Positions 1 through 64,000 of a stretch of DNA of 64,000 nucleotides are shown piece by piece. This DNA comes from Rhizobacter sp. Root1221. GTDB lineage: Bacteria; Pseudomonadota; Gammaproteobacteria; Burkholderiales; Burkholderiaceae_C. Position numbers and translations under genes: made by a program. Each line of letters starts with the position of its first letter. Position 1 is the stretch's first letter. The notes beneath the pieces are model-generated. The model was given only the letters and a program-made list of their open reading frames with translations, ran no database searches and had not been told where the DNA came from. Location of the stretch: the NCBI RefSeq assembly GCF_001425785.1, contig NZ_LMDI01000012.1, positions 187,566 to 251,565 of the forward strand, given 5' to 3'.

Positions 1-1280
<1,280 letters not shown>

Positions 1281-1286
1281 GCAGGT

Positions 1287-2156
1287 GTGAACGAGCCCGC
1301 CCCGTCCCGCCTGTCGCTGTACCTGAACCTGATCCGCTGGGACCGCCCGGCGGGCACGTACCTGCTGCTGTGGCCCACGCTCGCCGCGCTGTGGCTGGCG
1401 GCCGGCGGGTTCCCGGGGTGGCACCTGCTGGCGGTGTTCGTGCTGGGCACCTACCTGATGCGCAGCGCGGGCTGTGCCGTCAACGACGTGGCCGACCGCG
1501 ACTTCGACAAACACGTCAAGCGCACCGCGCAGCGGCCGGTGACCAGCGGACGCATCGGCGCGCGCGAGGCGCTGGGCGTGGGTGCCGCGCTGGCGCTGGT
1601 GGCCTTCGCGCTGGTGCTGACCACCAACACCACCACCATCGCGCTGAGTTTCGGTGCGCTGGCCGTCAGCATCTTCTACCCCTTCACGAAACGGTTCCTG
1701 TCGATGCCGCAGGCGGTGCTGGGCGTGGCCTTCAGCTTCGGCATCCCGATGGCCTACGCCGCGGTGCTCGACCGGGTGCCGGCCCACGCCTGGTGGCTGC
1801 TGCTCGGCAACCTGTTCTGGGTGCTGGCCTACGACACCGAATACGCGATGGTCGACCGCGACGACGACCTGAAGATCGGCATCAAGACCTCGGCCATCAC
1901 GCTCGGCCGGTTCGACGTGGCCGGCGTGATGCTGTTCTACGTCGTGGCCCTGGCCATCTGGACCGCCGTGGGCTGGTCGGCCGGGCTCGGACCCATCGCC
2001 TTGCTGGGCATCGCCGGCGCGGCCGCGCAGGTGGCCTGGCACTGGACGTTGATCCGCCATCGCGGCCGTGACGGGTGCTTCCGGGCCTTCAGCCGCAACC
2101 ATTGGGTGGGCTTTTCGGTGTTTCTGGGCGTCCTGGCCGATCTTGCCGTGCGCTGA
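1287..2156 (+). CDS. ubiA: 4-hydroxybenzoate octaprenyltransferase
   Basis: This integral membrane prenyltransferase attaches the polyprenyl tail to 4-hydroxybenzoate, the first committed membrane step of ubiquinone synthesis. The protein is 289 aa, the usual family length. Both Asp-rich Mg-diphosphate motifs are visible: [12 protein letters not shown] near residue 66 and [12 protein letters not shown] near residue 190. RxxRP-type residues follow the first motif ([11 protein letters not shown]). Several hydrophobic helices alternate with short loops, as expected for UbiA. The start is a GTG only six bases after the prfC stop, preceded by GAGCAGG. It converges on proC with a 26-base gap in which I see no clear terminator. 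Confidence 0.95.
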
Positions 2157-2182
2157 GGTTGCGGGTGGCGTGCTCCGGCGGT

Positions 2183-2986
2183 TCAGCCGAACTCGTTGCC
2201 GAGTTCCGTGGCGCGCCGCTGAGCCGCCTTGATGGCCTTCACGAAGGCTGATTTCACGTGACTCGATTCGAGCGACGTGAGTGCCGCGTAGGTGGTGCCC
2301 CCCTTCGACGTCACGCGCTCGCGCAGCACCGACGGCGGATCGTTCGATGCGAGCGCCAGGGCAGACGCCCCGGAAAACGTGGCGAGCGCGAGCTGCTTGC
2401 CCTGCTCGGCCGTGAGCCCCATCTCCTCGGCGGCCTGCACCATGGCCTCGACGACGTAGAAGACGTAGGCCGGGCCCGAGCCCGAGAGGGCCGTGACGGC
2501 GTCGAGGTCGTCTTCGCGGTCCACCCAGAGCGTGCGTCCCGTGGGGGCGAGCAGGCGTTCGGTGTCGCGGCGTTCGGCCGCGGTGACCGCGGGGCGGGCG
2601 TAGAGGCCGGCAATGCCTTGGCCGATCAGCGCGGGGGTGTTGGGCATGGCGCGGACAACCCGCTCGGTGCCGAGGGCGGCCACCAGCGCGTCGCTCCGGA
2701 TGCCGGCCATCACGCTGAACTGCAACGCCTTGCCGATGTGGGCGCCGGCCGCCGCGGCGGCCTCCTTGAAGACCTGCGGTTTCACGGCCCAGACCACCAC
2801 GTCGGCGCGTTGCAGCACCGACCCGGGCGCTTCGAGCGTGATGACACCGAGGTCGCGCTGCAACACCGAACGCTGGTCGGCGTTGGGTTCGAGCACGAAG
2901 ATGTCAGACGGCGCCTTGCCGCTCTTGAGGAGACCGCCAATGATGGCGCTGGCCATGTTGCCGCCGCCCACGAACGCTACAAACAT
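2183..2986 (-). CDS. proC: Pyrroline-5-carboxylate reductase
   Basis: ProC reduces delta-1-pyrroline-5-carboxylate to proline using NAD(P)H, the last step of proline synthesis in the cytoplasm. The 267 aa product has the N-terminal dinucleotide-binding turn (VAFVGGGNMASAIIGG, residues 3-18), the mid-protein VVWAVKPQ segment, and the C-terminal catalytic/dimerisation region with LSGSGPAYVFYVVEAM. Length fits the family (about 270 aa). In many proteobacteria proC lies beside yggS; here a LysR/tautomerase pair separates them. The upstream region 2990-3060 is GC-rich and full of short palindromes, and only a loose G-run precedes the ATG. Confidence 0.95.
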   Translation of the reverse strand: MFVAFVGGGNMASAIIGGLLKSGKAPSDIFVLEPNADQRSVLQRDLGVITLEAPGSVLQRADVVVWAVKPQVFKEAAAAAGAHIGKALQFSVMAGIRSDALVAALGTERVVRAMPNTPALIGQGIAGLYARPAVTAAERRDTERLLAPTGRTLWVDREDDLDAVTALSGSGPAYVFYVVEAMVQAAEEMGLTAEQGKQLALATFSGASALALASNDPPSVLRERVTSKGGTTYAALTSLESSHVKSAFVKAIKAAQRRATELGNEFG

Positions 2987-3015
2987 AGTTTTGGCCCCCC
3001 AGTCGCTTCGCTCCT

Positions 3016-3054
3016 GCCCCCGAGGGGCGCCCGCGGTCGCCCGGGAGACCCGGG
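3016..3054. repeat. Short GC-rich palindromes upstream of proC
   Basis: Two close dyads are visible: GCCCC-CGA-GGGGC at 3016-3028 and CCCGGG-AGA-CCCGGG at 3040-3054. They sit in a GC-rich stretch that also holds the phrase AGTCGCTTCGCTCC. Similar GC-rich phrases recur in Burkholderiales intergenic regions, so this may be a degenerate REP-like unit, but a second copy in this window is not clear. Confidence 0.35.
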
Positions 3055-3095
3055 CTCGGCGGTAGCTTGATCTGCGGCTTCGCTTCGCTTGCCTG

Positions 3096-3938
3096 TCATA
3101 CCCTGGACCATCGGGACAGGGCGGTGGCGGTGGCTTGAAGGCCTGGGTGGTGGTGTAGGTAAAACGCCAGTTTACCGGGGGATGGCCAGTGGCGGGCGTC
3201 GGTGTGTGACAGGCGGGCGAGGTCGGCCGGGATGGCGGCCTCGTTCAGGCAGCCCACACCCCACCCCGCGCGCAGCGCGGCCACGGCGCCGTGGCTGCCG
3301 GCGCAGCTGAGCTGGATGTGGTGGGCGCGGCCCCTGCGTTCCAGGGATTCGAGGGCCAGCTGGCGCACCGGGCAGCCGGGGCCCAGCAGCACGAGCGGGG
3401 CGGGGTCGCGGTGGGGCACCACCAGCCCGCGGCCCGCGACCCACACCAACGGCTCGCGCCGCAGCAGGCGCGCGCCGGGGAGGGGCACATTGCTGGTCAC
3501 CACCGCGAGGTCCATTTCGCCGGCGGCCCACAGCGCCTGCAGGGCCTGTGAGCTGGACCACAGCAGCTCGATGCGTGCAGGCGCGGTGTGCGCGCGCAGC
3601 AGCTCCAGCAGTTCGCCGAGGCGGTCCGGCTCGAAGTACTCGCTGATGCCGATGCGCCAGGGGCGTGGCGGTTCGGTGGCCCGCACCGCCGCGTGAGCTT
3701 CCTCCTGCAGGGCCAGGAGGCGCTTCGCGTGGGGCAGGAACCGCTCGCCCTCTGCCGTCAGGGCCAGCGCACGCGTGCTGCGCGTGGCCAGTCGCGCGCC
3801 GAGCGATGCTTCGAGCTGCTGCAGGTGCGTGCTGACGGCGGACTGGGTGCGGTGCACCTGCCGGGCCGCGGCCGTGACTGACCCGGCGCCGGCGATGGCC
3901 ACGAAGCTGCGCAACCAGAGGGGGTCGAGGTCATTCAT
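3096..3938 (-). CDS. LysR-family transcriptional regulator
   Basis: A 280 aa LysR-type regulator. The N-terminal winged helix-turn-helix spans about residues 5-64 (LRSFVAIAGAGSVTAAARQVHRTQSAVSTHLQQLE), followed by the long linker helix and a periplasmic-binding-protein-like effector domain from about residue 90. It is transcribed away from a tautomerase gene 94 bases off, the standard LysR arrangement in which the regulator controls its divergent neighbour and itself. The start is preceded on its own strand by AAGGA. A 7-bp dyad with an 11-base spacer (T-N11-A form) covers the start codon, suggesting autoregulation. The effector is unknown. Confidence 0.9.
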   Translation of the reverse strand: MNDLDPLWLRSFVAIAGAGSVTAAARQVHRTQSAVSTHLQQLEASLGARLATRSTRALALTAEGERFLPHAKRLLALQEEAHAAVRATEPPRPWRIGISEYFEPDRLGELLELLRAHTAPARIELLWSSSQALQALWAAGEMDLAVVTSNVPLPGARLLRREPLVWVAGRGLVVPHRDPAPLVLLGPGCPVRQLALESLERRGRAHHIQLSCAGSHGAVAALRAGWGVGCLNEAAIPADLARLSHTDARHWPSPGKLAFYLHHHPGLQATATALSRWSRV

Positions 3939-3956
3939 GAGAGTCCTTGATGAATG
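3932..3956. promoter_or_regulatory. LysR-type T-N11-A dyad over the LysR start codon
   Basis: CATTCAT at 3932-3938 and ATGAATG at 3950-3956 are perfect inverted copies separated by 11 bases, matching the T-N11-A geometry of LysR-type operators. The left arm contains the regulator's own start codon, so occupancy would block its expression. Confidence 0.55.
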
Positions 3957-3958
3957 TC

Positions 3959-3974
3959 ATCGGATCAATCCGAT
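3959..3974. promoter_or_regulatory. Perfect palindrome next to the tautomerase -35 box
   Basis: ATCGGAT-CA-ATCCGAT is a 16-base perfect dyad whose right edge touches a candidate -35 box (TTGTGC 3974-3979). This is where a LysR regulator would contact RNA polymerase at the tautomerase promoter. Confidence 0.5.
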
Positions 3975-4002
3975 TGTGCGATCAATGGCACGAGCCTACA
4001 GT
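3974..4002 (+). promoter_or_regulatory. Candidate sigma-70 promoter of the tautomerase gene
   Basis: TTGTGC (3974-3979), a 17-base spacer and TACAGT (3997-4002) form a plausible promoter about 30 bases before the ATG at 4033. Confidence 0.5.
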
Positions 4003-4032
4003 GAACCCGTCCCCACCCACAAGGAGTTCTCG

Positions 4033-4428
4033 ATGCCCTACCTGCACATCCAGCTGTCCGGTGACGCCGACGACGATCTGGCCCAGCGCGTGGCCGCCCA
4101 GGCCACCGACCTCACCGCCCGCCTGCTCGGCAAGGACCCGGCGCTGACCGCCGTGGTCATCGACTTCGTGCCGGCCCGCCGGTGGTTCATCGCGAAGGAG
4201 GCGCTGTCGGTGTCGGGTGCCCGCAGCTACCACTGGCTCGTCACCATCACCGACGAGACGAACACGAAGGCGGAAAAGGCCGCGTACCTGGCGGCGGTGC
4301 ACGAGACGATGGGCGGCCTGCTCGGCGGCGTGGCCGACCACTCCTACGTGCAAGTGTCCGACGTGCGCGCCGCGGCGTACGGCTACGGCGGTGTCACGCA
4401 GGAACGCCGGTATCAGCGTCCGGGCTGA
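4033..4428 (+). CDS. Tautomerase-family protein (4-oxalocrotonate tautomerase-like)
   Basis: A 131 aa cytosolic protein starting MPYLHIQL, so removal of the initiator Met would expose the catalytic N-terminal proline typical of the tautomerase superfamily. The start ATG at 4033 has an excellent AAGGAG at 4021-4026. It is longer than the classic 62 aa 4-OT subunits and nearer the roughly 130 aa fused type (two beta-alpha-beta units). The divergent LysR gene and the dyads between them suggest induction by a small, perhaps aromatic or keto-acid, effector; the substrate cannot be read from sequence. Its last 16 bases overlap the end of yggS on the other strand. Confidence 0.82.
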   Translation: MPYLHIQLSGDADDDLAQRVAAQATDLTARLLGKDPALTAVVIDFVPARRWFIAKEALSVSGARSYHWLVTITDETNTKAEKAAYLAAVHETMGGLLGGVADHSYVQVSDVRAAAYGYGGVTQERRYQRPG

Positions 4429-5114
4429 ATGCGGGCGCCGAAGATCGCGGTACCCACCCGCACGATCGTGGCGCCCTCCAGGATGGCGGCCTCCAGGTCG
4501 GCCGTCATGCCCATCGACAGCGTGTCGAGGTCGAGCCCGTCGGCGCGCAGCCGGTCGAACAGGTCGCGCAGGGCCCGGTGGGCCCGGCGCTGTTCGATGG
4601 GGTCGGCGGTGGGTTCAGGGATGGCCATCAGGCCGCGCAGCCTCAGGCCCGGCAACGCGGCCACCGCGCGGGCCACCGGGGCCAGCTCGGCCGGGCCGAG
4701 GCCGCTCTTGTTGGCCTCGCCGCTGGTGTTCACCTGCAGGCACACCTGCAGCGGCGCCAGGCCGGGCGGCCGCTGGGCCGACAGCCGTTCGGCGATCTTG
4801 AGCCGGTCCACCGTGTGCACCCAGTCGAACTGGCTGGCCACCACCCGGGTCTTGTTGCTCTGCAAGGGGCCGATCAGGTGCCATTCGAGGCGGTCGCGCA
4901 GGTCGATCAGCTCGCTGATCTTGTCCACCCCTTCCTGCACGTAGTTCTCGCCAAACCGCCGCTCGCCGGCTGCCACCGCCTCGCGCACCGCATCCGCGCT
5001 GTAAGTTTTGCTTACGGTTAGCAACGTGACGCTTTGCACGGGCCGTTGCGCGAGCGCACAGGCCCGGGCCATCCGATCGTGCACTTGTTGTATGTTCGCT
5101 GCAATCGTCGCCAT
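4413..5114 (-). CDS. yggS: YggS-family pyridoxal-phosphate homeostasis protein
   Basis: A 233 aa PLP-binding protein of the YggS/PROSC family, which buffers free pyridoxal phosphate and influences amino-acid pools. The PLP lysine lies in LLTVSKTYSADAV (K36), followed by the family signature RRFGENYVQEGVDKI and the WHLIGPLQSNKTR segment. The C-terminal MGMTADLEAAILEGATIVRVGTAIFG is also characteristic. It is divergent from pilT, as in many proteobacteria, and its 3' end overlaps the tautomerase gene by 16 bases. Confidence 0.95.
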   Translation of the reverse strand: MATIAANIQQVHDRMARACALAQRPVQSVTLLTVSKTYSADAVREAVAAGERRFGENYVQEGVDKISELIDLRDRLEWHLIGPLQSNKTRVVASQFDWVHTVDRLKIAERLSAQRPPGLAPLQVCLQVNTSGEANKSGLGPAELAPVARAVAALPGLRLRGLMAIPEPTADPIEQRRAHRALRDLFDRLRADGLDLDTLSMGMTADLEAAILEGATIVRVGTAIFGARIQPGR

Positions 5115-5117
5115 AAT
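5088..5117 (+). promoter_or_regulatory. Candidate promoter of pilT
   Basis: TTGTAT (5088-5093), an 18-base spacer and CATAAT (5112-5117) overlap the 5' end of yggS. Transcription would start near 5124, leaving an untranslated leader of about 80 bases that includes a tandem ten-base repeat AGCCCCCTGC (5161-5180). Confidence 0.4.
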
Positions 5118-5205
5118 CCCGCGAGCCTATCTCATCGGGACGGGCGGCCCCATTTCTTGCAGCCCCCTGCAGCCCCCTGCAACCCATCGCGGTTCCCGAA
5201 GACAC

Positions 5206-6249
5206 ATGGACATCACCCAACTGCTTGCGTTCTCGGTCAAGAACAAGGCGTCCGACCTGCACCTCTCCGCCGGGCTGCCGCCGATGATCCGCGTGCACGG
5301 CGATGTGCGGCGCATCAACGTCGACCCGCTCGAGCACAAGCAAGTGCACGAGATGGTGTACGACATCATGAACGACTCGCAGCGCAAGGCCTACGAGGAA
5401 ACGCTCGAGGTCGACTTCTCGTTCGAGATCCAGGGGCTGGCCCGTTTCCGGGTCAATGCGTTCAACCAGAACCGCGGCGCTGGCGCCGTGTTCCGGACCA
5501 TTCCGTCGAAGATCCTCACGCTCGAGCAGCTCAACACGCCCAAGATCTTCGCCGAACTGTCGCTCAAGCCGCGCGGCCTGGTGCTGGTCACCGGCCCTAC
5601 CGGGTCGGGCAAGTCCACCACCCTCGCGGCCATGGTGAACCACCTGAACGAAAACGAGTACGGCCACGTGCTGACCGTGGAAGACCCGATCGAATTCGTG
5701 CACGAATCCAAGAAATGCCTGGTCAACCAGCGCGAGGTGGGGCCGCACACGCTCAGCTTCGCCAACGCGCTGCGCTCGGCCCTGCGGGAAGACCCGGACG
5801 CCATCCTCGTGGGCGAAATGCGCGACCTGGAAACCATCCGCCTCGCCCTCACCGCCGCTGAAACGGGCCACCTGGTCTTCGGCACGCTGCACACGTCCAG
5901 TGCCGCCAAGACCGTCGACCGGATCGTCGACGTGTTCCCCGCCGCCGAAAAGGACATGGTGCGTGCCATGTTGTCCGAATCCCTCGTGGCCGTGATCTCG
6001 CAGACGCTGTGCAAGCTCAAGGACGGCACGGGCCGGGTCGCGGCGCACGAGATCATGCTCGGCTCGCCGGCCATCCGGAACCTGATCCGCGAGAACAAGA
6101 TCGCGCAGATGTATTCGTCCATCCAGACCGGCAACAGCATTGGCATGCAGACGCTCGACCAGAACCTGGCCGAGCTGGTGCGCCGCAACGTGATCTCGCC
6201 GGCCGAGGCCCGCGGCAAGGCGAAGACGCCCGAAAACTTCCCCGGCTGA
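5206..6249 (+). CDS. pilT: Type IV pilus retraction ATPase PilT
   Basis: PilT is the hexameric cytoplasmic motor that depolymerises type IV pili, powering twitching motility and DNA uptake. The 347 aa product has the N-terminal PAS-like region, Walker A (GPTGSGKSTT near residue 131), the Asp box and Walker B region (DAILVGEMRDLETI), a His box (GHLVFGTLHTSSA) and the C-terminal AIRNLIRENK helix needed for retraction. Start ATG 5206 gives MDITQLLAFSV, the conserved PilT N-terminus. It heads a plus-strand cluster with a CNB-domain gene and pilU. Confidence 0.97.
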   Translation: MDITQLLAFSVKNKASDLHLSAGLPPMIRVHGDVRRINVDPLEHKQVHEMVYDIMNDSQRKAYEETLEVDFSFEIQGLARFRVNAFNQNRGAGAVFRTIPSKILTLEQLNTPKIFAELSLKPRGLVLVTGPTGSGKSTTLAAMVNHLNENEYGHVLTVEDPIEFVHESKKCLVNQREVGPHTLSFANALRSALREDPDAILVGEMRDLETIRLALTAAETGHLVFGTLHTSSAAKTVDRIVDVFPAAEKDMVRAMLSESLVAVISQTLCKLKDGTGRVAAHEIMLGSPAIRNLIRENKIAQMYSSIQTGNSIGMQTLDQNLAELVRRNVISPAEARGKAKTPENFPG

Positions 6250-6304
6250 AGCGGCCGGGCATTGCCTGCAGGGGCCGCGTTCGAAGGGGTGATGGGGTTC
6301 CGCG

Positions 6305-6964
6305 ATGGCGTTGAAGAAACTGTTCGGCCGGCTCACAGGAGGCACCGCAGCGCCGGCGCCCGCGCCGGCCCACGACGGTGCGGCGTCCGATTCGGGGTTC
6401 TTTTCCACCCAGTTCCACGACCGCGCCGAAGACAGCCAGGTGATTGCCACCTGGGCTGCCCGGGCGGCCGACGTGGGGGCCCAACCGCTCGACCGGGCGG
6501 TGGCCGAGCCGCTCTTCGTCCGCATCTGGGGCGCCGACCGCTACGTCGCCGCGCTGGCCGCCAACGACATCCTGAAGCTGAGCCGCTACCTGCACTTCGT
6601 TACCGTGCCGGCCGACCGCGAGGTCATCGGGCAGGACGAACAGGGCGACTACATGCTGATCGTGCTCGAGGGCACGCTCGCGGTGGACCGTGTGCAGCCG
6701 TGGGGAGGCCGCGCGCGGCTGGCCGAGGCGCGTGCGGGCGACATGCTGGGGGAGATGTCGCTCCTCGATGCCGGCACGCGGTTTTCCGCGTGCACGACAT
6801 TGACGCCCTGTACCCTCGCGGTGGTGGACGCCCAGCGTCTGGATGAGATGATCATGAACGAACCGCGCCTCGGCCTGGCCTTGCTGGCCTCGCTGTCGCG
6901 GCGGCTGTCACTCCGGCTGCGCCAGGTCAGTGCGCGCCTCAGTGCCTTGCTGTCCAGCAATTGA
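6305..6964 (+). CDS. Cyclic nucleotide-binding domain protein between pilT and pilU
   Basis: A 219 aa cytosolic protein with a low-complexity Ala/Pro linker near residues 12-25 and a single cNMP-binding (CAP-like) beta-roll at about residues 85-190 (ILKLSRYLHFVTVPADREVIGQDEQGDYMLIVLEG, then GDMLGEMSLLDAGTRFSACT). There is no C-terminal helix-turn-helix, so it is not a CRP-type regulator. Its fixed place between the two retraction ATPase genes suggests cyclic-nucleotide input to pilus retraction; that role is inferred from position. It is 55 bases after pilT and 26 before pilU. Confidence 0.85.
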   Translation: MALKKLFGRLTGGTAAPAPAPAHDGAASDSGFFSTQFHDRAEDSQVIATWAARAADVGAQPLDRAVAEPLFVRIWGADRYVAALAANDILKLSRYLHFVTVPADREVIGQDEQGDYMLIVLEGTLAVDRVQPWGGRARLAEARAGDMLGEMSLLDAGTRFSACTTLTPCTLAVVDAQRLDEMIMNEPRLGLALLASLSRRLSLRLRQVSARLSALLSSN

Positions 6965-6990
6965 CCAACGGAATTCTCAAGGGTACGACC

Positions 6991-8127
6991 ATGGAAAGAG
7001 ACCAGGCATCGAAATTCGTCAACGACCTGCTGCGCCTGATGGTGTCGCGCAACGGTTCCGACCTCTTCCTGACCGCCGACTTCCCGCCCGCCATCAAGGT
7101 GGACGGCAAGGTGACCAAGGTGTCGCCGCAGCCGCTCACCGGGCAGCACACCATCGCGCTCGCGCGGTCGGTGATGAACGACAAGCAGGCCGCCGAGTTC
7201 GAGCGCACGAAGGAATGCAACTTCGCGATCTCGCCGCAGGGCATCGGCCGCTTCCGGGTGAACGCGTTCGTGCAGCAGGGCAACATCGGCCTCGTGATGC
7301 GGACCATCCCGCAGACGCTGCCCACCATCGACGGGCTGAACCTGCCCCAGGTGCTCAAGGACGTCACAATGACCAAACGCGGTCTCGTGATCTTCGTGGG
7401 GGCCACCGGTTCCGGCAAGAGCACGTCGCTGGCCGCGATGGTGGACTACCGCAACGAAAACACGCAGGGCCACATCATCACCATCGAGGACCCGGTGGAA
7501 TTCGTGCACCCGCACAAGAACTGCATCGTCACGCAGCGTGAGGTGGGCCTCGACACCGAAGGTTGGGAGCAGGCCCTGAAAAACACGCTGCGGCAGGCGC
7601 CGGACGTGATCCTGATGGGTGAGATCCGCGACCGGGAAACCATGGAACACGCGGTGGCGTTCGCCGAGACGGGCCACCTCTGCATGGCCACGCTGCACGC
7701 GAACAGCGCCAACCAGGCGCTCGACCGGATCATCAACTTCTTCCCCGAAGAGCGCCGCGCCCAGCTGCTGATGGACTTGTCGCTGAACCTGAAGTCGCTC
7801 GTGTCGCAGCGGCTGCTGCCGCGCCAGGAAGGCAAGGGCCGCATCGCCGCTGTCGAGGTGCTGCTGAACACGCCGCTGATCTCCGACCTGATCTTCAAGG
7901 GCGAGGTGAGCGAGATCAAGGAGATCATGAAGAAGTCGCGCGAGCTGGGCATGCAGACGTTCGACCAGGCCCTCTTCGACCTCTACGAGAACCAGCTCGT
8001 CACCTACGAGGACGCGTTGCGCAACGCCGACTCCGTCAACGACCTGCGCCTGCAGATCAAGCTCCACAGCAACCGTGCCCGCACGATGGACCTCTCCGCC
8101 GGCACCGAACACCTCACCATCGTCTGA
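6991..8127 (+). CDS. pilU: PilT-like retraction ATPase PilU
   Basis: PilU is the PilT paralogue that assists pilus retraction in a PilT-dependent way. The 378 aa protein carries Walker A (GATGSGKSTS), the Asp box (TIEDPVEFVHPHKNCIVTQREVG), Walker B (VILMGEIRDRETM), a His box (GHLCMATLHANSA) and an extended charged C-terminus that distinguishes PilU from PilT. I chose ATG 6991 (MERDQASKFV) over an in-frame TTG at 6961 that overlaps the previous stop. The stop overlaps the next start (TGATG at 8125-8129), implying translational coupling with the following dehydrogenase. Confidence 0.95.
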   Translation: MERDQASKFVNDLLRLMVSRNGSDLFLTADFPPAIKVDGKVTKVSPQPLTGQHTIALARSVMNDKQAAEFERTKECNFAISPQGIGRFRVNAFVQQGNIGLVMRTIPQTLPTIDGLNLPQVLKDVTMTKRGLVIFVGATGSGKSTSLAAMVDYRNENTQGHIITIEDPVEFVHPHKNCIVTQREVGLDTEGWEQALKNTLRQAPDVILMGEIRDRETMEHAVAFAETGHLCMATLHANSANQALDRIINFFPEERRAQLLMDLSLNLKSLVSQRLLPRQEGKGRIAAVEVLLNTPLISDLIFKGEVSEIKEIMKKSRELGMQTFDQALFDLYENQLVTYEDALRNADSVNDLRLQIKLHSNRARTMDLSAGTEHLTIV

Positions 8128-9020
8128 TGTCCACCCGCACCTACGACCCCATCGCCTCGCGCCGCGTCGCGTTCCTCGGCCTCGGTGTCATGGGGTATCC
8201 CATGGCCGGACACCTGGCCCGTGCGGGCCACCAGGTCACCGTCTACAACCGCACCGCCGCGAAGGCGGCGCAATGGGTGGCCGAGTACGGCGGCACCCAC
8301 GCGGCCACGCCGCAGGCGGCCGTGGCGGGCGCCGAGATCGTGCTGGCGTGCGTGGGCAACGACGACGACCTGCGCCAGATCACCACCGGCGCGCACGGGG
8401 CGTTTGCCGGCATGGCGGCCGGGGCCATCTTCGTGGACCACACCACGGCGTCTGCCGAAGTGGCGCGCCAGCTGGCCGCCACCGCGCGCGAGCGAGGCTT
8501 CCAGTTCATCGACGCCCCGGTCTCGGGGGGCAACCTGGGCGCCATCAATGGCGCGCTCACCGTGATGTGCGGGGGCGATGCCTCCGCGTTCGACACGGTG
8601 CGCCCCGTGGTGCTGGCGTTTGCCAAGGCCGTCACGCGCCTCGGTGACAGCGGCGCGGGCCAACTGGCGAAGATGGTGAACCAGATCTGCATCGCCGGGC
8701 TGGTGCAAGGCTTGTCCGAAGCCATCGCGTTTGGCGAAAAGGCCGGCCTCGACATGAAGGCCGTGCTCGACGTGATCGGCAAGGGTGCCGCGCAGAGCTG
8801 GCAGATGGACAACCGCGGCCCCACGATGGTCGACGGCAAGTTCGACTTCGGCTTTGCGGTGGACTGGATGCGCAAGGACCTGGGCCTCGTGCTCGCCGAA
8901 GCACAACGCAACGGCGCCCGGCTGCCCGTCACGGCGCTGGTGGACCAGTTCTATGCCGACGTGCAGGCGCTGGGTGGCGGGCGGCAGGACACCTCTAGTT
9001 TGCTCCGCCGTCTCAAATAA
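8127..9020 (+). CDS. NAD(P)-dependent beta-hydroxyacid dehydrogenase (3-hydroxyisobutyrate dehydrogenase family)
   Basis: A 297 aa member of the 3-hydroxyisobutyrate / tartronate semialdehyde / glyoxylate reductase family. The N-terminal Rossmann motif is VAFLGLGVMGYPMAGHLARAG (residues about 14-34). The substrate loop DAPVSGGNLGAINGALTVMCGG and the catalytic lysine in GQLAKMVNQ are intact. Substrate specificity cannot be fixed from sequence; tartronate semialdehyde or glyoxylate would fit the glycolate oxidase genes elsewhere in the window, but that link is speculative. Its start codon overlaps the pilU stop by one base. Confidence 0.87.
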   Translation: MSTRTYDPIASRRVAFLGLGVMGYPMAGHLARAGHQVTVYNRTAAKAAQWVAEYGGTHAATPQAAVAGAEIVLACVGNDDDLRQITTGAHGAFAGMAAGAIFVDHTTASAEVARQLAATARERGFQFIDAPVSGGNLGAINGALTVMCGGDASAFDTVRPVVLAFAKAVTRLGDSGAGQLAKMVNQICIAGLVQGLSEAIAFGEKAGLDMKAVLDVIGKGAAQSWQMDNRGPTMVDGKFDFGFAVDWMRKDLGLVLAEAQRNGARLPVTALVDQFYADVQALGGGRQDTSSLLRRLK

Positions 9021-9024
9021 GCCC

Positions 9025-9084
9025 GTCATCCCGGCGAAAGCCGGGACCCACTCCCCGGTGGGCCCCGACTTTCGTCGGGGTGAC
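9025..9084. repeat. 60-bp imperfect inverted repeat (REP/BIME-like), likely bidirectional terminator
   Basis: Two 27-base halves (9025-9051 and 9058-9084) are inverted copies with about five mismatches. Each half is itself a small hairpin (CCCGGC-GAAA-GCCGGG and CCCCGAC-TTTC-GTCGGGG). The unit lies in the gap between two converging genes, where it could stop transcription from both sides. The phrase CATCCCGGCGAAAGCCGGG resembles dispersed palindromic repeats of many proteobacterial genomes. Confidence 0.65.
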
Positions 9085-9093
9085 ATGGACGCC

Positions 9094-9750
9094 TCAGGGC
9101 TTGTTGCTGACCGGCTTGGCGTTGTTCGTGGGTGCGCCCATCGGCTGCAACGTGGCCAGTTCGGCTTCGGTCACCACCTCGAACACACGCACCACCTTGT
9201 CGACCCCGCGGATCGTGCGGATCAGGTCGACGGCGCGTTGGCCTTCGGCTTCGGTGACACGCCCCATCAGGTACACGATGCTGCGCTCGGTCACCACCTT
9301 GAAGGCGTTGGCCGAGATGTCGCCGGCGTCGACCAGCGTGGCCTTCACTTTCGTGGAGATCAGCGCGTCGTTCGACCGGTTGGTGAGCGAGCTGGAGAAG
9401 CCGATGGCCAGTTCGTTGACGGTGGACCGCACGTTGTCGACCTGCGCGACGGCCTGCTCCACCGCGGCCTTGTCGGCGTCGTTGCCCACTTCACCGGTGA
9501 TCAGCGCGACGCGGTTGTAGCTGGTGACGTTGATGTGGCCGCGGTCGCCGACGGCCTGGCGCACCCGCTGGCCGGCCTTCAGTTCGATGGACTGGTCATC
9601 GATCTGCGTGCCGGAGCTGCGGCGGTCGGTGGCCATCAGCGTGCCACCCACCACGGCGCCACCGAGGAACAGGGCGACACAGCCGGTCAGGGTGGTGGAA
9701 GCGGCGAGCGCGGCGGCGATGAGCGCGAGGCGGAACTTGGGGCCCGTCAT
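9094..9750 (-). CDS. dolP: BON-domain outer-membrane lipoprotein DolP (YraP)
   Basis: A 218 aa lipoprotein with a type II signal peptide (lipobox LTGC, Cys24) and two BON domains (about residues 60-125 and 140-205). DolP is a periplasmic outer-membrane lipoprotein that supports BAM activity and envelope integrity. The order yraN-diaA-dolP matches the E. coli locus, strengthening the call. Its start overlaps the diaA stop by four bases (ATGA), so the two are probably translationally coupled. Confidence 0.9.
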   Translation of the reverse strand: MTGPKFRLALIAAALAASTTLTGCVALFLGGAVVGGTLMATDRRSSGTQIDDQSIELKAGQRVRQAVGDRGHINVTSYNRVALITGEVGNDADKAAVEQAVAQVDNVRSTVNELAIGFSSSLTNRSNDALISTKVKATLVDAGDISANAFKVVTERSIVYLMGRVTEAEGQRAVDLIRTIRGVDKVVRVFEVVTEAELATLQPMGAPTNNAKPVSNKP

Positions 9751-10343
9751 GTATTTTCCTGTTCTCCGAGCAATTGCAGGTCCACCGCGTCGCAGAGGCA
9801 GTGGATCGCGAGGATGTGGACTTCCTGGATGCGGGCCGTGCGTTCGTGCGGCACAGAGATGTGCACGTCGGTTTCGCTCAGGTGCTGGTTCATCTTGCCG
9901 CCGCCCCGCCCCGTGAGGGCGATGACGGTCATCTCCTTCGCGTGCGCCGCTTCCACGGCGGCCAGCACGTTGGCAGAGTTGCCGCTGGTGGTGATGGCGA
10001 GCAGCACATCACCCGGCTGGCCGAGGGCCTGCACCTGCTTCGAGAAGATCTGGTTGAAGTCGTAGTCGTTGCCGACCGCCGTCAGGATGGAGCTGTCGAC
10101 CGTGAGCGCGATGGCCGCGAGGCCCGGGCGTTCACGTTCGTAGCGGCCCACGAATTCGGCGGCGAAGTGCTGGGCGTCGCTGGCGGAACCGCCATTGCCG
10201 CAGGCCAGCACCTTGCCTCCACCCGTGATGCAGCCCACGATGGCGCTGACGGCGTCCGCGATGGGACGCGACAGGATTTCGGCAGCGGCGTACTTGAGGT
10301 CGGCGCTGTCGAAGAATTGTTGCTGGATGCGTTGTTCAAGCAT
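9747..10343 (-). CDS. diaA: SIS-domain protein DiaA / phosphoheptose isomerase-like
   Basis: A 198 aa sugar-isomerase (SIS) fold protein with the motifs KVLACGNGGSASDAQHFAAE and LLAITTSGNSANVLAA. DiaA binds DnaA and times replication initiation; the close homologue GmhA makes heptose-7-phosphate for LPS. Sequence alone does not separate the two, but the yraN and dolP neighbours favour DiaA. ATG 10343 (MLEQRIQQQFF) was chosen because it matches the family N-terminus; an upstream in-frame ATG at 10394 would add 17 atypical residues. Confidence 0.85.
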   Translation of the reverse strand: MLEQRIQQQFFDSADLKYAAAEILSRPIADAVSAIVGCITGGGKVLACGNGGSASDAQHFAAEFVGRYERERPGLAAIALTVDSSILTAVGNDYDFNQIFSKQVQALGQPGDVLLAITTSGNSANVLAAVEAAHAKEMTVIALTGRGGGKMNQHLSETDVHISVPHERTARIQEVHILAIHCLCDAVDLQLLGEQENT

Positions 10344-10400
10344 GGTGGTGATTTTAAGACACGGACCAGGGGGTTGGGTTCCGTGTTGGTGCATGGCGGG

Positions 10401-10772
10401 TCAGTCGTCGGTGAACGCGGCCCGGAGCCAGACGAGATCATCGCCGTCGATCACGACCACATCAAAGCGACAAGGTGGGGGCGAAGCGAGGGTCTGCAAG
10501 TAGTGGCGGGCCGCATATCGTACGCGCCGTTGCTTGGCTCCGGTGACACTGGCCGCCGCACCCCCGTGATGAACGTGCCGGCGGCGGCGCACTTCGACGA
10601 ACACCAGCGTGCCGTCGCGGTCGCGCACAATGAGGTCCACTTCGCCGCCGAACGCCCGCGGCCCCGCTGCCACCCGGTAGTTCCGCGCCACGAGCCGGAG
10701 CCCCTGGCGGACCAGGTGGTCCAGGGCCCGTTGTTCGCCTTCATCGCCCGACCGTTTTGTGGTGCCTGCCAT
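10401..10772 (-). CDS. yraN: YraN / UPF0102 family nuclease-fold protein
   Basis: A 123 aa protein with the conserved restriction-endonuclease-like core of UPF0102: ALDHLVRQGLRLVARNYR, then GGEVDLIVRDRDGTLVFVEVRRR, whose acidic residues and lysine/arginine end form a putative metal site. Its cellular job is not established. The start ATG (10772-10770) overlaps the ATG of the divergent rsmI by two bases, so each gene's ribosome-binding region lies in the other's coding sequence. A G-run (GTGGGGGA) precedes this start. Confidence 0.88.
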   Translation of the reverse strand: MAGTTKRSGDEGEQRALDHLVRQGLRLVARNYRVAAGPRAFGGEVDLIVRDRDGTLVFVEVRRRRHVHHGGAAASVTGAKQRRVRYAARHYLQTLASPPPCRFDVVVIDGDDLVWLRAAFTDD

Positions 10773-11691
10773 GGATTCCCCCACCCGCCCGACCCTGTTG
10801 CAACAAGCCGCCGAGGCCGCGGCCGGAACCCAGCAGTATCCGGTGTCGGCGCTGTACGTCGTGGCCACACCCATCGGGAATCTCGCTGACCTGAGCCTGA
10901 GGGCGATCCACGTGTTGTGGAAGGTGGATGCGGTGGCGTGCGAGGACACCCGCCACACGAGCCCGCTGCTGCGCCACCTGGGGCTCGACAAGCCGCTGAT
11001 CGCGCTGCACGAGCACAACGAACGCGAGGCGTCCGCCGGGGTGCTGGCGCGCCTGGCCGCCGGTGAGCGCGTGGCCTACGTCAGCGACGCCGGCACCCCG
11101 GCCGTCAGCGACCCCGGGGCCGCGCTGGTGGCGGCCTGCCAGGCGGCCGGGTACCGCACGGTACCGGTGCCCGGCGCGAGCAGCGCGCTGGCCGCCCTCT
11201 GCGTGGCCGGTGACACGGTGGCGCGCGGGTTCGCCTTCACCGGGTTCCTGCCCCCGAAAGGCAACGAACGCCTCACCGCGCTGAAGGCCCTGGCCGCGCG
11301 CGATGACGCCCAGGTGCTGTTCGAGGCCCCGCACCGCATCGATGCGCTGCTGCAGGGGCTCGCCGACGTGATGCCGCACCGCACCATCACGATCTGCCGC
11401 GAGCTGACGAAGCAGTTCGAGGGGGTCTCGACGATGGTGGCGGCACAAGCGCCGGCCTGGCTGGCCGCCGATCCGAACCGGTCGCGTGGCGAATTCGTCG
11501 TGGTGGTGCACGCCGTGGCGCCGGAGCCGACCGAAGGGGCCGACACCGGCCACGACACGGTGCTGCGCACCCTGATGGCGGAGTTGCCGCTGAAACAGGC
11601 CGTGGGCCTGGCGGCCGAGTTGACCGGCGCACCGCGCAACGCGCTGTATGCGCGTGCGCTGGTGCTGAAGCAGGCCACGTCGGACGACTGA
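10771..11691 (+). CDS. rsmI: 16S rRNA (cytidine(1402)-2'-O)-methyltransferase
   Basis: RsmI 2'-O-methylates C1402 in the 16S rRNA decoding centre. The 306 aa protein contains the tetrapyrrole-methylase fold with ALYVVATPIGNLADLSLRA (SAM-binding entry), DAVACEDTRHTSPLL, YVSDAGTPAVSDPGA and PVPGASSALAALCVAG. The ATG at 10771 shares two bases with the yraN start on the other strand; a GTG at 10759 is an alternative, and neither has a strong Shine-Dalgarno. Confidence 0.94.
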   Translation: MDSPTRPTLLQQAAEAAAGTQQYPVSALYVVATPIGNLADLSLRAIHVLWKVDAVACEDTRHTSPLLRHLGLDKPLIALHEHNEREASAGVLARLAAGERVAYVSDAGTPAVSDPGAALVAACQAAGYRTVPVPGASSALAALCVAGDTVARGFAFTGFLPPKGNERLTALKALAARDDAQVLFEAPHRIDALLQGLADVMPHRTITICRELTKQFEGVSTMVAAQAPAWLAADPNRSRGEFVVVVHAVAPEPTEGADTGHDTVLRTLMAELPLKQAVGLAAELTGAPRNALYARALVLKQATSDD

Positions 11692-11698
11692 GACGCCG

Positions 11699-12085
11699 TC
11701 ACCAGGTCTGGCGGTCGTGCGTCTGGCGTTCGATGCTGCGGCGGGCGTGGTCCTGCATCGCGTCGAGGCGCTCGCGTTCGCGGTAGCTCACGCGGCCGTC
11801 CGCACGGGCCTGGGCCTCGGCGTGGCGGATCTGTTCCTGCTGGCGCATCAGGCGGCGCGTCTCGTGTGGCGTGAGCCGGCCCGTGGCGGCGGCATGGTGG
11901 ATGGCCTGCGCCTGGCGCTGCTGGCGTTCATCGATGCGGTCACCGCGGTGGTCGCCGCGGGCCTCGTAGCGGGTTTCGTAGCGGGTTTCGTAGCGGTGGT
12001 CCTGGGCCAGCGCGTTGCCGGCCAGCCCGGCGAAGGCGGCCAGGGCCACGGTGGTGCTGACGGCGAATTGCTTGAGGCGGTTCAT
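11699..12085 (-). CDS. Small secreted charged protein with RYET repeats
   Basis: A 128 aa predicted periplasmic protein of unknown function. ATG 12085 gives a clean Sec signal peptide (MNRLKQFAVSTTVALAAFAG, cleavage after ALA) and has AAGGAA before it. The mature part starts with a tandem repeat, RYET-RYET-RYEA, encoded by 12-base direct repeats around 11965-12000, then runs into a His/Arg/Gln-rich helical region. Composition suggests an extended, strongly basic and acidic alternating helix. It converges on rsmI with a seven-base gap. Confidence 0.7.
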   Translation of the reverse strand: MNRLKQFAVSTTVALAAFAGLAGNALAQDHRYETRYETRYEARGDHRGDRIDERQQRQAQAIHHAAATGRLTPHETRRLMRQQEQIRHAEAQARADGRVSYRERERLDAMQDHARRSIERQTHDRQTW

Positions 12086-12233
12086 CTGGGATTCCTTCCG
12101 GGTGAGTGGTGGACAAACAAGCTGTGCGGCACGCTTCCTCAACGGCAGCCGGTCGCGTGTCGGCCGACAGCCCTTCGGTAAAGAACTGTGATCCGGAGGT
12201 CACCCTGGGGCCCACAAGGGCGGAGGGGGCTCC

Positions 12234-12239
12234 TACAAT
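12234..12239 (+). promoter_or_regulatory. -10 box seven bases before tldD (possible leaderless start)
   Basis: TACAAT ends eight bases before the ATG at 12247. Transcription from it would start at or next to the A of ATG, and no Shine-Dalgarno lies at the usual distance. The -35 region is poor. Confidence 0.45.
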
Positions 12240-12246
12240 CGCCGCC

Positions 12247-13722
12247 ATGATCTCCCGCGAACCCACCCTCGAACGTCTGGCGGTCGCCAGGTCCCTGCTG
12301 CTCGAACCGTTCGGTCTTTCCGACGCGACCGTGGCCAAGGCCCTGAACACCATCGCGGCCCACCGCATCGACGACGCGGACCTGTACTTCCAGTACACCC
12401 GCAGCGAAGGCTGGAGCCTCGAGGAAGGCATCGTGAAGTCCGGCAGCTTCGGCATCGACCAGGGGGTCGGTGTGCGGGCGGTGGCCGGTGAAAAGACCGC
12501 GTTCGCGTACTCCGACGACATCTCCGAAGCCGCGCTGCTCGATGCCGCCCGCACCGTGCGCACCATCGCTGCCGCGGGCCAGAGCCTGTCGGTCAAGGTG
12601 CCGTCGGCGCCCAAGGTGGCCGGCAGCCGGGTGCTGTACGCCCCCACCGACCCCATCGCCACGCTCGACAGCTCGCAGAAGGTGGCCTTGCTGGAGCGGG
12701 TCGAGAAACTCGCCCGCGCGAAAGACCCGCGCGTGAAGCAGGTGATGGCCGGCGTGGCCGCCGAATACGACGTGGTGCTGATCGCCCGCGCCGACGGCAC
12801 GCTGGCGGCCGACGTGCGCCCGCTCGTTCGCCTGTCCGTCACCGTGATCGCCGAACAGACCATCGCGGGCGAAGTGCGCCGCGAGATCGGCTCGGGCGGT
12901 GGCGGTGGCCGCTTCGGCCTCGGCTACTTCCAGCAAGACATCATCGAGCAATACGTCAACGACGCGGTCAACGCAGCGCTCACCAACCTCGAAGCGCGCC
13001 CGGCCAAGGCCGGCGAGATGAGCGTGGTGCTCGGCCCGGGCTGGCCCGGTGTGCTGCTGCACGAGGCCATCGGCCACGGCCTCGAGGGCGACTTCAACCG
13101 CAAGGGCTCCAGCGCGTTCAGTGGCCGCATCGGCCAGCGTGTGGCGGCCAAGGGGGTCACCGTGCTCGACGACGGCACCCTGCCCGACCGCCGCGGTTCG
13201 CTCAACGTGGACGACGAAGGCAACGCCAGCCAGCGCAACGTGCTGATCGAGGACGGCATCCTGAAGGGGTACATCCAGGACGCCATGAACGCCCGCCTGA
13301 TGGGCGTGGCCCCCACCGGCAACGGCCGGCGCGAAAGCTACGCGGCCGTGCCCATGCCCCGCATGACCAACACCTACATGCTCGGCGGCGACAAGACGAA
13401 GGAAGAGATCATCGCCGGCCTGAAGCGCGGCCTCTACGCCACCAACTTCGGCGGCGGCCAGGTCGACATCACCAGCGGCAAGTTCGTGTTTTCCGCGTCG
13501 GAAGCCTTCTGGGTCGAAAACGGCAAGATCCAGTACCCGGTCAAGGGCGCCACCATCATCGGCAACGGCCCCGACGCGCTGACCCGTGTCAGCATGATCG
13601 GCAACGACATGAAACTCGACACCGGCGTGGGCGTGTGTGGCAAGGAAGGCCAGAGCGTCCCGGTGGGCGTGGGCCAGCCCACGCTGCGCATCGACCGCCT
13701 CACCGTGGGCGGCACCGCTTGA
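12247..13722 (+). CDS. tldD: Metalloprotease TldD
   Basis: TldD, with TldE/PmbA, forms a zinc protease that matures peptides such as microcin B17 and degrades CcdA. The 491 aa product is the usual size. The metal-binding motif HEAIGHGLEGDF lies near residue 272. The C-terminal segment NGRRESYAAVPMPRMTNTYM and the region VLIEDGILKGYIQDAMNARLMG are characteristic. No tldE lies in this window. A TACAAT box seven bases upstream suggests a leaderless message. Transcription may continue into the aroG leader region. Confidence 0.94.
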   Translation: MISREPTLERLAVARSLLLEPFGLSDATVAKALNTIAAHRIDDADLYFQYTRSEGWSLEEGIVKSGSFGIDQGVGVRAVAGEKTAFAYSDDISEAALLDAARTVRTIAAAGQSLSVKVPSAPKVAGSRVLYAPTDPIATLDSSQKVALLERVEKLARAKDPRVKQVMAGVAAEYDVVLIARADGTLAADVRPLVRLSVTVIAEQTIAGEVRREIGSGGGGGRFGLGYFQQDIIEQYVNDAVNAALTNLEARPAKAGEMSVVLGPGWPGVLLHEAIGHGLEGDFNRKGSSAFSGRIGQRVAAKGVTVLDDGTLPDRRGSLNVDDEGNASQRNVLIEDGILKGYIQDAMNARLMGVAPTGNGRRESYAAVPMPRMTNTYMLGGDKTKEEIIAGLKRGLYATNFGGGQVDITSGKFVFSASEAFWVENGKIQYPVKGATIIGNGPDALTRVSMIGNDMKLDTGVGVCGKEGQSVPVGVGQPTLRIDRLTVGGTA

Positions 13723-13749
13723 CGGCGCGCCCAGGCCCCGTGCTACATT
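13719..13749 (+). promoter_or_regulatory. Candidate promoter of the aroG leader
   Basis: TTGACG (13719-13724, overlapping the tldD stop) and TACATT (13744-13749) are separated by 19 bases, slightly long. A transcript would begin near 13756, just before the leader-peptide ATG at 13757. Confidence 0.45.
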
Positions 13750-13756
13750 AGCTCCC

Positions 13757-13831
13757 ATGCGTCTCGTTGCGTCCTTCTTCGGCTTTTACTTTTGGATCTT
13801 GCCCACACCCGGCGGAGAGAGAAGCGCGTAG
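13757..13831 (+). CDS. Aromatic-rich leader peptide of aroG (24 aa)
   Basis: A 24-codon frame from ATG 13757 to TAG 13829-13831 with the core FFGFYFW at codons 7-13 (13775-13795): four Phe, one Tyr and one Trp in seven residues. This is the hallmark of an attenuator leader peptide whose translation senses charged aromatic tRNAs. It sits just upstream of a strong intrinsic terminator and the gene for DAHP synthase, the entry enzyme of aromatic amino-acid synthesis. No Shine-Dalgarno precedes it; a -10-like box seven bases upstream suggests it may be read as a leaderless message. The peptide itself probably has no function beyond regulation. Confidence 0.75.
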   Translation: MRLVASFFGFYFWILPTPGGERSA

Positions 13832-13885
13832 CCCGAAGAAACGCACCAGACTCAAAAAACCGCCGGATCCACGGCGGTTTTTTTT
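13809..13885 (+). terminator. Transcription attenuator with competing hairpins before aroG
   Basis: The terminator is CCGCCG (13860-13865), loop GATCCA, CGGCGG (13872-13877), extended by flanking A and T runs and followed by eight T (13878-13885). CCGGCGG at 13809-13815, inside the end of the leader frame, is the exact complement of CCGCCGG at 13860-13866 and could form an antiterminator. A ribosome stalled on the Phe/Tyr/Trp codons would leave 13809-13815 free; one that reaches the stop at 13831 would cover it and let the terminator form. Confidence 0.78.
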
Positions 13886-13939
13886 CGCCCGAACATCCCG
13901 ACGCCATTCGACGTACTTCCCCTCAAGGAGCCCTTTCCG

Positions 13940-15058
13940 ATGAATGCCAATGCCACCAGCGCCGCCGAAGGATGGACGGCCCCAGCCGACCGCACCGGCC
14001 AGACCGACGACGAACGCATCCTGAACGTCACCCCGTTGCCGCCGCCGGAGCACCTGGTCCGCTTCTTCCCGATCCGCGGCACGCCGGCCGAGACGCTGAT
14101 CGCCGGCACGCGCCAGAACATCAAGAACATCATCCAGGGCCGTGACGACCGGCTGCTGGTGATCATGGGCCCCTGCTCCATCCACGACCCGGTGGCCGCC
14201 ATCGAGTACGCCCGCCGCCTGCTGGTCGAGCGCAAGAAGTACGAAGGCACGCTCGAGATCGTGATGCGCGTCTACTTCGAGAAACCGCGCACCACCGTCG
14301 GCTGGAAGGGCCTCATCAACGACCCCTACCTCGACGAGAGCTACAAGATCGACGAAGGCCTGCGCATCGCCCGCCAGCTGCTCACCGAGATCAACAAGCT
14401 CGGCATGCCTGCCGGCAGCGAGTTCCTCGACGTGATCTCGCCGCAGTACATCGGCGACCTGATCTCCTGGGGCGCCATCGGTGCGCGCACCACCGAAAGC
14501 CAGGTGCACCGCGAACTGTCGTCCGGCCTGTCGGCCCCCATCGGGTTCAAGAACGGCACCGACGGCAACATCCGCATCGCCACCGATGCCATCCAGGCGG
14601 CGGCCCGGTCGCACCACTTCCTGTCCGTCCACAAGAACGGCCAGGTCGCCATCGTCGAGACCGCCGGCAACCCTGACTGCCACGTGATCCTGCGCGGCGG
14701 CAAGACGCCGAACTACGACGCGGTGCACGTGGAAGCCGCCTGCAAGGACCTCGAGGCCGCGAAGCTGCAGCCGTCGCTGATGGTGGACTGCTCGCACGCC
14801 AACAGCAGCAAGCAGCACATGCGCCAGATCGACGTGGCCCGCGACATCGCCACGCAGGTGGGCAGTGGTTCGCGCCGCATCTTCGGCGTGATGGTCGAGA
14901 GCCACCTGAATGGCGGCGCGCAGAAGTTCAGCGCCGGCAAGGACGACCCGGCCCAGCTGGCCTACGGCCAGAGCATCACCGATGCCTGCATCGGCTGGGA
15001 CGATTCGCTCGGGGTGCTGCAGGTGCTGAGCGAGGCGGTTCAGGCCCGGCGCGGCTGA
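13940..15058 (+). CDS. aroG: 3-deoxy-7-phosphoheptulonate (DAHP) synthase, class I
   Basis: DAHP synthase condenses phosphoenolpyruvate and erythrose-4-phosphate, the first step of the shikimate pathway. The 372 aa protein belongs to the AroF/G/H (type I alpha) group: LLVIMGPCSIHDPVAAIEYA (PEP/metal Cys), YFEKPRTTVGWKGLINDP, IGARTTESQVHRELSSGLSAPIGFKNGT and MVDCSHANSSKQ are all present. AAGGAG at 13925-13930 precedes the ATG. The N-terminal extension carries the allosteric region; which aromatic acid inhibits it is not clear by eye. Expression is apparently governed by the upstream attenuator. Confidence 0.95.
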   Translation: MNANATSAAEGWTAPADRTGQTDDERILNVTPLPPPEHLVRFFPIRGTPAETLIAGTRQNIKNIIQGRDDRLLVIMGPCSIHDPVAAIEYARRLLVERKKYEGTLEIVMRVYFEKPRTTVGWKGLINDPYLDESYKIDEGLRIARQLLTEINKLGMPAGSEFLDVISPQYIGDLISWGAIGARTTESQVHRELSSGLSAPIGFKNGTDGNIRIATDAIQAAARSHHFLSVHKNGQVAIVETAGNPDCHVILRGGKTPNYDAVHVEAACKDLEAAKLQPSLMVDCSHANSSKQHMRQIDVARDIATQVGSGSRRIFGVMVESHLNGGAQKFSAGKDDPAQLAYGQSITDACIGWDDSLGVLQVLSEAVQARRG

Positions 15059-15065
15059 CCGGCGG

Positions 15066-15088
15066 GGCCCCGGTTCAAGCCCGGGGTC
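15066..15088 (+). terminator. Hairpin after aroG without a T tract
   Basis: GGCCCCGG (15066-15073) pairs with CCGGGGTC (15081-15088) across a seven-base loop, eight bases after the aroG stop. There is no T run, so it is a possible processing or weak termination site only. Confidence 0.3.
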
Positions 15089-15187
15089 TCGCAACAGTTT
15101 GCAAACCGGGCAAGAACCGGCAAAAAGTCTGGTTCGATGCGGCCCGGGCGGGTTGAATGGCCTTTTCGTCCAGAAAAGGAAGTACCG

Positions 15188-15487
15188 ATGACCCGTCGCA
15201 AACGCCAAGAAGCCCCGCCGTCCATCCGCGACGCTGCGCGCCAGGTGATCGGTGTCACGCTGGCCAGTTTCGCGATGGCGGCCAGCAGCCAGGCCGCCCA
15301 GCCGCGCGAACGCCTCACCGCCGAATCCGTGTTCACCCGGGCCGATGCCAACCACGATGGCCGGCTGTCGAAGGCCGAGGTGGCCCGTTTCCCGGTGTTC
15401 GCCGAGAAATTCGACCAGCTCGACACCGACCACGATGGTGCCCTCGACCTGGCCGAGTTCGAAGCCGGGTTCAACGCCCCGCAATGA
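15188..15487 (+). CDS. Secreted EF-hand calcium-binding protein
   Basis: A 99 aa predicted exported protein with two canonical 12-residue EF-hand loops: DANHDGRLSKAE (about residues 52-63) and DTDHDGALDLAE (about 79-90). The first 36 residues look like a signal peptide with a long basic n-region and a cleavage site near SQAAQ. ATG 15188 is preceded by AAAAGGAAG; an upstream in-frame ATG at 15137 lacks a signal-like start. The calcium role is a family inference; no partner is apparent nearby. Confidence 0.8.
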   Translation: MTRRKRQEAPPSIRDAARQVIGVTLASFAMAASSQAAQPRERLTAESVFTRADANHDGRLSKAEVARFPVFAEKFDQLDTDHDGALDLAEFEAGFNAPQ

Positions 15488-15502
15488 CGGGGCGGCCGCC
15501 GG

Positions 15503-15808
15503 TCACTTCGTCGAAAACAGCTTTGCTGCCCGGCCCTTGAGTTCCAGCAGCTCGCTGGGTGTGACCGAATAGCGGCCGTTCAGCACGTCCACTTCCACGC
15601 GGAACTCCACGTCGCGCGCGCCGTTGGTCAGCAGGCCCGACGTGAACTCGTACTCCTCGTTCTCGGCGGGCAGGCCCAGCTTGGCCACGTCGTAGTCCTC
15701 GTACACCACGTTGCGGATCTCGCCGCTGGCGAGGTCGAGGGTGCCGGTGGATTTCACGATGGATTCAAGCAGTTCGTCGAAGATCGTGATCGGCAGTTTG
15801 AGGTCCAC
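15503..15808 (-). CDS. Conserved-looking small protein of unknown function
   Basis: A 101 aa acidic cytosolic protein that I do not recognise. The likely start is GTG 15808 (MDLKLPITIFDELL) with GGAG at proper distance; the long in-frame upstream extension is out of character (Arg/Pro/Thr-rich antisense of the next gene). The fold looks like mixed alpha/beta with segments VVYEDYDVAKLGLPAENEEY and VEFRVEVDVLNGRYSV. It lies 34 bases after the WYL regulator on the same strand and may be in its operon. Confidence 0.65.
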   Translation of the reverse strand: MDLKLPITIFDELLESIVKSTGTLDLASGEIRNVVYEDYDVAKLGLPAENEEYEFTSGLLTNGARDVEFRVEVDVLNGRYSVTPSELLELKGRAAKLFSTK

Positions 15809-15842
15809 GGCGGGCTCCGGCAGCGAAGGGAAGGCGCGGATT

Positions 15843-16553
15843 CTACGCGTCGGTGCTGCAGTCGCGTTCGGCCATCTCCGTTTCCACGGCCCGGAACAGG
15901 TCGGCCATCGTCTTGCCCGGTTCGTCACGGAAGGTGCGGTCCTGCACGTCGAGCTGCTGGATGCGGTCGACGCGGAAGTTGCGGAACGCGTTGCGTGTCT
16001 CGCACCACGCGGCCAGCGTCCACACCGCCCCCCAGTAGAAACAGCCGAGCGGTCGGAGTGTGCGCTCGCTCGGCTGGTCCTTCAGGTCGATGTAGTGGAT
16101 GCTGACGAAGCGGCGTGCATCGGTGGCCAGGCGCAACGCCTCCAGCCGGGCGCGTGTCTTGGTGTCGAAGTTGATGGGGGGCGCGTACACGGCCAGGCTT
16201 TCGGCCGCGGCCCGGGCGGGTGCGGGCAGCACCGCGAGGATCTTCGACAGCGCAGCATCGGCCTGGGCCGACAGCGCTGCGTCGAGCCGCGGCTGCGCGA
16301 TGCGCACCGACGCCACCAGCGCCTGGGCTTCTTCATGCGTGAACATGAGCGGGGGCAGGTCGAAACCCGGTCGCATGCGGTAGCCCACCCCGGCCTCGCC
16401 CTCGATGGGCACCCCCTGTGCCATCAGGTCCGCCACGTCGCGGTAGACCGTGCGCTCCGACACCTCGAGCCGTTCTGCCAGGAACTGGGCCGTGCTGAGC
16501 CGCCGGCCGCGGATCAGCTGGACGATCTGGAACAGGCGGTCGGCACGGCGCAT
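15843..16553 (-). CDS. HTH/WYL-domain transcriptional regulator (YafY family)
   Basis: A 236 aa regulator with an N-terminal winged helix (MRRADRLFQIVQLIRGRRLSTAQFLAERLEVSERTVYRDVADL, residues 1-43) and a C-terminal WYL domain from about residue 140, which senses nucleic-acid or small ligands in related proteins. The WYL triad appears as the GCFYWGAVWTLAAWCE segment. Start ATG 16553 matches the family; an in-frame extension to 16655 is Pro/Ala-rich and improbable. The VOC gene lies 102 bases upstream on the same strand, a pairing common for YafY regulators. Confidence 0.88.
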   Translation of the reverse strand: MRRADRLFQIVQLIRGRRLSTAQFLAERLEVSERTVYRDVADLMAQGVPIEGEAGVGYRMRPGFDLPPLMFTHEEAQALVASVRIAQPRLDAALSAQADAALSKILAVLPAPARAAAESLAVYAPPINFDTKTRARLEALRLATDARRFVSIHYIDLKDQPSERTLRPLGCFYWGAVWTLAAWCETRNAFRNFRVDRIQQLDVQDRTFRDEPGKTMADLFRAVETEMAERDCSTDA

Positions 16554-16655
16554 GGCAGGCAACGGGGGGCGAGCGGGTGAAGACAGGGTCGCACGCCATT
16601 GTGCGGCGGCGAGGAGCGGGGGCCAAGTTGGCCATGGGGCGGTGGGGGCGAACAC

Positions 16656-17054
16656 TCAGCCGAGCGAATGCAGGCCGACACGGTTGCCTTCGGTGTCGGT
16701 GATGTGGGCGCAGTAACCCCAATCGTCCGGCAGCGCCGTCTTGGCCACGGCCACGCGGCCCCCGGCGGTGGGCACCCGCGACAGCACGTCGTCGATCGAC
16801 GGGGTGGACAGGTACACCACGGTGCCGGTGGGCGTGGGCGCGAGGCCCCCGCAGCTGACCGACAGGCATCCGCCCACGCCGTCCCCTTCGCTCGGGAACA
16901 GCGCCATCGAGTGCACACCTTCGCCCGCGCGGCGCAGCGGCAGGCCGAGCACGGTTTCATAGAAGCCCTGGGCGCGGTCCAGGTCGAGCACCGGGATCTC
17001 GAACCAGTGCAGCGCATGGACGGCGTGGCCGAGTTGTTGTTGCTGTTGTTGCAT
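16656..17054 (-). CDS. VOC-family (glyoxalase/bleomycin-resistance-like) protein
   Basis: A 132 aa vicinal-oxygen-chelate fold protein: HWFEIPVLDLDRAQGFYETVLGLPL at the start and HITDTEGNRVGLHSL at the end are the two beta-alpha-beta-beta-beta units. A run of six Gln follows the start Met. ATG 17054 has a perfect AGGAGG, so it is preferred over an ATG at 17084. The substrate is unknown; the WYL regulator downstream and the palindrome upstream (17097-17120) suggest dedicated control. Confidence 0.82.
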   Translation of the reverse strand: MQQQQQQLGHAVHALHWFEIPVLDLDRAQGFYETVLGLPLRRAGEGVHSMALFPSEGDGVGGCLSVSCGGLAPTPTGTVVYLSTPSIDDVLSRVPTAGGRVAVAKTALPDDWGYCAHITDTEGNRVGLHSLG

Positions 17055-17065
17055 GGCACCTCCTC

Positions 17066-17120
17066 GTGTTGTCAGGAGGTTCATGCTGCCAAGGGGCTGC
17101 TGACAACGTGTTGTCAGCAG
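17066..17120. promoter_or_regulatory. 24-base palindrome plus a repeated half-site upstream of the VOC gene
   Basis: CTGCTGACAAC (17097-17107) and GTTGTCAGCAG (17110-17120) are perfect inverted arms around GT. The phrase GTGTTGTCAG in the right arm (17108-17117) recurs at 17066-17075, 42 bases away. The dyad is between glpK and the VOC gene and has no T tract on either side, which fits an operator better than a terminator. Confidence 0.5.
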
Positions 17121-17126
17121 TGTTGG

Positions 17127-18616
<1,490 letters not shown>

Positions 18617-18620
<4 letters not shown>

Positions 18621-19381
18621 CGGGCGACTTCGCACTGGACGCCGGCGTTGGCCAGCAGTTTCGGGAAGGGTTCGGGCGGCGCGGCGTCGGTGAACAGCAT
18701 GTCCACCTCGTCGAAGCGGGCGAGTTCCACCATCGCCGGCCGGTTGAACTTGCTGTGGTCGGCGGCGAGCCACACCTCGCGCGAGTGGTCGAGGATGGCG
18801 CGGGCCACCTTCACCTCGCGGTAGTCAAAGTCGCGCAGCGTGCCGTCGGCCTCGATGCCCGAGATGCCGATCAGGCCGATGTCGACCTTGAACTGGCTGA
18901 TGAAGTCGACAGTGACTTCACCCACGATGCCCCGGTCGCGGGCGCGCACCACCCCACCGGCGACGATGACCTCGCAGTCCGGGTTGTCGGACAGGATCGC
19001 GGCGACATTCAGGTTGTTCGTGATGACCCGCAACCCCTTGTGGTGCAGCATCTCGCGGGCGATGGCCTCGGTGGTGGTGCCGATGTTGAGGATCAGCGAA
19101 CACCCGTTGGGCACCGCCCTCGCCACGGCACGGGCGATGCGCTGCTTCGCCGTTTCGTTCAGCTGCTGGCGCTGGCGGTACGCGATGTTTTCGGTGGTGG
19201 AGCTCGGCAGCCGCACACCCCCGTGGAAGCGCGACAGCAACCCGGCCTCCGACAGCAGCTTCACGTCGCGCCGCACCGTCTGCAGCGTGACGCCGAACTG
19301 GTCGGCCAATGCCTCCACGGTCATGGTGCCGCGGGTGCGCAACTCCTCCATCAACTGGGCCTGGCGAGGGTTCGGGGTCAT
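18617..19381 (-). CDS. glpR: DeoR-family glycerol-3-phosphate regulon repressor
   Basis: A 254 aa DeoR-type repressor. The helix-turn-helix is at residues about 6-57 ([38 protein letters not shown]), followed by the sugar-phosphate sensor domain with [37 protein letters not shown] and [11 protein letters not shown]. In related bacteria GlpR is released from DNA by glycerol-3-phosphate. Start ATG 19381 is chosen to match the family; an in-frame extension upstream is Phe- and Lys-rich noncoding-like sequence. Its operators probably lie in 19420-19530, between it and glpD. Confidence 0.93.
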
Positions 19382-19423
19382 GCGAAAGCGTGGCTCGGGT
19401 TCATTCCGGAGTGGCGAGCGTAC

Positions 19424-19530
19424 CGAAACTTTTTCGAACCCCTCCGGTGGTTTCCCACCCTTGCAAGGTGTTCGTTTGTCCGTTAAAAAGAAAAAAGAAG
19501 AAAACAAACGAACTCAAACCGAACATTCGG
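19424..19530. promoter_or_regulatory. Cluster of TTCG/CGAA dyads: probable GlpR operators
   Basis: Three dyads are visible: CGAAA-CTT-TTTCG (19424-19436), GTTCGTTTGT (19470-19479) inverted as ACAAACGAAC (19504-19513), and CCGAACATTCGG (19519-19530). The half-site TGTTCG / CGAACA matches the known enterobacterial GlpR operator core. The A-rich segment 19484-19508 stands out in GC-rich surroundings and probably holds the divergent promoters. Confidence 0.6.
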
Positions 19531-19609
19531 CCACGTTCGAGCGTGACGCGCTGCACAACCCTGTTCGTGCCGTCACTACTTGCCACCCTTTCCTGCCCGA
19601 GGAGCCCGC

Positions 19610-21151
19610 TTGAACCCATCGTTGACCGGCTGTGACGTGCTCGTCGTGGGCGGCGGCATCAATGGTGCCGGGATCGCCCGCGACCTGGCCGGCCGCGGCC
19701 TGAAGGTGGTGCTGTGCGAGAAGGACGACCTCGCCGCGCACACCTCGTCGTCGTCCACCAAGCTCATCCACGGCGGCCTGCGGTACCTCGAGTACTACGA
19801 GTTCTCGCTGGTGCGCAAGGCGCTCGGCGAGCGCGAGGTGCTGCTGCGCAGCGCCCCGCACATCATGTGGCCGCTGCGGTTCGTGATGCCCCACGACCCC
19901 GGCATGCGCCCGGCGTGGATGATCCGCGCCGGCCTGTTCCTGTACGACCACCTGGCCCGCCGCGAGGTGCTGCCGGGTTCGTCCAGCGTCGACCTGCGCC
20001 GCCACCCGGCCGGTGTGCCACTCAAGCCGCAGTTCTCCCGCGGCTTCGTCTACTCCGACGGCTGGGTGGATGACGCCCGGCTCGTGGTGCTCAACGCCGT
20101 CGATGCCGCCGAACGCGGTGCCCAGGTGCTCACCGGCTGGCGCTGTGTCGACGCCAAGCGCGGCGACGGCCGGTGGGACGTCGAGTTGCAGGACGCCGCC
20201 GGCCGCAAGCAGTTCGTGCAGGCGCGCGCGCTGGTCAATGCCGCCGGGCCCTGGGCCGCGCAGTTCCTGCAGGCCCATGCGCACATCTCCGGGTCGAAGA
20301 CGCTGCGGCTCGTGAAGGGCAGCCACATCGTGGTGCCGAAACTGTTCGACCACGACCACGCGTACATCTTCCAGAACCCCGACCGCCGCATCATCTTCGC
20401 GATCCCGTACGAGCGCGACTTCACGCTGATCGGCACCACCGACGTCGAACACCACGGCGCCGTGGGCCAGGCCCGCATCGACGACAGCGAGATCGCCTAC
20501 CTCTGCGAGCAGGCCAGCCGCTACTTCGCCAAGCCGGTGGTGCCCGCCGACGTGGTGTGGTCCTACGCCGGCGTGCGCCCGCTGCTGGGCGACGAACACA
20601 GCGACGCATCGGCCGTCACCCGCGACTACCAGCTCGATCTGGAGCCCGGCCCGGCGCCACTGCTGACGGTGTGGGGCGGCAAGATCACCACGTTCCGCAA
20701 GCTCGCCGAAGAGGCGGCCGACACGCTGTGCCGCCACATGGGGGTTCACGCCGGCCCGTGGACCCGCGGTGCGCTGCTGCCGGGCGGCGACCTGTCCGCC
20801 TGGATCGGCCCGCCGGTGCGTCCCGACACCGATTTCACCCGGTTCGTCCAGACCGTTGCCGTTCGCCACCCTGCACTGCCCCCCGCATTGCGACACCGCT
20901 ACGCCCGTGCCTATGGCGCCCGCATCGACCTCGTGGTGCGGCCCGAGGGCCTCGGCGAGGAAGTCGCGCCCGGGGTGTTCGAGGCCGAACTCGTCTACCT
21001 GCACGACCACGAATGGGCCCGCACCGCCGAGGACGTGCTGTGGCGCCGCTCGAAGCTCGGCCTGCACCTCTCTGCCGACGACCGCGCCCGTGTCACCCGC
21101 TGGTGCGAGGCCCGTTGGCCGGCGGCCGCGGCGGCCTCCGTTTCCCCTTAG
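19610..21151 (+). CDS. glpD: Aerobic glycerol-3-phosphate dehydrogenase
   Basis: GlpD is a membrane-associated FAD enzyme oxidising glycerol-3-phosphate to dihydroxyacetone phosphate and feeding the quinone pool. The 513 aa product has the FAD-binding turn DVLVVGGGINGAGIARDLAGRG, then STKLIHGGLRYLEYYEF, LIGTTDVEHHG, VVWSYAGVRPLLGD and LTVWGGKITTFRKLAEEAA. The TTG at 19610 is preferred as start because GAGGAG (19599-19604) is correctly spaced; an upstream TTG at 19580 has none. It heads the plus-strand glycerol operon. Confidence 0.95.
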   Translation: MNPSLTGCDVLVVGGGINGAGIARDLAGRGLKVVLCEKDDLAAHTSSSSTKLIHGGLRYLEYYEFSLVRKALGEREVLLRSAPHIMWPLRFVMPHDPGMRPAWMIRAGLFLYDHLARREVLPGSSSVDLRRHPAGVPLKPQFSRGFVYSDGWVDDARLVVLNAVDAAERGAQVLTGWRCVDAKRGDGRWDVELQDAAGRKQFVQARALVNAAGPWAAQFLQAHAHISGSKTLRLVKGSHIVVPKLFDHDHAYIFQNPDRRIIFAIPYERDFTLIGTTDVEHHGAVGQARIDDSEIAYLCEQASRYFAKPVVPADVVWSYAGVRPLLGDEHSDASAVTRDYQLDLEPGPAPLLTVWGGKITTFRKLAEEAADTLCRHMGVHAGPWTRGALLPGGDLSAWIGPPVRPDTDFTRFVQTVAVRHPALPPALRHRYARAYGARIDLVVRPEGLGEEVAPGVFEAELVYLHDHEWARTAEDVLWRRSKLGLHLSADDRARVTRWCEARWPAAAAASVSP

Positions 21152-21169
21152 TTCCTCACTGAAGTCCCC

Positions 21170-22240
21170 ATGCAACTGACCCTGGAGAACCTCAGCAAAC
21201 AGGTGGGCCCCGTGCCCTTCCTGTACCCGCTGAACCTGAGCCTCGTGCCCGGTGCCGTGACGGTGCTGCTTGGCGCCACGCAGGCTGGCAAGACCACGCT
21301 GATGCGGCTGATGGCCGGCCTCGACAAACCCAGCGAGGGCCTCGTGAAGGTGGACGGCGTGGACGTCACCGGCGTGCCGGTGCGCCAGCGCAACGTCGCG
21401 ATGGTGTACCAGCAGTTCATCAACTACCCGTCGATGACGGTGTTCGACAACATCGCCTCGCCGCTGAAGCTGCGCGGCGAGCAGGGCATTGCCGAGCGCG
21501 TGCTCGCGCTCGCGAAACGCCTGCACATCGAACCCTTCCTGCAGCGGTTGCCGGCCGAGTTGTCCGGCGGGCAGCAGCAACGCGTGGCACTGGCCCGTGC
21601 ACTCGCCAAGGACGCGCCGCTGATGCTGCTGGACGAACCCCTCGTGAACCTCGACTACAAGCTGCGCGAGGGCCTGCGCGACGAACTCACCCAGCTCTTT
21701 GCCGCCGGCGACTCCACCGTCGTCTACGCCACCACCGAACCCACCGAGGCACTGCTGCTGGGCGGGTACACCGCCGTGCTCGATGCCGGCGAGCTGCTGC
21801 AGTACGGCCCCACCGCAGAAGTGTTCCACCGGCCGCAGTCGATCCGTGTGGCACGGGCCTTCAGCGACCCGCCGATGAACCTGATCGCCGCGCGGTCCGA
21901 TGGCCAGGGCCTCACCCTGCCGTCGGGCGCGGTGCTGCCGCTGGCCGGGCTGGCGCCATCTGCATCCGAGGTGACGGTGGGGCTGCGCGCCAGCGCCTTG
22001 CGGGTGCACGAGCGGCCCGGCGACCTGGTGCTGCGCGGCAAGGTCGAGCTGGCCGAGATCTCCGGCTCGGACACCTTCGTGCACGTCGACACCGCCGAGG
22101 GGGAACTCGTGGCGCAGCTGACGGGCGTGCACTTCTTCGAACTCGGCGAGGGGGTCACGCTGTACGTGAACCCCGAACAGGTCTACGTGTTCGCCCCGTC
22201 CGGTGCGCTGGTGCGTGCCCCCGCGAAGAGGAGCGCCTGA
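21170..22240 (+). CDS. glpS: Glycerol ABC transporter ATP-binding protein GlpS
   Basis: One of two ATPases of the glycerol importer first described in Rhizobium leguminosarum (GlpSTPQV). The 356 aa protein has Walker A GATQAGKT, a Q-loop (MVYQQF), a canonical LSGGQQQRVALARAL signature, Walker B LMLLDEP, and a C-terminal TOBE/OB domain. The H-loop is altered: where ABC importers have YVTHDQVEA this protein has YATTEPTEA, so the switch histidine is missing. Only 18 bases separate it from glpD and two from glpT. Confidence 0.88.
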   Translation: MQLTLENLSKQVGPVPFLYPLNLSLVPGAVTVLLGATQAGKTTLMRLMAGLDKPSEGLVKVDGVDVTGVPVRQRNVAMVYQQFINYPSMTVFDNIASPLKLRGEQGIAERVLALAKRLHIEPFLQRLPAELSGGQQQRVALARALAKDAPLMLLDEPLVNLDYKLREGLRDELTQLFAAGDSTVVYATTEPTEALLLGGYTAVLDAGELLQYGPTAEVFHRPQSIRVARAFSDPPMNLIAARSDGQGLTLPSGAVLPLAGLAPSASEVTVGLRASALRVHERPGDLVLRGKVELAEISGSDTFVHVDTAEGELVAQLTGVHFFELGEGVTLYVNPEQVYVFAPSGALVRAPAKRSA

Positions 22241-22242
22241 CC

Positions 22243-23321
<1,079 letters not shown>

Positions 23322-23325
<4 letters not shown>

Positions 23326-24206
23326 AGCCGGTCAACCAGAAGGCCTGGCTGCTGATCCTGCCAGTGGTGCTGTGTGTGGCGTTTTCGGCGGTGCTGCCGC
23401 TGATGACGGTGGTGAACTATTCGGTGCAGGACATCATCTCGCCCGAGCGCCGTGTGTTCGTGGGCACCGAGTGGTTCAAGCTCGTGATGCGCGACGAGGA
23501 ACTGCACGGCGCGCTGCTGCGCCAGATCGGGTTCTCGTTCGCGGTGCTGGCGGTCGAGATCCCGCTTGGCATCGCCCTCGCGCTGTCGATGCCGGCCACC
23601 GGCTGGCGGTCGTCGGCGGTGCTCGTGGTGGTGGCCATCTCGCTCTTGATCCCGTGGAACGTGGTGGGCACCATCTGGCAGATCTACGGCCGCACCGACA
23701 TTGGCCTGATGGGCGCCACGCTCGCGCGGCTGGGGGTCGACTACAGCTACACGGGCAGCGCCACCGACGCGTGGATCACCGTGCTGGTCATGGACGTGTG
23801 GCACTGGACACCCCTCGTGGCACTGCTGTGTTTTGCCGGGCTGCGCGCCATCCCCGACGCCTACTACCAGGCCGCCCGCATCGACGGCGCCAGCAAGTTC
23901 GCGGTGTTCCGCTTCATCCAGCTGCCCAAGCTGCGCGGGGTGCTGATGATCGCGGTGCTGCTCCGGTTCATGGACAGTTTCATGATCTACACCGAACCGT
24001 TTGTGCTGACGGGCGGCGGGCCGGGCAACGCCACCACGTTCCTGTCGCAGTACCTGACGCAAAAGGCCGTGGGCCAGTTCGACCTGGGTCCGGCCGCGGC
24101 GTTTTCGCTGATCTATTTCCTGATCATCCTGCTGCTGTGTTTCATCCTCTACAACTGGATGCAGCGCGTGGGCACGCAGGGCGATGCGGAGGTGTCCCAT
24201 GGATAA
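23322..24206 (+). CDS. glpP: Glycerol ABC transporter permease GlpP
   Basis: A 294 aa inner-membrane permease of the MalF/UgpA class with six predicted helices, beginning with the hydrophobic stretch WLLILPVVLCVAFSAVLPLM. The cytoplasmic EAA loop is visible as YYQAARIDGASKFAVFRFIQLP, the coupling helix that contacts the ATPases. It overlaps glpT by four bases and glpQ by eight, consistent with coupled translation of a membrane complex. Confidence 0.9.
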
Positions 24207-25008
24207 GCGGTTCAAGAAGCGCGTGTTCTTCCTCGCGCTGTACCTGCTGTTCGCGATCCTGCCGGTGTACTGGATGGTGAACATGTCGTTCAAGACGAAC
24301 GAGGAGATCCTCTCCACGTTCAGCCTGTGGCCGGTCAACTTCACGCTGCAGCACTACAAGACGATCTTCACCGACGAGTCGTGGTACTCGGGCTACATCA
24401 ACTCGCTGATCTACGTGGGCATCAACACGGTGATCTCGCTGCTGGTGGCGCTGCCCGCGGCCTACGCGTTCTCGCGCTACAGCTTCCTTGGCGACAAACA
24501 CGTGTTCTTCTGGCTGCTGACAAACCGCATGACGCCGCCCGCGGTGTTCCTGCTGCCGTTCTTCCAGCTGTACACCACGCTCGGGATGATGGACACGCAC
24601 ATCGCGGTGGCGCTGGCCCACCTGCTGTTCAACGTGCCGCTGGCGGTGTGGATCCTCGAAGGCTTCATGAGCGGCGTGCCACGCGAGATCGACGAAACCG
24701 CGTACATCGACGGCTACTCGTTCCCGCGGTTCTTCCTGACGATCTACCTGCCGCTCATCAAGGCCGGGGTGGGTGTGGCGGCGTTCTTCTGCTTCATGTT
24801 CAGCTGGGTCGAGCTGCTGATGGCGCGCACCCTCACGAGCGTGAACGCCAAGCCCATCGTGGCCACGATGACCCGCACCGTGTCGGCCTCCGGCATGGAC
24901 TGGGGCGTGCTCGCGGCGGCCGGCGTGTTGACCATCGTGCCGGGTGCGATCGTCATCTGGTTTGTGCGGCACTACATCGCGAAGGGTTTCGCGATGGGCC
25001 GCGTCTGA
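24199..25008 (+). CDS. glpQ: Glycerol ABC transporter permease GlpQ
   Basis: A 269 aa permease of the MalG/UgpE class and partner of GlpP. The first helix is VFFLALYLLFAILPVYWMVN, and the EAA loop is EIDETAYIDGYSFPRFFLTIYLP. ATG 24199 (MDKRFKKR) has GGAGG 8-12 bases upstream and overlaps the glpP stop by eight bases. The C-terminal RHYIAKGFAMGRV matches the family ending. Confidence 0.9.
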   Translation: MDKRFKKRVFFLALYLLFAILPVYWMVNMSFKTNEEILSTFSLWPVNFTLQHYKTIFTDESWYSGYINSLIYVGINTVISLLVALPAAYAFSRYSFLGDKHVFFWLLTNRMTPPAVFLLPFFQLYTTLGMMDTHIAVALAHLLFNVPLAVWILEGFMSGVPREIDETAYIDGYSFPRFFLTIYLPLIKAGVGVAAFFCFMFSWVELLMARTLTSVNAKPIVATMTRTVSASGMDWGVLAAAGVLTIVPGAIVIWFVRHYIAKGFAMGRV

Positions 25009-25021
25009 ACGGGAGTACGAG

Positions 25022-25330
25022 ATGTTCGAGTGGATGGCCTGGACGCTGCCGGTGGCGGTGTTCTTCTGTTGCATCGTGCTGATGCTGGCGGGCATGACGG
25101 TGTGGGAACTGCGTTCCCCCACCACGCTGCGCAAGGGGTGGTTGCCCATGGCCACCACCCGCGGCGATCGCCTGTTCGTGGGCCTCTTGATGGCGGCCTA
25201 CGTGAACCTCGTGTTCGTGGGCTTCAGCGAAAAGATGACGGTGTGGTTCAGCCTCGCGGAAGAGCCGTCGGTGTGGATCAGTTTCATCGCGTCGATGGCG
25301 CTGCTGGCGCTGGTGATGCGCAAGGGTTAG
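25022..25330 (+). CDS. DUF2160 small membrane protein of the glycerol transporter operon
   Basis: A 102 aa protein with two or three hydrophobic segments (WMAWTLPVAVFFCCIVLMLAG, LFVGLLMAAYVNLVFVGF and VWISFIASMALLALVM). DUF2160 genes occur between the permease and binding-protein genes in glycerol ABC operons, so it is probably an accessory membrane subunit; its role is not established. It starts 14 bases after glpQ with GGGAG upstream. Confidence 0.85.
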   Translation: MFEWMAWTLPVAVFFCCIVLMLAGMTVWELRSPTTLRKGWLPMATTRGDRLFVGLLMAAYVNLVFVGFSEKMTVWFSLAEEPSVWISFIASMALLALVMRKG

Positions 25331-25415
25331 TCGTTCGTTCCTGAATAGGCACCCGGTGAACCCTTCCCAGCCGTGTGCCCCTGCGATCCATTGGGAAGTC
25401 CTGAGGAGAGATGAC

Positions 25416-27161
25416 ATGACACAACGCTTGAAAGCGGTGGCACACGCCGCTGCCATCCTGGCGGCCGCGCTGGCCCTGGGCCAGGGCGCCTGGGCCGGTG
25501 AAGCCGAGGCCAAGAAGTGGATCGACAGCGAGTTCCAGCCGTCCACCCTGTCGAAGGACAAGCAGGCGGCCGAGATGAAGTGGTTCATCGACGCGGCCAA
25601 GAAGCTGCAGGCCAAGGGCGTGAAGGAAATCTCGGTGGTGTCCGAGACCATCACCACGCACGAGTACGAATCGAAGACGCTGGCCAAGGCCTTCGAGGAG
25701 ATCACCGGCATCAAGGTCAAGCACGACCTGATCCAGGAAGGTGACGTGGTCGAGAAGCTGCAGACCTCGATGCAATCCGGCAAGAGCATCTATGACGGCT
25801 GGATCTCCGACTCCGACCTGATCGGCACCCACTACCGCTACGGCAAGGTGATGTCCCTCACGGACTACATGGCTGGCGCCGGCAAGGAGTTCACGAACCC
25901 GGACATCGACATCCCCGACTTCATCGGCCGCAGCTTCACCACCGCGCCGGACGGCAAGATGTACCAGCTGCCCGACCAGCAGTTTGCCAACCTCTACTGG
26001 TTCCGCGCCGACCTCTTCGCCCGCAAGGACCTGAAAGACAAGTTCAAGGCCAAGTACGGCTACGACCTGGGCGTGCCGCTCAACTGGAGCGCGTACGAGG
26101 ACATCGCCGAGTTCTTCACGAACGATGTGAAGACCATCGACGGCAAGCCCATCTACGGCCACATGGACTACGGCAAGAAGGATCCGTCGCTGGGCTGGCG
26201 TTTCACCGATGCATGGCTCTCGATGGCCGGCACCGCCGACGTGGGCATCCCGAACGGCATGCCGGTGGACGAGTGGGGCATCCGCGTGGCCGACGACAAG
26301 TGCACGCCGGTGGGGGCCTCCGTGTCACGCGGTGGTGCCACCAACTCCCCGGCCGCCGTGTACGCGCTGACGAAGTACGTCGACTGGATGAAGAAGTACG
26401 CCCCGAAGGAAGCCTCCGGCATGACCTTCGGTGAATCCGGCCCCGTGCCGGCCCAGGGGCAGATTGCACAGCAGATCTTCTGGTACACCGCCTTCACGGC
26501 CGACATGGTCAAGCCCGGCCTGCCGGTGGTGAACGCCGACGGCACGCCGAAGTGGCGCATGGCCCCGGGCCCCAACGGCCCGTACTGGAAACAGGGCATG
26601 CAGAACGGCTACCAGGACGTGGGCTCGTGGACCTTCTTCAAGGCCCATGACGCCAACCGAACGGCCGCTGCGTGGCTCTACGCCCAGTTCGTGACCAGCA
26701 AGACCGTGTCGGCGAAGAAGTCCGCGGTGGGCCTCACGTTCATCCGTGACAGCGACATCCGCCACGAGTACTTCACCAAGAATGCCAACAAGTACGGCGG
26801 CCTGATCGAGTTCTACCGCAGCCCGGCCCGGGTCGCGTGGACCCCTACCGGCAACAACGTGCCCGACTATCCGAAGCTCGCGCAGCTGTGGTGGAAGAAC
26901 GTGGCCGTCGCCGTCACCGGTGAAAAGACCCCGCAGGCCGCGATGGACAACCTGGCCGAGGAGATGGACCAGGTGATGGCCCGCCTGCAACGCGCCGGCA
27001 TGGCCCAGTGTGCGCCGAAGCTCAACGCCAAGGGCGATCCCAACAAGTACCTGAGCGACAAGGGTGCGCCGTGGAAGAAGCTTGCCAACGAGAAGCCGAA
27101 GGGTGAAACCATCGACTACGAGAAGCTGCTTGGCGCTTGGAAGGAAGGGCGTGCTCGCTGA
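25416..27161 (+). CDS. glpV: Glycerol ABC transporter substrate-binding protein GlpV
   Basis: A 581 aa periplasmic binding protein, unusually large for this class as is typical of GlpV. The Sec signal peptide occupies about residues 1-28 (cleavage after GAWA). The mature protein has aromatic and acidic segments typical of polyol binding (PDQQFANLYWFRADLFA, TDAWLSMAG, IFWYTAFTADM). ATG 25416 is preceded by GAGGAG (25403-25408). It is last in the operon and is followed by a rho-independent terminator. Confidence 0.88.
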   Translation: MTQRLKAVAHAAAILAAALALGQGAWAGEAEAKKWIDSEFQPSTLSKDKQAAEMKWFIDAAKKLQAKGVKEISVVSETITTHEYESKTLAKAFEEITGIKVKHDLIQEGDVVEKLQTSMQSGKSIYDGWISDSDLIGTHYRYGKVMSLTDYMAGAGKEFTNPDIDIPDFIGRSFTTAPDGKMYQLPDQQFANLYWFRADLFARKDLKDKFKAKYGYDLGVPLNWSAYEDIAEFFTNDVKTIDGKPIYGHMDYGKKDPSLGWRFTDAWLSMAGTADVGIPNGMPVDEWGIRVADDKCTPVGASVSRGGATNSPAAVYALTKYVDWMKKYAPKEASGMTFGESGPVPAQGQIAQQIFWYTAFTADMVKPGLPVVNADGTPKWRMAPGPNGPYWKQGMQNGYQDVGSWTFFKAHDANRTAAAWLYAQFVTSKTVSAKKSAVGLTFIRDSDIRHEYFTKNANKYGGLIEFYRSPARVAWTPTGNNVPDYPKLAQLWWKNVAVAVTGEKTPQAAMDNLAEEMDQVMARLQRAGMAQCAPKLNAKGDPNKYLSDKGAPWKKLANEKPKGETIDYEKLLGAWKEGRAR

Positions 27162-27180
27162 TCGATAAGCTAGGTTAGAC

Positions 27181-27251
27181 CGCGGCTCCGAGCCGCGTGC
27201 AGTAGATGGCAATCTGCCGTCGGCCTCTTCAATGGGGTCGGCGGCATTTTT
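27181..27251 (+). terminator. Terminator of the glpD-glpV operon
   Basis: TGCCGTCGGCC (27215-27225) pairs with GGTCGGCGGCA (27236-27246), two G-T wobbles, ten-base loop, then TTTTT (27247-27251). A second perfect hairpin CGCGGCT-CCG-AGCCGCG lies just before it at 27181-27197. Confidence 0.75.
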
Positions 27252-27471
27252 CTTCCATGAGCGAAATCTCGGACAGTAGGCCGCGACGCATGAATAAGGC
27301 GCTCATCTGAAAGGGACCTTAAGAACTCGCTGAAGCGATACTCTGAGGAGCCTTCGGAGGGATAGTAAATTGGCCGATGGAGGATCAAGCGGTCGGGTCC
27401 TCGGCGACTGCGCAGCGATCGCAATCCACGTACGCCAACGCCGGAATCGGGTCTACAGCAGAGGAGAATGC
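27252..27471. other. AT-richer intergenic stretch without a supported gene
   Basis: With the terminator before it, this makes about 310 bases between glpV and the next small gene. Base composition is visibly less GC-rich than the surroundings. Open frames on both strands exist (for example minus 27170-27424) but lack a plausible start, RBS or recognisable protein. I see no tRNA or insertion-sequence end. Confidence 0.5.
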
Positions 27472-27705
27472 ATGGGGAGAAGAATCATGCGAGAGACGAA
27501 TCGATTCGTCGCTTTTGACGGCGATGGTGGCAAGCACATCGTGCGAGTGCTACAGCAATTTGCCGAGATCGTGTCCTCGAAAGGTATCAAGCTCGTACCT
27601 ACAAGCAAGTGCGTTCATCAACTGGCGAACGGCGACTTGCTCGTGGCGCGAGAAGATCGACTGCTTGAAATTGTCAAGACACGAGAGTTGCTAACGAGGC
27701 CCTAG
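27472..27705 (+). CDS. Orphan small protein of unknown function
   Basis: A 77 aa predicted cytosolic protein, start ATG 27472 with GAGGAG at 27461-27466; a second ATG at 27487 is possible. The sequence (RFVAFDGDGGKHIVRVLQQF, then KLVPTSKCVHQLANGDLLVA) looks like a genuine folded domain with beta-helix-beta pattern but I do not recognise the family. Codon use is less G/C-biased in third positions than in neighbours, which suggests recent acquisition. It is flanked by the glpV terminator and the porin terminator and has its own transcription unit. Confidence 0.55.
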   Translation: MGRRIMRETNRFVAFDGDGGKHIVRVLQQFAEIVSSKGIKLVPTSKCVHQLANGDLLVAREDRLLEIVKTRELLTRP

Positions 27706-27796
27706 GCGCCACGGTTCGTCGCTCTGTCTGCGCTGTAAAGCAGCCTCGTAACTCGGTCTAGCAGACATCAATGGGAAGAGCAGATAGGCCTCAATA

Positions 27797-27832
27797 GAAA
27801 AAGCGCACGGCCGGGAAACCCGAGCGTGCGCT
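27797..27832 (-). terminator. Intrinsic terminator of the porin gene
   Basis: On the minus strand AGCGCAC and GTGCGCT arms (27802-27808 and 27826-27832) enclose a C/G-rich inner stem and are followed by TTTTT, about 40 bases after the porin stop. Confidence 0.75.
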
Positions 27833-27871
27833 CCTTATGTCAGGCCACCGAAGTGGCCCAGACGTCGGCTT

Positions 27872-28867
27872 TTAGAAGTTGTGCTTCACGCCGATGTCCC
27901 AACCCGTCTTCTTCAGAGCGGAGTTGGCACGCACAGCGTCGTTCTTCTCGTTCACGACGTCCGTGTAGATCGTGGTGCGCTTCGACAGGGCGTAGTGGTA
28001 GCCGATGCCGAATTGCTTGTCGAGCTTGGTCTTGGCGCCGCCAACTGCAGCTTCGTTCTCGAGCATGGCGTAGCTGGTCTTCAGTTCGCCGTTGCCGATC
28101 GGAGCGGTCAGGCCGAGGATGTAACCACGACGCTCGTCATCGTTGTTGGCGTTGCCGAAGCCGTACAGGCCGATAACCTTCACGACCTTGAAGTCCCAGG
28201 CGGCGTTGATGGTGGTCCACTTGGCGTTTTCGTTGGCCGGGTTCTCGAAGCCCACGCCGACCGTGATCGGGCCGCCGGTGTACGAAGCAGCCAGCGAGTA
28301 CGGACGGTCTTCACCGACTTGTTGGGCCTTGATGCCCGACGTGGCGGTTTGCTCAGCGGCCGTGGCGCGCTCGGAGATTTGCGCGCCGACGGTCAGGCCG
28401 CTGAACGTGCCACGGTAGTTCACCGAGTTGGCGTAACGGGTGGTGGCGATGCCACGGCCGTTCAGGATCGTGGTGTTTTGAGCCACGGTGTCCGTGCCGA
28501 ACGGATCGGCAGGAGCTTGCGACAGGGCGTATGCAGCGCTGTCTTCACGGCCCAGGTAGAAATCACCGAACGTGGTGCGCAGGCCGACGAACGACTTGCC
28601 GTCCCAGAACACGGGGTTGGCAACGCCGTCATCCGGCGTGAAGCGGTGTTCGAACTGGAAGAAGGCCTTCAGGCCGCCACCCAGGTCTTCAACGCCACGG
28701 AAGCCGAGGCGGCTGGCCGAGCCTTGACGGACTTCGACGTTCTTCACGCCTTCGGAGTACTGGGCAACGCCTTGGTCCACACGACCATAGATGGTGACCG
28801 ACGATTGAGCGAATGCGGAGCCGCTGACAGCGGCGATCGCGGCAAGTGCGAGCAGAGATTTTTTCAT
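27872..28867 (-). CDS. General outer-membrane porin (Burkholderiales OmpC-like)
   Basis: A 331 aa trimeric 16-strand porin for passive solute entry. It starts with a Sec signal peptide (MKKSLLALAAIAAVSGSAFA) and the mature end SSVTIYGRVDQGV; the body alternates beta strands (GSASRLGFRGVEDLGGGLKAFFQFEHRF) and ends with the C-terminal phenylalanine DIGVKHNF required for BAM recognition. ATG 28867 fits the family; an in-frame ATG at 28876 is possible. Codons are strongly biased, as expected for a highly expressed gene. Confidence 0.93.
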   Translation of the reverse strand: MKKSLLALAAIAAVSGSAFAQSSVTIYGRVDQGVAQYSEGVKNVEVRQGSASRLGFRGVEDLGGGLKAFFQFEHRFTPDDGVANPVFWDGKSFVGLRTTFGDFYLGREDSAAYALSQAPADPFGTDTVAQNTTILNGRGIATTRYANSVNYRGTFSGLTVGAQISERATAAEQTATSGIKAQQVGEDRPYSLAASYTGGPITVGVGFENPANENAKWTTINAAWDFKVVKVIGLYGFGNANNDDERRGYILGLTAPIGNGELKTSYAMLENEAAVGGAKTKLDKQFGIGYHYALSKRTTIYTDVVNEKNDAVRANSALKKTGWDIGVKHNF

Positions 28868-29041
28868 GGTGTGCATTCCAACTTATTTGAGGTCAATCGG
28901 CTGTCCATGATCGATGGCGCCGGAGGGCGTGTTGCAAGAGGTGCCTCACATCACGACAGAACGCATTGGAGCGCAGGAAGTGGGCGCTGTCACCGATAAT
29001 GGTGCACACCGTTGGCAGCAAGCCACAGTGGCTTGACGTCA

Positions 29042-30298
29042 TCAGTCAGTCACGCGCAAAGAGGGGAAACCCCGAGAAAGGGCCTCGTCCACCACCTCAA
29101 CCCAATGCATCGTGGGGATATCGGTGCCACTCTGCAGGTGGGTGATGCAGCCGATGTTCGCGGACACGATGGCCTGGGGCCGCGTGGCTTCGAGGTGGCG
29201 GAGCTTACGGTCGCGCAGTTTCAGTGCCAATTCGGGCTGGAGCACCGAGTAGGTGCCCGCCGAGCCGCAGCAGAGATGAGACTCCACGGATGCGACGCTC
29301 ACGTTAAATCCCATATTGCGCAAATGGATTTCGACGCCCCCGCGTAACTGCTGGCCGTGTTGCAGCGTGCACGGCGGATGGAAAACCAGGTCGCGCCAAC
29401 GGGGTTTCTTGAGGCGGGGTTTGAGGACCGGCACCAGCGCCGGCAGCAGCTCGCTCAGGTCGCGGGTTTTCTCGGCGATGCGGCGGGCCTTGTGGGCATA
29501 GGCCGGGTCGTGCGCGAGCGCGTGCCCATACCCCTTGACCGTCACGCCGCATCCGGAGGCGTTCATCACGATGGCCTCGACCTCGTCGACCAGCGGCCAC
29601 CAGGCGTCGATGTTGCGGCGCATGTCGTCGAGGCCACCGGCGGCGTCGCTGAGGTGGGTGCGGATGGCCCCGCAGCAACCGGCCCCGGCGGCCACCACGG
29701 TCTGGATGCCGGCGGCGTCGAGCACACGGGCGGTGGCGCTGTTGATGTTGGGCGCCATCGCCGGCTGCACGCAGCCGGTGAGCAGCAGCACCTTGCGGGC
29801 GTGCGTGCGGGTGGGCCAGTCACGGGCGGACGCGGGGGCGGGCGGCGGCACCTTCGCCTTCAGTGCCTGGGGCAGCAGCGGGCGAACGGCCTGTCCCAAG
29901 CGCATGGCCGGGGCAAAGAGGCGGGACGTCAGCCCCTCCTTCAGCAACCAGCGCAGCGCGCGTGAAGGCGCCGGGCGTGGCACCCGGGCGTCGACGATCT
30001 CCCGGCCGATCTCCACCAGGCGCCCATATTGAACACCGGACGGGCAGGTGGTCTCGCAGTTGCGGCAGGTGAGGCAGCGGTCCAGGTGCAGCTGCGTGGT
30101 GGCCGTCACCGGGGCCCCTTCGAGCGCCTGCTTGATCAGGTAGATGCGGCCGCGCGGGCCGTCCAGCTCGTCCCCGAGCAATTGGTAGGTGGGGCACGTG
30201 GCGGTGCAGAAGCCGCAGTGCACGCAGTTGCGCACGATGCCCTCGGCTTCGGTGCCTTCGCGGGTGCCCTGGAATTCAGGGGCAAGGTGGATCTGCAT
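29042..30298 (-). CDS. glcF: Glycolate oxidase iron-sulfur subunit
   Basis: GlcF carries electrons from the GlcDE flavoprotein to the respiratory chain during glycolate oxidation to glyoxylate. The 418 aa protein has two 4Fe-4S ferredoxin motifs (CVHCGFCTATCPTYQ near residue 25 and CLTCRNCETTCPSGVQYG near 74) and two CCG domains (GAGCCGAIRTHL and ESHLCCGSAGTYSV). It is last in the minus-strand run and starts six bases after glcE. Confidence 0.95.
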   Translation of the reverse strand: MQIHLAPEFQGTREGTEAEGIVRNCVHCGFCTATCPTYQLLGDELDGPRGRIYLIKQALEGAPVTATTQLHLDRCLTCRNCETTCPSGVQYGRLVEIGREIVDARVPRPAPSRALRWLLKEGLTSRLFAPAMRLGQAVRPLLPQALKAKVPPPAPASARDWPTRTHARKVLLLTGCVQPAMAPNINSATARVLDAAGIQTVVAAGAGCCGAIRTHLSDAAGGLDDMRRNIDAWWPLVDEVEAIVMNASGCGVTVKGYGHALAHDPAYAHKARRIAEKTRDLSELLPALVPVLKPRLKKPRWRDLVFHPPCTLQHGQQLRGGVEIHLRNMGFNVSVASVESHLCCGSAGTYSVLQPELALKLRDRKLRHLEATRPQAIVSANIGCITHLQSGTDIPTMHWVEVVDEALSRGFPSLRVTD

Positions 30299-30304
30299 GG
30301 GACC

Positions 30305-31399
30305 TCACAGGCCGGGGTACAGGCGGCCGGGGCAGAAGATGCCGGCCGGATCGAAGGACTGCTTCAGGGACCGGTGGATGGCTGCGACCGGCGGCGCGAG
30401 CGGCGCGAACACGCCGGCCGACTTGTCCTGGCCCCGGAACAGGGTGGCGTGCCCGCCCACCAGCGCCGCGGCGCGCCGCACCTGGGCCGCGGGCGCGGGG
30501 GTGCACCACCAGCGCTGCGCGCCGTGCCACTCGATCAGCTGTTCGCCCGGCAGCCCGAGGCCGGGGGCGGTCTGCGGGACCGACAGGCGCCACAGCGGTA
30601 CACCGCGTGACACGGCCACCATCGCTTTCTCGAAAAATTCGTCCGTCTGGTGGCGCAGGCCTTGCCAGAACGGACTGGCGAGCGCGGGCTCCACCACGTC
30701 GCCGCCGGCGTCGCGGAACGTGGCAATCGCGGCCTGCACCGCGGCCAGGGCACCCCGCAGCCGCACGAGCAGCGTGCCGTCCCACCAGGCGCTGGCGTTC
30801 AGCGGCAGCGGCTGGCCGCCCCACTCATTGAGGTGGGCCAGCGCCGAGGCTTCGTCGAACCCGAAGCGCACCGTGGCGGTGGCGGGGGCCAGCGGCAACA
30901 CCTTCAGCGACACGTCGACCAGCACCCCGAGGGCGCCGAGCGACCCGGCCAGCACCCGCGACACGTCGTAGCCCGCCACATTCTTCATCACCTCACCGCC
31001 GAACTGCATCAGTTCACCGCGGCCGTCGAGCAGCGTGGCCCCGAGCAGGTGGTCGCGCACGGCGCCCACCGACGCCCGGGACGGCCCCGACAACCCGGCC
31101 GCCACCATGCCCCCCACGGTGCCCCCGCGGGCGAAATGGGGCGGTTCGAACGCGAGGCACTGGTTCTTCTCGGCCAGCGTGGCCTCCAGCTCGGCGAGCG
31201 GCGTGCCGCACGACACGGTGACCACGAGTTCGGTGGGCTGGTAACTGACGATGCCGGTGTGCCCCCGCGTGTCGAGCACCCGGCCCACTGGCGCCTCGCC
31301 ATAGAAGGCCTTCGTGCCGCCGCCGCGGATCTCCAGCGGTTCGCGGGCATCGTGCGCGGCGCGCACCTGGTCGATCAGGGCGGTGAGGTTCGGGGTCAT
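30305..31399 (-). CDS. glcE: Glycolate oxidase FAD-binding subunit GlcE
   Basis: A 364 aa FAD-binding subunit. The PCMH-type FAD domain is N-terminal (LEIRGGGTKAFYG, then PPHFARGGTVGGMVAAGLSGPSR, then GGEVMKNVAGYDVSRVLAGSLG). It works with GlcD and GlcF as the membrane-associated glycolate oxidase. The ATG overlaps the glcD stop by one base (TGATG), indicating translational coupling. Confidence 0.94.
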   Translation of the reverse strand: MTPNLTALIDQVRAAHDAREPLEIRGGGTKAFYGEAPVGRVLDTRGHTGIVSYQPTELVVTVSCGTPLAELEATLAEKNQCLAFEPPHFARGGTVGGMVAAGLSGPSRASVGAVRDHLLGATLLDGRGELMQFGGEVMKNVAGYDVSRVLAGSLGALGVLVDVSLKVLPLAPATATVRFGFDEASALAHLNEWGGQPLPLNASAWWDGTLLVRLRGALAAVQAAIATFRDAGGDVVEPALASPFWQGLRHQTDEFFEKAMVAVSRGVPLWRLSVPQTAPGLGLPGEQLIEWHGAQRWWCTPAPAAQVRRAAALVGGHATLFRGQDKSAGVFAPLAPPVAAIHRSLKQSFDPAGIFCPGRLYPGL

Positions 31400-32886
31400 C
31401 AGAAGCGGGGAATCTCCGCAAAGGCGAGCAGGCCGCGCCGCACGTGCATCTTCCCGTACTCCGCACAGCGGGACAACGTGGGGATGACCTTGCCCGGGTT
31501 CAGCAACCCGGCCGGGTCGAAGGCGTGCTTGAGCGCCAGCATGCGCTCGCGCTCGGCCGGGGAAAACTGCACGCACATCGATGACAGCTTCTCCACGCCC
31601 ACGCCGTGTTCCCCGGTGACCGTGCCGCCCATCGCGACACTGGTCTCGAGGATGTCGGCCCCGAACAGCTCGCAGCGGTGCAGCTGGTCGGCGTCGTTCG
31701 CGTCGTACAGGATCAGCGGGTGCAGGTTGCCGTCGCCGGCATGGAACACGTTGGCGCACCGCAGGCCGTACTTCGTTTCCATCGCGGCGATGGCCTGCAG
31801 CATGTCGGCGAGCCGGCGGCGCGGGATGGTGGAGTCCATGCACATGTAGTCGGGGCTGATGCGCCCGCTCGCCGGGAAGGCGTTCTTGCGCCCGCTCCAG
31901 AAGCGCAGGCGCTGGGCCTCGTCCTTGCTGACCTCGGCGCGCGTGGCGCCCGATGTCACCAGCACGTCGAGCATGCGCCCGATCTCCTCGTCCACCTCCT
32001 CGGGCGTGCCATCGCTTTCGCACAGCAGGATGGCCTCGGCCGACAGGTCGTACCCGGCGTGAACAAAGTCCTCCACGGCGGCGGTCATGGGCTTGTCCAT
32101 CATCTCGAGGCCTGCCGGGATGATGCCGGCGGCGATGACGTTGGCCACCGCGTCGCCGGCTTTCCGCAGGTCGTCGAAGCTGGCCATGATGCAACGGGCC
32201 ACCACCGGCTTCGGCACGAGCTTGACCGTCACCTCGGTGATGACGGCCAGCATGCCCTCGCTGCCCACCACCAGGGCCAGCAGGTCGAGGCCCGGGGCAT
32301 CGAGTGCCGGGCCGCCGAACACCACCGGTTCGCCGGCCGCGGTGAACCCGCGCACGGCCAGCACGTTGTGCAGCGTGAGGCCGTACTTCAGGCAGTGCAC
32401 CCCGCCCGAGTTTTCCGCCACGTTGCCGCCGATGGTGCAGGCGATCTGGCTGCTGGGGTCGGGGGCGTAGTAGAGACCGTGCGGGGCCGCGGCTTCGCTG
32501 ATGGCGAGGTTGCGCACCCCGCACTGAACGACGGCCGTGCGTGCGAGCGGGTCGACGTGGACGATGCGGTTGAACTTGGCGAGGCTCAGCGTGACCCCGA
32601 GCGCATGGGGCAGCGCGCCCCCGCTCAACCCGGTGCCGGCGCCGCGTGCCACTACCGGCACCTCGAGCGCGTGGCAGGCCTTCAGCACGGCCGCCACCTG
32701 GTCGGCCGTTTCCGGCAGGGCCACCAGCAACGGCACCTGGCGGTAGGCGGTGAGCCCGTCGCATTCGTACGGCACGGTGTCCTCGTGCTGCCACAACAGC
32801 GCGTGAGCCGGCAGCAGCGGTTGCAGGGCCGCCACCACCTGGGCCTGGCGCGCGGCGCGGTCGGGGGCGCGGGTGGGGTGGTTCAT
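31399..32886 (-). CDS. glcD: Glycolate oxidase catalytic subunit GlcD
   Basis: A 495 aa FAD enzyme that oxidises glycolate to glyoxylate. The FAD-binding region reads VVARGAGTGLSGGALPHALGVTLSLAKFNRI and DPSSQIACTIGGNVAENSGGVHCLKYG; the C-terminal FAD-linked oxidase domain ends with GEHGVGVEKL and ALKHAFDPAGLLNPGKVIP. Its ATG overlaps the FIST gene stop by four bases, so the FIST gene and glcDEF appear to be one transcript. Confidence 0.95.
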   Translation of the reverse strand: MNHPTRAPDRAARQAQVVAALQPLLPAHALLWQHEDTVPYECDGLTAYRQVPLLVALPETADQVAAVLKACHALEVPVVARGAGTGLSGGALPHALGVTLSLAKFNRIVHVDPLARTAVVQCGVRNLAISEAAAPHGLYYAPDPSSQIACTIGGNVAENSGGVHCLKYGLTLHNVLAVRGFTAAGEPVVFGGPALDAPGLDLLALVVGSEGMLAVITEVTVKLVPKPVVARCIMASFDDLRKAGDAVANVIAAGIIPAGLEMMDKPMTAAVEDFVHAGYDLSAEAILLCESDGTPEEVDEEIGRMLDVLVTSGATRAEVSKDEAQRLRFWSGRKNAFPASGRISPDYMCMDSTIPRRRLADMLQAIAAMETKYGLRCANVFHAGDGNLHPLILYDANDADQLHRCELFGADILETSVAMGGTVTGEHGVGVEKLSSMCVQFSPAERERMLALKHAFDPAGLLNPGKVIPTLSRCAEYGKMHVRRGLLAFAEIPRF

Positions 32887-34106
32887 GCCGGTGACCCGTT
32901 CGCGAACACGGTCAGCACCCCCGTGTAGCCATACAGATGGTGGTGGGCGATCTCGCCCGCGGCAAAAAAACCGACCAGCGGCACGTCACCCAGCGCGTGG
33001 CGGATGAGCGCCAGCTCGGCCGACGGGGCGCCGAAGTGCGGCCCCCCGCGGCCGGTGCAGCTCACGTACACGGCGCCCGCGATGCCGCGCGCCGGGTGGG
33101 GTGCGCTGTCGGCCAGTCCCGGATTCAGCGCCAGTGCTTCGGCCAGCGGCAGGGTGTCAGGCTCCAGTTCCTCGCGGATCTCGCTGCAGATGCGCACCAG
33201 GTCGCGCCGGGCGCCTTCGACGTGGCGGTGGCAGAACGCCAGCTGCATGCCCTCGCTGACCTCTTCGCTGACGGCCACCCCCCGGTGTTTCGGCTCGATG
33301 CCGATCAGGTGGCGCACGCGGGTGTCGGTGCCGAACTGCCCCGGGTGGGACAGGAGGTGGTCGCGGCTGTCGCTCAGGCCGACCAGGGTCTGGCGCAGTC
33401 GTGGCAGGGCCTCGCGCGGTTCGGTGGCCGGGACGCCGAGGTCGCGCAACAGCACGTCGAGCGCGGGTTCGCCATCGAGGGCCAGCACGAGGTTGCGTTC
33501 TGCCCGCGTGATGATCCGCACCGGCCCCACGGGCTGGCAGCCCTGCGTGACCCGGGAGACCATGGACACCCCGGCAGCGAACGCCACGCCCGACAACCCC
33601 CCTTCGAACACCCCGTCGGCCACCTGGACCGTGTGGGTGCGCGACGAGGCCAGGCCGCCGAACAGGTAACCCGACGTGGTGCGTGTGCTCATCTCGGCGA
33701 TCAGCTCGGGCAAGTCGGGCGTGGCCGGGTCGGCATGGACCAGCGCCGCCGCGGCCGGGAACCCGGCCAGCGGCCGGGCGCCGGAAAACACCCGGAACTG
33801 GTCGCGCGGCAGGCCCGCGAGCATCAGCACGAGCGCGGGTTCGTCGATGTACTCGGCGCCGTTGGCCGCCACCCCGACCCCCACCGTGCCGACCCAGGAC
33901 ACCCCCGGCCAGCGCGAGGTCAGTTCATCGAGGAGTGCGGCCGCCTGCGGCGCGTAGTGGTCGCTGAAATACACCCAGCCGAGCGTGGGATCGGCCACGT
34001 GACGCCCCGCCGGGTCGGCGCGCTGGGCGTCGATCTGCGCCGCGGCCAGCGCAAGGGCCATGCGCCAGTCGGGGTGGGTGGCATGGGCGTGGGCAAAGAG
34101 CTTCAT
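32883..34106 (-). CDS. FIST-domain sensory protein coupled to glcDEF
   Basis: A 407 aa cytosolic protein with FIST-N (about residues 30-215, with WVGTVGVGVAANGAEYIDEPAL) and FIST-C domains (about 225-385, ending LVGFFAAGEIAHHHLYGYTGVLTVFA). FIST is a small-ligand sensor domain usually found with signal-transduction outputs; here it stands alone. The four-base overlap with glcD and three-base gap after phaM put it inside a phaM-FIST-glcDEF run. A role in sensing glycolate or related acids is only inferred from position. Confidence 0.85.
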   Translation of the reverse strand: MKLFAHAHATHPDWRMALALAAAQIDAQRADPAGRHVADPTLGWVYFSDHYAPQAAALLDELTSRWPGVSWVGTVGVGVAANGAEYIDEPALVLMLAGLPRDQFRVFSGARPLAGFPAAAALVHADPATPDLPELIAEMSTRTTSGYLFGGLASSRTHTVQVADGVFEGGLSGVAFAAGVSMVSRVTQGCQPVGPVRIITRAERNLVLALDGEPALDVLLRDLGVPATEPREALPRLRQTLVGLSDSRDHLLSHPGQFGTDTRVRHLIGIEPKHRGVAVSEEVSEGMQLAFCHRHVEGARRDLVRICSEIREELEPDTLPLAEALALNPGLADSAPHPARGIAGAVYVSCTGRGGPHFGAPSAELALIRHALGDVPLVGFFAAGEIAHHHLYGYTGVLTVFANGSPA

Positions 34107-34109
34107 CGT

Positions 34110-34670
34110 TCAGGGTTTCGGGGCGGCGCGCTTGCGCGCGGGTGCCCCGGCAGCAGCGGTCTTGGCCGCCGCCTTGCGCGGGGGGGCCTTCTTGGCCGGT
34201 TCGCCGACCGGGGTGGCCGGGGGCTCCTGCATCGCGGTGGCGGCGAGTTGGGTGAATTGCTTTGTCAAGGCGCCCCACCACTGCACCGGGTCCACGAGGG
34301 CCGGCGCCGGTTCATGCTGGTCGGCGGAGGGTTCGGCCGGTGCGGCTTGCGGCGCGGGTTCCGCGGTGGGCGCGCGGGCGTGCAGCGAATCGCGCAAATC
34401 ACCCATCTGGACGTTCATGGTCTTCAACGTCGACAGGGTCATGCGCTGGACCTCGAGGGCCTGCACCGTGGCGGCCAGCATGCGGGCGTTCTGTTCGAGC
34501 CAGAACTGCACGGTGCGCAACTCGTTGATGCGCTTTTCCAGCTCTTCGGGGTTCAGCGTGGGCGCGATCCACTGCCCCATCGCGGGCATGGCCGACCCCG
34601 CGTTCTTGACCAGGTTCTGCAGGAAGTCGAAGCCGGGGACGAGGTTGGTGAAGGAAGAGGTGTCTGCCAT
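34110..34670 (-). CDS. phaM: PhaM-type polyhydroxyalkanoate granule protein
   Basis: A 186 aa protein matching PhaM of Ralstonia, which activates PHB synthase PhaC and tethers granules to the nucleoid. The N-terminal half is helical with the family motif FLQNLVKNAG, NPEELEKRINELRTVQFWLEQNARML. The C-terminal tail is a Lys/Ala/Pro-rich histone-like stretch (KKAPPRKAAAKTAAAGAPAR), the DNA-binding part. GGAGAC precedes the ATG. It implies that this organism stores PHB. Confidence 0.88.
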   Translation of the reverse strand: MADTSSFTNLVPGFDFLQNLVKNAGSAMPAMGQWIAPTLNPEELEKRINELRTVQFWLEQNARMLAATVQALEVQRMTLSTLKTMNVQMGDLRDSLHARAPTAEPAPQAAPAEPSADQHEPAPALVDPVQWWGALTKQFTQLAATAMQEPPATPVGEPAKKAPPRKAAAKTAAAGAPARKRAAPKP

Positions 34671-34765
34671 GCTGTCTCCGGGGTGGCGGGTGGTTCCAGT
34701 CCATTGTGCATGGGTCCACCGCGTCTCGCCAATCCAGAGTGGCCCCCCATGCCCCCGGGTGGCAT

Positions 34766-35734
34766 TCAGCGGGGCGTCAGCGGTTCGCGGGTCACCGTGT
34801 AGCCCCGTTCGGTGAGCAGTGCCGGCAGGCCCGACGCGCCCACGAGGTGCAGGCTGCCCACGGCCGCGAACACCGACTGGCCGCCCGCGTGCAGGCGATC
34901 CACGGCCGCGGCGAGACCGGGGTTGCGGTCTTCGAGCAGCGCCTTCATCTGGGCCCGGTCACGGGGCGTGCGGACGCAGTTGCACCAGGTGGTGAACCGG
35001 CCGAGTTCTTCGTCGCGGCCGGTTTCCCAAACCCTGGCCAGGCGCAATGCGAGGGGCCGGACGCGGTCCTGCTCCAGGTCCGCCAGCATGCGCGTCATGT
35101 TGCCGCGCAGGTCGGTTTCGTTGGCGCTGACCAGGCTTGCCAGCTGCAACGACACCGTCTCGAGGGAGGCGACGGGCTTGTTCATCGTGCGGGCCACCTG
35201 GGCGAGCGACACGTCGATGCCAAAGGCCGCGTGGAACCCGTCGCGGGCAGTGGCCGCCATCGTGAGGTTCGCGGCCAGCATCTCGGGGGCCACCTGGTCG
35301 GCATGGGTTTCGGGCAAACACGCGCGGCGCAGCTGGGCGCGCAGCCGGCGGTCGAGGGCCGGTGTCAGGGTCAGCCGCGGGTCGCGCGCCATCCCGGCCT
35401 GCAGCTCGCCCAGCACGGCGGGGTCGAGCGGGTCGAGTTCGAGCGCGAGCGTGTCGCTGTCCTCGAGTGCCGCACGCACGATGGGACCGGGGTACGCCCA
35501 GGCCGTCTTGCCGATGTGGATGGTGCCGTACAACCACGACGTGCGGCCGTCCTTCTCGAGGCGCCACAACATGCCGCGATCGCGCGCATCGCGCCACCCG
35601 GCGGCCTGTTCCTCCGCGCTGGGCGGGCGGGCCGCTGGCGGGCAGTCGGCCGGCTGCGGCGGGGTGGCCCCGGCAGCGCGGCCCAGGCAGCAGGCGGCCA
35701 GCACCCAGGGAAGGACGCGGCGCAGCACGGTCAT
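34766..35734 (-). CDS. TraB/GumN-family protein
   Basis: A 322 aa exported protein of the TraB/GumN (Tiki-like) superfamily. Both conserved histidine motifs are present: SWLYGTIHIGK near residue 68 and FAAVGSLHLVGASGLPALL near the end. The N-terminus is a signal sequence, MTVLRRVLPWVLAACCLGRA; LAAC could serve as a lipobox, so lipidation is possible. ATG 35734 overlaps the upstream protease gene stop by four bases. Function in this bacterium is unknown; the family includes metal-dependent proteases. Confidence 0.87.
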   Translation of the reverse strand: MTVLRRVLPWVLAACCLGRAAGATPPQPADCPPAARPPSAEEQAAGWRDARDRGMLWRLEKDGRTSWLYGTIHIGKTAWAYPGPIVRAALEDSDTLALELDPLDPAVLGELQAGMARDPRLTLTPALDRRLRAQLRRACLPETHADQVAPEMLAANLTMAATARDGFHAAFGIDVSLAQVARTMNKPVASLETVSLQLASLVSANETDLRGNMTRMLADLEQDRVRPLALRLARVWETGRDEELGRFTTWCNCVRTPRDRAQMKALLEDRNPGLAAAVDRLHAGGQSVFAAVGSLHLVGASGLPALLTERGYTVTREPLTPR

Positions 35735-36222
35735 GGTTTGCTCTCGCGGAGGTCGATGGTGAGCACGCCGTTGTGCTGCTGCCATCGCAGGCGGCCGAGC
35801 ACGTCCATGCCCAGCAGCGGGTTGTCGTTGAGGCCAGGCAGCGCGACCACCCGCAGGTCGTCCACCCTCACGCCGCCCTTCAAGGCCAGGTTCACCCGCA
35901 TCACCTCGCCGGTGACCACACCGCCGGCGGTGCTGGACTGCACTTCGCCGAGCGGCGCCAGGCCGAGCTGGCGCGCAAGCGCCGCGGACAGCGCGGTACC
36001 GGTGGCCCCCGTGTCGATCAGGAAGTCGACGCGGTGGCCATTGAGGGTGCCGGGCCAGTGGTAATGGCCGTCGGCACCGCGCTGGATCTCGACCAGGTCG
36101 CCCGTGGTCTGGAAGCGCGCCCGGCGCTGCTGGCCTTCGAAGGCCTGGATGGCGAGGAACACGCCCAGGCCGACCAGCAGCCAGACGGTGGCGATCTTCA
36201 GGGTGTGGGGCAGTTCGGTCAT
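35731..36222 (-). CDS. Membrane-anchored retropepsin-like aspartic protease (TIGR02281 type)
   Basis: A 163 aa protein with one N-terminal transmembrane helix (KIATVWLLVGLGVFLAIQAF, residues 8-27) and a single-domain aspartyl protease fold whose active-site motif is VDFLIDTGATGTALS near residue 80. Family members act as homodimers. GLNDNPLLGMDVLGRL completes the pepsin-like hydrophobic-Gly motif. It overlaps the GumN-like gene by four bases and lies 34 bases after the FAA hydrolase gene. Confidence 0.88.
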   Translation of the reverse strand: MTELPHTLKIATVWLLVGLGVFLAIQAFEGQQRRARFQTTGDLVEIQRGADGHYHWPGTLNGHRVDFLIDTGATGTALSAALARQLGLAPLGEVQSSTAGGVVTGEVMRVNLALKGGVRVDDLRVVALPGLNDNPLLGMDVLGRLRWQQHNGVLTIDLRESKP

Positions 36223-36256
36223 GTCATGTCGAGTGTCGCCCGATTCGAGCGCGACG

Positions 36257-37237
36257 TCAGGGCGCCGCCACCGCCTGGTCGATGGCACCGAACACCGACT
36301 GGCCGTCCGAGCCCATCATCTCGATGCGGATGGTGTCACCGTGGCGCATGAAGTCGGTTCGGGGTTCGCCGTGTTCCAGGGTCTCCAGCGCACGCTTCTC
36401 GGCAATGCATGAGAAGCCGCGCGAGGCGTCCGCGTTGCTGACCGTGCCGCTGCCCACGATGCTGCCGGCGCGCACGTTGCGGGTCTTTGCCAGGTGGGCG
36501 ATCAGTTGCCCGAAGTGGAACTTCATCTCCGGTCCCGCGTCGCAGAGGCCCACGCGCTTGCCGTTCCACGTGCTCTGCAGCGGCAGGTGCACGCGGCCGC
36601 CCTTCCAGGCCGCCCCCAGTTCGTCGGGAGTAACGGCCACCGGGCTGAACGCGGTGGCGGGCTTGCTCTGGAAAAAACCGAACCCCTTGGCGAGCTCCCC
36701 GGGCACGAGGTGGCGCAGGCTCACGTCGTTGGCCAGCATCACGAGGCGGATGGCATCGACGGCCCGGTCGGGCGGCGTGCCCATCGCCACGTCGCCGGTG
36801 ATGACGGCCACTTCCCCTTCGAAGTCGATGCCCATCTTTTCGCTGGGCACGACGATCGGGTCGGTGGGGCCCAGGAAATCGTCACTGCCACCCTGGTAGA
36901 CCAGCGGGTCGGTCTGGAGGCTGTCGGGCACCTCCGCGCCGCGCGCCTTGCGCACGAGTTCCACGTGGTTCAGGTAGGCCGAGCCGTCGGCCCACTGGTA
37001 GGCGCGCGGCAGCGGGGCCATGCAGAGGGCCGGGTCGAACGGGAACGCGTGCCGTGCCCGGCCGTGGTTCAGCGAGATCGACAGCTCCTCGAGCTGGGGC
37101 GACAGGAAATTCCAGTCGTCCAGCACCTGCTGCAGCCGGGTGGCGATGCCGTTGGCGTAGTGGGCGGTGCCCAGGTCGCGCGAGACGACCACGAGCTGGC
37201 CGTCGCGTGATCCATCCTTGTAACTGGCGAGTTTCAT
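36257..37237 (-). CDS. Fumarylacetoacetate hydrolase family protein
   Basis: A 326 aa cytosolic FAH-fold hydrolase. Metal and substrate segments visible are MGIDFEGEVAVITGDV, ANDVSLRHLVP, GFGFFQSKPATAFSPVAVTPDELG, and VGSGTVSNADASRG. Homologues cleave C-C bonds in diketo acids from aromatic degradation. Because no tyrosine-degradation genes are nearby the substrate is unspecified. Start ATG 37237 gives the conserved MKLASYKDGSRDGQL; the long upstream open frame is antisense to the DUF3108 gene. Confidence 0.9.
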   Translation of the reverse strand: MKLASYKDGSRDGQLVVVSRDLGTAHYANGIATRLQQVLDDWNFLSPQLEELSISLNHGRARHAFPFDPALCMAPLPRAYQWADGSAYLNHVELVRKARGAEVPDSLQTDPLVYQGGSDDFLGPTDPIVVPSEKMGIDFEGEVAVITGDVAMGTPPDRAVDAIRLVMLANDVSLRHLVPGELAKGFGFFQSKPATAFSPVAVTPDELGAAWKGGRVHLPLQSTWNGKRVGLCDAGPEMKFHFGQLIAHLAKTRNVRAGSIVGSGTVSNADASRGFSCIAEKRALETLEHGEPRTDFMRHGDTIRIEMMGSDGQSVFGAIDQAVAAP

Positions 37238-37270
37238 CGTGAGTGGCGTGGCAAGGGCTTCGGTTTCCCG

Positions 37271-37276
37271 TATTGT
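37271..37276 (+). promoter_or_regulatory. -10-like box six bases before the DUF3108 gene
   Basis: TATTGT is followed after six bases by ATG 37283 with no Shine-Dalgarno, the same leaderless geometry seen before tldD and metH. The complementary strand of the same site reads ACAATA and could serve the divergent FAA gene. Confidence 0.35.
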
Positions 37277-37282
37277 CGATGC

Positions 37283-38251
37283 ATGGACGACTCTTTCTTC
37301 TCCGCCCCCTCCCGCCGCTGGCGTGCGCTGTTGCCGCTGGCCGTTCCCGTCGTGCTCGCCCACCTGGCGCTGGCCGGCGTTTCCGTCTCGTGGGCCGACA
37401 CCCCGCCGCCCCGTGTCCCCACCGTGGCCGTGCGGGTGGTGGACGCCCCGGCGCCGCCACCCGCCGCCGCACCAGCGCCGGCCACCCCTGCACCAGCGCC
37501 GGCGCCGGCACCCCCGGCACCCGCCCGGAAGGTGGCGAAGGCCGCGGCGAAACCCGGGGTCGAGCCCCAGCCCATCGTGGACCCGGCCCCTGGGGACGTG
37601 CCGGTGTACCGCACGCGCATGCCCCCCTCCCTCACGGTGCGTTACGTGATCAGCCGGGGGCCGTGGAGCGGCAATGGCGAACTGGTGTGGGACGAGCAGG
37701 ACACCCGCTACCACGCCCGCCTGGAGGGCCGGGTGGCAGGCTTCAAGGTGATCACCTGGGACAGCGCCGGGCAGATCGACGGCGATGGCATCGCTCCCGT
37801 CCGGTTCACCGACGAACGCCGTGGCAAGTCCATGCTGGCAGCCAACTTCCAGCGATCGGCGGGCAAGATCACCTATTCCGGCCCCGACGTGAAGCACCCG
37901 CTCATCCCCGGCACGCAGGACCGCCTGAGCTGGATGGTCCAGATCGCCGCCATCGCCAACGCCGACCCGCAGCGGGTGGCCCCCGGCAAGCGGATCAGCA
38001 TGTTCGTCACCGGCGCGCGCGGGGACGCCGATGTGTGGTCATTCCAGGCCATCGGCACCGAAAACGTCGCCATCGGCGGCGCATCGGTGCCGGCCATCAA
38101 GCTGTTGCGTGAACCGCGCAAAGCCCACGACACGCGCGTGGAGGTGTGGCTCGACCCCCAACTGCACCACTTGCCGGTGCGCGCACGCCTCACCAGTTCA
38201 CCCGACAACGAAACATTGGAACTGGTGCGGCGCGGTTCGGATCCATCCTGA
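37283..38251 (+). CDS. DUF3108-domain protein with TonB-like proline-rich linker
   Basis: A 322 aa protein with one N-terminal membrane segment (LLPLAVPVVLAHLALAGVSV, residues about 16-35), an Ala/Pro-rich linker at about residues 55-90 (PAPAPAPAP repeats), and a C-terminal DUF3108 beta domain. The architecture places the domain in the periplasm. The family is common in Burkholderiales but its role is not known. The gene is divergent from the FAA hydrolase with only 45 bases between them. Confidence 0.85.
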   Translation: MDDSFFSAPSRRWRALLPLAVPVVLAHLALAGVSVSWADTPPPRVPTVAVRVVDAPAPPPAAAPAPATPAPAPAPAPPAPARKVAKAAAKPGVEPQPIVDPAPGDVPVYRTRMPPSLTVRYVISRGPWSGNGELVWDEQDTRYHARLEGRVAGFKVITWDSAGQIDGDGIAPVRFTDERRGKSMLAANFQRSAGKITYSGPDVKHPLIPGTQDRLSWMVQIAAIANADPQRVAPGKRISMFVTGARGDADVWSFQAIGTENVAIGGASVPAIKLLREPRKAHDTRVEVWLDPQLHHLPVRARLTSSPDNETLELVRRGSDPS

Positions 38252-38328
38252 GGCCGTGGCCCTCTCATCACAGACTTGAAAGCGTCCGGATCGGCCCGAG
38301 GTACGGGGTGTCTCACCAGGAGAATCGC

Positions 38329-38604
38329 ATGCAGATGGTCTACAACTCGGACAACTATGTCGTCGTTCAGTTCGATCTGCCCGAAGCACAGGACAGCGGT
38401 CTCGGCGACGACGCCCTGTCCCGAGGCGGCTTCGAGATCGTCGACAAATTCGCGCGGAAGGAGATCTTCATCGAGGGCGCGATGGCTGAGACCTTCAAGG
38501 ACGAGGTCACCGCGCTGATCGAAACCTCCCCGTCGGAAGAGGAAATGGACGACTACATCGAGCGTTACACCTCGCTGATGCTGCACCCGGTCGTCCTCCA
38601 CTGA
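38329..38604 (+). CDS. DUF3567 small acidic protein
   Basis: A 91 aa acidic protein typical of beta-proteobacterial DUF3567 (MQMVYNSDNYVVVQFD at the start; RGGFEIVDKFARKEIFIEG in the middle). ATG 38329 has AGGAGA at 38318-38323. Function unknown. It is followed by a GC-rich hairpin and then by the AAA+ gene. Confidence 0.85.
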   Translation: MQMVYNSDNYVVVQFDLPEAQDSGLGDDALSRGGFEIVDKFARKEIFIEGAMAETFKDEVTALIETSPSEEEMDDYIERYTSLMLHPVVLH

Positions 38605-38615
38605 ACCGTTTCCCC

Positions 38616-38636
38616 CGCGCCCGCCTCGCGGGCGCG
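38616..38636 (+). terminator. GC hairpin after the DUF3567 gene
   Basis: CGCGCCCGC (38616-38624) and GCGGGCGCG (38628-38636) are perfect inverted arms around CTC, 11 bases after the stop. No T tract follows, so efficiency is uncertain. Confidence 0.45.
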
Positions 38637-38769
38637 CATTGCCCCACGGGGATTCGGACAAGCGTTCCCCCACGGAACGTGGCCTTGCGCTATGGTGCAA
38701 CCGGGCTTGCCCCTTGGTGCGTGGTGCGCCAAGATGGCCCCGATGGTTGTTCGCCCGCAGGAGCTGCCC

Positions 38770-41091
38770 ATGGCCACCCCTCGCTTCGACGCGCGTGTCG
38801 TGTTGTCGCCCGGTCTGAAAGACGCGCCGGTGCTCGACCGCATGTGCTCGCAGTTCGTGCTGACCCTCACGGTGCGGCACGCGGCGCGCTTCAACCTGCG
38901 GCGCGACTGGAACAGCCTGCTCTCGCTCACGGCCAAGCACCTCGTGTGGCCGGCCAGCGTGCTCGAACGGCTGCGCGCGTTCCTGAAGGTGCGCTGCAAG
39001 GGCAACGAACACTGGACGGGCCACGAGGACCTGAGCGACACCACCTTCATGAGCCGCCACGGCGGCTGGGGCGGCCCGTACGAGGAAGGCACCCTCTTCT
39101 TCTACATCGACGAATACATCAAGGACGCCCCGAAGGACCTGCTCGCCGTCATCGGCACTACCGCCGAGTGGCTCGACCGCAGCCTGAAGAAGGAGTCCAC
39201 GCTGGTCGAGAAGAACATCGACGCGCTGGCCGGCCTGCTGCAACTCAACCCGGCCGAACGCGCGCTGTTGCTGTACGGCACGCTGGCCCGCTACCAGCGT
39301 GACCTGCGCGGCCTGCTCGTCGAGTTCAAGGTGTCGAACGCACAGGAAGCCTATGCGGCCATCGCCGCGGTGGCCGGGGTCAACGAACAGGAGGTGGCCG
39401 AGGCGTTGCGCGCGGGGTCGCGCCTCGAGCGCACCGGCATGGTCGAGAACCTGATCTCCGAGCACAACATCACCGACCTGGCCGACCTGATGAAGGTCAG
39501 CGAGCAGCTGCCGCCGGTGCTGATGCGCCGCTACGAGGGCCCGTCCGACCTGATGGCGGTGTTCACGAGGCCCGCCACCCGCAGCGACCTCTCGCCGGAC
39601 GACTTCCACTACGTGGGCGACGACCAGAAGGTGCTCACCGCGCTGCTGCGCAACGCGGTGGCCCGGCGCGAACCCGGCGTGAACGTGTTGCTGTACGGGC
39701 CGCCGGGCACCGGCAAGACCGAGCTGGCCAAGGTGGCCGCGCAGGCCGCGGGGCTCGAACTCTACGAAGTCGAGTACGCCGATCGCGACGGCAACAGCCT
39801 GAGTGGCCGCGACCGCTACCGGTCGCTGCAGATCAGCCAGGTGTTCCTCAAGGGCAGCGCCACGGTGGCGCTGCTGTTCGATGAGGTGGAGGACGTGTTC
39901 CCGCCCATCTCCACCGACGCCGCGCAGCTGATGGCCCGCCTCGACACCGGCGACGGCATGCCGTCGGGCAGTGTCAGCGGCAAGGCGTGGGTCAACCAGA
40001 TCCTCGAGACCAACCCGGTGCCGGTGATCTGGGTCACGAACCGCATCGAGCAGATCGACCCGGCCTTCCGCCGCCGTTTCCAGTACCACCTCGACCTGAA
40101 GTCGCCACCACCGGGCGCGCGCGAGGCGCTGGTCACGCGCGCGCTCGAAGGGGTGCCGGTGTCCGACGGGTTCGCGGCGCGGCTGGCCGAACGCCGCGGG
40201 CTCACGCCCGCCCAGGTGCGCACCGCGGTGAAGTTCGCACGGCTCACCGCGGACGCGGAGGAGTCCCGGGCCATCGAGGGGCTGATCGAGCGCCAGCTGG
40301 GCAACGCCGACAAGGCCCTCGGTTCGGCCGGGGGGCAGCGCGGCGCGCGGCGCGTGGTCACGCGGTACGACTTGTCGCTCGTCAACACCGAATCCCGTTT
40401 CGAGGTGCCGAAGATCGTCGACGCCTTGTCACGCAAGGGCTTCGGCACCCTGTGTTTCCACGGGCCACCCGGCACCGGCAAGACAGCGCTCGCCGAACAC
40501 ATCGCGCAGCAGTTGCAGCGGCCGCTGCTGATCCGCCAGGCGTCCGACCTGGCCAGCAAGTTCGTGGGTGAAACCGAGCAGAACATGGCCCGCATGTTCG
40601 AGGAGGCGGAGGCGGAACAGGCGGTGCTGCTGCTCGACGAGGCCGACAGCTTCCTGCGCAGCCGCCGCATGGCCGAACGAAGCTACGAGGTCACCGAGGT
40701 CAACGAGATGCTGCAGGGCATGGAACGGTTCGCCGGGGTGTTCATCTGCACCACGAACCTGTTCGACGACCTCGACGAGGCGGCGCTGCGCCGCTTCACG
40801 TTCAAGGTGCGGTTCCTGCCGTTGGCGGCGGCCCAGCGCGAGCGCATGTTCGTGGCCGAGGCGCTCGGTGGCGAGCCTCACCGGCTCACCGCCGAACAGG
40901 CCAGCCGGTTGCGCCAGCTCGACGGGTTGTCCGCGGGCGACTATGCGTCGGTCAAGCGCCAGGTGGACGTGCTGGGCGAGGTGTTCACGCCGGACGAATT
41001 CCTGTCGCAGCTCGAGGCGGAATACCGCGTGAAACCCGACGTCCGCCGGCAGCGTGGAATCGGTTTCCTTCGCGGGCCTGGGGGGGCGTAA
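38770..41091 (+). CDS. Large two-module AAA+ ATPase of unknown function
   Basis: A 773 aa cytosolic protein with a roughly 240-residue unique N-terminal region and two AAA+ modules. Module 1 (about residues 285-480) has Walker A YGPPGTGKTEL and Walker B VALLFDEVEDVF; module 2 (about 545-740) has Walker A HGPPGTGKTAL, Walker B VLLLDEADSFL, and the sensor region FICTTNLFDDLDEAALRRFTFKV. Both modules have arginine-finger-like RRR/RR residues. It resembles Cdc48/SpoVK-type remodelers but matches no named bacterial chaperone I know. ATG 38770 was chosen for its AGGAG (38759-38763); earlier in-frame ATGs have none. Confidence 0.85.
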   Translation: MATPRFDARVVLSPGLKDAPVLDRMCSQFVLTLTVRHAARFNLRRDWNSLLSLTAKHLVWPASVLERLRAFLKVRCKGNEHWTGHEDLSDTTFMSRHGGWGGPYEEGTLFFYIDEYIKDAPKDLLAVIGTTAEWLDRSLKKESTLVEKNIDALAGLLQLNPAERALLLYGTLARYQRDLRGLLVEFKVSNAQEAYAAIAAVAGVNEQEVAEALRAGSRLERTGMVENLISEHNITDLADLMKVSEQLPPVLMRRYEGPSDLMAVFTRPATRSDLSPDDFHYVGDDQKVLTALLRNAVARREPGVNVLLYGPPGTGKTELAKVAAQAAGLELYEVEYADRDGNSLSGRDRYRSLQISQVFLKGSATVALLFDEVEDVFPPISTDAAQLMARLDTGDGMPSGSVSGKAWVNQILETNPVPVIWVTNRIEQIDPAFRRRFQYHLDLKSPPPGAREALVTRALEGVPVSDGFAARLAERRGLTPAQVRTAVKFARLTADAEESRAIEGLIERQLGNADKALGSAGGQRGARRVVTRYDLSLVNTESRFEVPKIVDALSRKGFGTLCFHGPPGTGKTALAEHIAQQLQRPLLIRQASDLASKFVGETEQNMARMFEEAEAEQAVLLLDEADSFLRSRRMAERSYEVTEVNEMLQGMERFAGVFICTTNLFDDLDEAALRRFTFKVRFLPLAAAQRERMFVAEALGGEPHRLTAEQASRLRQLDGLSAGDYASVKRQVDVLGEVFTPDEFLSQLEAEYRVKPDVRRQRGIGFLRGPGGA

Positions 41092-41155
41092 CAAGACTCA
41101 AGTTCCGCTGGCCGGATGCCGATGATCCCCGGATAGAGAGAACTCCGAGGCCCTG

Positions 41156-43276
41156 ATGGATACGGGAATGATCGATTGGAGCCTTCGTCCGGGATGGTGG
41201 GTCGGATCCTGGGGGCTGGCCCTTTTTGCCGCCTATGTCGCGCTGGACCTGTCGCGCGGGGTGCTCTCCGCGCACCGGCCCACGGCGATGCGAGCGCTTG
41301 CTGGCGCGGCATTGGCGTTGTCCACGGGCATGTGCGCCGCCCATTTCGTCGCGATGTCCGGCAGCGACCTGCCCATGGCCTTGAACTACGACGCCTGGCA
41401 GGTGTTCGGCACGCTGGTGCTGGCCTACCTCGGCGCGGCCGCGTCCATCGCGATGGCGGTGGACCGCACGCGCCGGCCCGTCCGGGGCCTCGCCGGGACC
41501 GTTGTGCTTGGCGCCACCTTGTGCGCGGCGCCGGTGCTGGCGCTGGTGTCCCTCGAGCTGTATCCGTCGCTGAACTGGCAGGTGAATGCCTGGCTGGCTG
41601 GCGCGGGGGGGGTCGTGGGGGGCGTCGGGCTGGCCTGGTACTGCTTTTCGCGTTGCCGCCGGGCGGCCTCCGGCCGCACGCTGGCCTGGCAGGCCGCCGC
41701 CGCGGTACCCATGGGCACCGCGATGTGGGCGGCCAACGGCCTCGTGATCCGTTGGGTGGGGGTGCCTTGGGAGGCCATGTCGCCCCCGTCGGCGGGCAGC
41801 GTCAACGGCGAGACCTTGTTTGCGCTGGCCTCCCTGGCCGTGCCCAGCCTGCTGGCGCTGCTGCTGCTGTCGTCGGTGCTCGAATCGCGTTTCAAGGCGG
41901 CGCTGCGCCGTGCCCGCGAGGAGCTGCAGGTGGCCGCGCAGACCGACCCGCTGACCAGCCTGCCCAACCGGACCATGTTCGAGACGTGGCTGCTGCGCGC
42001 CACGATGCGGGCCGACCGGCAGGGCCAGCGTGTTGCGCTGCTGTTCATCAACCTCGACGGCCTGAAGACCGTCAACGAGTCGCTCGGGCAGGCCGCGGGC
42101 GACGCCGTCTTGTGCGAGATGGGCAAGCGGTTGCGGTCGATGGCGGGCTCGCGTGACATCGTGGCCCGGGCCGGTGGCGACGAGTTCCTGATGCTGCTCG
42201 AAGGCAACCCGTCGCCGGACGACTCGGCCCACCTGGCCAACCGCCTGCTGAAGGCCTTGAACGACGTCTGCGTGGTGGACGAGCGCGAGGTCACCATGTC
42301 GTGTTCGGTGGGCATCGCGTCGTACCCCGAACACGGCGCCCAGACGAAACTGATCCCGCACGCCGCTGCGGCCATGCATGCGGCCAAGCGCAACGGCGGG
42401 GCCACCTACTGCGTGTTCGAGCCGCGCATGGTGGCCGGCGTGCACGACCAGGTGGAACTGCTGCGTGACCTGCGCCGGGCCATCCAGCACCGCGAACTCG
42501 AGCTGTACTACCAGCCGAAGATCCATGCAGCCAGCGGCCAGATCACCGGCGCCGAGGCACTGATGCGCTGGCACCACCCGAAACGCGGCATGGTGGGGCC
42601 CCACATCTTCATCCCGTTGGCCGAGAAGTTCGGCCTGATCCAGGCGCTCGGCAACTGGCTGATCGAGGACGTGTGCCGGCAGATCCGCGACTGGGGCGAT
42701 AGCGGGCTGCGCATGCGCGTGGCGCTCAACCTGTCGGTGCACCAGCTGCGCCAGGAAGACCTCGTCGACCGCATCGCCGAGGCGCTGGCGCGGCACGAGA
42801 TCGACCCGCACCTGCTCACCTGCGAGATCACCGAATCGGCGGCGATGGAGGACACGCGCACGACCTTGCGTGTCATCGAACGCCTGTCGGCCGCCGGAGT
42901 GCACCTGTCCATCGACGACTTCGGCACCGGCTACTCGAGCCTGAGCTACCTGCGCCAGCTCGCGGCCGAGGAGCTCAAGATCGACCGCAGCTTCGTGCTC
43001 GACCTGGAGACGAGTGCCGATGCCCGGGCGATCGTCAGCGCGGTCGTGAAGCTCGCCCAGGCCCTGGGCCTCAAGGTGGTGGCCGAAGGGGTCGAAACCG
43101 AGGCCCAGCAGAAGATCCTGTGCACGCTGGGATGCGACGAGTTGCAGGGATTCCTGTTTGCCAAGCCGATGTCGGCGAAGGCACTGACCCTGTGGGCGAT
43201 GAAGGACGAGGGGCCACGGTCCCTCGACTTCCGCCCGTCGCTGTTCGACGAGTCGCTGTCGGTGGCGCCGCGGTGA
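41156..43276 (+). CDS. MHYT-GGDEF-EAL cyclic-di-GMP signalling protein
   Basis: A 706 aa membrane protein. About seven hydrophobic segments fill residues 10-245 and include MCAAHFVAMSGSDLPMALNY, an MHYT-like motif thought to bind metal and sense small gases. The GGDEF domain has an intact active site (ARAGGDEFLMLL) but no RxxD inhibitory site at the usual place (GSRD). The EAL domain has GAEALMRWHHP, NLSVHQLR and DDFGTGYSSLSYL, so phosphodiesterase activity is likely. Net output cannot be decided by eye. ATG 41156 follows CCGAGG. Confidence 0.9.
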   Translation: MDTGMIDWSLRPGWWVGSWGLALFAAYVALDLSRGVLSAHRPTAMRALAGAALALSTGMCAAHFVAMSGSDLPMALNYDAWQVFGTLVLAYLGAAASIAMAVDRTRRPVRGLAGTVVLGATLCAAPVLALVSLELYPSLNWQVNAWLAGAGGVVGGVGLAWYCFSRCRRAASGRTLAWQAAAAVPMGTAMWAANGLVIRWVGVPWEAMSPPSAGSVNGETLFALASLAVPSLLALLLLSSVLESRFKAALRRAREELQVAAQTDPLTSLPNRTMFETWLLRATMRADRQGQRVALLFINLDGLKTVNESLGQAAGDAVLCEMGKRLRSMAGSRDIVARAGGDEFLMLLEGNPSPDDSAHLANRLLKALNDVCVVDEREVTMSCSVGIASYPEHGAQTKLIPHAAAAMHAAKRNGGATYCVFEPRMVAGVHDQVELLRDLRRAIQHRELELYYQPKIHAASGQITGAEALMRWHHPKRGMVGPHIFIPLAEKFGLIQALGNWLIEDVCRQIRDWGDSGLRMRVALNLSVHQLRQEDLVDRIAEALARHEIDPHLLTCEITESAAMEDTRTTLRVIERLSAAGVHLSIDDFGTGYSSLSYLRQLAAEELKIDRSFVLDLETSADARAIVSAVVKLAQALGLKVVAEGVETEAQQKILCTLGCDELQGFLFAKPMSAKALTLWAMKDEGPRSLDFRPSLFDESLSVAPR

Positions 43277-43349
43277 CTGCGATGCAGTGCGCCGTGAACG
43301 CCCGCACCGTGGGCGGCACGCGTTCGGGCGCGGAATGACGGGCCCTTAG

Positions 43350-43381
43350 CCCCCGCAGCGGCGCCGGCCGCCGGGGGTTTC
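43350..43381 (+). terminator. Strong GC hairpin between the c-di-GMP gene and metH part 1
   Basis: CCCCCG (43350-43355) pairs with CGGGGG (43372-43377) with further internal pairing in GGCGCCGGCC, followed by TTTCT. It may end the upstream transcript just before the metH promoter. Confidence 0.45.
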
Positions 43382-43387
43382 TACAAT
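43382..43387 (+). promoter_or_regulatory. -10 box six bases before metH part 1
   Basis: TACAAT with the ATG at 43394 predicts transcription starting at the start codon. The -35 area is inside the GC hairpin and weak. Confidence 0.4.
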
Positions 43388-43393
43388 CGGGGG

Positions 43394-44443
43394 ATGAACT
43401 CGCCCGCCTACACCCGCGCCGCCGCCCTGCCCGGCATCATGAAACAACGCATCGTCATCCTCGACGGTGCGATGGGCACCATGATCCAGCGCTACAAGCT
43501 CGGCGAGGCGGATTACCGCGGCACGCGGTTCGCAGACCATCCGAAGGACCTCAAGGGCAACAACGAGCTGCTGCAGTTCACGCGGCCCGACGTGATCCGC
43601 GAGATCCACGAGCAATACCTCGCCGCGGGCGCCGACCTGATCGAGACCAACACATTCGGCGCCACCACGGTGGCGCAGGACGACTACGGCCTCGGCCACG
43701 TCGCCCGCGAGATGAACGTGGTGGCCGCTCGCCTCGCCCGCGAAGCGTGCGACAAGTACAGCACCCCCGACAAACCGCGGTACGTGGCGGGCGCCCTGGG
43801 CCCCACGCCGCGCACGGCCAGCATCAGCCCGGATGTCAACGACCCCGCCGCCCGCAACGTGCACTTCGACGAACTGAAGGCCGCGTACTACGAGCAGGGC
43901 GAGGCGCTGATGGAAGGGGGCGCCGACCTGTTCCTCGTGGAAACCATCTTCGACACGCTGAACGCCAAGGCCGCCATCTTTGCCCTCGACGAGCTGATGG
44001 ACAACACGGGCGAACGCCTGCCCGTGATCATCTCGGGCACGGTCACCGACGCGTCGGGCCGCATCCTGTCAGGCCAGACCGTCACCGCCTTCTGGCACAG
44101 CGTGCGCCATGCGCGTCCGCTGGCCGTGGGCCTGAACTGCGCGCTCGGTGCCGCGCTGATGCGCCCCTACATCGAGGAACTGGCCAAGGCGGCGGGTGAC
44201 ACCTTCATCAGCTGCTACCCGAACGCCGGGTTGCCCAACCCGATGAGCGACACGGGCTTCGATGAAACGCCCGACATCACCGGAGGCCTGGTCGAGGAAT
44301 TCGCCCAGGCCGGGTTCCTGAACATTGCCGGCGGCTGCTGCGGCACCACGCCCGACCACATCGCCGAGATCGCACGCCGCGTGGGCAAGTACCAGCCGCG
44401 CTGTGTGCACGGCGGCCTGTTCAGCGGCCTGCTGGCGGCGTGA
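43394..44443 (+). CDS. metH: Methionine synthase, homocysteine-binding module (split MetH, part 1)
   Basis: A 349 aa stand-alone homocysteine S-methyltransferase domain equal to the N-terminal quarter of cobalamin-dependent MetH. Visible motifs are [50 protein letters not shown], and the zinc cysteines in VGLNCALGA and [14 protein letters not shown]. The remaining domains are encoded from about 45.3 kb, so the enzyme works as two polypeptides. Its last 23 bases overlap the antisense OmpA-like gene. It should transfer methyl from methylcobalamin on the other subunit to homocysteine. Confidence 0.93.
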
Positions 44444-45044
44444 CCCCGGGGGCGCGTTCCCCGATCAGGATCTCCACCCGGCGGTTGCTGGCTCGGCCGC
44501 TGTCGGTGTCGTTGCTGTCCACCGGGTCCTGGGCGCCCCGGCCGGCCACCGCGACGCGCACTGGCGAGAGCCCGCGGGCCACGAGCCAGTCGCGGGTACT
44601 GGCCGCGCGGTCGAGCGACAGCGCGTTGTTGGCCGTGGCCGATCCCTTGCTGTCGGTGTGGCCCACGATGCGCACGTCGACCTGACCCAGTTTGCGCACG
44701 GCCAGCGACACCTGGTCCAGCGCCGCGCGCGCGCCGGGCTTGAGTGCGGAGCGGTTGGCCTCGAAGCTCAGGTCGCCCGGCAATGTGATCCACAAGCGGT
44801 CGTCGGTGCTGCGGTCCACCGTGACACCCGTGCCGCGCAGCGACGAATCGAGTTGGTTTCGGGCCGATTGCATCGAGGGGGTCCATGCAAAACCGCCTGG
44901 CCCGGGTTTCCCGTAGGCCGGCCCCGGCGCCGACCCCTCCACGGCGGTGGACGCCTTCGGAAGCGGCTTTGGCGACGAGCCGCACGCCACCAGGGCAAGC
45001 GCCGTGCAGCAAGTGGCGAGGAGGTTGAGTCGGGTGTGATTCAT
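44421..45044 (-). CDS. OmpA-family outer-membrane lipoprotein between the metH halves
   Basis: A 207 aa lipoprotein with lipobox LVAC (Cys21) and a C-terminal OmpA peptidoglycan-binding domain from about residue 85 ([44 protein letters not shown], and [10 protein letters not shown]). The conserved Asp/Arg residues that bind diaminopimelate are present. It is antisense to and convergent with metH part 1 (23-base overlap) and divergent from part 2. No functional link to methionine synthesis is evident. Confidence 0.9.
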
Positions 45045-45159
45045 GGGGCGTGTCCGGGTTCGCTAGGCTGGAAGGACATTGGAACGTGTCCTTCCCCCGC
45101 TTTGTAACCGCACCCCGCTCCGGGGTTCCACCGAACTGGGGTTTCCTCGCAGTCCGGCA

Positions 45160-45165
45160 TAAAAT
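45160..45165 (+). promoter_or_regulatory. -10 box before the SAH riboswitch
   Basis: TAAAAT in a GC-rich setting; transcription would start near 45172, exactly at the 5' edge of the riboswitch core. Confidence 0.5.
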
Positions 45166-45173
45166 CGGCGCGT

Positions 45174-45243
45174 CCAAGGAGCGTTGCGACGGGGCCGGTT
45201 GCCGGCTCCGCCAGGCTTGGAGCTCGGAACCACGCTCACCCGC
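45174..45243 (+). promoter_or_regulatory. S-adenosylhomocysteine (SAH) riboswitch
   Basis: The element reads CCAAGGAGCGTTGCGAC, a hairpin (GGGGCCGG-TTG-CCGGCTCC), then GCCAGGCTTGG and, after a short linker, CACGCTCACC. P1 is CCAAG (45174-45178) with CTTGG (45216-45220). The pseudoknot helix pairs GAGCGT (45179-45184) with ACGCTC (45232-45237), with a compensating T-A pair relative to the usual GAGCGC core I recall. This arrangement matches SAH riboswitches found before ahcY and methionine-cycle genes. The known class raises expression when SAH accumulates. Confidence 0.8.
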
Positions 45244-45324
45244 CATTGGTTGTCCATGCATCCCGTTGTCCTGCATGCACCGCGGGTCGAGCGCCGCGGT
45301 CCATGCCCCACCTGCGTCCACACC

Positions 45325-48090
<2,766 letters not shown>

Positions 48091-48132
48091 ACCTCGTCCG
48101 GTTGCGCCGGCCGGCTTACATCGGAAACGTTT

Positions 48133-48161
48133 CGTCTCGATTGAGACGTGATTCGTCACGT
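48133..48161. promoter_or_regulatory. Overlapping dyads upstream of the DUF1800 gene
   Basis: CGTCTC-GATT-GAGACG (48133-48148) and ACGTGA-TTCG-TCACGT (48146-48161) are perfect dyads sharing three bases, so as RNA only one could form at a time. They lie about 150 bases before the DUF1800 start and may be an operator or switch. Confidence 0.35.
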
Positions 48162-48306
48162 TCGGCTGCATGGACTGGCGGGTGATTCCCCTGCACCTGC
48201 CGAGGATTGACGGATTTGAAGCGTCAATGCCCTTCTTCTTCCTTGGTATGTGACGTGCGTACAGCGACACCTGTTCAAGGTGTTGTTGCACGTTGGGGAG
48301 AAAGAA

Positions 48307-50046
48307 GTGAAGACACTTCCGGAGAAGAAGCTCGCGAAACATGTCCGCCTGGGCGTGGCGGCCGTGGTGTTGGCCTTGCTGGCCGCCTGCGGTGGCAACA
48401 AGGAGTCCGACCAGGGCGAACAAGTCGCCGAACTGCCCGCTGCCCAGCAGCCGCCGGCCACCGAGGCCGCGCGTTTCCTCACCCAGGCCTCGTTCGGCCC
48501 CACCCAAGCGCAGATCGACTGGGTTCGCCTGCACGGCTACCCGGCCTGGATCAAGGTGCAGATGGACGCCGGGCGCACGCCTCACCGCGCCTACCTGGAT
48601 GCCATCCAGGCTAGTTTCGCCGGTACCGACACCACGGTGAGCCAGACGCACTTCCGCGAATCGTTCTGGGCCCAGGCCATCGCCGGCCCCGACCAGCTCC
48701 GCCAGCGGGCGGCCTATGCGCTGTCGCAGATCTTCGTCGTGTCGTTCGTGGACAGCGGCCTGTCGGGCCAGATCCGTGGGGTCACGTCCTACTACGACCT
48801 GCTGGGCGAACACGCCTTCGGCAACTACCGTGAGCTGCTCGAGGCGGTGTCCAAGCACCCGATGATGGGGCTGTACCTGTCGAGCCTGCGCAACCAGAAG
48901 GAAGACAACAAGGGCCGTGTCGCGGACGAAAACTTCGCTCGCGAGATCATGCAGCTGTTCTCGATCGGCCTGTACGAGCTGAACCCGGATGGCTCCTACA
49001 AGGGCGGCACGCCCACCGAGACCTACACGCACGACGACATCAAGGGCCTGGCCAAGGTGTTCACCGGCTGGAGCTGGTATGCCGGCCCGAACATGGCCGA
49101 TCGCACCGACTCGCGGTTCAACGGGGGCAGCGCCAACGCCGACCGCGACTGGATGCCGATGCAGGCGTACAACAAGTTCCATTCGGTCAGCGAGAAGACC
49201 TTCCTCGGCAAGACCATCCCGGCCACGACCACCGCAACGGCCGACGCCGAAGGCGACATGGAGATCGCGCTCGACCACCTGTTCAACCACCCCAACGTGG
49301 GCCCCTTCTTCGGCAAGCTGCTGATCCAGCGCATGGTCACCAGCAACCCGAGCCCGGCCTACGTGGGCCGGGTGGCAGCGGCGTTCAACGACAACGGGCA
49401 AGGCGTTCGCGGCGACCTGAAGGCCGTGTTCAAGGTGGTGCTGCTGGACCCCGAGGCCCGCACGCTCGACGCGACGAGCACGTCGTACGGCAAGGTGCGT
49501 GAACCGGTGCTGCGCCTGTCGAGCCTGCTGCGTGCGCTCAACGCACGGTCCGCCACGGGCCGCTTCATCGGCATCGACGACACCGACAACGTCACGTCGA
49601 GCCTTGGCCAGACGGTGATGAAGTCGCCCACCGTGTTCAACTTCTACCGCCCGGGCTACACACCGCCCAACAGCGCAGCGGCCACGGCCAACCTGGTGGC
49701 ACCGGAGCTTCAACTGACCAACGAGGTGTCGGTGGCGGGGTACCTGAACTACATCCGCAGCAGGTGGGTGCAGGCCAGCGCCTCGCGCGACATCCAGCCC
49801 GACTTCGCGCCACTGGTGGCCCTCGCCGACGACCCGGCCGCGCTGGTGGACCGCATCAGCCTGCTGTTGATGTCGGGCCAGATGACCCCGGCGCTGCGCG
49901 ACCTCATCATCGCCGGTGTCACCGGCCGCGCCATCCCCACGGCCACGGCGTCGAATGCCGCTGCCGTGCAGACCGCCAAGGAGGAGCGCGCCCGCATCGC
50001 CGTGATGCTGACGATGGCGTCGCCCGACTACCTGATCCAGAAGTGA
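48307..50046 (+). CDS. DUF1800-domain lipoprotein
   Basis: A 579 aa exported protein with a lipoprotein signal (VVLALLAACGGN, Cys near residue 25). The DUF1800 body shows the family pattern RFLTQASFGPTQAQIDWVRLHGYPAWI, ENFAREIMQLFSIGLYELNPDGSY, and MKSPTVFNFYRPGYTPPN. Such proteins are encoded with DUF1501 partners in many bacteria; biochemical function is unknown. GTG 48307 with GGGGAG upstream is preferred because it gives the signal peptide directly; the frame opens earlier at 48250. Confidence 0.85.
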   Translation: MKTLPEKKLAKHVRLGVAAVVLALLAACGGNKESDQGEQVAELPAAQQPPATEAARFLTQASFGPTQAQIDWVRLHGYPAWIKVQMDAGRTPHRAYLDAIQASFAGTDTTVSQTHFRESFWAQAIAGPDQLRQRAAYALSQIFVVSFVDSGLSGQIRGVTSYYDLLGEHAFGNYRELLEAVSKHPMMGLYLSSLRNQKEDNKGRVADENFAREIMQLFSIGLYELNPDGSYKGGTPTETYTHDDIKGLAKVFTGWSWYAGPNMADRTDSRFNGGSANADRDWMPMQAYNKFHSVSEKTFLGKTIPATTTATADAEGDMEIALDHLFNHPNVGPFFGKLLIQRMVTSNPSPAYVGRVAAAFNDNGQGVRGDLKAVFKVVLLDPEARTLDATSTSYGKVREPVLRLSSLLRALNARSATGRFIGIDDTDNVTSSLGQTVMKSPTVFNFYRPGYTPPNSAAATANLVAPELQLTNEVSVAGYLNYIRSRWVQASASRDIQPDFAPLVALADDPAALVDRISLLLMSGQMTPALRDLIIAGVTGRAIPTATASNAAAVQTAKEERARIAVMLTMASPDYLIQK

Positions 50047-50058
50047 CGAGGACCTGAC

Positions 50059-51531
50059 ATGACCACCTCCAATGCGTCCCGCCGCGAATTCCTTCGCCGC
50101 GCCACCGTCCTGTCCGGGTCCATCGGCCCCGCCGCGCTGCCGTTTGCGATGAACCTCGCCACGATGAACGCTGCCGTGGCGCAGACGTCCGACTACAAGG
50201 CCATCATCTGCCTGTTCCTCTACGGGGGGAACGATTCGGCGAACATGGTGCTGCCCACCGACACCGCCTCGTGGGAGGCCTACAGCACCGTGCGCTCCAC
50301 GGCACCGGACCCCATCGCGCTGAAGGCCGTGGGCACCGTGGCCGATGGTGCGGCCAACGCCGGCTCGCCCGCCGCGCTGGGCGGCGTGCTGCCCATCGTG
50401 CCGAACTTCACCGCATTCGCCGAGAACAACACGCGCACGTTTGCGCTGCATCCGGCGATGACCGACGTGCAGAGCCTGTTCGGCGCGGGCCGCCTGGGCA
50501 TCATCGGCAACGCCGGCCCACTGCTCCAGCCGATGACGAAGGCCGAGTACCAGAGCAACACCCTGAAGAAGCGCCCGCCGAAGCTGTTCTCGCACAACGA
50601 CCAGCAATCGAGCTGGCAGGCCCTGGCCCCCGAAGGTGCCAAGGTGGGCTGGGGTGGGCGCTTCGGCGACCTGCTGGCCAGCGGCAACTCGAACACCGTG
50701 TTCACCAGCATCTCGGCCGGCGGCAACGCGGTGTTCATGTCGGGCCAGAGCGTGTTCCAGTACCAGGTGGGCAGCGGTGGTGCCGTGGCCATCGGCAACA
50801 TCACCGGCAACCTGTTCAACTCCGCTGCGGCCGCGGCGAGCTACAGGACCATCATCACGCAGACCGATGCGGCCCACCTGCTGGCCCGCGAGCAGTCGGT
50901 GGTGACCAAGCGGTCCATCGAAGCCCAGGTGGCGTTCCAGACGGCGTTCACGGCATCCGCCGTGGCGGCGCCCACGCAGTACATGCGGCCGTCCACCCGC
51001 ACCAACGCGAACAACGACCTCGCGGTGCAGCTGCAGACCGTGGCCCGCATCATCGGTGCACGCGCGTCGCTCGGTGCGTCGCGCCAGGTGTTTTTCGTGT
51101 CGATGGGCGGCTTCGACACCCACGACAACCAGAACCGTGGCCAGGCCGACCTGCTGGCCCGCCTGTCGCATGCCATCGGTTACCTCGACGGCGTGCTGGG
51201 CACCATGGGCATGCGCGACAAGGTCACGCTCTTCACCGGGTCCGACTTCGGCCGCACGTTCACCAGCAATGGTGACGGCACCGACCACGGCTGGGGCGCT
51301 CACCACTTCGTGTACGGCGGGGCCGTCAAGGGCAAGGAGATCTACGGGCGCTTCCCGCAGGTGGGTTTGAACCACAGCGACGAAGTGGGCTCGGGCAGTT
51401 TCCTGCCGGGCGTGTCGGTGGACCAGATCGGCGCCACCGTGGGCAAGTGGTTCGGCATCAGCGACAGCAACCTGAACCTGGTGTTCCCGAACCTGAAGAA
51501 CTTCACGCCGGACCTGGGTTTCATCGCCTGA
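50059..51531 (+). CDS. DUF1501-domain protein with Tat signal
   Basis: A 490 aa protein with a twin-arginine signal (SRREFLRRATVL, residues 7-18), so it is exported folded, possibly with a cofactor or metal. DUF1501 belongs to the alkaline phosphatase/sulfatase-like superfamily; YGGNDSANMVLPTD, MGGFDTHDNQNRGQADLL and DHGWGAHHFVYGGAVKGKEIYG are the typical motifs, with metal-ligand-like Asp and His residues. It begins 12 bases after the DUF1800 gene with GAGG upstream and is surely cotranscribed. The substrate is unknown. Confidence 0.88.
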   Translation: MTTSNASRREFLRRATVLSGSIGPAALPFAMNLATMNAAVAQTSDYKAIICLFLYGGNDSANMVLPTDTASWEAYSTVRSTAPDPIALKAVGTVADGAANAGSPAALGGVLPIVPNFTAFAENNTRTFALHPAMTDVQSLFGAGRLGIIGNAGPLLQPMTKAEYQSNTLKKRPPKLFSHNDQQSSWQALAPEGAKVGWGGRFGDLLASGNSNTVFTSISAGGNAVFMSGQSVFQYQVGSGGAVAIGNITGNLFNSAAAAASYRTIITQTDAAHLLAREQSVVTKRSIEAQVAFQTAFTASAVAAPTQYMRPSTRTNANNDLAVQLQTVARIIGARASLGASRQVFFVSMGGFDTHDNQNRGQADLLARLSHAIGYLDGVLGTMGMRDKVTLFTGSDFGRTFTSNGDGTDHGWGAHHFVYGGAVKGKEIYGRFPQVGLNHSDEVGSGSFLPGVSVDQIGATVGKWFGISDSNLNLVFPNLKNFTPDLGFIA

Positions 51532-51545
51532 CGACGGGATGAGGG

Positions 51546-53075
51546 TCATGCCGGATTGAGCACCCGGCGGTACTGGATGGCTTCGGCCAGGTGGGGCACT
51601 TGCACGTGGCTCGCGTTGGCGAGGTCGGCGATCGTGCGGGCAATGCGCAGCACCCGGTGGTGGCTGCGCGCCGACCACCCGAGGCGCGTGGAGGCCGCCT
51701 GCAGGAACGACGACGATGCCTCGTCGAGTGCGGCGTGTTCATCGAGCGGTGCGTTCTGCAGCCGCGCATTGGGCACCCCTTGCCGCGCCAGCGCCACCCC
51801 GTGCGCCGCGGCCACCCGCCGGGACACCACGTCGGTGCCTTCACCATCGGGTGCGGCCGCCAGCGTGCCGGGTGCCACCGCGGGCACCTCCACCTGCAGG
51901 TCGATGCGATCGAGCAGCGGGCCGCTGAGCCGCGCCTGGTACTTCAACACCATGTCGGGTGCACAGCGGCAATGCCGCAGCGGGTTGCCATGGTGACCAC
52001 AGGCGCATGGATTCATCGCTGCGATCAGCTGGAATTGCGCCGGGAATTCCGCCTGCCGTGCGGCCCGCGAGATCACGATGCGCCCGGTCTCGAGGGGTTC
52101 GCGCAAGGCCTCCAGCGCCGCCCGCTTGAACTCGGGCAGTTCATCGAGGAACAACACCCCGTGGTGCGCCAGCGAGATCTCCCCCGGTCTTGGTGGTGAT
52201 CCACCGCCCGCGAGCGCCGCGGGCGACGCACTGTGGTGCGGGGCCCTGAAAATTCTGTGTCCCCACCGCTCTGCCGAGAAGCTGCCGTTGAGGCTCAGCA
52301 GCGCCGCGGATTCGAGCGCGGCGTCGAGCGACAGCGGCGGCAGCAACCCGGCGAACCGCTGCGCGAGCATCGACTTGCCGGTGCCCGGTGGCCCCATCAT
52401 CAGCAGGCTGTGTTCGCCGGCGGCGGCAATCTCCAAGGCACGCTTGGCAGCGGCCTGGCCCTTCACATCGCGCAGGTCGGCGGGCGCCGCCGGTGCGGGC
52501 CGTGGCAACGGGCTCATGCGTGGCAACGACCCCACGTCGGCCGCATCGGGCTCGCGGTGCCGGAAGGCTTCCACCACGTCAAGCAGGTGGCGAGCCCCGT
52601 GGATGGCCAGGCCGCTCACGAGGGCGGCCTCCTGCGCGCAATCGAACGGCAGCACCAGCGCCCGCCCGGCACCGGCGCCTCGCCGCAGCGCAAGCGCCAA
52701 CGCGAGGGCACCCCGCACAGGACGAAGGTCCCCGGCCAGAGACAACTCGCCGGCGAACTCGAACCCCACCGTGCGCTTGAGGTCGATCTGCTCGCTGGCG
52801 GCCAGGATGCCCAGCGCGATGGGCAGGTCGAACCGGCCGGACTCCTTCGGCAGGTCGGCCGGCGCCAGGTTCACCGTGATGCGCTTGTTGTGCGGGAAGG
52901 AAAGCCCACAGTTGATCAGCGCGGCACGCACCCGTTCGCGCGCCTCGCGCACCTCGGTGTCGGCCAGGCCCACGAGCGTGAAGACGGGCAACCCGTTGGC
53001 GAGGTGCACCTCGACCGTGACGGCGGGTGCGTGCAGGCCATCGAGGGCTCGGCTGTGGAGGACGGCGAGGGACAT
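51546..53075 (-). CDS. comM: YifB/ComM-family branch-migration helicase
   Basis: A 509 aa AAA+ protein of the Mg-chelatase-like group. ComM is a hexameric helicase that extends heteroduplex DNA during natural transformation. An N-terminal Lon-like (ChlI) domain (GLPVFTLVGLADTEVREARERVRAAL) precedes Walker A MMGPPGTGKSML, Walker B GVLFLDELPEF and a Cys cluster CACGHHGNPLRHCRC. ATG 53075 starts MSLAVLHSRAL, the conserved family N-terminus. With pilT/pilU in the same window it fits a competence-capable organism. Confidence 0.94.
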   Translation of the reverse strand: MSLAVLHSRALDGLHAPAVTVEVHLANGLPVFTLVGLADTEVREARERVRAALINCGLSFPHNKRITVNLAPADLPKESGRFDLPIALGILAASEQIDLKRTVGFEFAGELSLAGDLRPVRGALALALALRRGAGAGRALVLPFDCAQEAALVSGLAIHGARHLLDVVEAFRHREPDAADVGSLPRMSPLPRPAPAAPADLRDVKGQAAAKRALEIAAAGEHSLLMMGPPGTGKSMLAQRFAGLLPPLSLDAALESAALLSLNGSFSAERWGHRIFRAPHHSASPAALAGGGSPPRPGEISLAHHGVLFLDELPEFKRAALEALREPLETGRIVISRAARQAEFPAQFQLIAAMNPCACGHHGNPLRHCRCAPDMVLKYQARLSGPLLDRIDLQVEVPAVAPGTLAAAPDGEGTDVVSRRVAAAHGVALARQGVPNARLQNAPLDEHAALDEASSSFLQAASTRLGWSARSHHRVLRIARTIADLANASHVQVPHLAEAIQYRRVLNPA

Positions 53076-53102
53076 GCACGGAGTGTGGCCGTGCGGTGGT
53101 TC

Positions 53103-53162
53103 GGGCCGCCTTCGAGGGCGGCCCATAACACCGGCCTTCGAGGGGCAGGTGCCCCTCGAAGG
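53103..53162. terminator. Two strong hairpins between comM and the PEP-CTERM gene
   Basis: GGGCCGCC (53103-53110) and GGCGGCCC (53117-53124) form one stem; a 13-base perfect arm pair (53135-53147 and 53150-53162, beginning CCTTCGAGGGGCA) forms a second. The second lies ten bases after the PEP-CTERM stop. Neither has a T run, but both share the phrase TTCGAGGG. Confidence 0.5.
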
Positions 53163-53171
53163 TGACGCGGT

Positions 53172-54086
53172 TCAGCGCCGCGCCGAACGCCGCTTGCCCG
53201 CGGCCCCGATGACACCGAGGCCCAGCATCATCATCGCGACCGTCATCGGTTCGGGGACCGGCGCGCTGATCTCCAGGGGGGCGGTGCTGAGGCCCGCGGA
53301 GGAGCCGAGGCCCACGGGCGCGCTGACGTCGACGTAGGTGCCTGCGCCGAGCCAGCCGGTCATCAGGGAGCTGGTGGCGTTGGTGACCGACAGCGTCAGG
53401 CGGCCGTCAGAGCCGACGGCGTAGTGGAAGACGTCGGACAGGCTGCCGCCGAACAGGCTGGTCAACGAAGCCGACAGGCTGGCGCCGACGCGGTTGGCGG
53501 TGTCGGCCATCGTCAGCTTCGCGAACGAGCTGGCCGCGTCGAGGTTGAACCACGACACGCTGTCGAGCGGTGCATCTTCTCCGCCCAGGATGTCCAGCGT
53601 GCACAGCGAAGTGAAGGTCATCGATTCACCGGCCGCGAGCGAGAACCCGCGCTTCCAGTCGGCCGCCAGGTCGAGTTCGGCGCCGCCACCGTCGCGCACG
53701 GCGTTGGTGGTAATCCAGTTGGTGTTGATGGACGCCGTGCCGGACCCGATGTGGCCCAGTGCCGGGTTGTGCGAGATGATCTCGCCCAGCTGGGTGGGTG
53801 CGTTCTGGTAGTTGTGCTTGGACGGCGCGCTGCGCCACGTGTCCCAGACCGCGTCGCCACTGCCGTCGACGCCGAGTTGGTCGCGGGCGCTGGAATGCGC
53901 GCTGCGGATGCCCGACGTGGTCCAGGCACCGTCGAGGTTGTGAGGGCCGTCGAGTGCACCGCCGGTTCGCAGGGCGGGCAAGCCGCCGTCGAAGTAGAGA
54001 GAAGCCTTGTAGTCGGCCGTTGCCGACGCGCTGCCGGAGCAGGCAAAGACGACGGCCGCTATGACCGAAGCGGTGAGGTGTTTCAT
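53172..54086 (-). CDS. PEP-CTERM sorted extracellular protein
   Basis: A 304 aa exported protein with a Sec signal (MKHLTASVIAAVVFACSGSASA) and a C-terminal PEP-CTERM tail: PVPEPMTVAMMMLGLGVIG followed by a basic KRRSARR end. The tail is cleaved by exosortase; proteins of this class go to the surface or matrix in exopolysaccharide producers. The middle region is Ser/Ala/Gly/Asn-rich with no domain I recognise. Exosortase genes are not in the window. Confidence 0.88.
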   Translation of the reverse strand: MKHLTASVIAAVVFACSGSASATADYKASLYFDGGLPALRTGGALDGPHNLDGAWTTSGIRSAHSSARDQLGVDGSGDAVWDTWRSAPSKHNYQNAPTQLGEIISHNPALGHIGSGTASINTNWITTNAVRDGGGAELDLAADWKRGFSLAAGESMTFTSLCTLDILGGEDAPLDSVSWFNLDAASSFAKLTMADTANRVGASLSASLTSLFGGSLSDVFHYAVGSDGRLTLSVTNATSSLMTGWLGAGTYVDVSAPVGLGSSAGLSTAPLEISAPVPEPMTVAMMMLGLGVIGAAGKRRSARR

Positions 54087-54268
54087 GCGTTCATCCCTGA
54101 TGGCGTCGGTCAACATGCCGACTGAGCCTTCATGGTAGGCGGCGACTCCCGGGCTTGTCGTCCCTCAGCTGGGGGGTTTGAGTGCCGCGGCCTGGACGCT
54201 GTGCGTCAACCGGTTGCAAAGACCTGCCGCTCGAGCCGAAATGTGCGGTTCAAGCGGCCGGATGCGCA

Positions 54269-54919
54269 TCACCAGCGAGCAGGCACCTGCTGTCCGGGCA
54301 GCAGGTCGTAGGGCGCCTTCCAACCGGGCAGCTGCTTCACGCGATCCAGCCATTTCGCCATGGCGGGGTACTGTTTGCCGATGTCGTAGCCGCTTTCCTC
54401 CGCCGGGAAGTAGAGGTAGCCGCACAACGAGATGTCCGCGATGGTGGGCTGGTTGCCGACCAGGTATGCCCTGTCGGTCAGGTGCTTCTCGACGATGCCG
54501 AACGCGTTGTCGATGCGGCTGCGCAGCCACGCGGAGACGGCGGGGTCGGGTGCGACCGGGCCAAACGCCTTCATGAAGCGGAAGGTGGCGAAGTAGCTCG
54601 TGAACTTGTGGTTGTCAAAGAACATCCAGCGCAGGATCTCGTGGCGCTCGTCGGCGGATTCACCGCCAAACGCCCCGTGCCGGTCGGCCAGGTAGACCAT
54701 GATCGCGGCCGACTGCGACATCTTCCGATCCCCGACTTCCAGCATCGGGACCTCACCCATGTCGTTGACTTCCTGCCGCCAGCTCTCGGAGCGCGTCAGG
54801 CCGCCCGTGAACGACTCCAGCGGCACGTGGACCGCTTGCCAAGGTTGCTTCAGTGCTTGCAGGAGAAGGGCCACCTTGTAGGTGTTGCCGGACTGGGAGA
54901 AGCCGTGGAGTCGGTACAT
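54269..54919 (-). CDS. Glutathione S-transferase family protein
   Basis: A 216 aa GST-like protein. The N-terminal thioredoxin fold (MYRLHGFSQSGNTYKVALLLQALKQPW) includes the Ser/Thr region that activates glutathione and the cis-Pro segment EVPMLEVGDRKMSQSAAIMVYLADRHG. The C-terminal helical domain has the N-capping box TIADISLCGYLYF. Substrate unknown. ATG 54919 matches the family start; the open frame continues upstream without similarity. Confidence 0.9.
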   Translation of the reverse strand: MYRLHGFSQSGNTYKVALLLQALKQPWQAVHVPLESFTGGLTRSESWRQEVNDMGEVPMLEVGDRKMSQSAAIMVYLADRHGAFGGESADERHEILRWMFFDNHKFTSYFATFRFMKAFGPVAPDPAVSAWLRSRIDNAFGIVEKHLTDRAYLVGNQPTIADISLCGYLYFPAEESGYDIGKQYPAMAKWLDRVKQLPGWKAPYDLLPGQQVPARW

Positions 54920-55121
54920 GAGCGTGGCAGAGGAAGGGTTCGTGAGGCCGTAGTATCGCGGCCCGCGTGGGTGCTCGCTACTGCCGGGACGGCTGCGTCG
55001 TCGTTGTCTGTCGAGGCGGCATGATCGGGGCCTCCGTTGATACGTCCGCCGCCCGCCACCGCATCGGTGAACGACGGGGAAGTCCGTCTTGAACCTCAGA
55101 GGGCCATGCCAGGGCCGACCC

Positions 55122-55979
55122 ATGACCACGAACTTTTCCTCCGAGCCGGACTCGCTTGCCATCGAACCCCTTGCCGCCCCGCGATGGCCTGCGGTGGGTG
55201 ATGGCCTGCGTTTCGCCGACCACCTGCACCCGCGTCCCGCTCCCTCGGGCATTGACGTTCGCTGCGGCCTGCAGCACTTCGCGATCGTCACGTACGCGGT
55301 GGACCCCGTGCGGTTCGGTGGCCTGCTGCCGCCGCGGTTCGTGCTCGACGCCGTGGAGATCGACGGCAAGCGGCGGGCGCTGATGTCGGTGGTGCCGTTC
55401 ATCGACGTGGATTTCACATCGGCGGTGTTCCCATTCCCCAAGTTCACGATGGGGCAGACGAACTACCGCATCTACGTCGTCGATACCGCCACGGGAGAGC
55501 GGTGTGTGTGGTTCCTCGGCACGACGCTCGACTCGTGGGCGTTGGCGGTGCCGCGGAGGGTGTGGAACCTGCCATGGCACGCGGGCCGCGTGCGGTTCGA
55601 CTGCGACCTGGACCCGGCGACCAGTCTGTACCGGCGCTACGAGATGCACACCGCGGCGCCATGGGCGCCCGCCGCTTTGTCGCTGGTGCAACGTGCCGAC
55701 GACGGGCTTGAGCTGCCCGGCTTTCCGGACCTGGAGACGGGCCTCGTGTTCCTCACGCACCCGCTTGCGGGCTTCTACCACCGGCGCGATGGTGCCTTGG
55801 GCACCTACCGTGTGTGGCATGAACGTCTGCAGGTGACACCCGCGCGCCTGGTCTCGGCGCGCTTCGGCCTGCTGGAACGCCTGGGCCTCGTCACGCCGGA
55901 GGAGCAGCAGGTGCCGCACAGCGTGCTGGTCGAGCCGCTGAACGAGTTCACCATCTACCTGCCGCCCCGACGGCTCTGA
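55122..55979 (+). CDS. DUF2071-family protein
   Basis: A 285 aa protein resembling YqjF/DUF2071 (acetoacetate decarboxylase-like fold). Conserved-looking segments are FAIVTYAVDPVRFGGLLPPRF, the middle TMGQTNYRIYVVDTATGERCVWFLG and THPLAGFYHRRDG. The lysine typical of true acetoacetate decarboxylase is not evident, so activity is uncertain. ATG 55122 is preceded by CAGGG; an upstream TTG at 55089 is possible. Confidence 0.75.
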   Translation: MTTNFSSEPDSLAIEPLAAPRWPAVGDGLRFADHLHPRPAPSGIDVRCGLQHFAIVTYAVDPVRFGGLLPPRFVLDAVEIDGKRRALMSVVPFIDVDFTSAVFPFPKFTMGQTNYRIYVVDTATGERCVWFLGTTLDSWALAVPRRVWNLPWHAGRVRFDCDLDPATSLYRRYEMHTAAPWAPAALSLVQRADDGLELPGFPDLETGLVFLTHPLAGFYHRRDGALGTYRVWHERLQVTPARLVSARFGLLERLGLVTPEEQQVPHSVLVEPLNEFTIYLPPRRL

Positions 55980-55997
55980 CAGCGGGGCGGGCCTGCC

Positions 55998-56711
55998 TCA
56001 ATACGACAGCTTCGGATACCAGTCGGTGCCGCGTCCGCCCGGGGTCAGGTCGAGCAGGTTCCACAGCGGCATGTACTCGACGGGGCCACGCGGGTCCTCG
56101 CCAGGGTCGGCCATATCGAAGGTGAACTCGTCGCCGTACGTGTGGATGACGCGTCTGCCGCGGCGGACGAACACGTTGAAGCCGGCGCTGTCTTCACCCT
56201 GGTCGGGGGCCTCGCCGCCGTAGTCGCGGTTGAAGGTGTTGCCGCCGGACGAGACCACCGGCAGGTACCGCCACCCGCGCTCGCGCTTGAAGGCGGTCAG
56301 GCGTTCGACGGGCGAGCGTGCGACGATGGCCACGCTCACGCGTTGTGTGATGTCGGGGATCTCCGCGTCGATGGCGCCGAGCAGGCACGTGCACATGGGG
56401 CACGGCCGTTCGCGTTGCGGGCCGAACATCCAGTTGTACGTGATCAGCGTGTCGTGCGGCCCGAACAGCTGGGACAACGTGACGGGCCCCTGCTCGCCGT
56501 CGAAGCGGTAGTCGTCGGGCACGTCGCCGCCAAGCGGCAACGCGCGGCGCTGTGCGGCAACACGTTCGGCATGGCGGCGCAGTTCGATTTCCTCCGCCAG
56601 CAGCGCATTGCGCGCCTCGCGGTACGCCGGTGGTTCGTTGGGAAAGCGCCGGGTGGACTGGGCGAGTTCCAGCGCGGGCTTGAGCGGCTTGAGGGGCGAG
56701 ATCGGCTTCAT
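55998..56711 (-). CDS. DUF899 thioredoxin-fold protein
   Basis: A 237 aa cytosolic protein of the DUF899 group with a thioredoxin-like fold. A CxxC-like cluster lies at RPCPMCTCLLGAI, followed by VSVAIVARSPVERLTAFKRERGW and ending YMPLWNLLDLTPGGRGTDWYPKLSY, all characteristic. ATG 56711 (MKPISPLKPLKP) is favoured by GAGGA upstream over an ATG at 56729. Its role is unknown, possibly redox or organic peroxide related. Confidence 0.83.
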   Translation of the reverse strand: MKPISPLKPLKPALELAQSTRRFPNEPPAYREARNALLAEEIELRRHAERVAAQRRALPLGGDVPDDYRFDGEQGPVTLSQLFGPHDTLITYNWMFGPQRERPCPMCTCLLGAIDAEIPDITQRVSVAIVARSPVERLTAFKRERGWRYLPVVSSGGNTFNRDYGGEAPDQGEDSAGFNVFVRRGRRVIHTYGDEFTFDMADPGEDPRGPVEYMPLWNLLDLTPGGRGTDWYPKLSY

Positions 56712-56808
56712 CGGATCCTCCGCGGTCAAAAGCGGATGGTAATCCGAATGGTTGACTAATGCGAAGCCACCCTGTTGCCCTCAAGGTCTGCGGAGGAACT
56801 CGCGCAGT

Positions 56809-58368
56809 TCAGCTCGCCCGCGCCAGCTTGAACGCCCCCACGAGGCCCGACAGGTGCAGCACCTGGTCCTTCAGGCTTTCGGTGGCGGCGGACGACTCCT
56901 CCACGAGTGCGGCGTTCTGCTGCGTCACCTGGTCGAGCTGGGCCACGGCCTGGTTGACCTGGCCGATGCCGTCGCTCTGTTCGAGGGCTGCGGTGCTGAT
57001 CTCGCGCACGATCTCCGTCACTCGCCGGACCGACAGCACCACCTCGGCCATCGTCGTGCCGGCGTCACGCACGAGGCTCGTGCCCGATTCGACCTGCTGC
57101 GTGCTGGACTGGATCAGGACCTTGATCTCGCGGGCGGCGTTCGCCGACCGTTGGGCCAGGCTGCGCACTTCGCTCGCCACCACCGCAAAGCCGCGGCCCT
57201 GCTCGCCGGCGCGGGCGGCCTCCACCGCGGCGTTCAGCGCGAGGATGTTGGTCTGGAACGCAATGCCGTCGATGACCCCGATGATGTCGGCGATGCGGGC
57301 CGATGCGGCTGCGATGCCGTCCATCGTGTGAACCACCTTCGACACCACCTCACCACCGCGTTCGGCCACGCCGGACGCGGACGTCGCGAGGTCGCTGGCC
57401 TGCCGCGCGGCGTCCGCGCTCTGGCGCACGGTGGCGGTCAGCTGCTCCATGCTCGACGCGGTCTGCTGCAGGCTCGATGCCGCTTGCTCCGTGCGCGAAG
57501 ACAGATCGAGGTTGCCTGCGGCGATCTCGGCGCTGGCAGTGGTGATGGACTCGCTGGCCCCCTGCACGTTGGCCACCAGGTCGGCCAGCCGCACCTGCAT
57601 CGTGCTCAGGTCGGCCACCAGGGTCTGCATCTCGTTGCGGCGTTCGTCCGCGACGGCGGCGGCGGTCAGGTCGCCCCCCGCCACCCGCTCGGCCCGGCGC
57701 GAGGCCTCGGCCAGCGGCCGCGTGATGGAGCGCGACAGTGCCCAGGCACAGCCGGCGGCCAGCAACACGCCGATGGCGATGCCGCCGGCCAGCATCGCGA
57801 TGCCGGTGTGGTGGCTGGCGTCGGCCTGGGCCCGCTCGTGCTCGACGCGTTGGCGCTGGTACTGGGCGAGGGCCTCCACCGCGGTCGCGTAGCCGGTGGC
57901 GGCCGGCCGCAGCTTGGACTGGATCTCCTCGTCCGTGATGGCCTCACCGGCGCCCTTCTTCTTCACCAGCGCGTTGCGCACGTCGCGAAAGGCATCGCCC
58001 GCGGTGTCGATGTCCGCGAAGAGGCGCTTGGTCTCGTCGGTGTCGGCCAGGTCTTCGAGGGCCTTGCGGACGACCTCCGAACGGGCGGAGGTCACCTTGC
58101 GGTCGGCATTGATGCGGGCCGCGTAGGCCGGGTCGTCGATCTCGAGCAGGGTTTCGGCGCGCACCGAACTGAGCACGACGATGGCCTGCAGTTCCCGCGC
58201 GAGCAGGGCCCGCTCGGCCGAGGGGCCACCGAGGTCGCTGGCGATGGCGTGGAGGGTGTCCAGCCGCCAGATGCCGATGCCCGCGGCGGCGGACATGACA
58301 AGCAGCACCAGGGCGAACGCCACGGCCAGGCGGGGACCGAGGCGGAGTCGATCGAAGAGGGATTGCAT
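56809..58368 (-). CDS. Methyl-accepting chemotaxis protein (4-helix-bundle sensor)
   Basis: A 519 aa chemoreceptor. A membrane helix ([20 protein letters not shown], about 14-33) is followed by a periplasmic four-helix bundle to about residue 190, a second helix ([23 protein letters not shown]), a HAMP domain ([22 protein letters not shown]) and the signalling hairpin with the invariant tip [36 protein letters not shown]. There is no C-terminal CheR-binding pentapeptide. The ligand is unknown. Confidence 0.95.
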
Positions 58369-58495
58369 GTGGGAGCTCCAGGACAATGAGGGCGTTCCCC
58401 TGCACCCACGGCAGGGGACCAGCCCCGTCCATATCGGACGGAACGCGGCGAAGTTGAGGGTATTTGCCTAGGGGTCTGCGCAGACGGGCAACGCT

Positions 58496-58777
58496 TCAGC
58501 CGTTGCCACCCAACCAGCGGACAAGCCGCTGCTCGCACGTTTTCAGCACCACGTAGGCCGCGGCACACAGGTAAGCGGTCACGAGCAGTTCCAGCGACTG
58601 GTGCAACGCACCGTCCATCACCGCCTGCCAGCCGTGGTCGGCCAGCAGGTGGAAGTTCGCGATGACCAGGAACCCGAGGTTCAGCGTGCCGGCGCCGAAG
58701 GCCAGGAGGCTGAGTCCCAGGGTGGCGAACGTGAGCCACCGCCGGGACAGGACGTGTCGTTGGAACAGCGTGTTCAT
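58496..58777 (-). CDS. Small membrane protein of unknown function
   Basis: A 93 aa protein with two predicted transmembrane helices (LTFATLGLSLLAFGAGTLNLGFLVIANFHLL and LLVTAYLCAAAYVVLKTC). ATG 58777 (MNTLFQRHVLSRR) has GGAGAGGG upstream. I do not recognise the family. It is 56 bases before the DUF1348 gene's stop in the same direction and could be read from the same transcript. Confidence 0.6.
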   Translation of the reverse strand: MNTLFQRHVLSRRWLTFATLGLSLLAFGAGTLNLGFLVIANFHLLADHGWQAVMDGALHQSLELLVTAYLCAAAYVVLKTCEQRLVRWLGGNG

Positions 58778-58833
58778 GGTCAGGGCCCTCTCCACCGGTG
58801 GTCGGGTGCCGGTGTGCTGTTCTTACAAGAAGT

Positions 58834-59301
58834 TCAGCAGCCCAGCGCCGTCAGGCCGGGGTGTTCGTCCGGGCGCCGTCCGGCGGGCCAATGGAACTTG
58901 CGGTCCGCCTCGGCGATGGGCAGGTCGTTGATGCTCGCGTGCCGGTCGGTCATGAGGCCGTTGTCATCGAAGGACCAGTTTTCGTTGCCGTAGCTGCGAT
59001 ACCACTGGCCGGTGTCGTCGTGCCACTCGTAGGCGAAGCGCACCGCGATGCGGTTGCCGTCGAACGCCCACAACTCCTTGATGAGCCGGTAGTCCAGCTC
59101 GCGCACCCACTTGCGCTGCAGGAACGCCTCGACCTGTTCGCGTCCGGTGACGAACTCGGCGCGGTTGCGCCAGCGGGTGTCGGGCGTGTAGGCCAGGGCC
59201 ACCCGGGCTGGGTCGCGGCTGTTCCAGCCGTCCTCGGCCAGGCGAACCTTCTGGCGGGCGGTAGTCTCGGTGAACGGGGGAAGCGGGGGGCGCTGGCTCA
59301 T
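58834..59301 (-). CDS. DUF1348 (SnoaL/NTF2-like) protein
   Basis: A 155 aa NTF2-like fold protein; the family signature is [32 protein letters not shown] and the closing region [23 protein letters not shown]. Members are often under TetR control and linked to oxidative or xenobiotic stress, without a defined reaction. The start has CGGAG upstream. Its -10 box overlaps operator 1 of the divergent TetR gene. Confidence 0.88.
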
Positions 59302-59317
59302 GAGGGGCTCCGGAGTG

Positions 59318-59377
59318 AATGTAGACAGGTCTGTCTACGGTTGCACTCTAGTGCATGTAGACAGACCTGTCTACAAT
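59318..59377. promoter_or_regulatory. Twin TetR operators overlapping both divergent promoters
   Basis: Operator 1 is GTAGACAG-GT-CTGTCTAC (59321-59338); operator 2 is GTAGACAG-AC-CTGTCTAC (59357-59374), the exact reverse complement of operator 1. Between them lies TGCACT-CT-AGTGCA (59342-59355). The -10 boxes TACATT (minus strand, 59323-59318) and TACAAT (plus, 59372-59377) each begin inside an operator arm, so repressor binding would block both genes. Confidence 0.85.
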
Positions 59378-59382
59378 GGGGC

Positions 59383-59958
59383 ATGACCTCGACCGACCTG
59401 TCCGGGCGCCCGGCCCGCGAACGCATCCTGCTGACGGCCCACGACCTCTTCTACCGGGACGGCATCCGGGCCACGGGCATCGACCGCGTGATCGCCGAGG
59501 CCGGGGTCACGAAGGTGACCTTCTACCGGCACTTCCCGAGCAAGAACGACCTGGTGCTGGCCTTCCTCGCGCACCGCCACGGCGTGTGGATGGATTGGTT
59601 CGTGGGGGCCCTGCAGCGCCATGCCCCGCAGCGTGGGGCCCCGCCCGTCGAGGCCGTCGTGCCGGCGCTGCGTGAATGGCTGGCCTCGGACACCTACCGC
59701 GGCTGCGCGTTCATCAACGCCACGGCCGAACTGGGCACCACGCTGCCTGAGGCACTGGCGGCCGTGCGGCAGCACAAGGCCGACATGACAGCCGCCATCG
59801 CGCCGCTGCTGCCCGCGGGCCGCGGCCGCAAGGCCGATGCCGAGGCGGTGGCACTGGCCGTTGATGGTGCGATCGTGCGTGCGCAGATCGACGGCTCGCC
59901 CGACGCCGCGGTGCGTGCGCTGGCGCGCCTGTTGCGGGGCTTCGGGGCAGGGCACTAG
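59383..59958 (+). CDS. TetR-family transcriptional repressor
   Basis: A 191 aa regulator with an N-terminal TetR helix-turn-helix (ILLTAHDLFYRDGIRATGIDRVIAEAGVTKVTFYRHFPSKNDLV, residues about 15-58) and a C-terminal ligand domain (YRGCAFINATAELG). ATG 59383 is five bases after a TACAAT box and lacks a usual Shine-Dalgarno, so the message may be leaderless. It very likely binds the two GTAGACAG palindromes between itself and the DUF1348 gene, controlling both. Confidence 0.92.
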   Translation: MTSTDLSGRPARERILLTAHDLFYRDGIRATGIDRVIAEAGVTKVTFYRHFPSKNDLVLAFLAHRHGVWMDWFVGALQRHAPQRGAPPVEAVVPALREWLASDTYRGCAFINATAELGTTLPEALAAVRQHKADMTAAIAPLLPAGRGRKADAEAVALAVDGAIVRAQIDGSPDAAVRALARLLRGFGAGH

Positions 59959-59981
59959 GCCGTCCAGTCGCCGCCACTCTG

Positions 59982-60038
59982 TGCACCATTGGCGTGCATC
60001 TCGAGGCCAATGGAAAATGTCAAGCACCGTAAAGGTGC
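59982..60038. promoter_or_regulatory. Two NtrC-type enhancer sites
   Basis: TGCACC-ATTGG-CGTGCA (59982-59998) and GCACC-GTAAA-GGTGC (60024-60038) match the NtrC dyad TGCACC-N5-GGTGCA with at most one or two mismatches. Their centres are about 41 bases apart, close to four helical turns, and lie roughly 100-140 bases before the predicted transcription start. Confidence 0.75.
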
Positions 60039-60101
60039 CTGTCGTGCTCGACGAGGGGGCAAAAGGGTCGATCATGGGGCATGCTCCCGTGTGAATGGGC
60101 A

Positions 60102-60117
60102 TGGCACAGAAGCTGCA
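60102..60117 (+). promoter_or_regulatory. Sigma-54 (RpoN) promoter
   Basis: TGGCAC-AGAAG-CTGCA has the invariant GG and GC at the -24 and -12 positions with correct spacing. It is 48 bases before the TorF-like gene and downstream of the NtrC sites. Confidence 0.8.
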
Positions 60118-60165
60118 GAACGGGTTTCGGAAGAATTACCCAACTGTTCAACGGAGTCCCCCTCA

Positions 60166-60888
60166 ATGAAGAAATCGCTTGTTTGTCTGTCGGTGCTGGC
60201 CTCGGTCGTGGGCGCTGTCCACGCAGAAGAAGCTCCCGCCGTCACGTCGAACCTGACGCTGACCACGAAGTACAAGTACCGTGGCCAGGACCAAAGCAAT
60301 TCGGACAAGACGGTTGCACCGGCTCTCCAGGGCGGATTTGACTATTCGAAGAACGGTTTCTACGTCGGCAACTGGAACTCGAGCATCGGCTTCGTCAGCG
60401 GCACCGACCTCGAGATGGACTTCTACGGCGGCTACAAGGGCCAGATCACCCCCGACTTCGGTTTCGACGTCGGCGCCCTGCGTTACCAGTACCCGCAAGG
60501 CGCCGTCTTCAACACCACCGAACTCTATGGCGCCGTGTCGTGGAGCATCGTGACGGCCAAGCTGTCGTACACCGTGTCGAAGCGCTACTTCGGCATCGAA
60601 GAAGCCCGCGGCACGCTCTACGCCGACCTGTCGGCCAACTATGAGCTGGTCAAGGGCGTCACGCTCAACGCCCACCTGGGCGCCACCCGCTTCTCCGACG
60701 ACGCACACGATGCGGTGGCGGCGGCCGGCGGCACCCTCGCCAACTACGTCGACTACAAGGTCGGTGCCACCTACGACATCGGCTCGGGCTTCTCGGCCGC
60801 AGCGGCCTACGCCGGCGGCAACAAGAAGGATGCCTGGGGCGACGTGAACAAGGGTCGCCTGATCGTGTCCATCACGAAGGCGATGTGA
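60166..60888 (+). CDS. TorF-family putative outer-membrane porin
   Basis: A 240 aa exported beta-barrel-like protein of the Gcw_chp / TIGR02001 (TorF) family, with a Sec signal (MKKSLVCLSVLASVVGAVHA) and alternating strands (NLTLTTKYKYRGQDQSNSDK, FDYSKNGFYVGNWNSSIGF). The family regularly precedes glnK-amtB in beta-proteobacteria, implying a role in outer-membrane entry of nitrogen sources; that is inferred. ATG 60166 has CGGAG upstream. The sigma-54/NtrC elements upstream predict induction on nitrogen limitation. Confidence 0.88.
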   Translation: MKKSLVCLSVLASVVGAVHAEEAPAVTSNLTLTTKYKYRGQDQSNSDKTVAPALQGGFDYSKNGFYVGNWNSSIGFVSGTDLEMDFYGGYKGQITPDFGFDVGALRYQYPQGAVFNTTELYGAVSWSIVTAKLSYTVSKRYFGIEEARGTLYADLSANYELVKGVTLNAHLGATRFSDDAHDAVAAAGGTLANYVDYKVGATYDIGSGFSAAAAYAGGNKKDAWGDVNKGRLIVSITKAM

Positions 60889-60931
60889 GGGGCCGGCCTG
60901 GCCGGATGCAAGCAAGCGGGAAACAAACTAG

Positions 60932-61279
<348 letters not shown>

Positions 61280-61298
61280 CGGTCCGAGAAAGACAACC

Positions 61299-62819
61299 AT
61301 GAAAAAATTGATCGCTTCACTCGTCCTGGGCCTGTCGGTCCTGGGCTTTGCAGGGGGTGTCTCCGCACAAGACGCCGCCGCCTCCGCGCCGGAAGCCGCT
61401 GCTTCCGTGGCCGCCACGGCCGCGCCTGCCGCAGCTCCCGCCGCTGCTGCGCCGGCCGACGCGGCATCTGCCGCACCGGCCGCTGCCGCGCCGGTGGCCA
61501 ACAAGGGCGACGTGGCCTGGGTCGCCGTATCCACGCTGCTCGTCATCCTGATGACCATCCCCGGCCTCGCGCTGTTCTACGGCGGCCTCGTGCGCAGCAA
61601 GAACATGCTGTCGGTGCTGATGCAGATCCTGGTGACGTTCTCGCTCATCGTGGTGCTGTGGATGGTCTACGGCTACAGCCTCGCGTTCTCCGAAGGCAAC
61701 GCGTTCATCGGTGGCCTCGACCGGTTGTTCATGAAGGGCCTGTTCAACGCCGCAGACGGTACGTTTGCCATGGGCGCCACGTTCAGCAAGGGTGTCTACA
61801 TCCCTGAAATGCTGTTCGTTGCCTTCCAGGCCACGTTCGCCGGCATCACCTGCTGCCTGATCGTCGGCGCCTTCGCCGAGCGCATCAAGTTCTCGGCCGT
61901 GCTGCTGTTCATGGTGCTGTGGTTCACGTTCAGCTACGCCCCGATCGCCCACATGGTGTGGTTCTGGATGGGTCCGGACGCCTACTCGGCCGCCTCCGTG
62001 GTGGAAGAGATGAATGGCAAGGCCGGTTTCCTGTGGCAGATGGGCGCGCTCGACTTCGCGGGCGGCACCGTGGTGCACATCAACGCGGCCGTCGCTGGCC
62101 TGGTGGGCGCTTTCGTGATCGGCAAGCGTGTCGGCTACGGCAAGGAAGCCTTCACCCCGCACTCGCTGACGCTGACGATGGTCGGTGCCTCGCTGCTGTG
62201 GGTGGGCTGGTTCGGCTTCAACGCCGGTTCGGCACTCGAAGCCGGCAACAGCGCCGTCCTCGCGTTCATGAACACCCTGGGTGCCACCGCCGCCGCCGTG
62301 CTGGCCTGGTGCATCGGCGAAGCGCTGCTCAAGGGCAAGGCCTCGATGCTCGGCGCTGCGTCGGGTGCCGTTGCCGGCCTCGTTGCCATCACGCCGGCCG
62401 CCGGCAACGTCGGCCTGATGGGTGGCCTCGTGATCGGTTTCATCGCCGGTTTCGCCTGCCTGTGGGGTGTGAACGGCCTGAAGCGCCTGCTGGGTGCCGA
62501 TGACTCGCTGGACGTCTTCGGTGTCCACGGTGTCGGCGGCATCGTCGGCGCGCTGCTGACCGGTGTGTTCAACAACCAGGCCCTCGGCGGCCCCGGCCTC
62601 GTCGGCGACTGGGTCACCGCTTCGGTGGTGTCCAACAGCATCGGCGCCCAGGTCTGGATCCAGCTGAAGGCCGTGCTGCTGACCGTCGTCTGGTCCGGTG
62701 TGGTCTCGTTCATCGCCTTCAAGGTCGTGGACCTGGTCATCGGCCTGCGGGTCACGGAAGAAGAAGAACGCGAAGGCCTGGACATCTCGGCCCACGGCGA
62801 GACGGCTTACCACAAGTAA
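61299..62819 (+). CDS. amtB: Ammonium transporter AmtB
   Basis: A 506 aa inner-membrane ammonium channel. After the signal peptide (MKKLIASLVLGLSVLGFAGG, cut near VSAQ) an Ala/Pro-rich segment of about 45 residues precedes the first channel helix (VAWVAVSTLLVILMTIPGLALFYGGLVR). The conserved pore residues appear in DFAGGTVVHINAAVAGLVGA (first pore His) and DDSLDVFGVHGVGGIVGALLTG (second His). The Ala-rich periplasmic N-extension is longer than in E. coli AmtB. It is the last gene of the unit and is followed by a hairpin. Confidence 0.95.
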   Translation: MKKLIASLVLGLSVLGFAGGVSAQDAAASAPEAAASVAATAAPAAAPAAAAPADAASAAPAAAAPVANKGDVAWVAVSTLLVILMTIPGLALFYGGLVRSKNMLSVLMQILVTFSLIVVLWMVYGYSLAFSEGNAFIGGLDRLFMKGLFNAADGTFAMGATFSKGVYIPEMLFVAFQATFAGITCCLIVGAFAERIKFSAVLLFMVLWFTFSYAPIAHMVWFWMGPDAYSAASVVEEMNGKAGFLWQMGALDFAGGTVVHINAAVAGLVGAFVIGKRVGYGKEAFTPHSLTLTMVGASLLWVGWFGFNAGSALEAGNSAVLAFMNTLGATAAAVLAWCIGEALLKGKASMLGAASGAVAGLVAITPAAGNVGLMGGLVIGFIAGFACLWGVNGLKRLLGADDSLDVFGVHGVGGIVGALLTGVFNNQALGGPGLVGDWVTASVVSNSIGAQVWIQLKAVLLTVVWSGVVSFIAFKVVDLVIGLRVTEEEEREGLDISAHGETAYHK

Positions 62820-62866
62820 GCCCTTGCCCCTGCGCCGGGCTCGACCGCCCGGCGCTCCGTTCGACA

Positions 62867-62894
62867 AAAGAGGCCACCGAAAGGTGGCCTCTTT
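62867..62894 (+). terminator. Terminator after amtB
   Basis: AAAGAGGCCACC (62867-62878), a GAAA tetraloop and GGTGGCCTCTTT (62883-62894) form a perfect 12-bp stem. The run of T is short (TTTC), but the stem is strong and A-rich on its 5' side, so it may work on both strands. Confidence 0.75.
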
Positions 62895-62952
62895 CATGGG
62901 CGGCCCATCGGTGGGGGGCGGCTTGCAGCTGCCGCCGTCGCCCCCACATGCC

Positions 62953-62958
62953 TAGAAT
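62953..62958 (+). promoter_or_regulatory. -10 box of gshA
   Basis: TAGAAT 32 bases before the gshA ATG at 62991 predicts a normal short leader, in contrast to the leaderless-type sites elsewhere. Confidence 0.4.
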
Positions 62959-62990
62959 CTCCGCATCGACGCGATTCTTTCGGGCTCCCC

Positions 62991-64000
62991 ATGGTTCCTC
63001 ACCTCATCACCGCCCTCAACGGCCCGATCAATGAACTCGAGCAGCGCATCCTCGAATCGCTGCCTGCCATCGAACGCTGGTTCCGCCTCGAATGGATGGA
63101 ACACACGCCTCCGTTCTACACGTCGGTGGACGTGCGCAACGCCGGGTACAAGCTCGCGCCGGTCGACACCAACCTCTTCCCCGGAGGCTTCAACAACCTC
63201 ACCGCCGAGATGCTGCCACTGGCGGTGCAGGCGGCCATGGCTGCCATCGAAAAGATCTGCCCAGAGGCCAAGAACCTGCTGCTGATCCCCGAGAAACACA
63301 CCCGGAACAGCTTCTACCTGGCCAACGTGGCCCGCCTGAAACAGATCTTCCACCAGGCCGGCCTCAACGTGCGCCTGGGCACCCTTGACGACACCATCAC
63401 GGCCCCCACGCCGATCGACCTGCCCGACGGTACGTCGCTCACGGTCGAACCCCTGGTGCGCACGCGCGGCCGCCTCGGCCTGAAGGACTTCGACCCCTGC
63501 ACCATCCTGCTCAACAACGACCTGTCGGCCGGGTTGCCGAAGGTGCTCGAGGGCCTGCACGAGCAGTACCTGCTGCCGCCACTGCACGCCGGCTGGGCGG
63601 TGCGCCGCAAGACCAACCACTTCCAGGCCTACGAGGAGGTGGCGAAGAAGTTCGCGAAGCTGCTGGGCATGGACCCGTGGCTCATCAACCCCATGTTCGC
63701 CCGCTGCGGCGAGATCAACTTCACCGCCGGCACCGGCCAGGACGAACTGGCCACGCAGGCCGAGGCGCTGCTCGCGAAGATCCGCCGCAAGCACAAGGAA
63801 TACGGGATCCAGGAGAAGCCGTTCCTGATCGTGAAGGCGGACGCTGGCACCTACGGCATGGGCATCATGACCGTGCGCGACCCGAAGGACCTCGCCGACC
63901 TGACCCGCAAGACGCGCAACAAAATGAGCGTCATCAAGGACGGGCAGGAGGTCAGCGAGGTGATCCTGCAGGAAGGAGTGCCCACATACGAACGTGTCAA
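62991..64000 (+). CDS. gshA: Glutamate-cysteine ligase (3' end outside window)
   Basis: The first enzyme of glutathione synthesis, joining glutamate and cysteine with ATP. The visible 336 residues match the beta-proteobacterial GshA type: MEHTPPFYTSVDVRNAGYKLA, PVDTNLFPGGFNNLTAEML, PEKHTRNSFYLANVARLKQIF and FLIVKADAGTYGMGIMTV (ATP-grasp-like region). It is not the E. coli-type GshA. The gene runs off the window edge. The order amtB-gshA is common in Burkholderiales. Confidence 0.93.
   Translation, partial: MVPHLITALNGPINELEQRILESLPAIERWFRLEWMEHTPPFYTSVDVRNAGYKLAPVDTNLFPGGFNNLTAEMLPLAVQAAMAAIEKICPEAKNLLLIPEKHTRNSFYLANVARLKQIFHQAGLNVRLGTLDDTITAPTPIDLPDGTSLTVEPLVRTRGRLGLKDFDPCTILLNNDLSAGLPKVLEGLHEQYLLPPLHAGWAVRRKTNHFQAYEEVAKKFAKLLGMDPWLINPMFARCGEINFTAGTGQDELATQAEALLAKIRRKHKEYGIQEKPFLIVKADAGTYGMGIMTVRDPKDLADLTRKTRNKMSVIKDGQEVSEVILQEGVPTYERV

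Follow-up and report, generated by a model that had tools for sequence, protein, structure and literature searches.

A probable ribosome-mediated transcription attenuator with mixed aromatic codons upstream of a DAHP synthase gene in Rhizobacter and other Burkholderiales

In enteric bacteria, DAHP synthase genes, which stand at the entry to the shikimate pathway, are under the control of the TyrR and TrpR repressors. The region upstream of the DAHP synthase gene (aroG) of Rhizobacter sp. Root1221, contained in a window of 64,000 nucleotides (the whole stretch of DNA that was analyzed), raises the question of whether a cis-acting leader RNA governs such a gene in Burkholderiales and, if so, which amino acids it senses. 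A sequence-only reading of the window had proposed an attenuator at which ribosome stalling on Phe, Tyr, and Trp codons would act as a three-amino-acid sensor.

Anatomy of the tldD-aroG intergenic region

The 217 bases between tldD and the DAHP synthase gene hold a complete attenuator anatomy, all of it on the forward strand. The upstream gene is assigned to tldD by the NF008006 model (643.5 bits) and ends with a stop codon at 13720-13722. The downstream gene (13940-15058), which would be the regulated one, codes for a DAHP synthase of the AroFGH family (TIGR00034; 528.4 bits against a cut-off of 173.2) and is preceded by the Shine-Dalgarno site AAGGAG at 13925-13930. Because its product falls under the cut-off of the AroG equivalog model (539.6 against 568 bits) and over that of the Trp-sensitive AroH subfamily model (497 against 463 bits), the allosteric inhibitor of the enzyme is not readable from these models. 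The closest named relative, as judged by the DAHP synthase gene, is Rhizobacter sp. Root1238, with 88% protein identity.

The leader open reading frame (ORF), MRLVASFFGFYFWILPTPGGERSA, comprises 24 sense codons and extends from an ATG at 13757 to a TAG stop at 13829-13831, with a 5' end that is probably leaderless or nearly so. Its core is a run of control codons, F F G F Y F W, at 13775-13795. The antiterminator strand CCGGCGG (region 2; 13809-13815) is the exact reverse complement of CCGCCGG at 13860-13866 (region 3), which forms the 5' side of an intrinsic terminator at 13854-13885 recognizable in the sequence, the RNA fold, and the alignment of relatives. This terminator (regions 3 and 4) has the form A6-CCGCCG-GATCCA-CGGCGG-T8, with its arms at 13860-13865 and 13872-13877, its T run at 13878-13885, and adjacent A residues at 13854-13859 that lengthen the stem. 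Both the 24-codon frame with an FFGFYFW core and the seven-base antiterminator facing a terminator with eight T's had been described in the sequence-only reading, and they are found base for base where it placed them. A simple terminator scan reported a minus-strand match at this site and left the plus-strand terminator unlisted; the RNA fold shows the stem. The 134-nucleotide (nt) leader RNA folds with a z score of -3.36, and none of 200 shuffles was equally stable. When the leader is folded without translation, CCGAAGAA (13833-13840) is predicted to pair with TTCTTCGG (13775-13782). This long helix was rejected as a general feature, as a run of at least 7 such pairs occurs in only 39 of 139 relatives.

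Conservation of the leader ORF

Genome searches, a related-locus search, and hand-picked regions (for which identity refers to the part of the DAHP synthase gene that was fetched) provided 227 loci and, from these, 220 distinct DAHP synthase upstream regions. We scored a leader as present when a nine-codon stretch of a frame possessing a start codon contained at least five F, Y, or W residues. By this rule, an aromatic-rich short ORF occupies the equivalent place in 167 of the 220 regions, compared with 10 of 1,100 shuffled sequences and 4 of 220 reverse strands, so that the conservation of aromatic codons across Burkholderiales that an attenuator should display is indeed observed. The leader is present in 95 of 105 regions at a DAHP synthase identity of at least 74%, in 34 of 39 at 66 to 74%, and in 38 of 76 below 66%; in other families of the order, it was found in 12 of 39 regions, one of them doubtful (L153). 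A terminator recognized by the rule of our script accompanies 139 of the 167 leaders. Examples include MRFASFFFAYFWFSHRTGGGEASA (locus L117) and MQARSAFYFYFWFSVPGGREAIA (locus L008), while the Burkholderia, Caballeronia, and Paraburkholderia loci carry MSAKFYFYFFWHLKPLADREG or close variants and those of Massilia, Rugamonas, and Janthinobacterium have aromatic runs devoid of Trp, such as MTCFFFTGYFYFSNSNPKAVE (L106). The leaders show a weak preference for TTT over TTC (475:296 in leaders and 1109:1058 in the bodies of the DAHP synthase genes; odds 1.53).

The rule is unmet in 53 of the 220 regions. Part of this deficit is a failure of the detector, which misses weaker leaders such as that of L035, with four aromatic codons in eight, and part is probably loss. 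Loss is the probable explanation for the Polynucleobacter (L055, L058, L059) and Cupriavidus (L056, L067) loci and for L014, L015, and L017 (74 to 76% identity), in all of which the detector found no aromatic leader. On a protein tree of DAHP synthases in which 119 of 143 rows have a leader, presence and absence change at least 19 times, indicating that the history of the leader is not one simple gain.

Antiterminator pairing and compensatory changes

Among the 139 relatives with both leader and terminator, region 2 forms at least 6 Watson-Crick pairs with the 5' arm of its own terminator in 117, as against about 10% after shuffling of the segment and 25% after random synonymous recoding. Fewer than 6 pairs are seen in the other 22, where some of the terminators look wrongly picked. 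Region 2 reads CCGGCGG in most relatives; those with a CCGCCAG terminator arm have CTGGCGG instead. In 130 of 139 cases, the GGCGG core of region 2 falls within the leader ORF, and it is read in frames 0, 2, and 1 in 77, 47, and 6 of them, yielding peptides as unlike as ..TGGGEASA, ..PAEERSA, and ..PRRLRGDD. That the core is read in all three frames points to selection on the RNA rather than on the peptide.

For the two bases beside the core, the joint states are CC/GG/CC in 71 relatives, CT/AG/CT in 17, and others in 38 (n = 126). The tree of 143 DAHP synthases requires at least 10 changes of the arm base. In seven independent pairs of relatives that differ in this base, the 3' arm follows in all seven, and region 2, on average, follows in 4.6, is unchanged in 2.4, and takes the opposite state in 0.0 (median sign test P, 0.06). 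Conserved pairing and compensatory change, which had both been put forward as marks of a genuine device, are thus present, the latter fully in the 3' arm and in somewhat more than half of the pairs in region 2.

Folding weakly supports a textbook 1:2 protector hairpin. The predicted pairing of region 2 with upstream sequence has a mean probability of 0.61, against 0.54 after synonymous recoding (higher than recoded in 72 of 117 relatives), and RNAalifold supports only four 1:2-type pairs. In Burkholderia-type leaders, among them L081 and L095, codons 2 to 4 (TCCGCCA; peptide MSAK) repeat the 5' arm of the terminator and are predicted to base-pair with region 2. This segment is a possible region 1, a role that would explain the constant MSAK start.

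Promoter element and start of the leader

An extended -10 element, TGCTACATT (13741-13749), stands 7 nt before the leader ATG and is conserved in nearer relatives, defined here by a DAHP synthase identity of at least 70%. When sought 5 to 12 nt before the ATG, such an element (TGnTAnnnT, mostly TGCTACATT) was found in 102 of 121 nearer relatives, at a distance of 6 to 8 nt in 100 of the 102; at other ATGs of the same regions, it occurs at 6 to 8 nt in 0 of 569. A Shine-Dalgarno-like word precedes the leader ATG in 1 of 121 nearer relatives versus 97 of 132 aroG starts. Given the closeness of the extended -10 to the ATG and the lack of a Shine-Dalgarno site, translation of the leader is probably leaderless in the nearer group, with the putative transcription start placed by the position of the -10 element. 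A possible -35 box, TTGACG (13719-13724), overlaps the tldD stop codon and is separated from the -10 hexamer by a long spacer of 19 nt; it is weak, since of the 102 relatives that have the extended -10, only 26 show TTGA at the corresponding place. In the distant group, TATA-like boxes lie 22 to 47 nt before the ATG in 25 of 46 leaders and Shine-Dalgarno-like words in 4 of 46, so that a short 5' untranslated region (UTR) lacking a Shine-Dalgarno site appears likelier there.

Covariance model searches

An alignment of 26 leaders, in which the CCGCC and GGCGG of the terminator are invariant, was used to build a covariance model. In the Rhizobacter genome, the aroG leader scores 91.2 bits (E = 1.8e-17), with the next best match at an E value of 0.5 when 150 of 4,422 first-look candidates were scored. 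At least 45 of 150 Burkholderiales genomes have a match at an E value of 0.01 or less, this being a lower bound because the scan used stricter filters, with 22 candidates scored per genome listed. Beyond the Rhizobacter genome, the 29 best matches (E of 3.6e-5 or less) are each followed immediately by a DAHP synthase gene, and of the 24 weaker matches listed (E of 3.6e-5 to 0.01), the four that were checked by place (G144, G104, G012, and G060) adjoin DAHP synthase.

These results bear on two readings in which the leader peptide is a chance frame or secondary. Lying directly after tldD, the terminator would stop tldD transcripts as well, and it could be held that it merely ends that transcript and that the ORF is a chance reading frame. 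Such a terminator accounts neither for an aromatic ORF and a region 2 conserved far above controls nor for a -10 element placed on the leader ATG, and the 29 best matches of the model elsewhere precede DAHP synthase. With the leader in 167 of 220 regions versus 10 of 1,100 shuffles and the pairing in 117 of 139, we rejected this candidate, which we regard as extremely improbable. The nearly invariant sequence of the terminator stem might instead speak for a leader that binds a protein or metabolite, as in a riboswitch or a TRAP-like system, with the peptide being secondary. Outside the terminator, however, conserved structure amounts to four pairs only, and what is conserved is the codon run, at a constant spacing from region 2. 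In addition, scans of two aroG loci brought no Rfam family to its gathering score, and the matches in the window are subthreshold, which makes a binding leader highly improbable. As no Rfam family reaches its threshold here, the element goes unannotated.

Predicted effect of ribosome stalling

Which ribosome positions would permit antitermination was predicted with a folding model in which the front edge of the ribosome is assumed to lie 13 nt past the first base of the A-site codon. In the nearer group, the probability of pairing between regions 2 and 3 in the RNA transcribed up to that moment, P(2:3), is 0.94 to 0.99 for stalls 36 to 15 nt before region 2, 0.62 at 12 nt, 0.09 at 9 nt, and 0 beyond; the corresponding values in the distant group are 0.84 to 0.98, 0.77, 0.16, and 0. 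For the Root1221 leader, P(2:3) is 0.99 for F7 to W13 at assumed edges of 11, 13, and 15 nt, each control codon as a stall site thus leaving the antiterminator free in the model. It drops between I14 and P16 and is 0 from T17 to the stop codon, as it is with no ribosome on the leader. The aromatic run ends a median of 13 nt before the paired stretch (5th to 95th percentile, 9 to 16), its last codon starting 15 nt before GGCGG. With the last aromatic codon starting at this median of 13 nt ahead of the pairing, the control codons fill the usable stall window to its last place.

In the mechanism that we propose, RNA polymerase would start at, or 1 to 2 bases from, the leader ATG, as the position of the -10 element suggests, and a ribosome would translate the 24-codon leader. 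When tRNAs charged with Phe, Tyr, and Trp are ample, it would reach the stop codon and cover or pass region 2 (13809-13815), upon which the terminator (13860-13885) would form and give a short RNA without aroG. A stall at a core codon (13775-13795) would leave region 2 free just ahead of the ribosome; region 3 (13860-13866) would pair with it before region 4 has been transcribed, letting the polymerase continue into aroG. If the leader is not translated, the predicted self-fold would make region 2 unavailable, and the terminator would likewise form. Conserved aromatic codons, conserved antiterminator pairing, and compensatory changes all favor the attenuator first proposed from the letters of the window, and we consider it very probable that a ribosome-mediated transcription attenuator controls the DAHP synthase gene.

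A hydrophobic, aromatic peptide of fairly constant length would also suit a TnaC-like arrest of the nascent chain, responding to a free aromatic amino acid rather than to uncharged tRNA. The variation of F, Y, and their order among relatives would hardly be tolerable for an arrest peptide, and tRNA starvation is the signal that suits a biosynthetic gene; arrest of this kind is therefore very unlikely.

Which amino acids are sensed

In the model, any core codon as a stall site antiterminates, so that a three-input reading follows from the anatomy, with charging levels in the cell deciding among the inputs. In their composition, the leaders of the nearer group average 4.6 Phe, 1.5 Tyr, and 1.0 Trp, and all three residues occur in 113 of 121 of them versus 21 of 46 distant leaders. 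Phe and Tyr interchange freely at many positions. Trp starts 15 to 18 nt before GGCGG in 102 of 111 measured leaders with a W in the run. To judge from these sequences, sensing of Phe, Tyr, and Trp all at once is plausible.

The same attenuator could nevertheless be, in physiological terms, a Phe sensor to which Tyr is a near-synonym and the single Trp codon incidental. Consistent with this, F makes up 20% of the residues in nearer leaders, Y 6.7%, and W 4.2%; 25 of 46 distant leaders have no Trp; and AroR of Corynebacterium glutamicum, with its FYF core, is described as responding to Phe and not to Tyr in the account given in PMC11802643. The retention of all three residues in most nearer leaders argues against it, as does the position of W, at which the model gives full antitermination. 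We hold a Phe sensor to be a distinct possibility, although one with somewhat less than an even chance. The three-input reading, in its full form, describes a leaderless OR gate for Phe, Tyr, or Trp starvation at shikimate entry that would be ancestral in a large part of Burkholderiales and take the place of the enteric TyrR and TrpR repressors; we advance it tentatively, as likewise somewhat short of an even chance.

Relation to known attenuators

At the level of sequence features, the aroG leader would work like pheL/trpL-type attenuators: it has a run of end-product codons in a short ORF, an intrinsic terminator between this ORF and the structural gene, and an antiterminator that is exclusive with the terminator and that, as judged by sequence and folding, would be exposed by a stalled ribosome. 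Of these attenuators, the Escherichia coli pheA leader (RF01859, Phe_leader) shares its anatomy and aromatic run, and positions 1-125 of that model align at full length with 13756-13887; at 19.2 bits (E = 1.3), however, the match falls below the gathering score of 55, and membership in the family was rejected. The pheA leader serves a different gene, and pheL is not known to contain Trp. Codons for several end products of a branched pathway in one leader are known from the E. coli ilv leader, which differs in concerning branched-chain amino acids and another operon.

Attenuation of DAHP synthase genes has precedents as well, compared here by description. The C. glutamicum aroR-aroF system, reported as ribosome-mediated attenuation (Neshat et al. 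2014, as cited in PMC11802643 and PMC4046766), likewise has a DAHP synthase gene preceded by a leader peptide that contains aromatic codons, but it belongs to an actinobacterium, its core is Phe-Tyr-Phe with Trp unmentioned in these accounts, and Tyr is reported to be without effect. For aroF of E. coli and Shewanella, also a DAHP synthase gene, attenuation was proposed by Camakaris et al. 1980 (cited in PMC2659441 and PMC8632094), and PMC2659441 lists it as an "Attenuator sensing tyr-tRNA"; as described, it differs in concerning a Tyr-sensitive isozyme and one amino acid. Attenuation by a leader peptide has also been suggested in Acholeplasma: there and in environmental sequences (24 representatives), the uORFC-13-1 motif combines an upstream ORF with a Phe codon or codons and a terminator before aroF, but its description in PMC8632094 gives it a ribosome-binding site and at least one Phe, with no Phe-Tyr-Trp run. 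The attenuator RNA of Sinorhizobium meliloti trpL (rnTrpL) likewise starts with the ATG of a leader ORF and is leaderless, although, according to PMC7298713, it lies upstream of trpE(G), contains Trp only, and is alphaproteobacterial.

No description of the Burkholderiales aroG leader was found among the literature matches listed, although supplementary tables may hold it (PMC5688073, with 82 short 5' UTRs of Burkholderia cenocepacia in Table S3, and PMC2965389). To the extent of these searches, three things are new: the occurrence of the element in Burkholderiales, the conservation of its Phe-Tyr-Trp run, and the placing of a promoter element on the leader ATG. The attenuator would explain how one cis-acting RNA could set aromatic-pathway flux in a large, mostly soil-, water-, and plant-associated group, and its likely leaderless start would tie attenuation to leaderless-type initiation. 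Its mixed codon run offers a natural test of whether three end products can be sensed simultaneously in this way.

Other aromatic genes of the genome

Within up to 450 nt upstream of pheA, trpE, a second PF04715 gene, a second DAHP synthase gene, and kdsA of the Rhizobacter genome, where the third PF00793 match is KdsA, we found no aromatic leader with at least four F, Y, or W residues in nine. Ahead of the trpE gene (L228/L231; G000:C12, upstream of 374899) lies a short ORF, MFIARKQTKGSHDRGAWPWRGRTTLV; TGCTACACT stands 6 nt upstream of the ATG of this ORF, which is not followed by a T run. Of the 40 genomes searched, 38 have a trpE gene, and a W-x-W core (mostly RGAWPWR) is present in all 30 trpE loci fetched, that of the Rhizobacter genome included. 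An extended -10 element precedes an ATG in 28 of the 30 loci, and two trpE genes scanned gave no Rfam match. In 28 aligned trpE leaders, the bases CCGGGGAGCcTGGCccTGGCG are strongly conserved, and the short ORF looks like a Trp leader peptide that would work without an intrinsic terminator.
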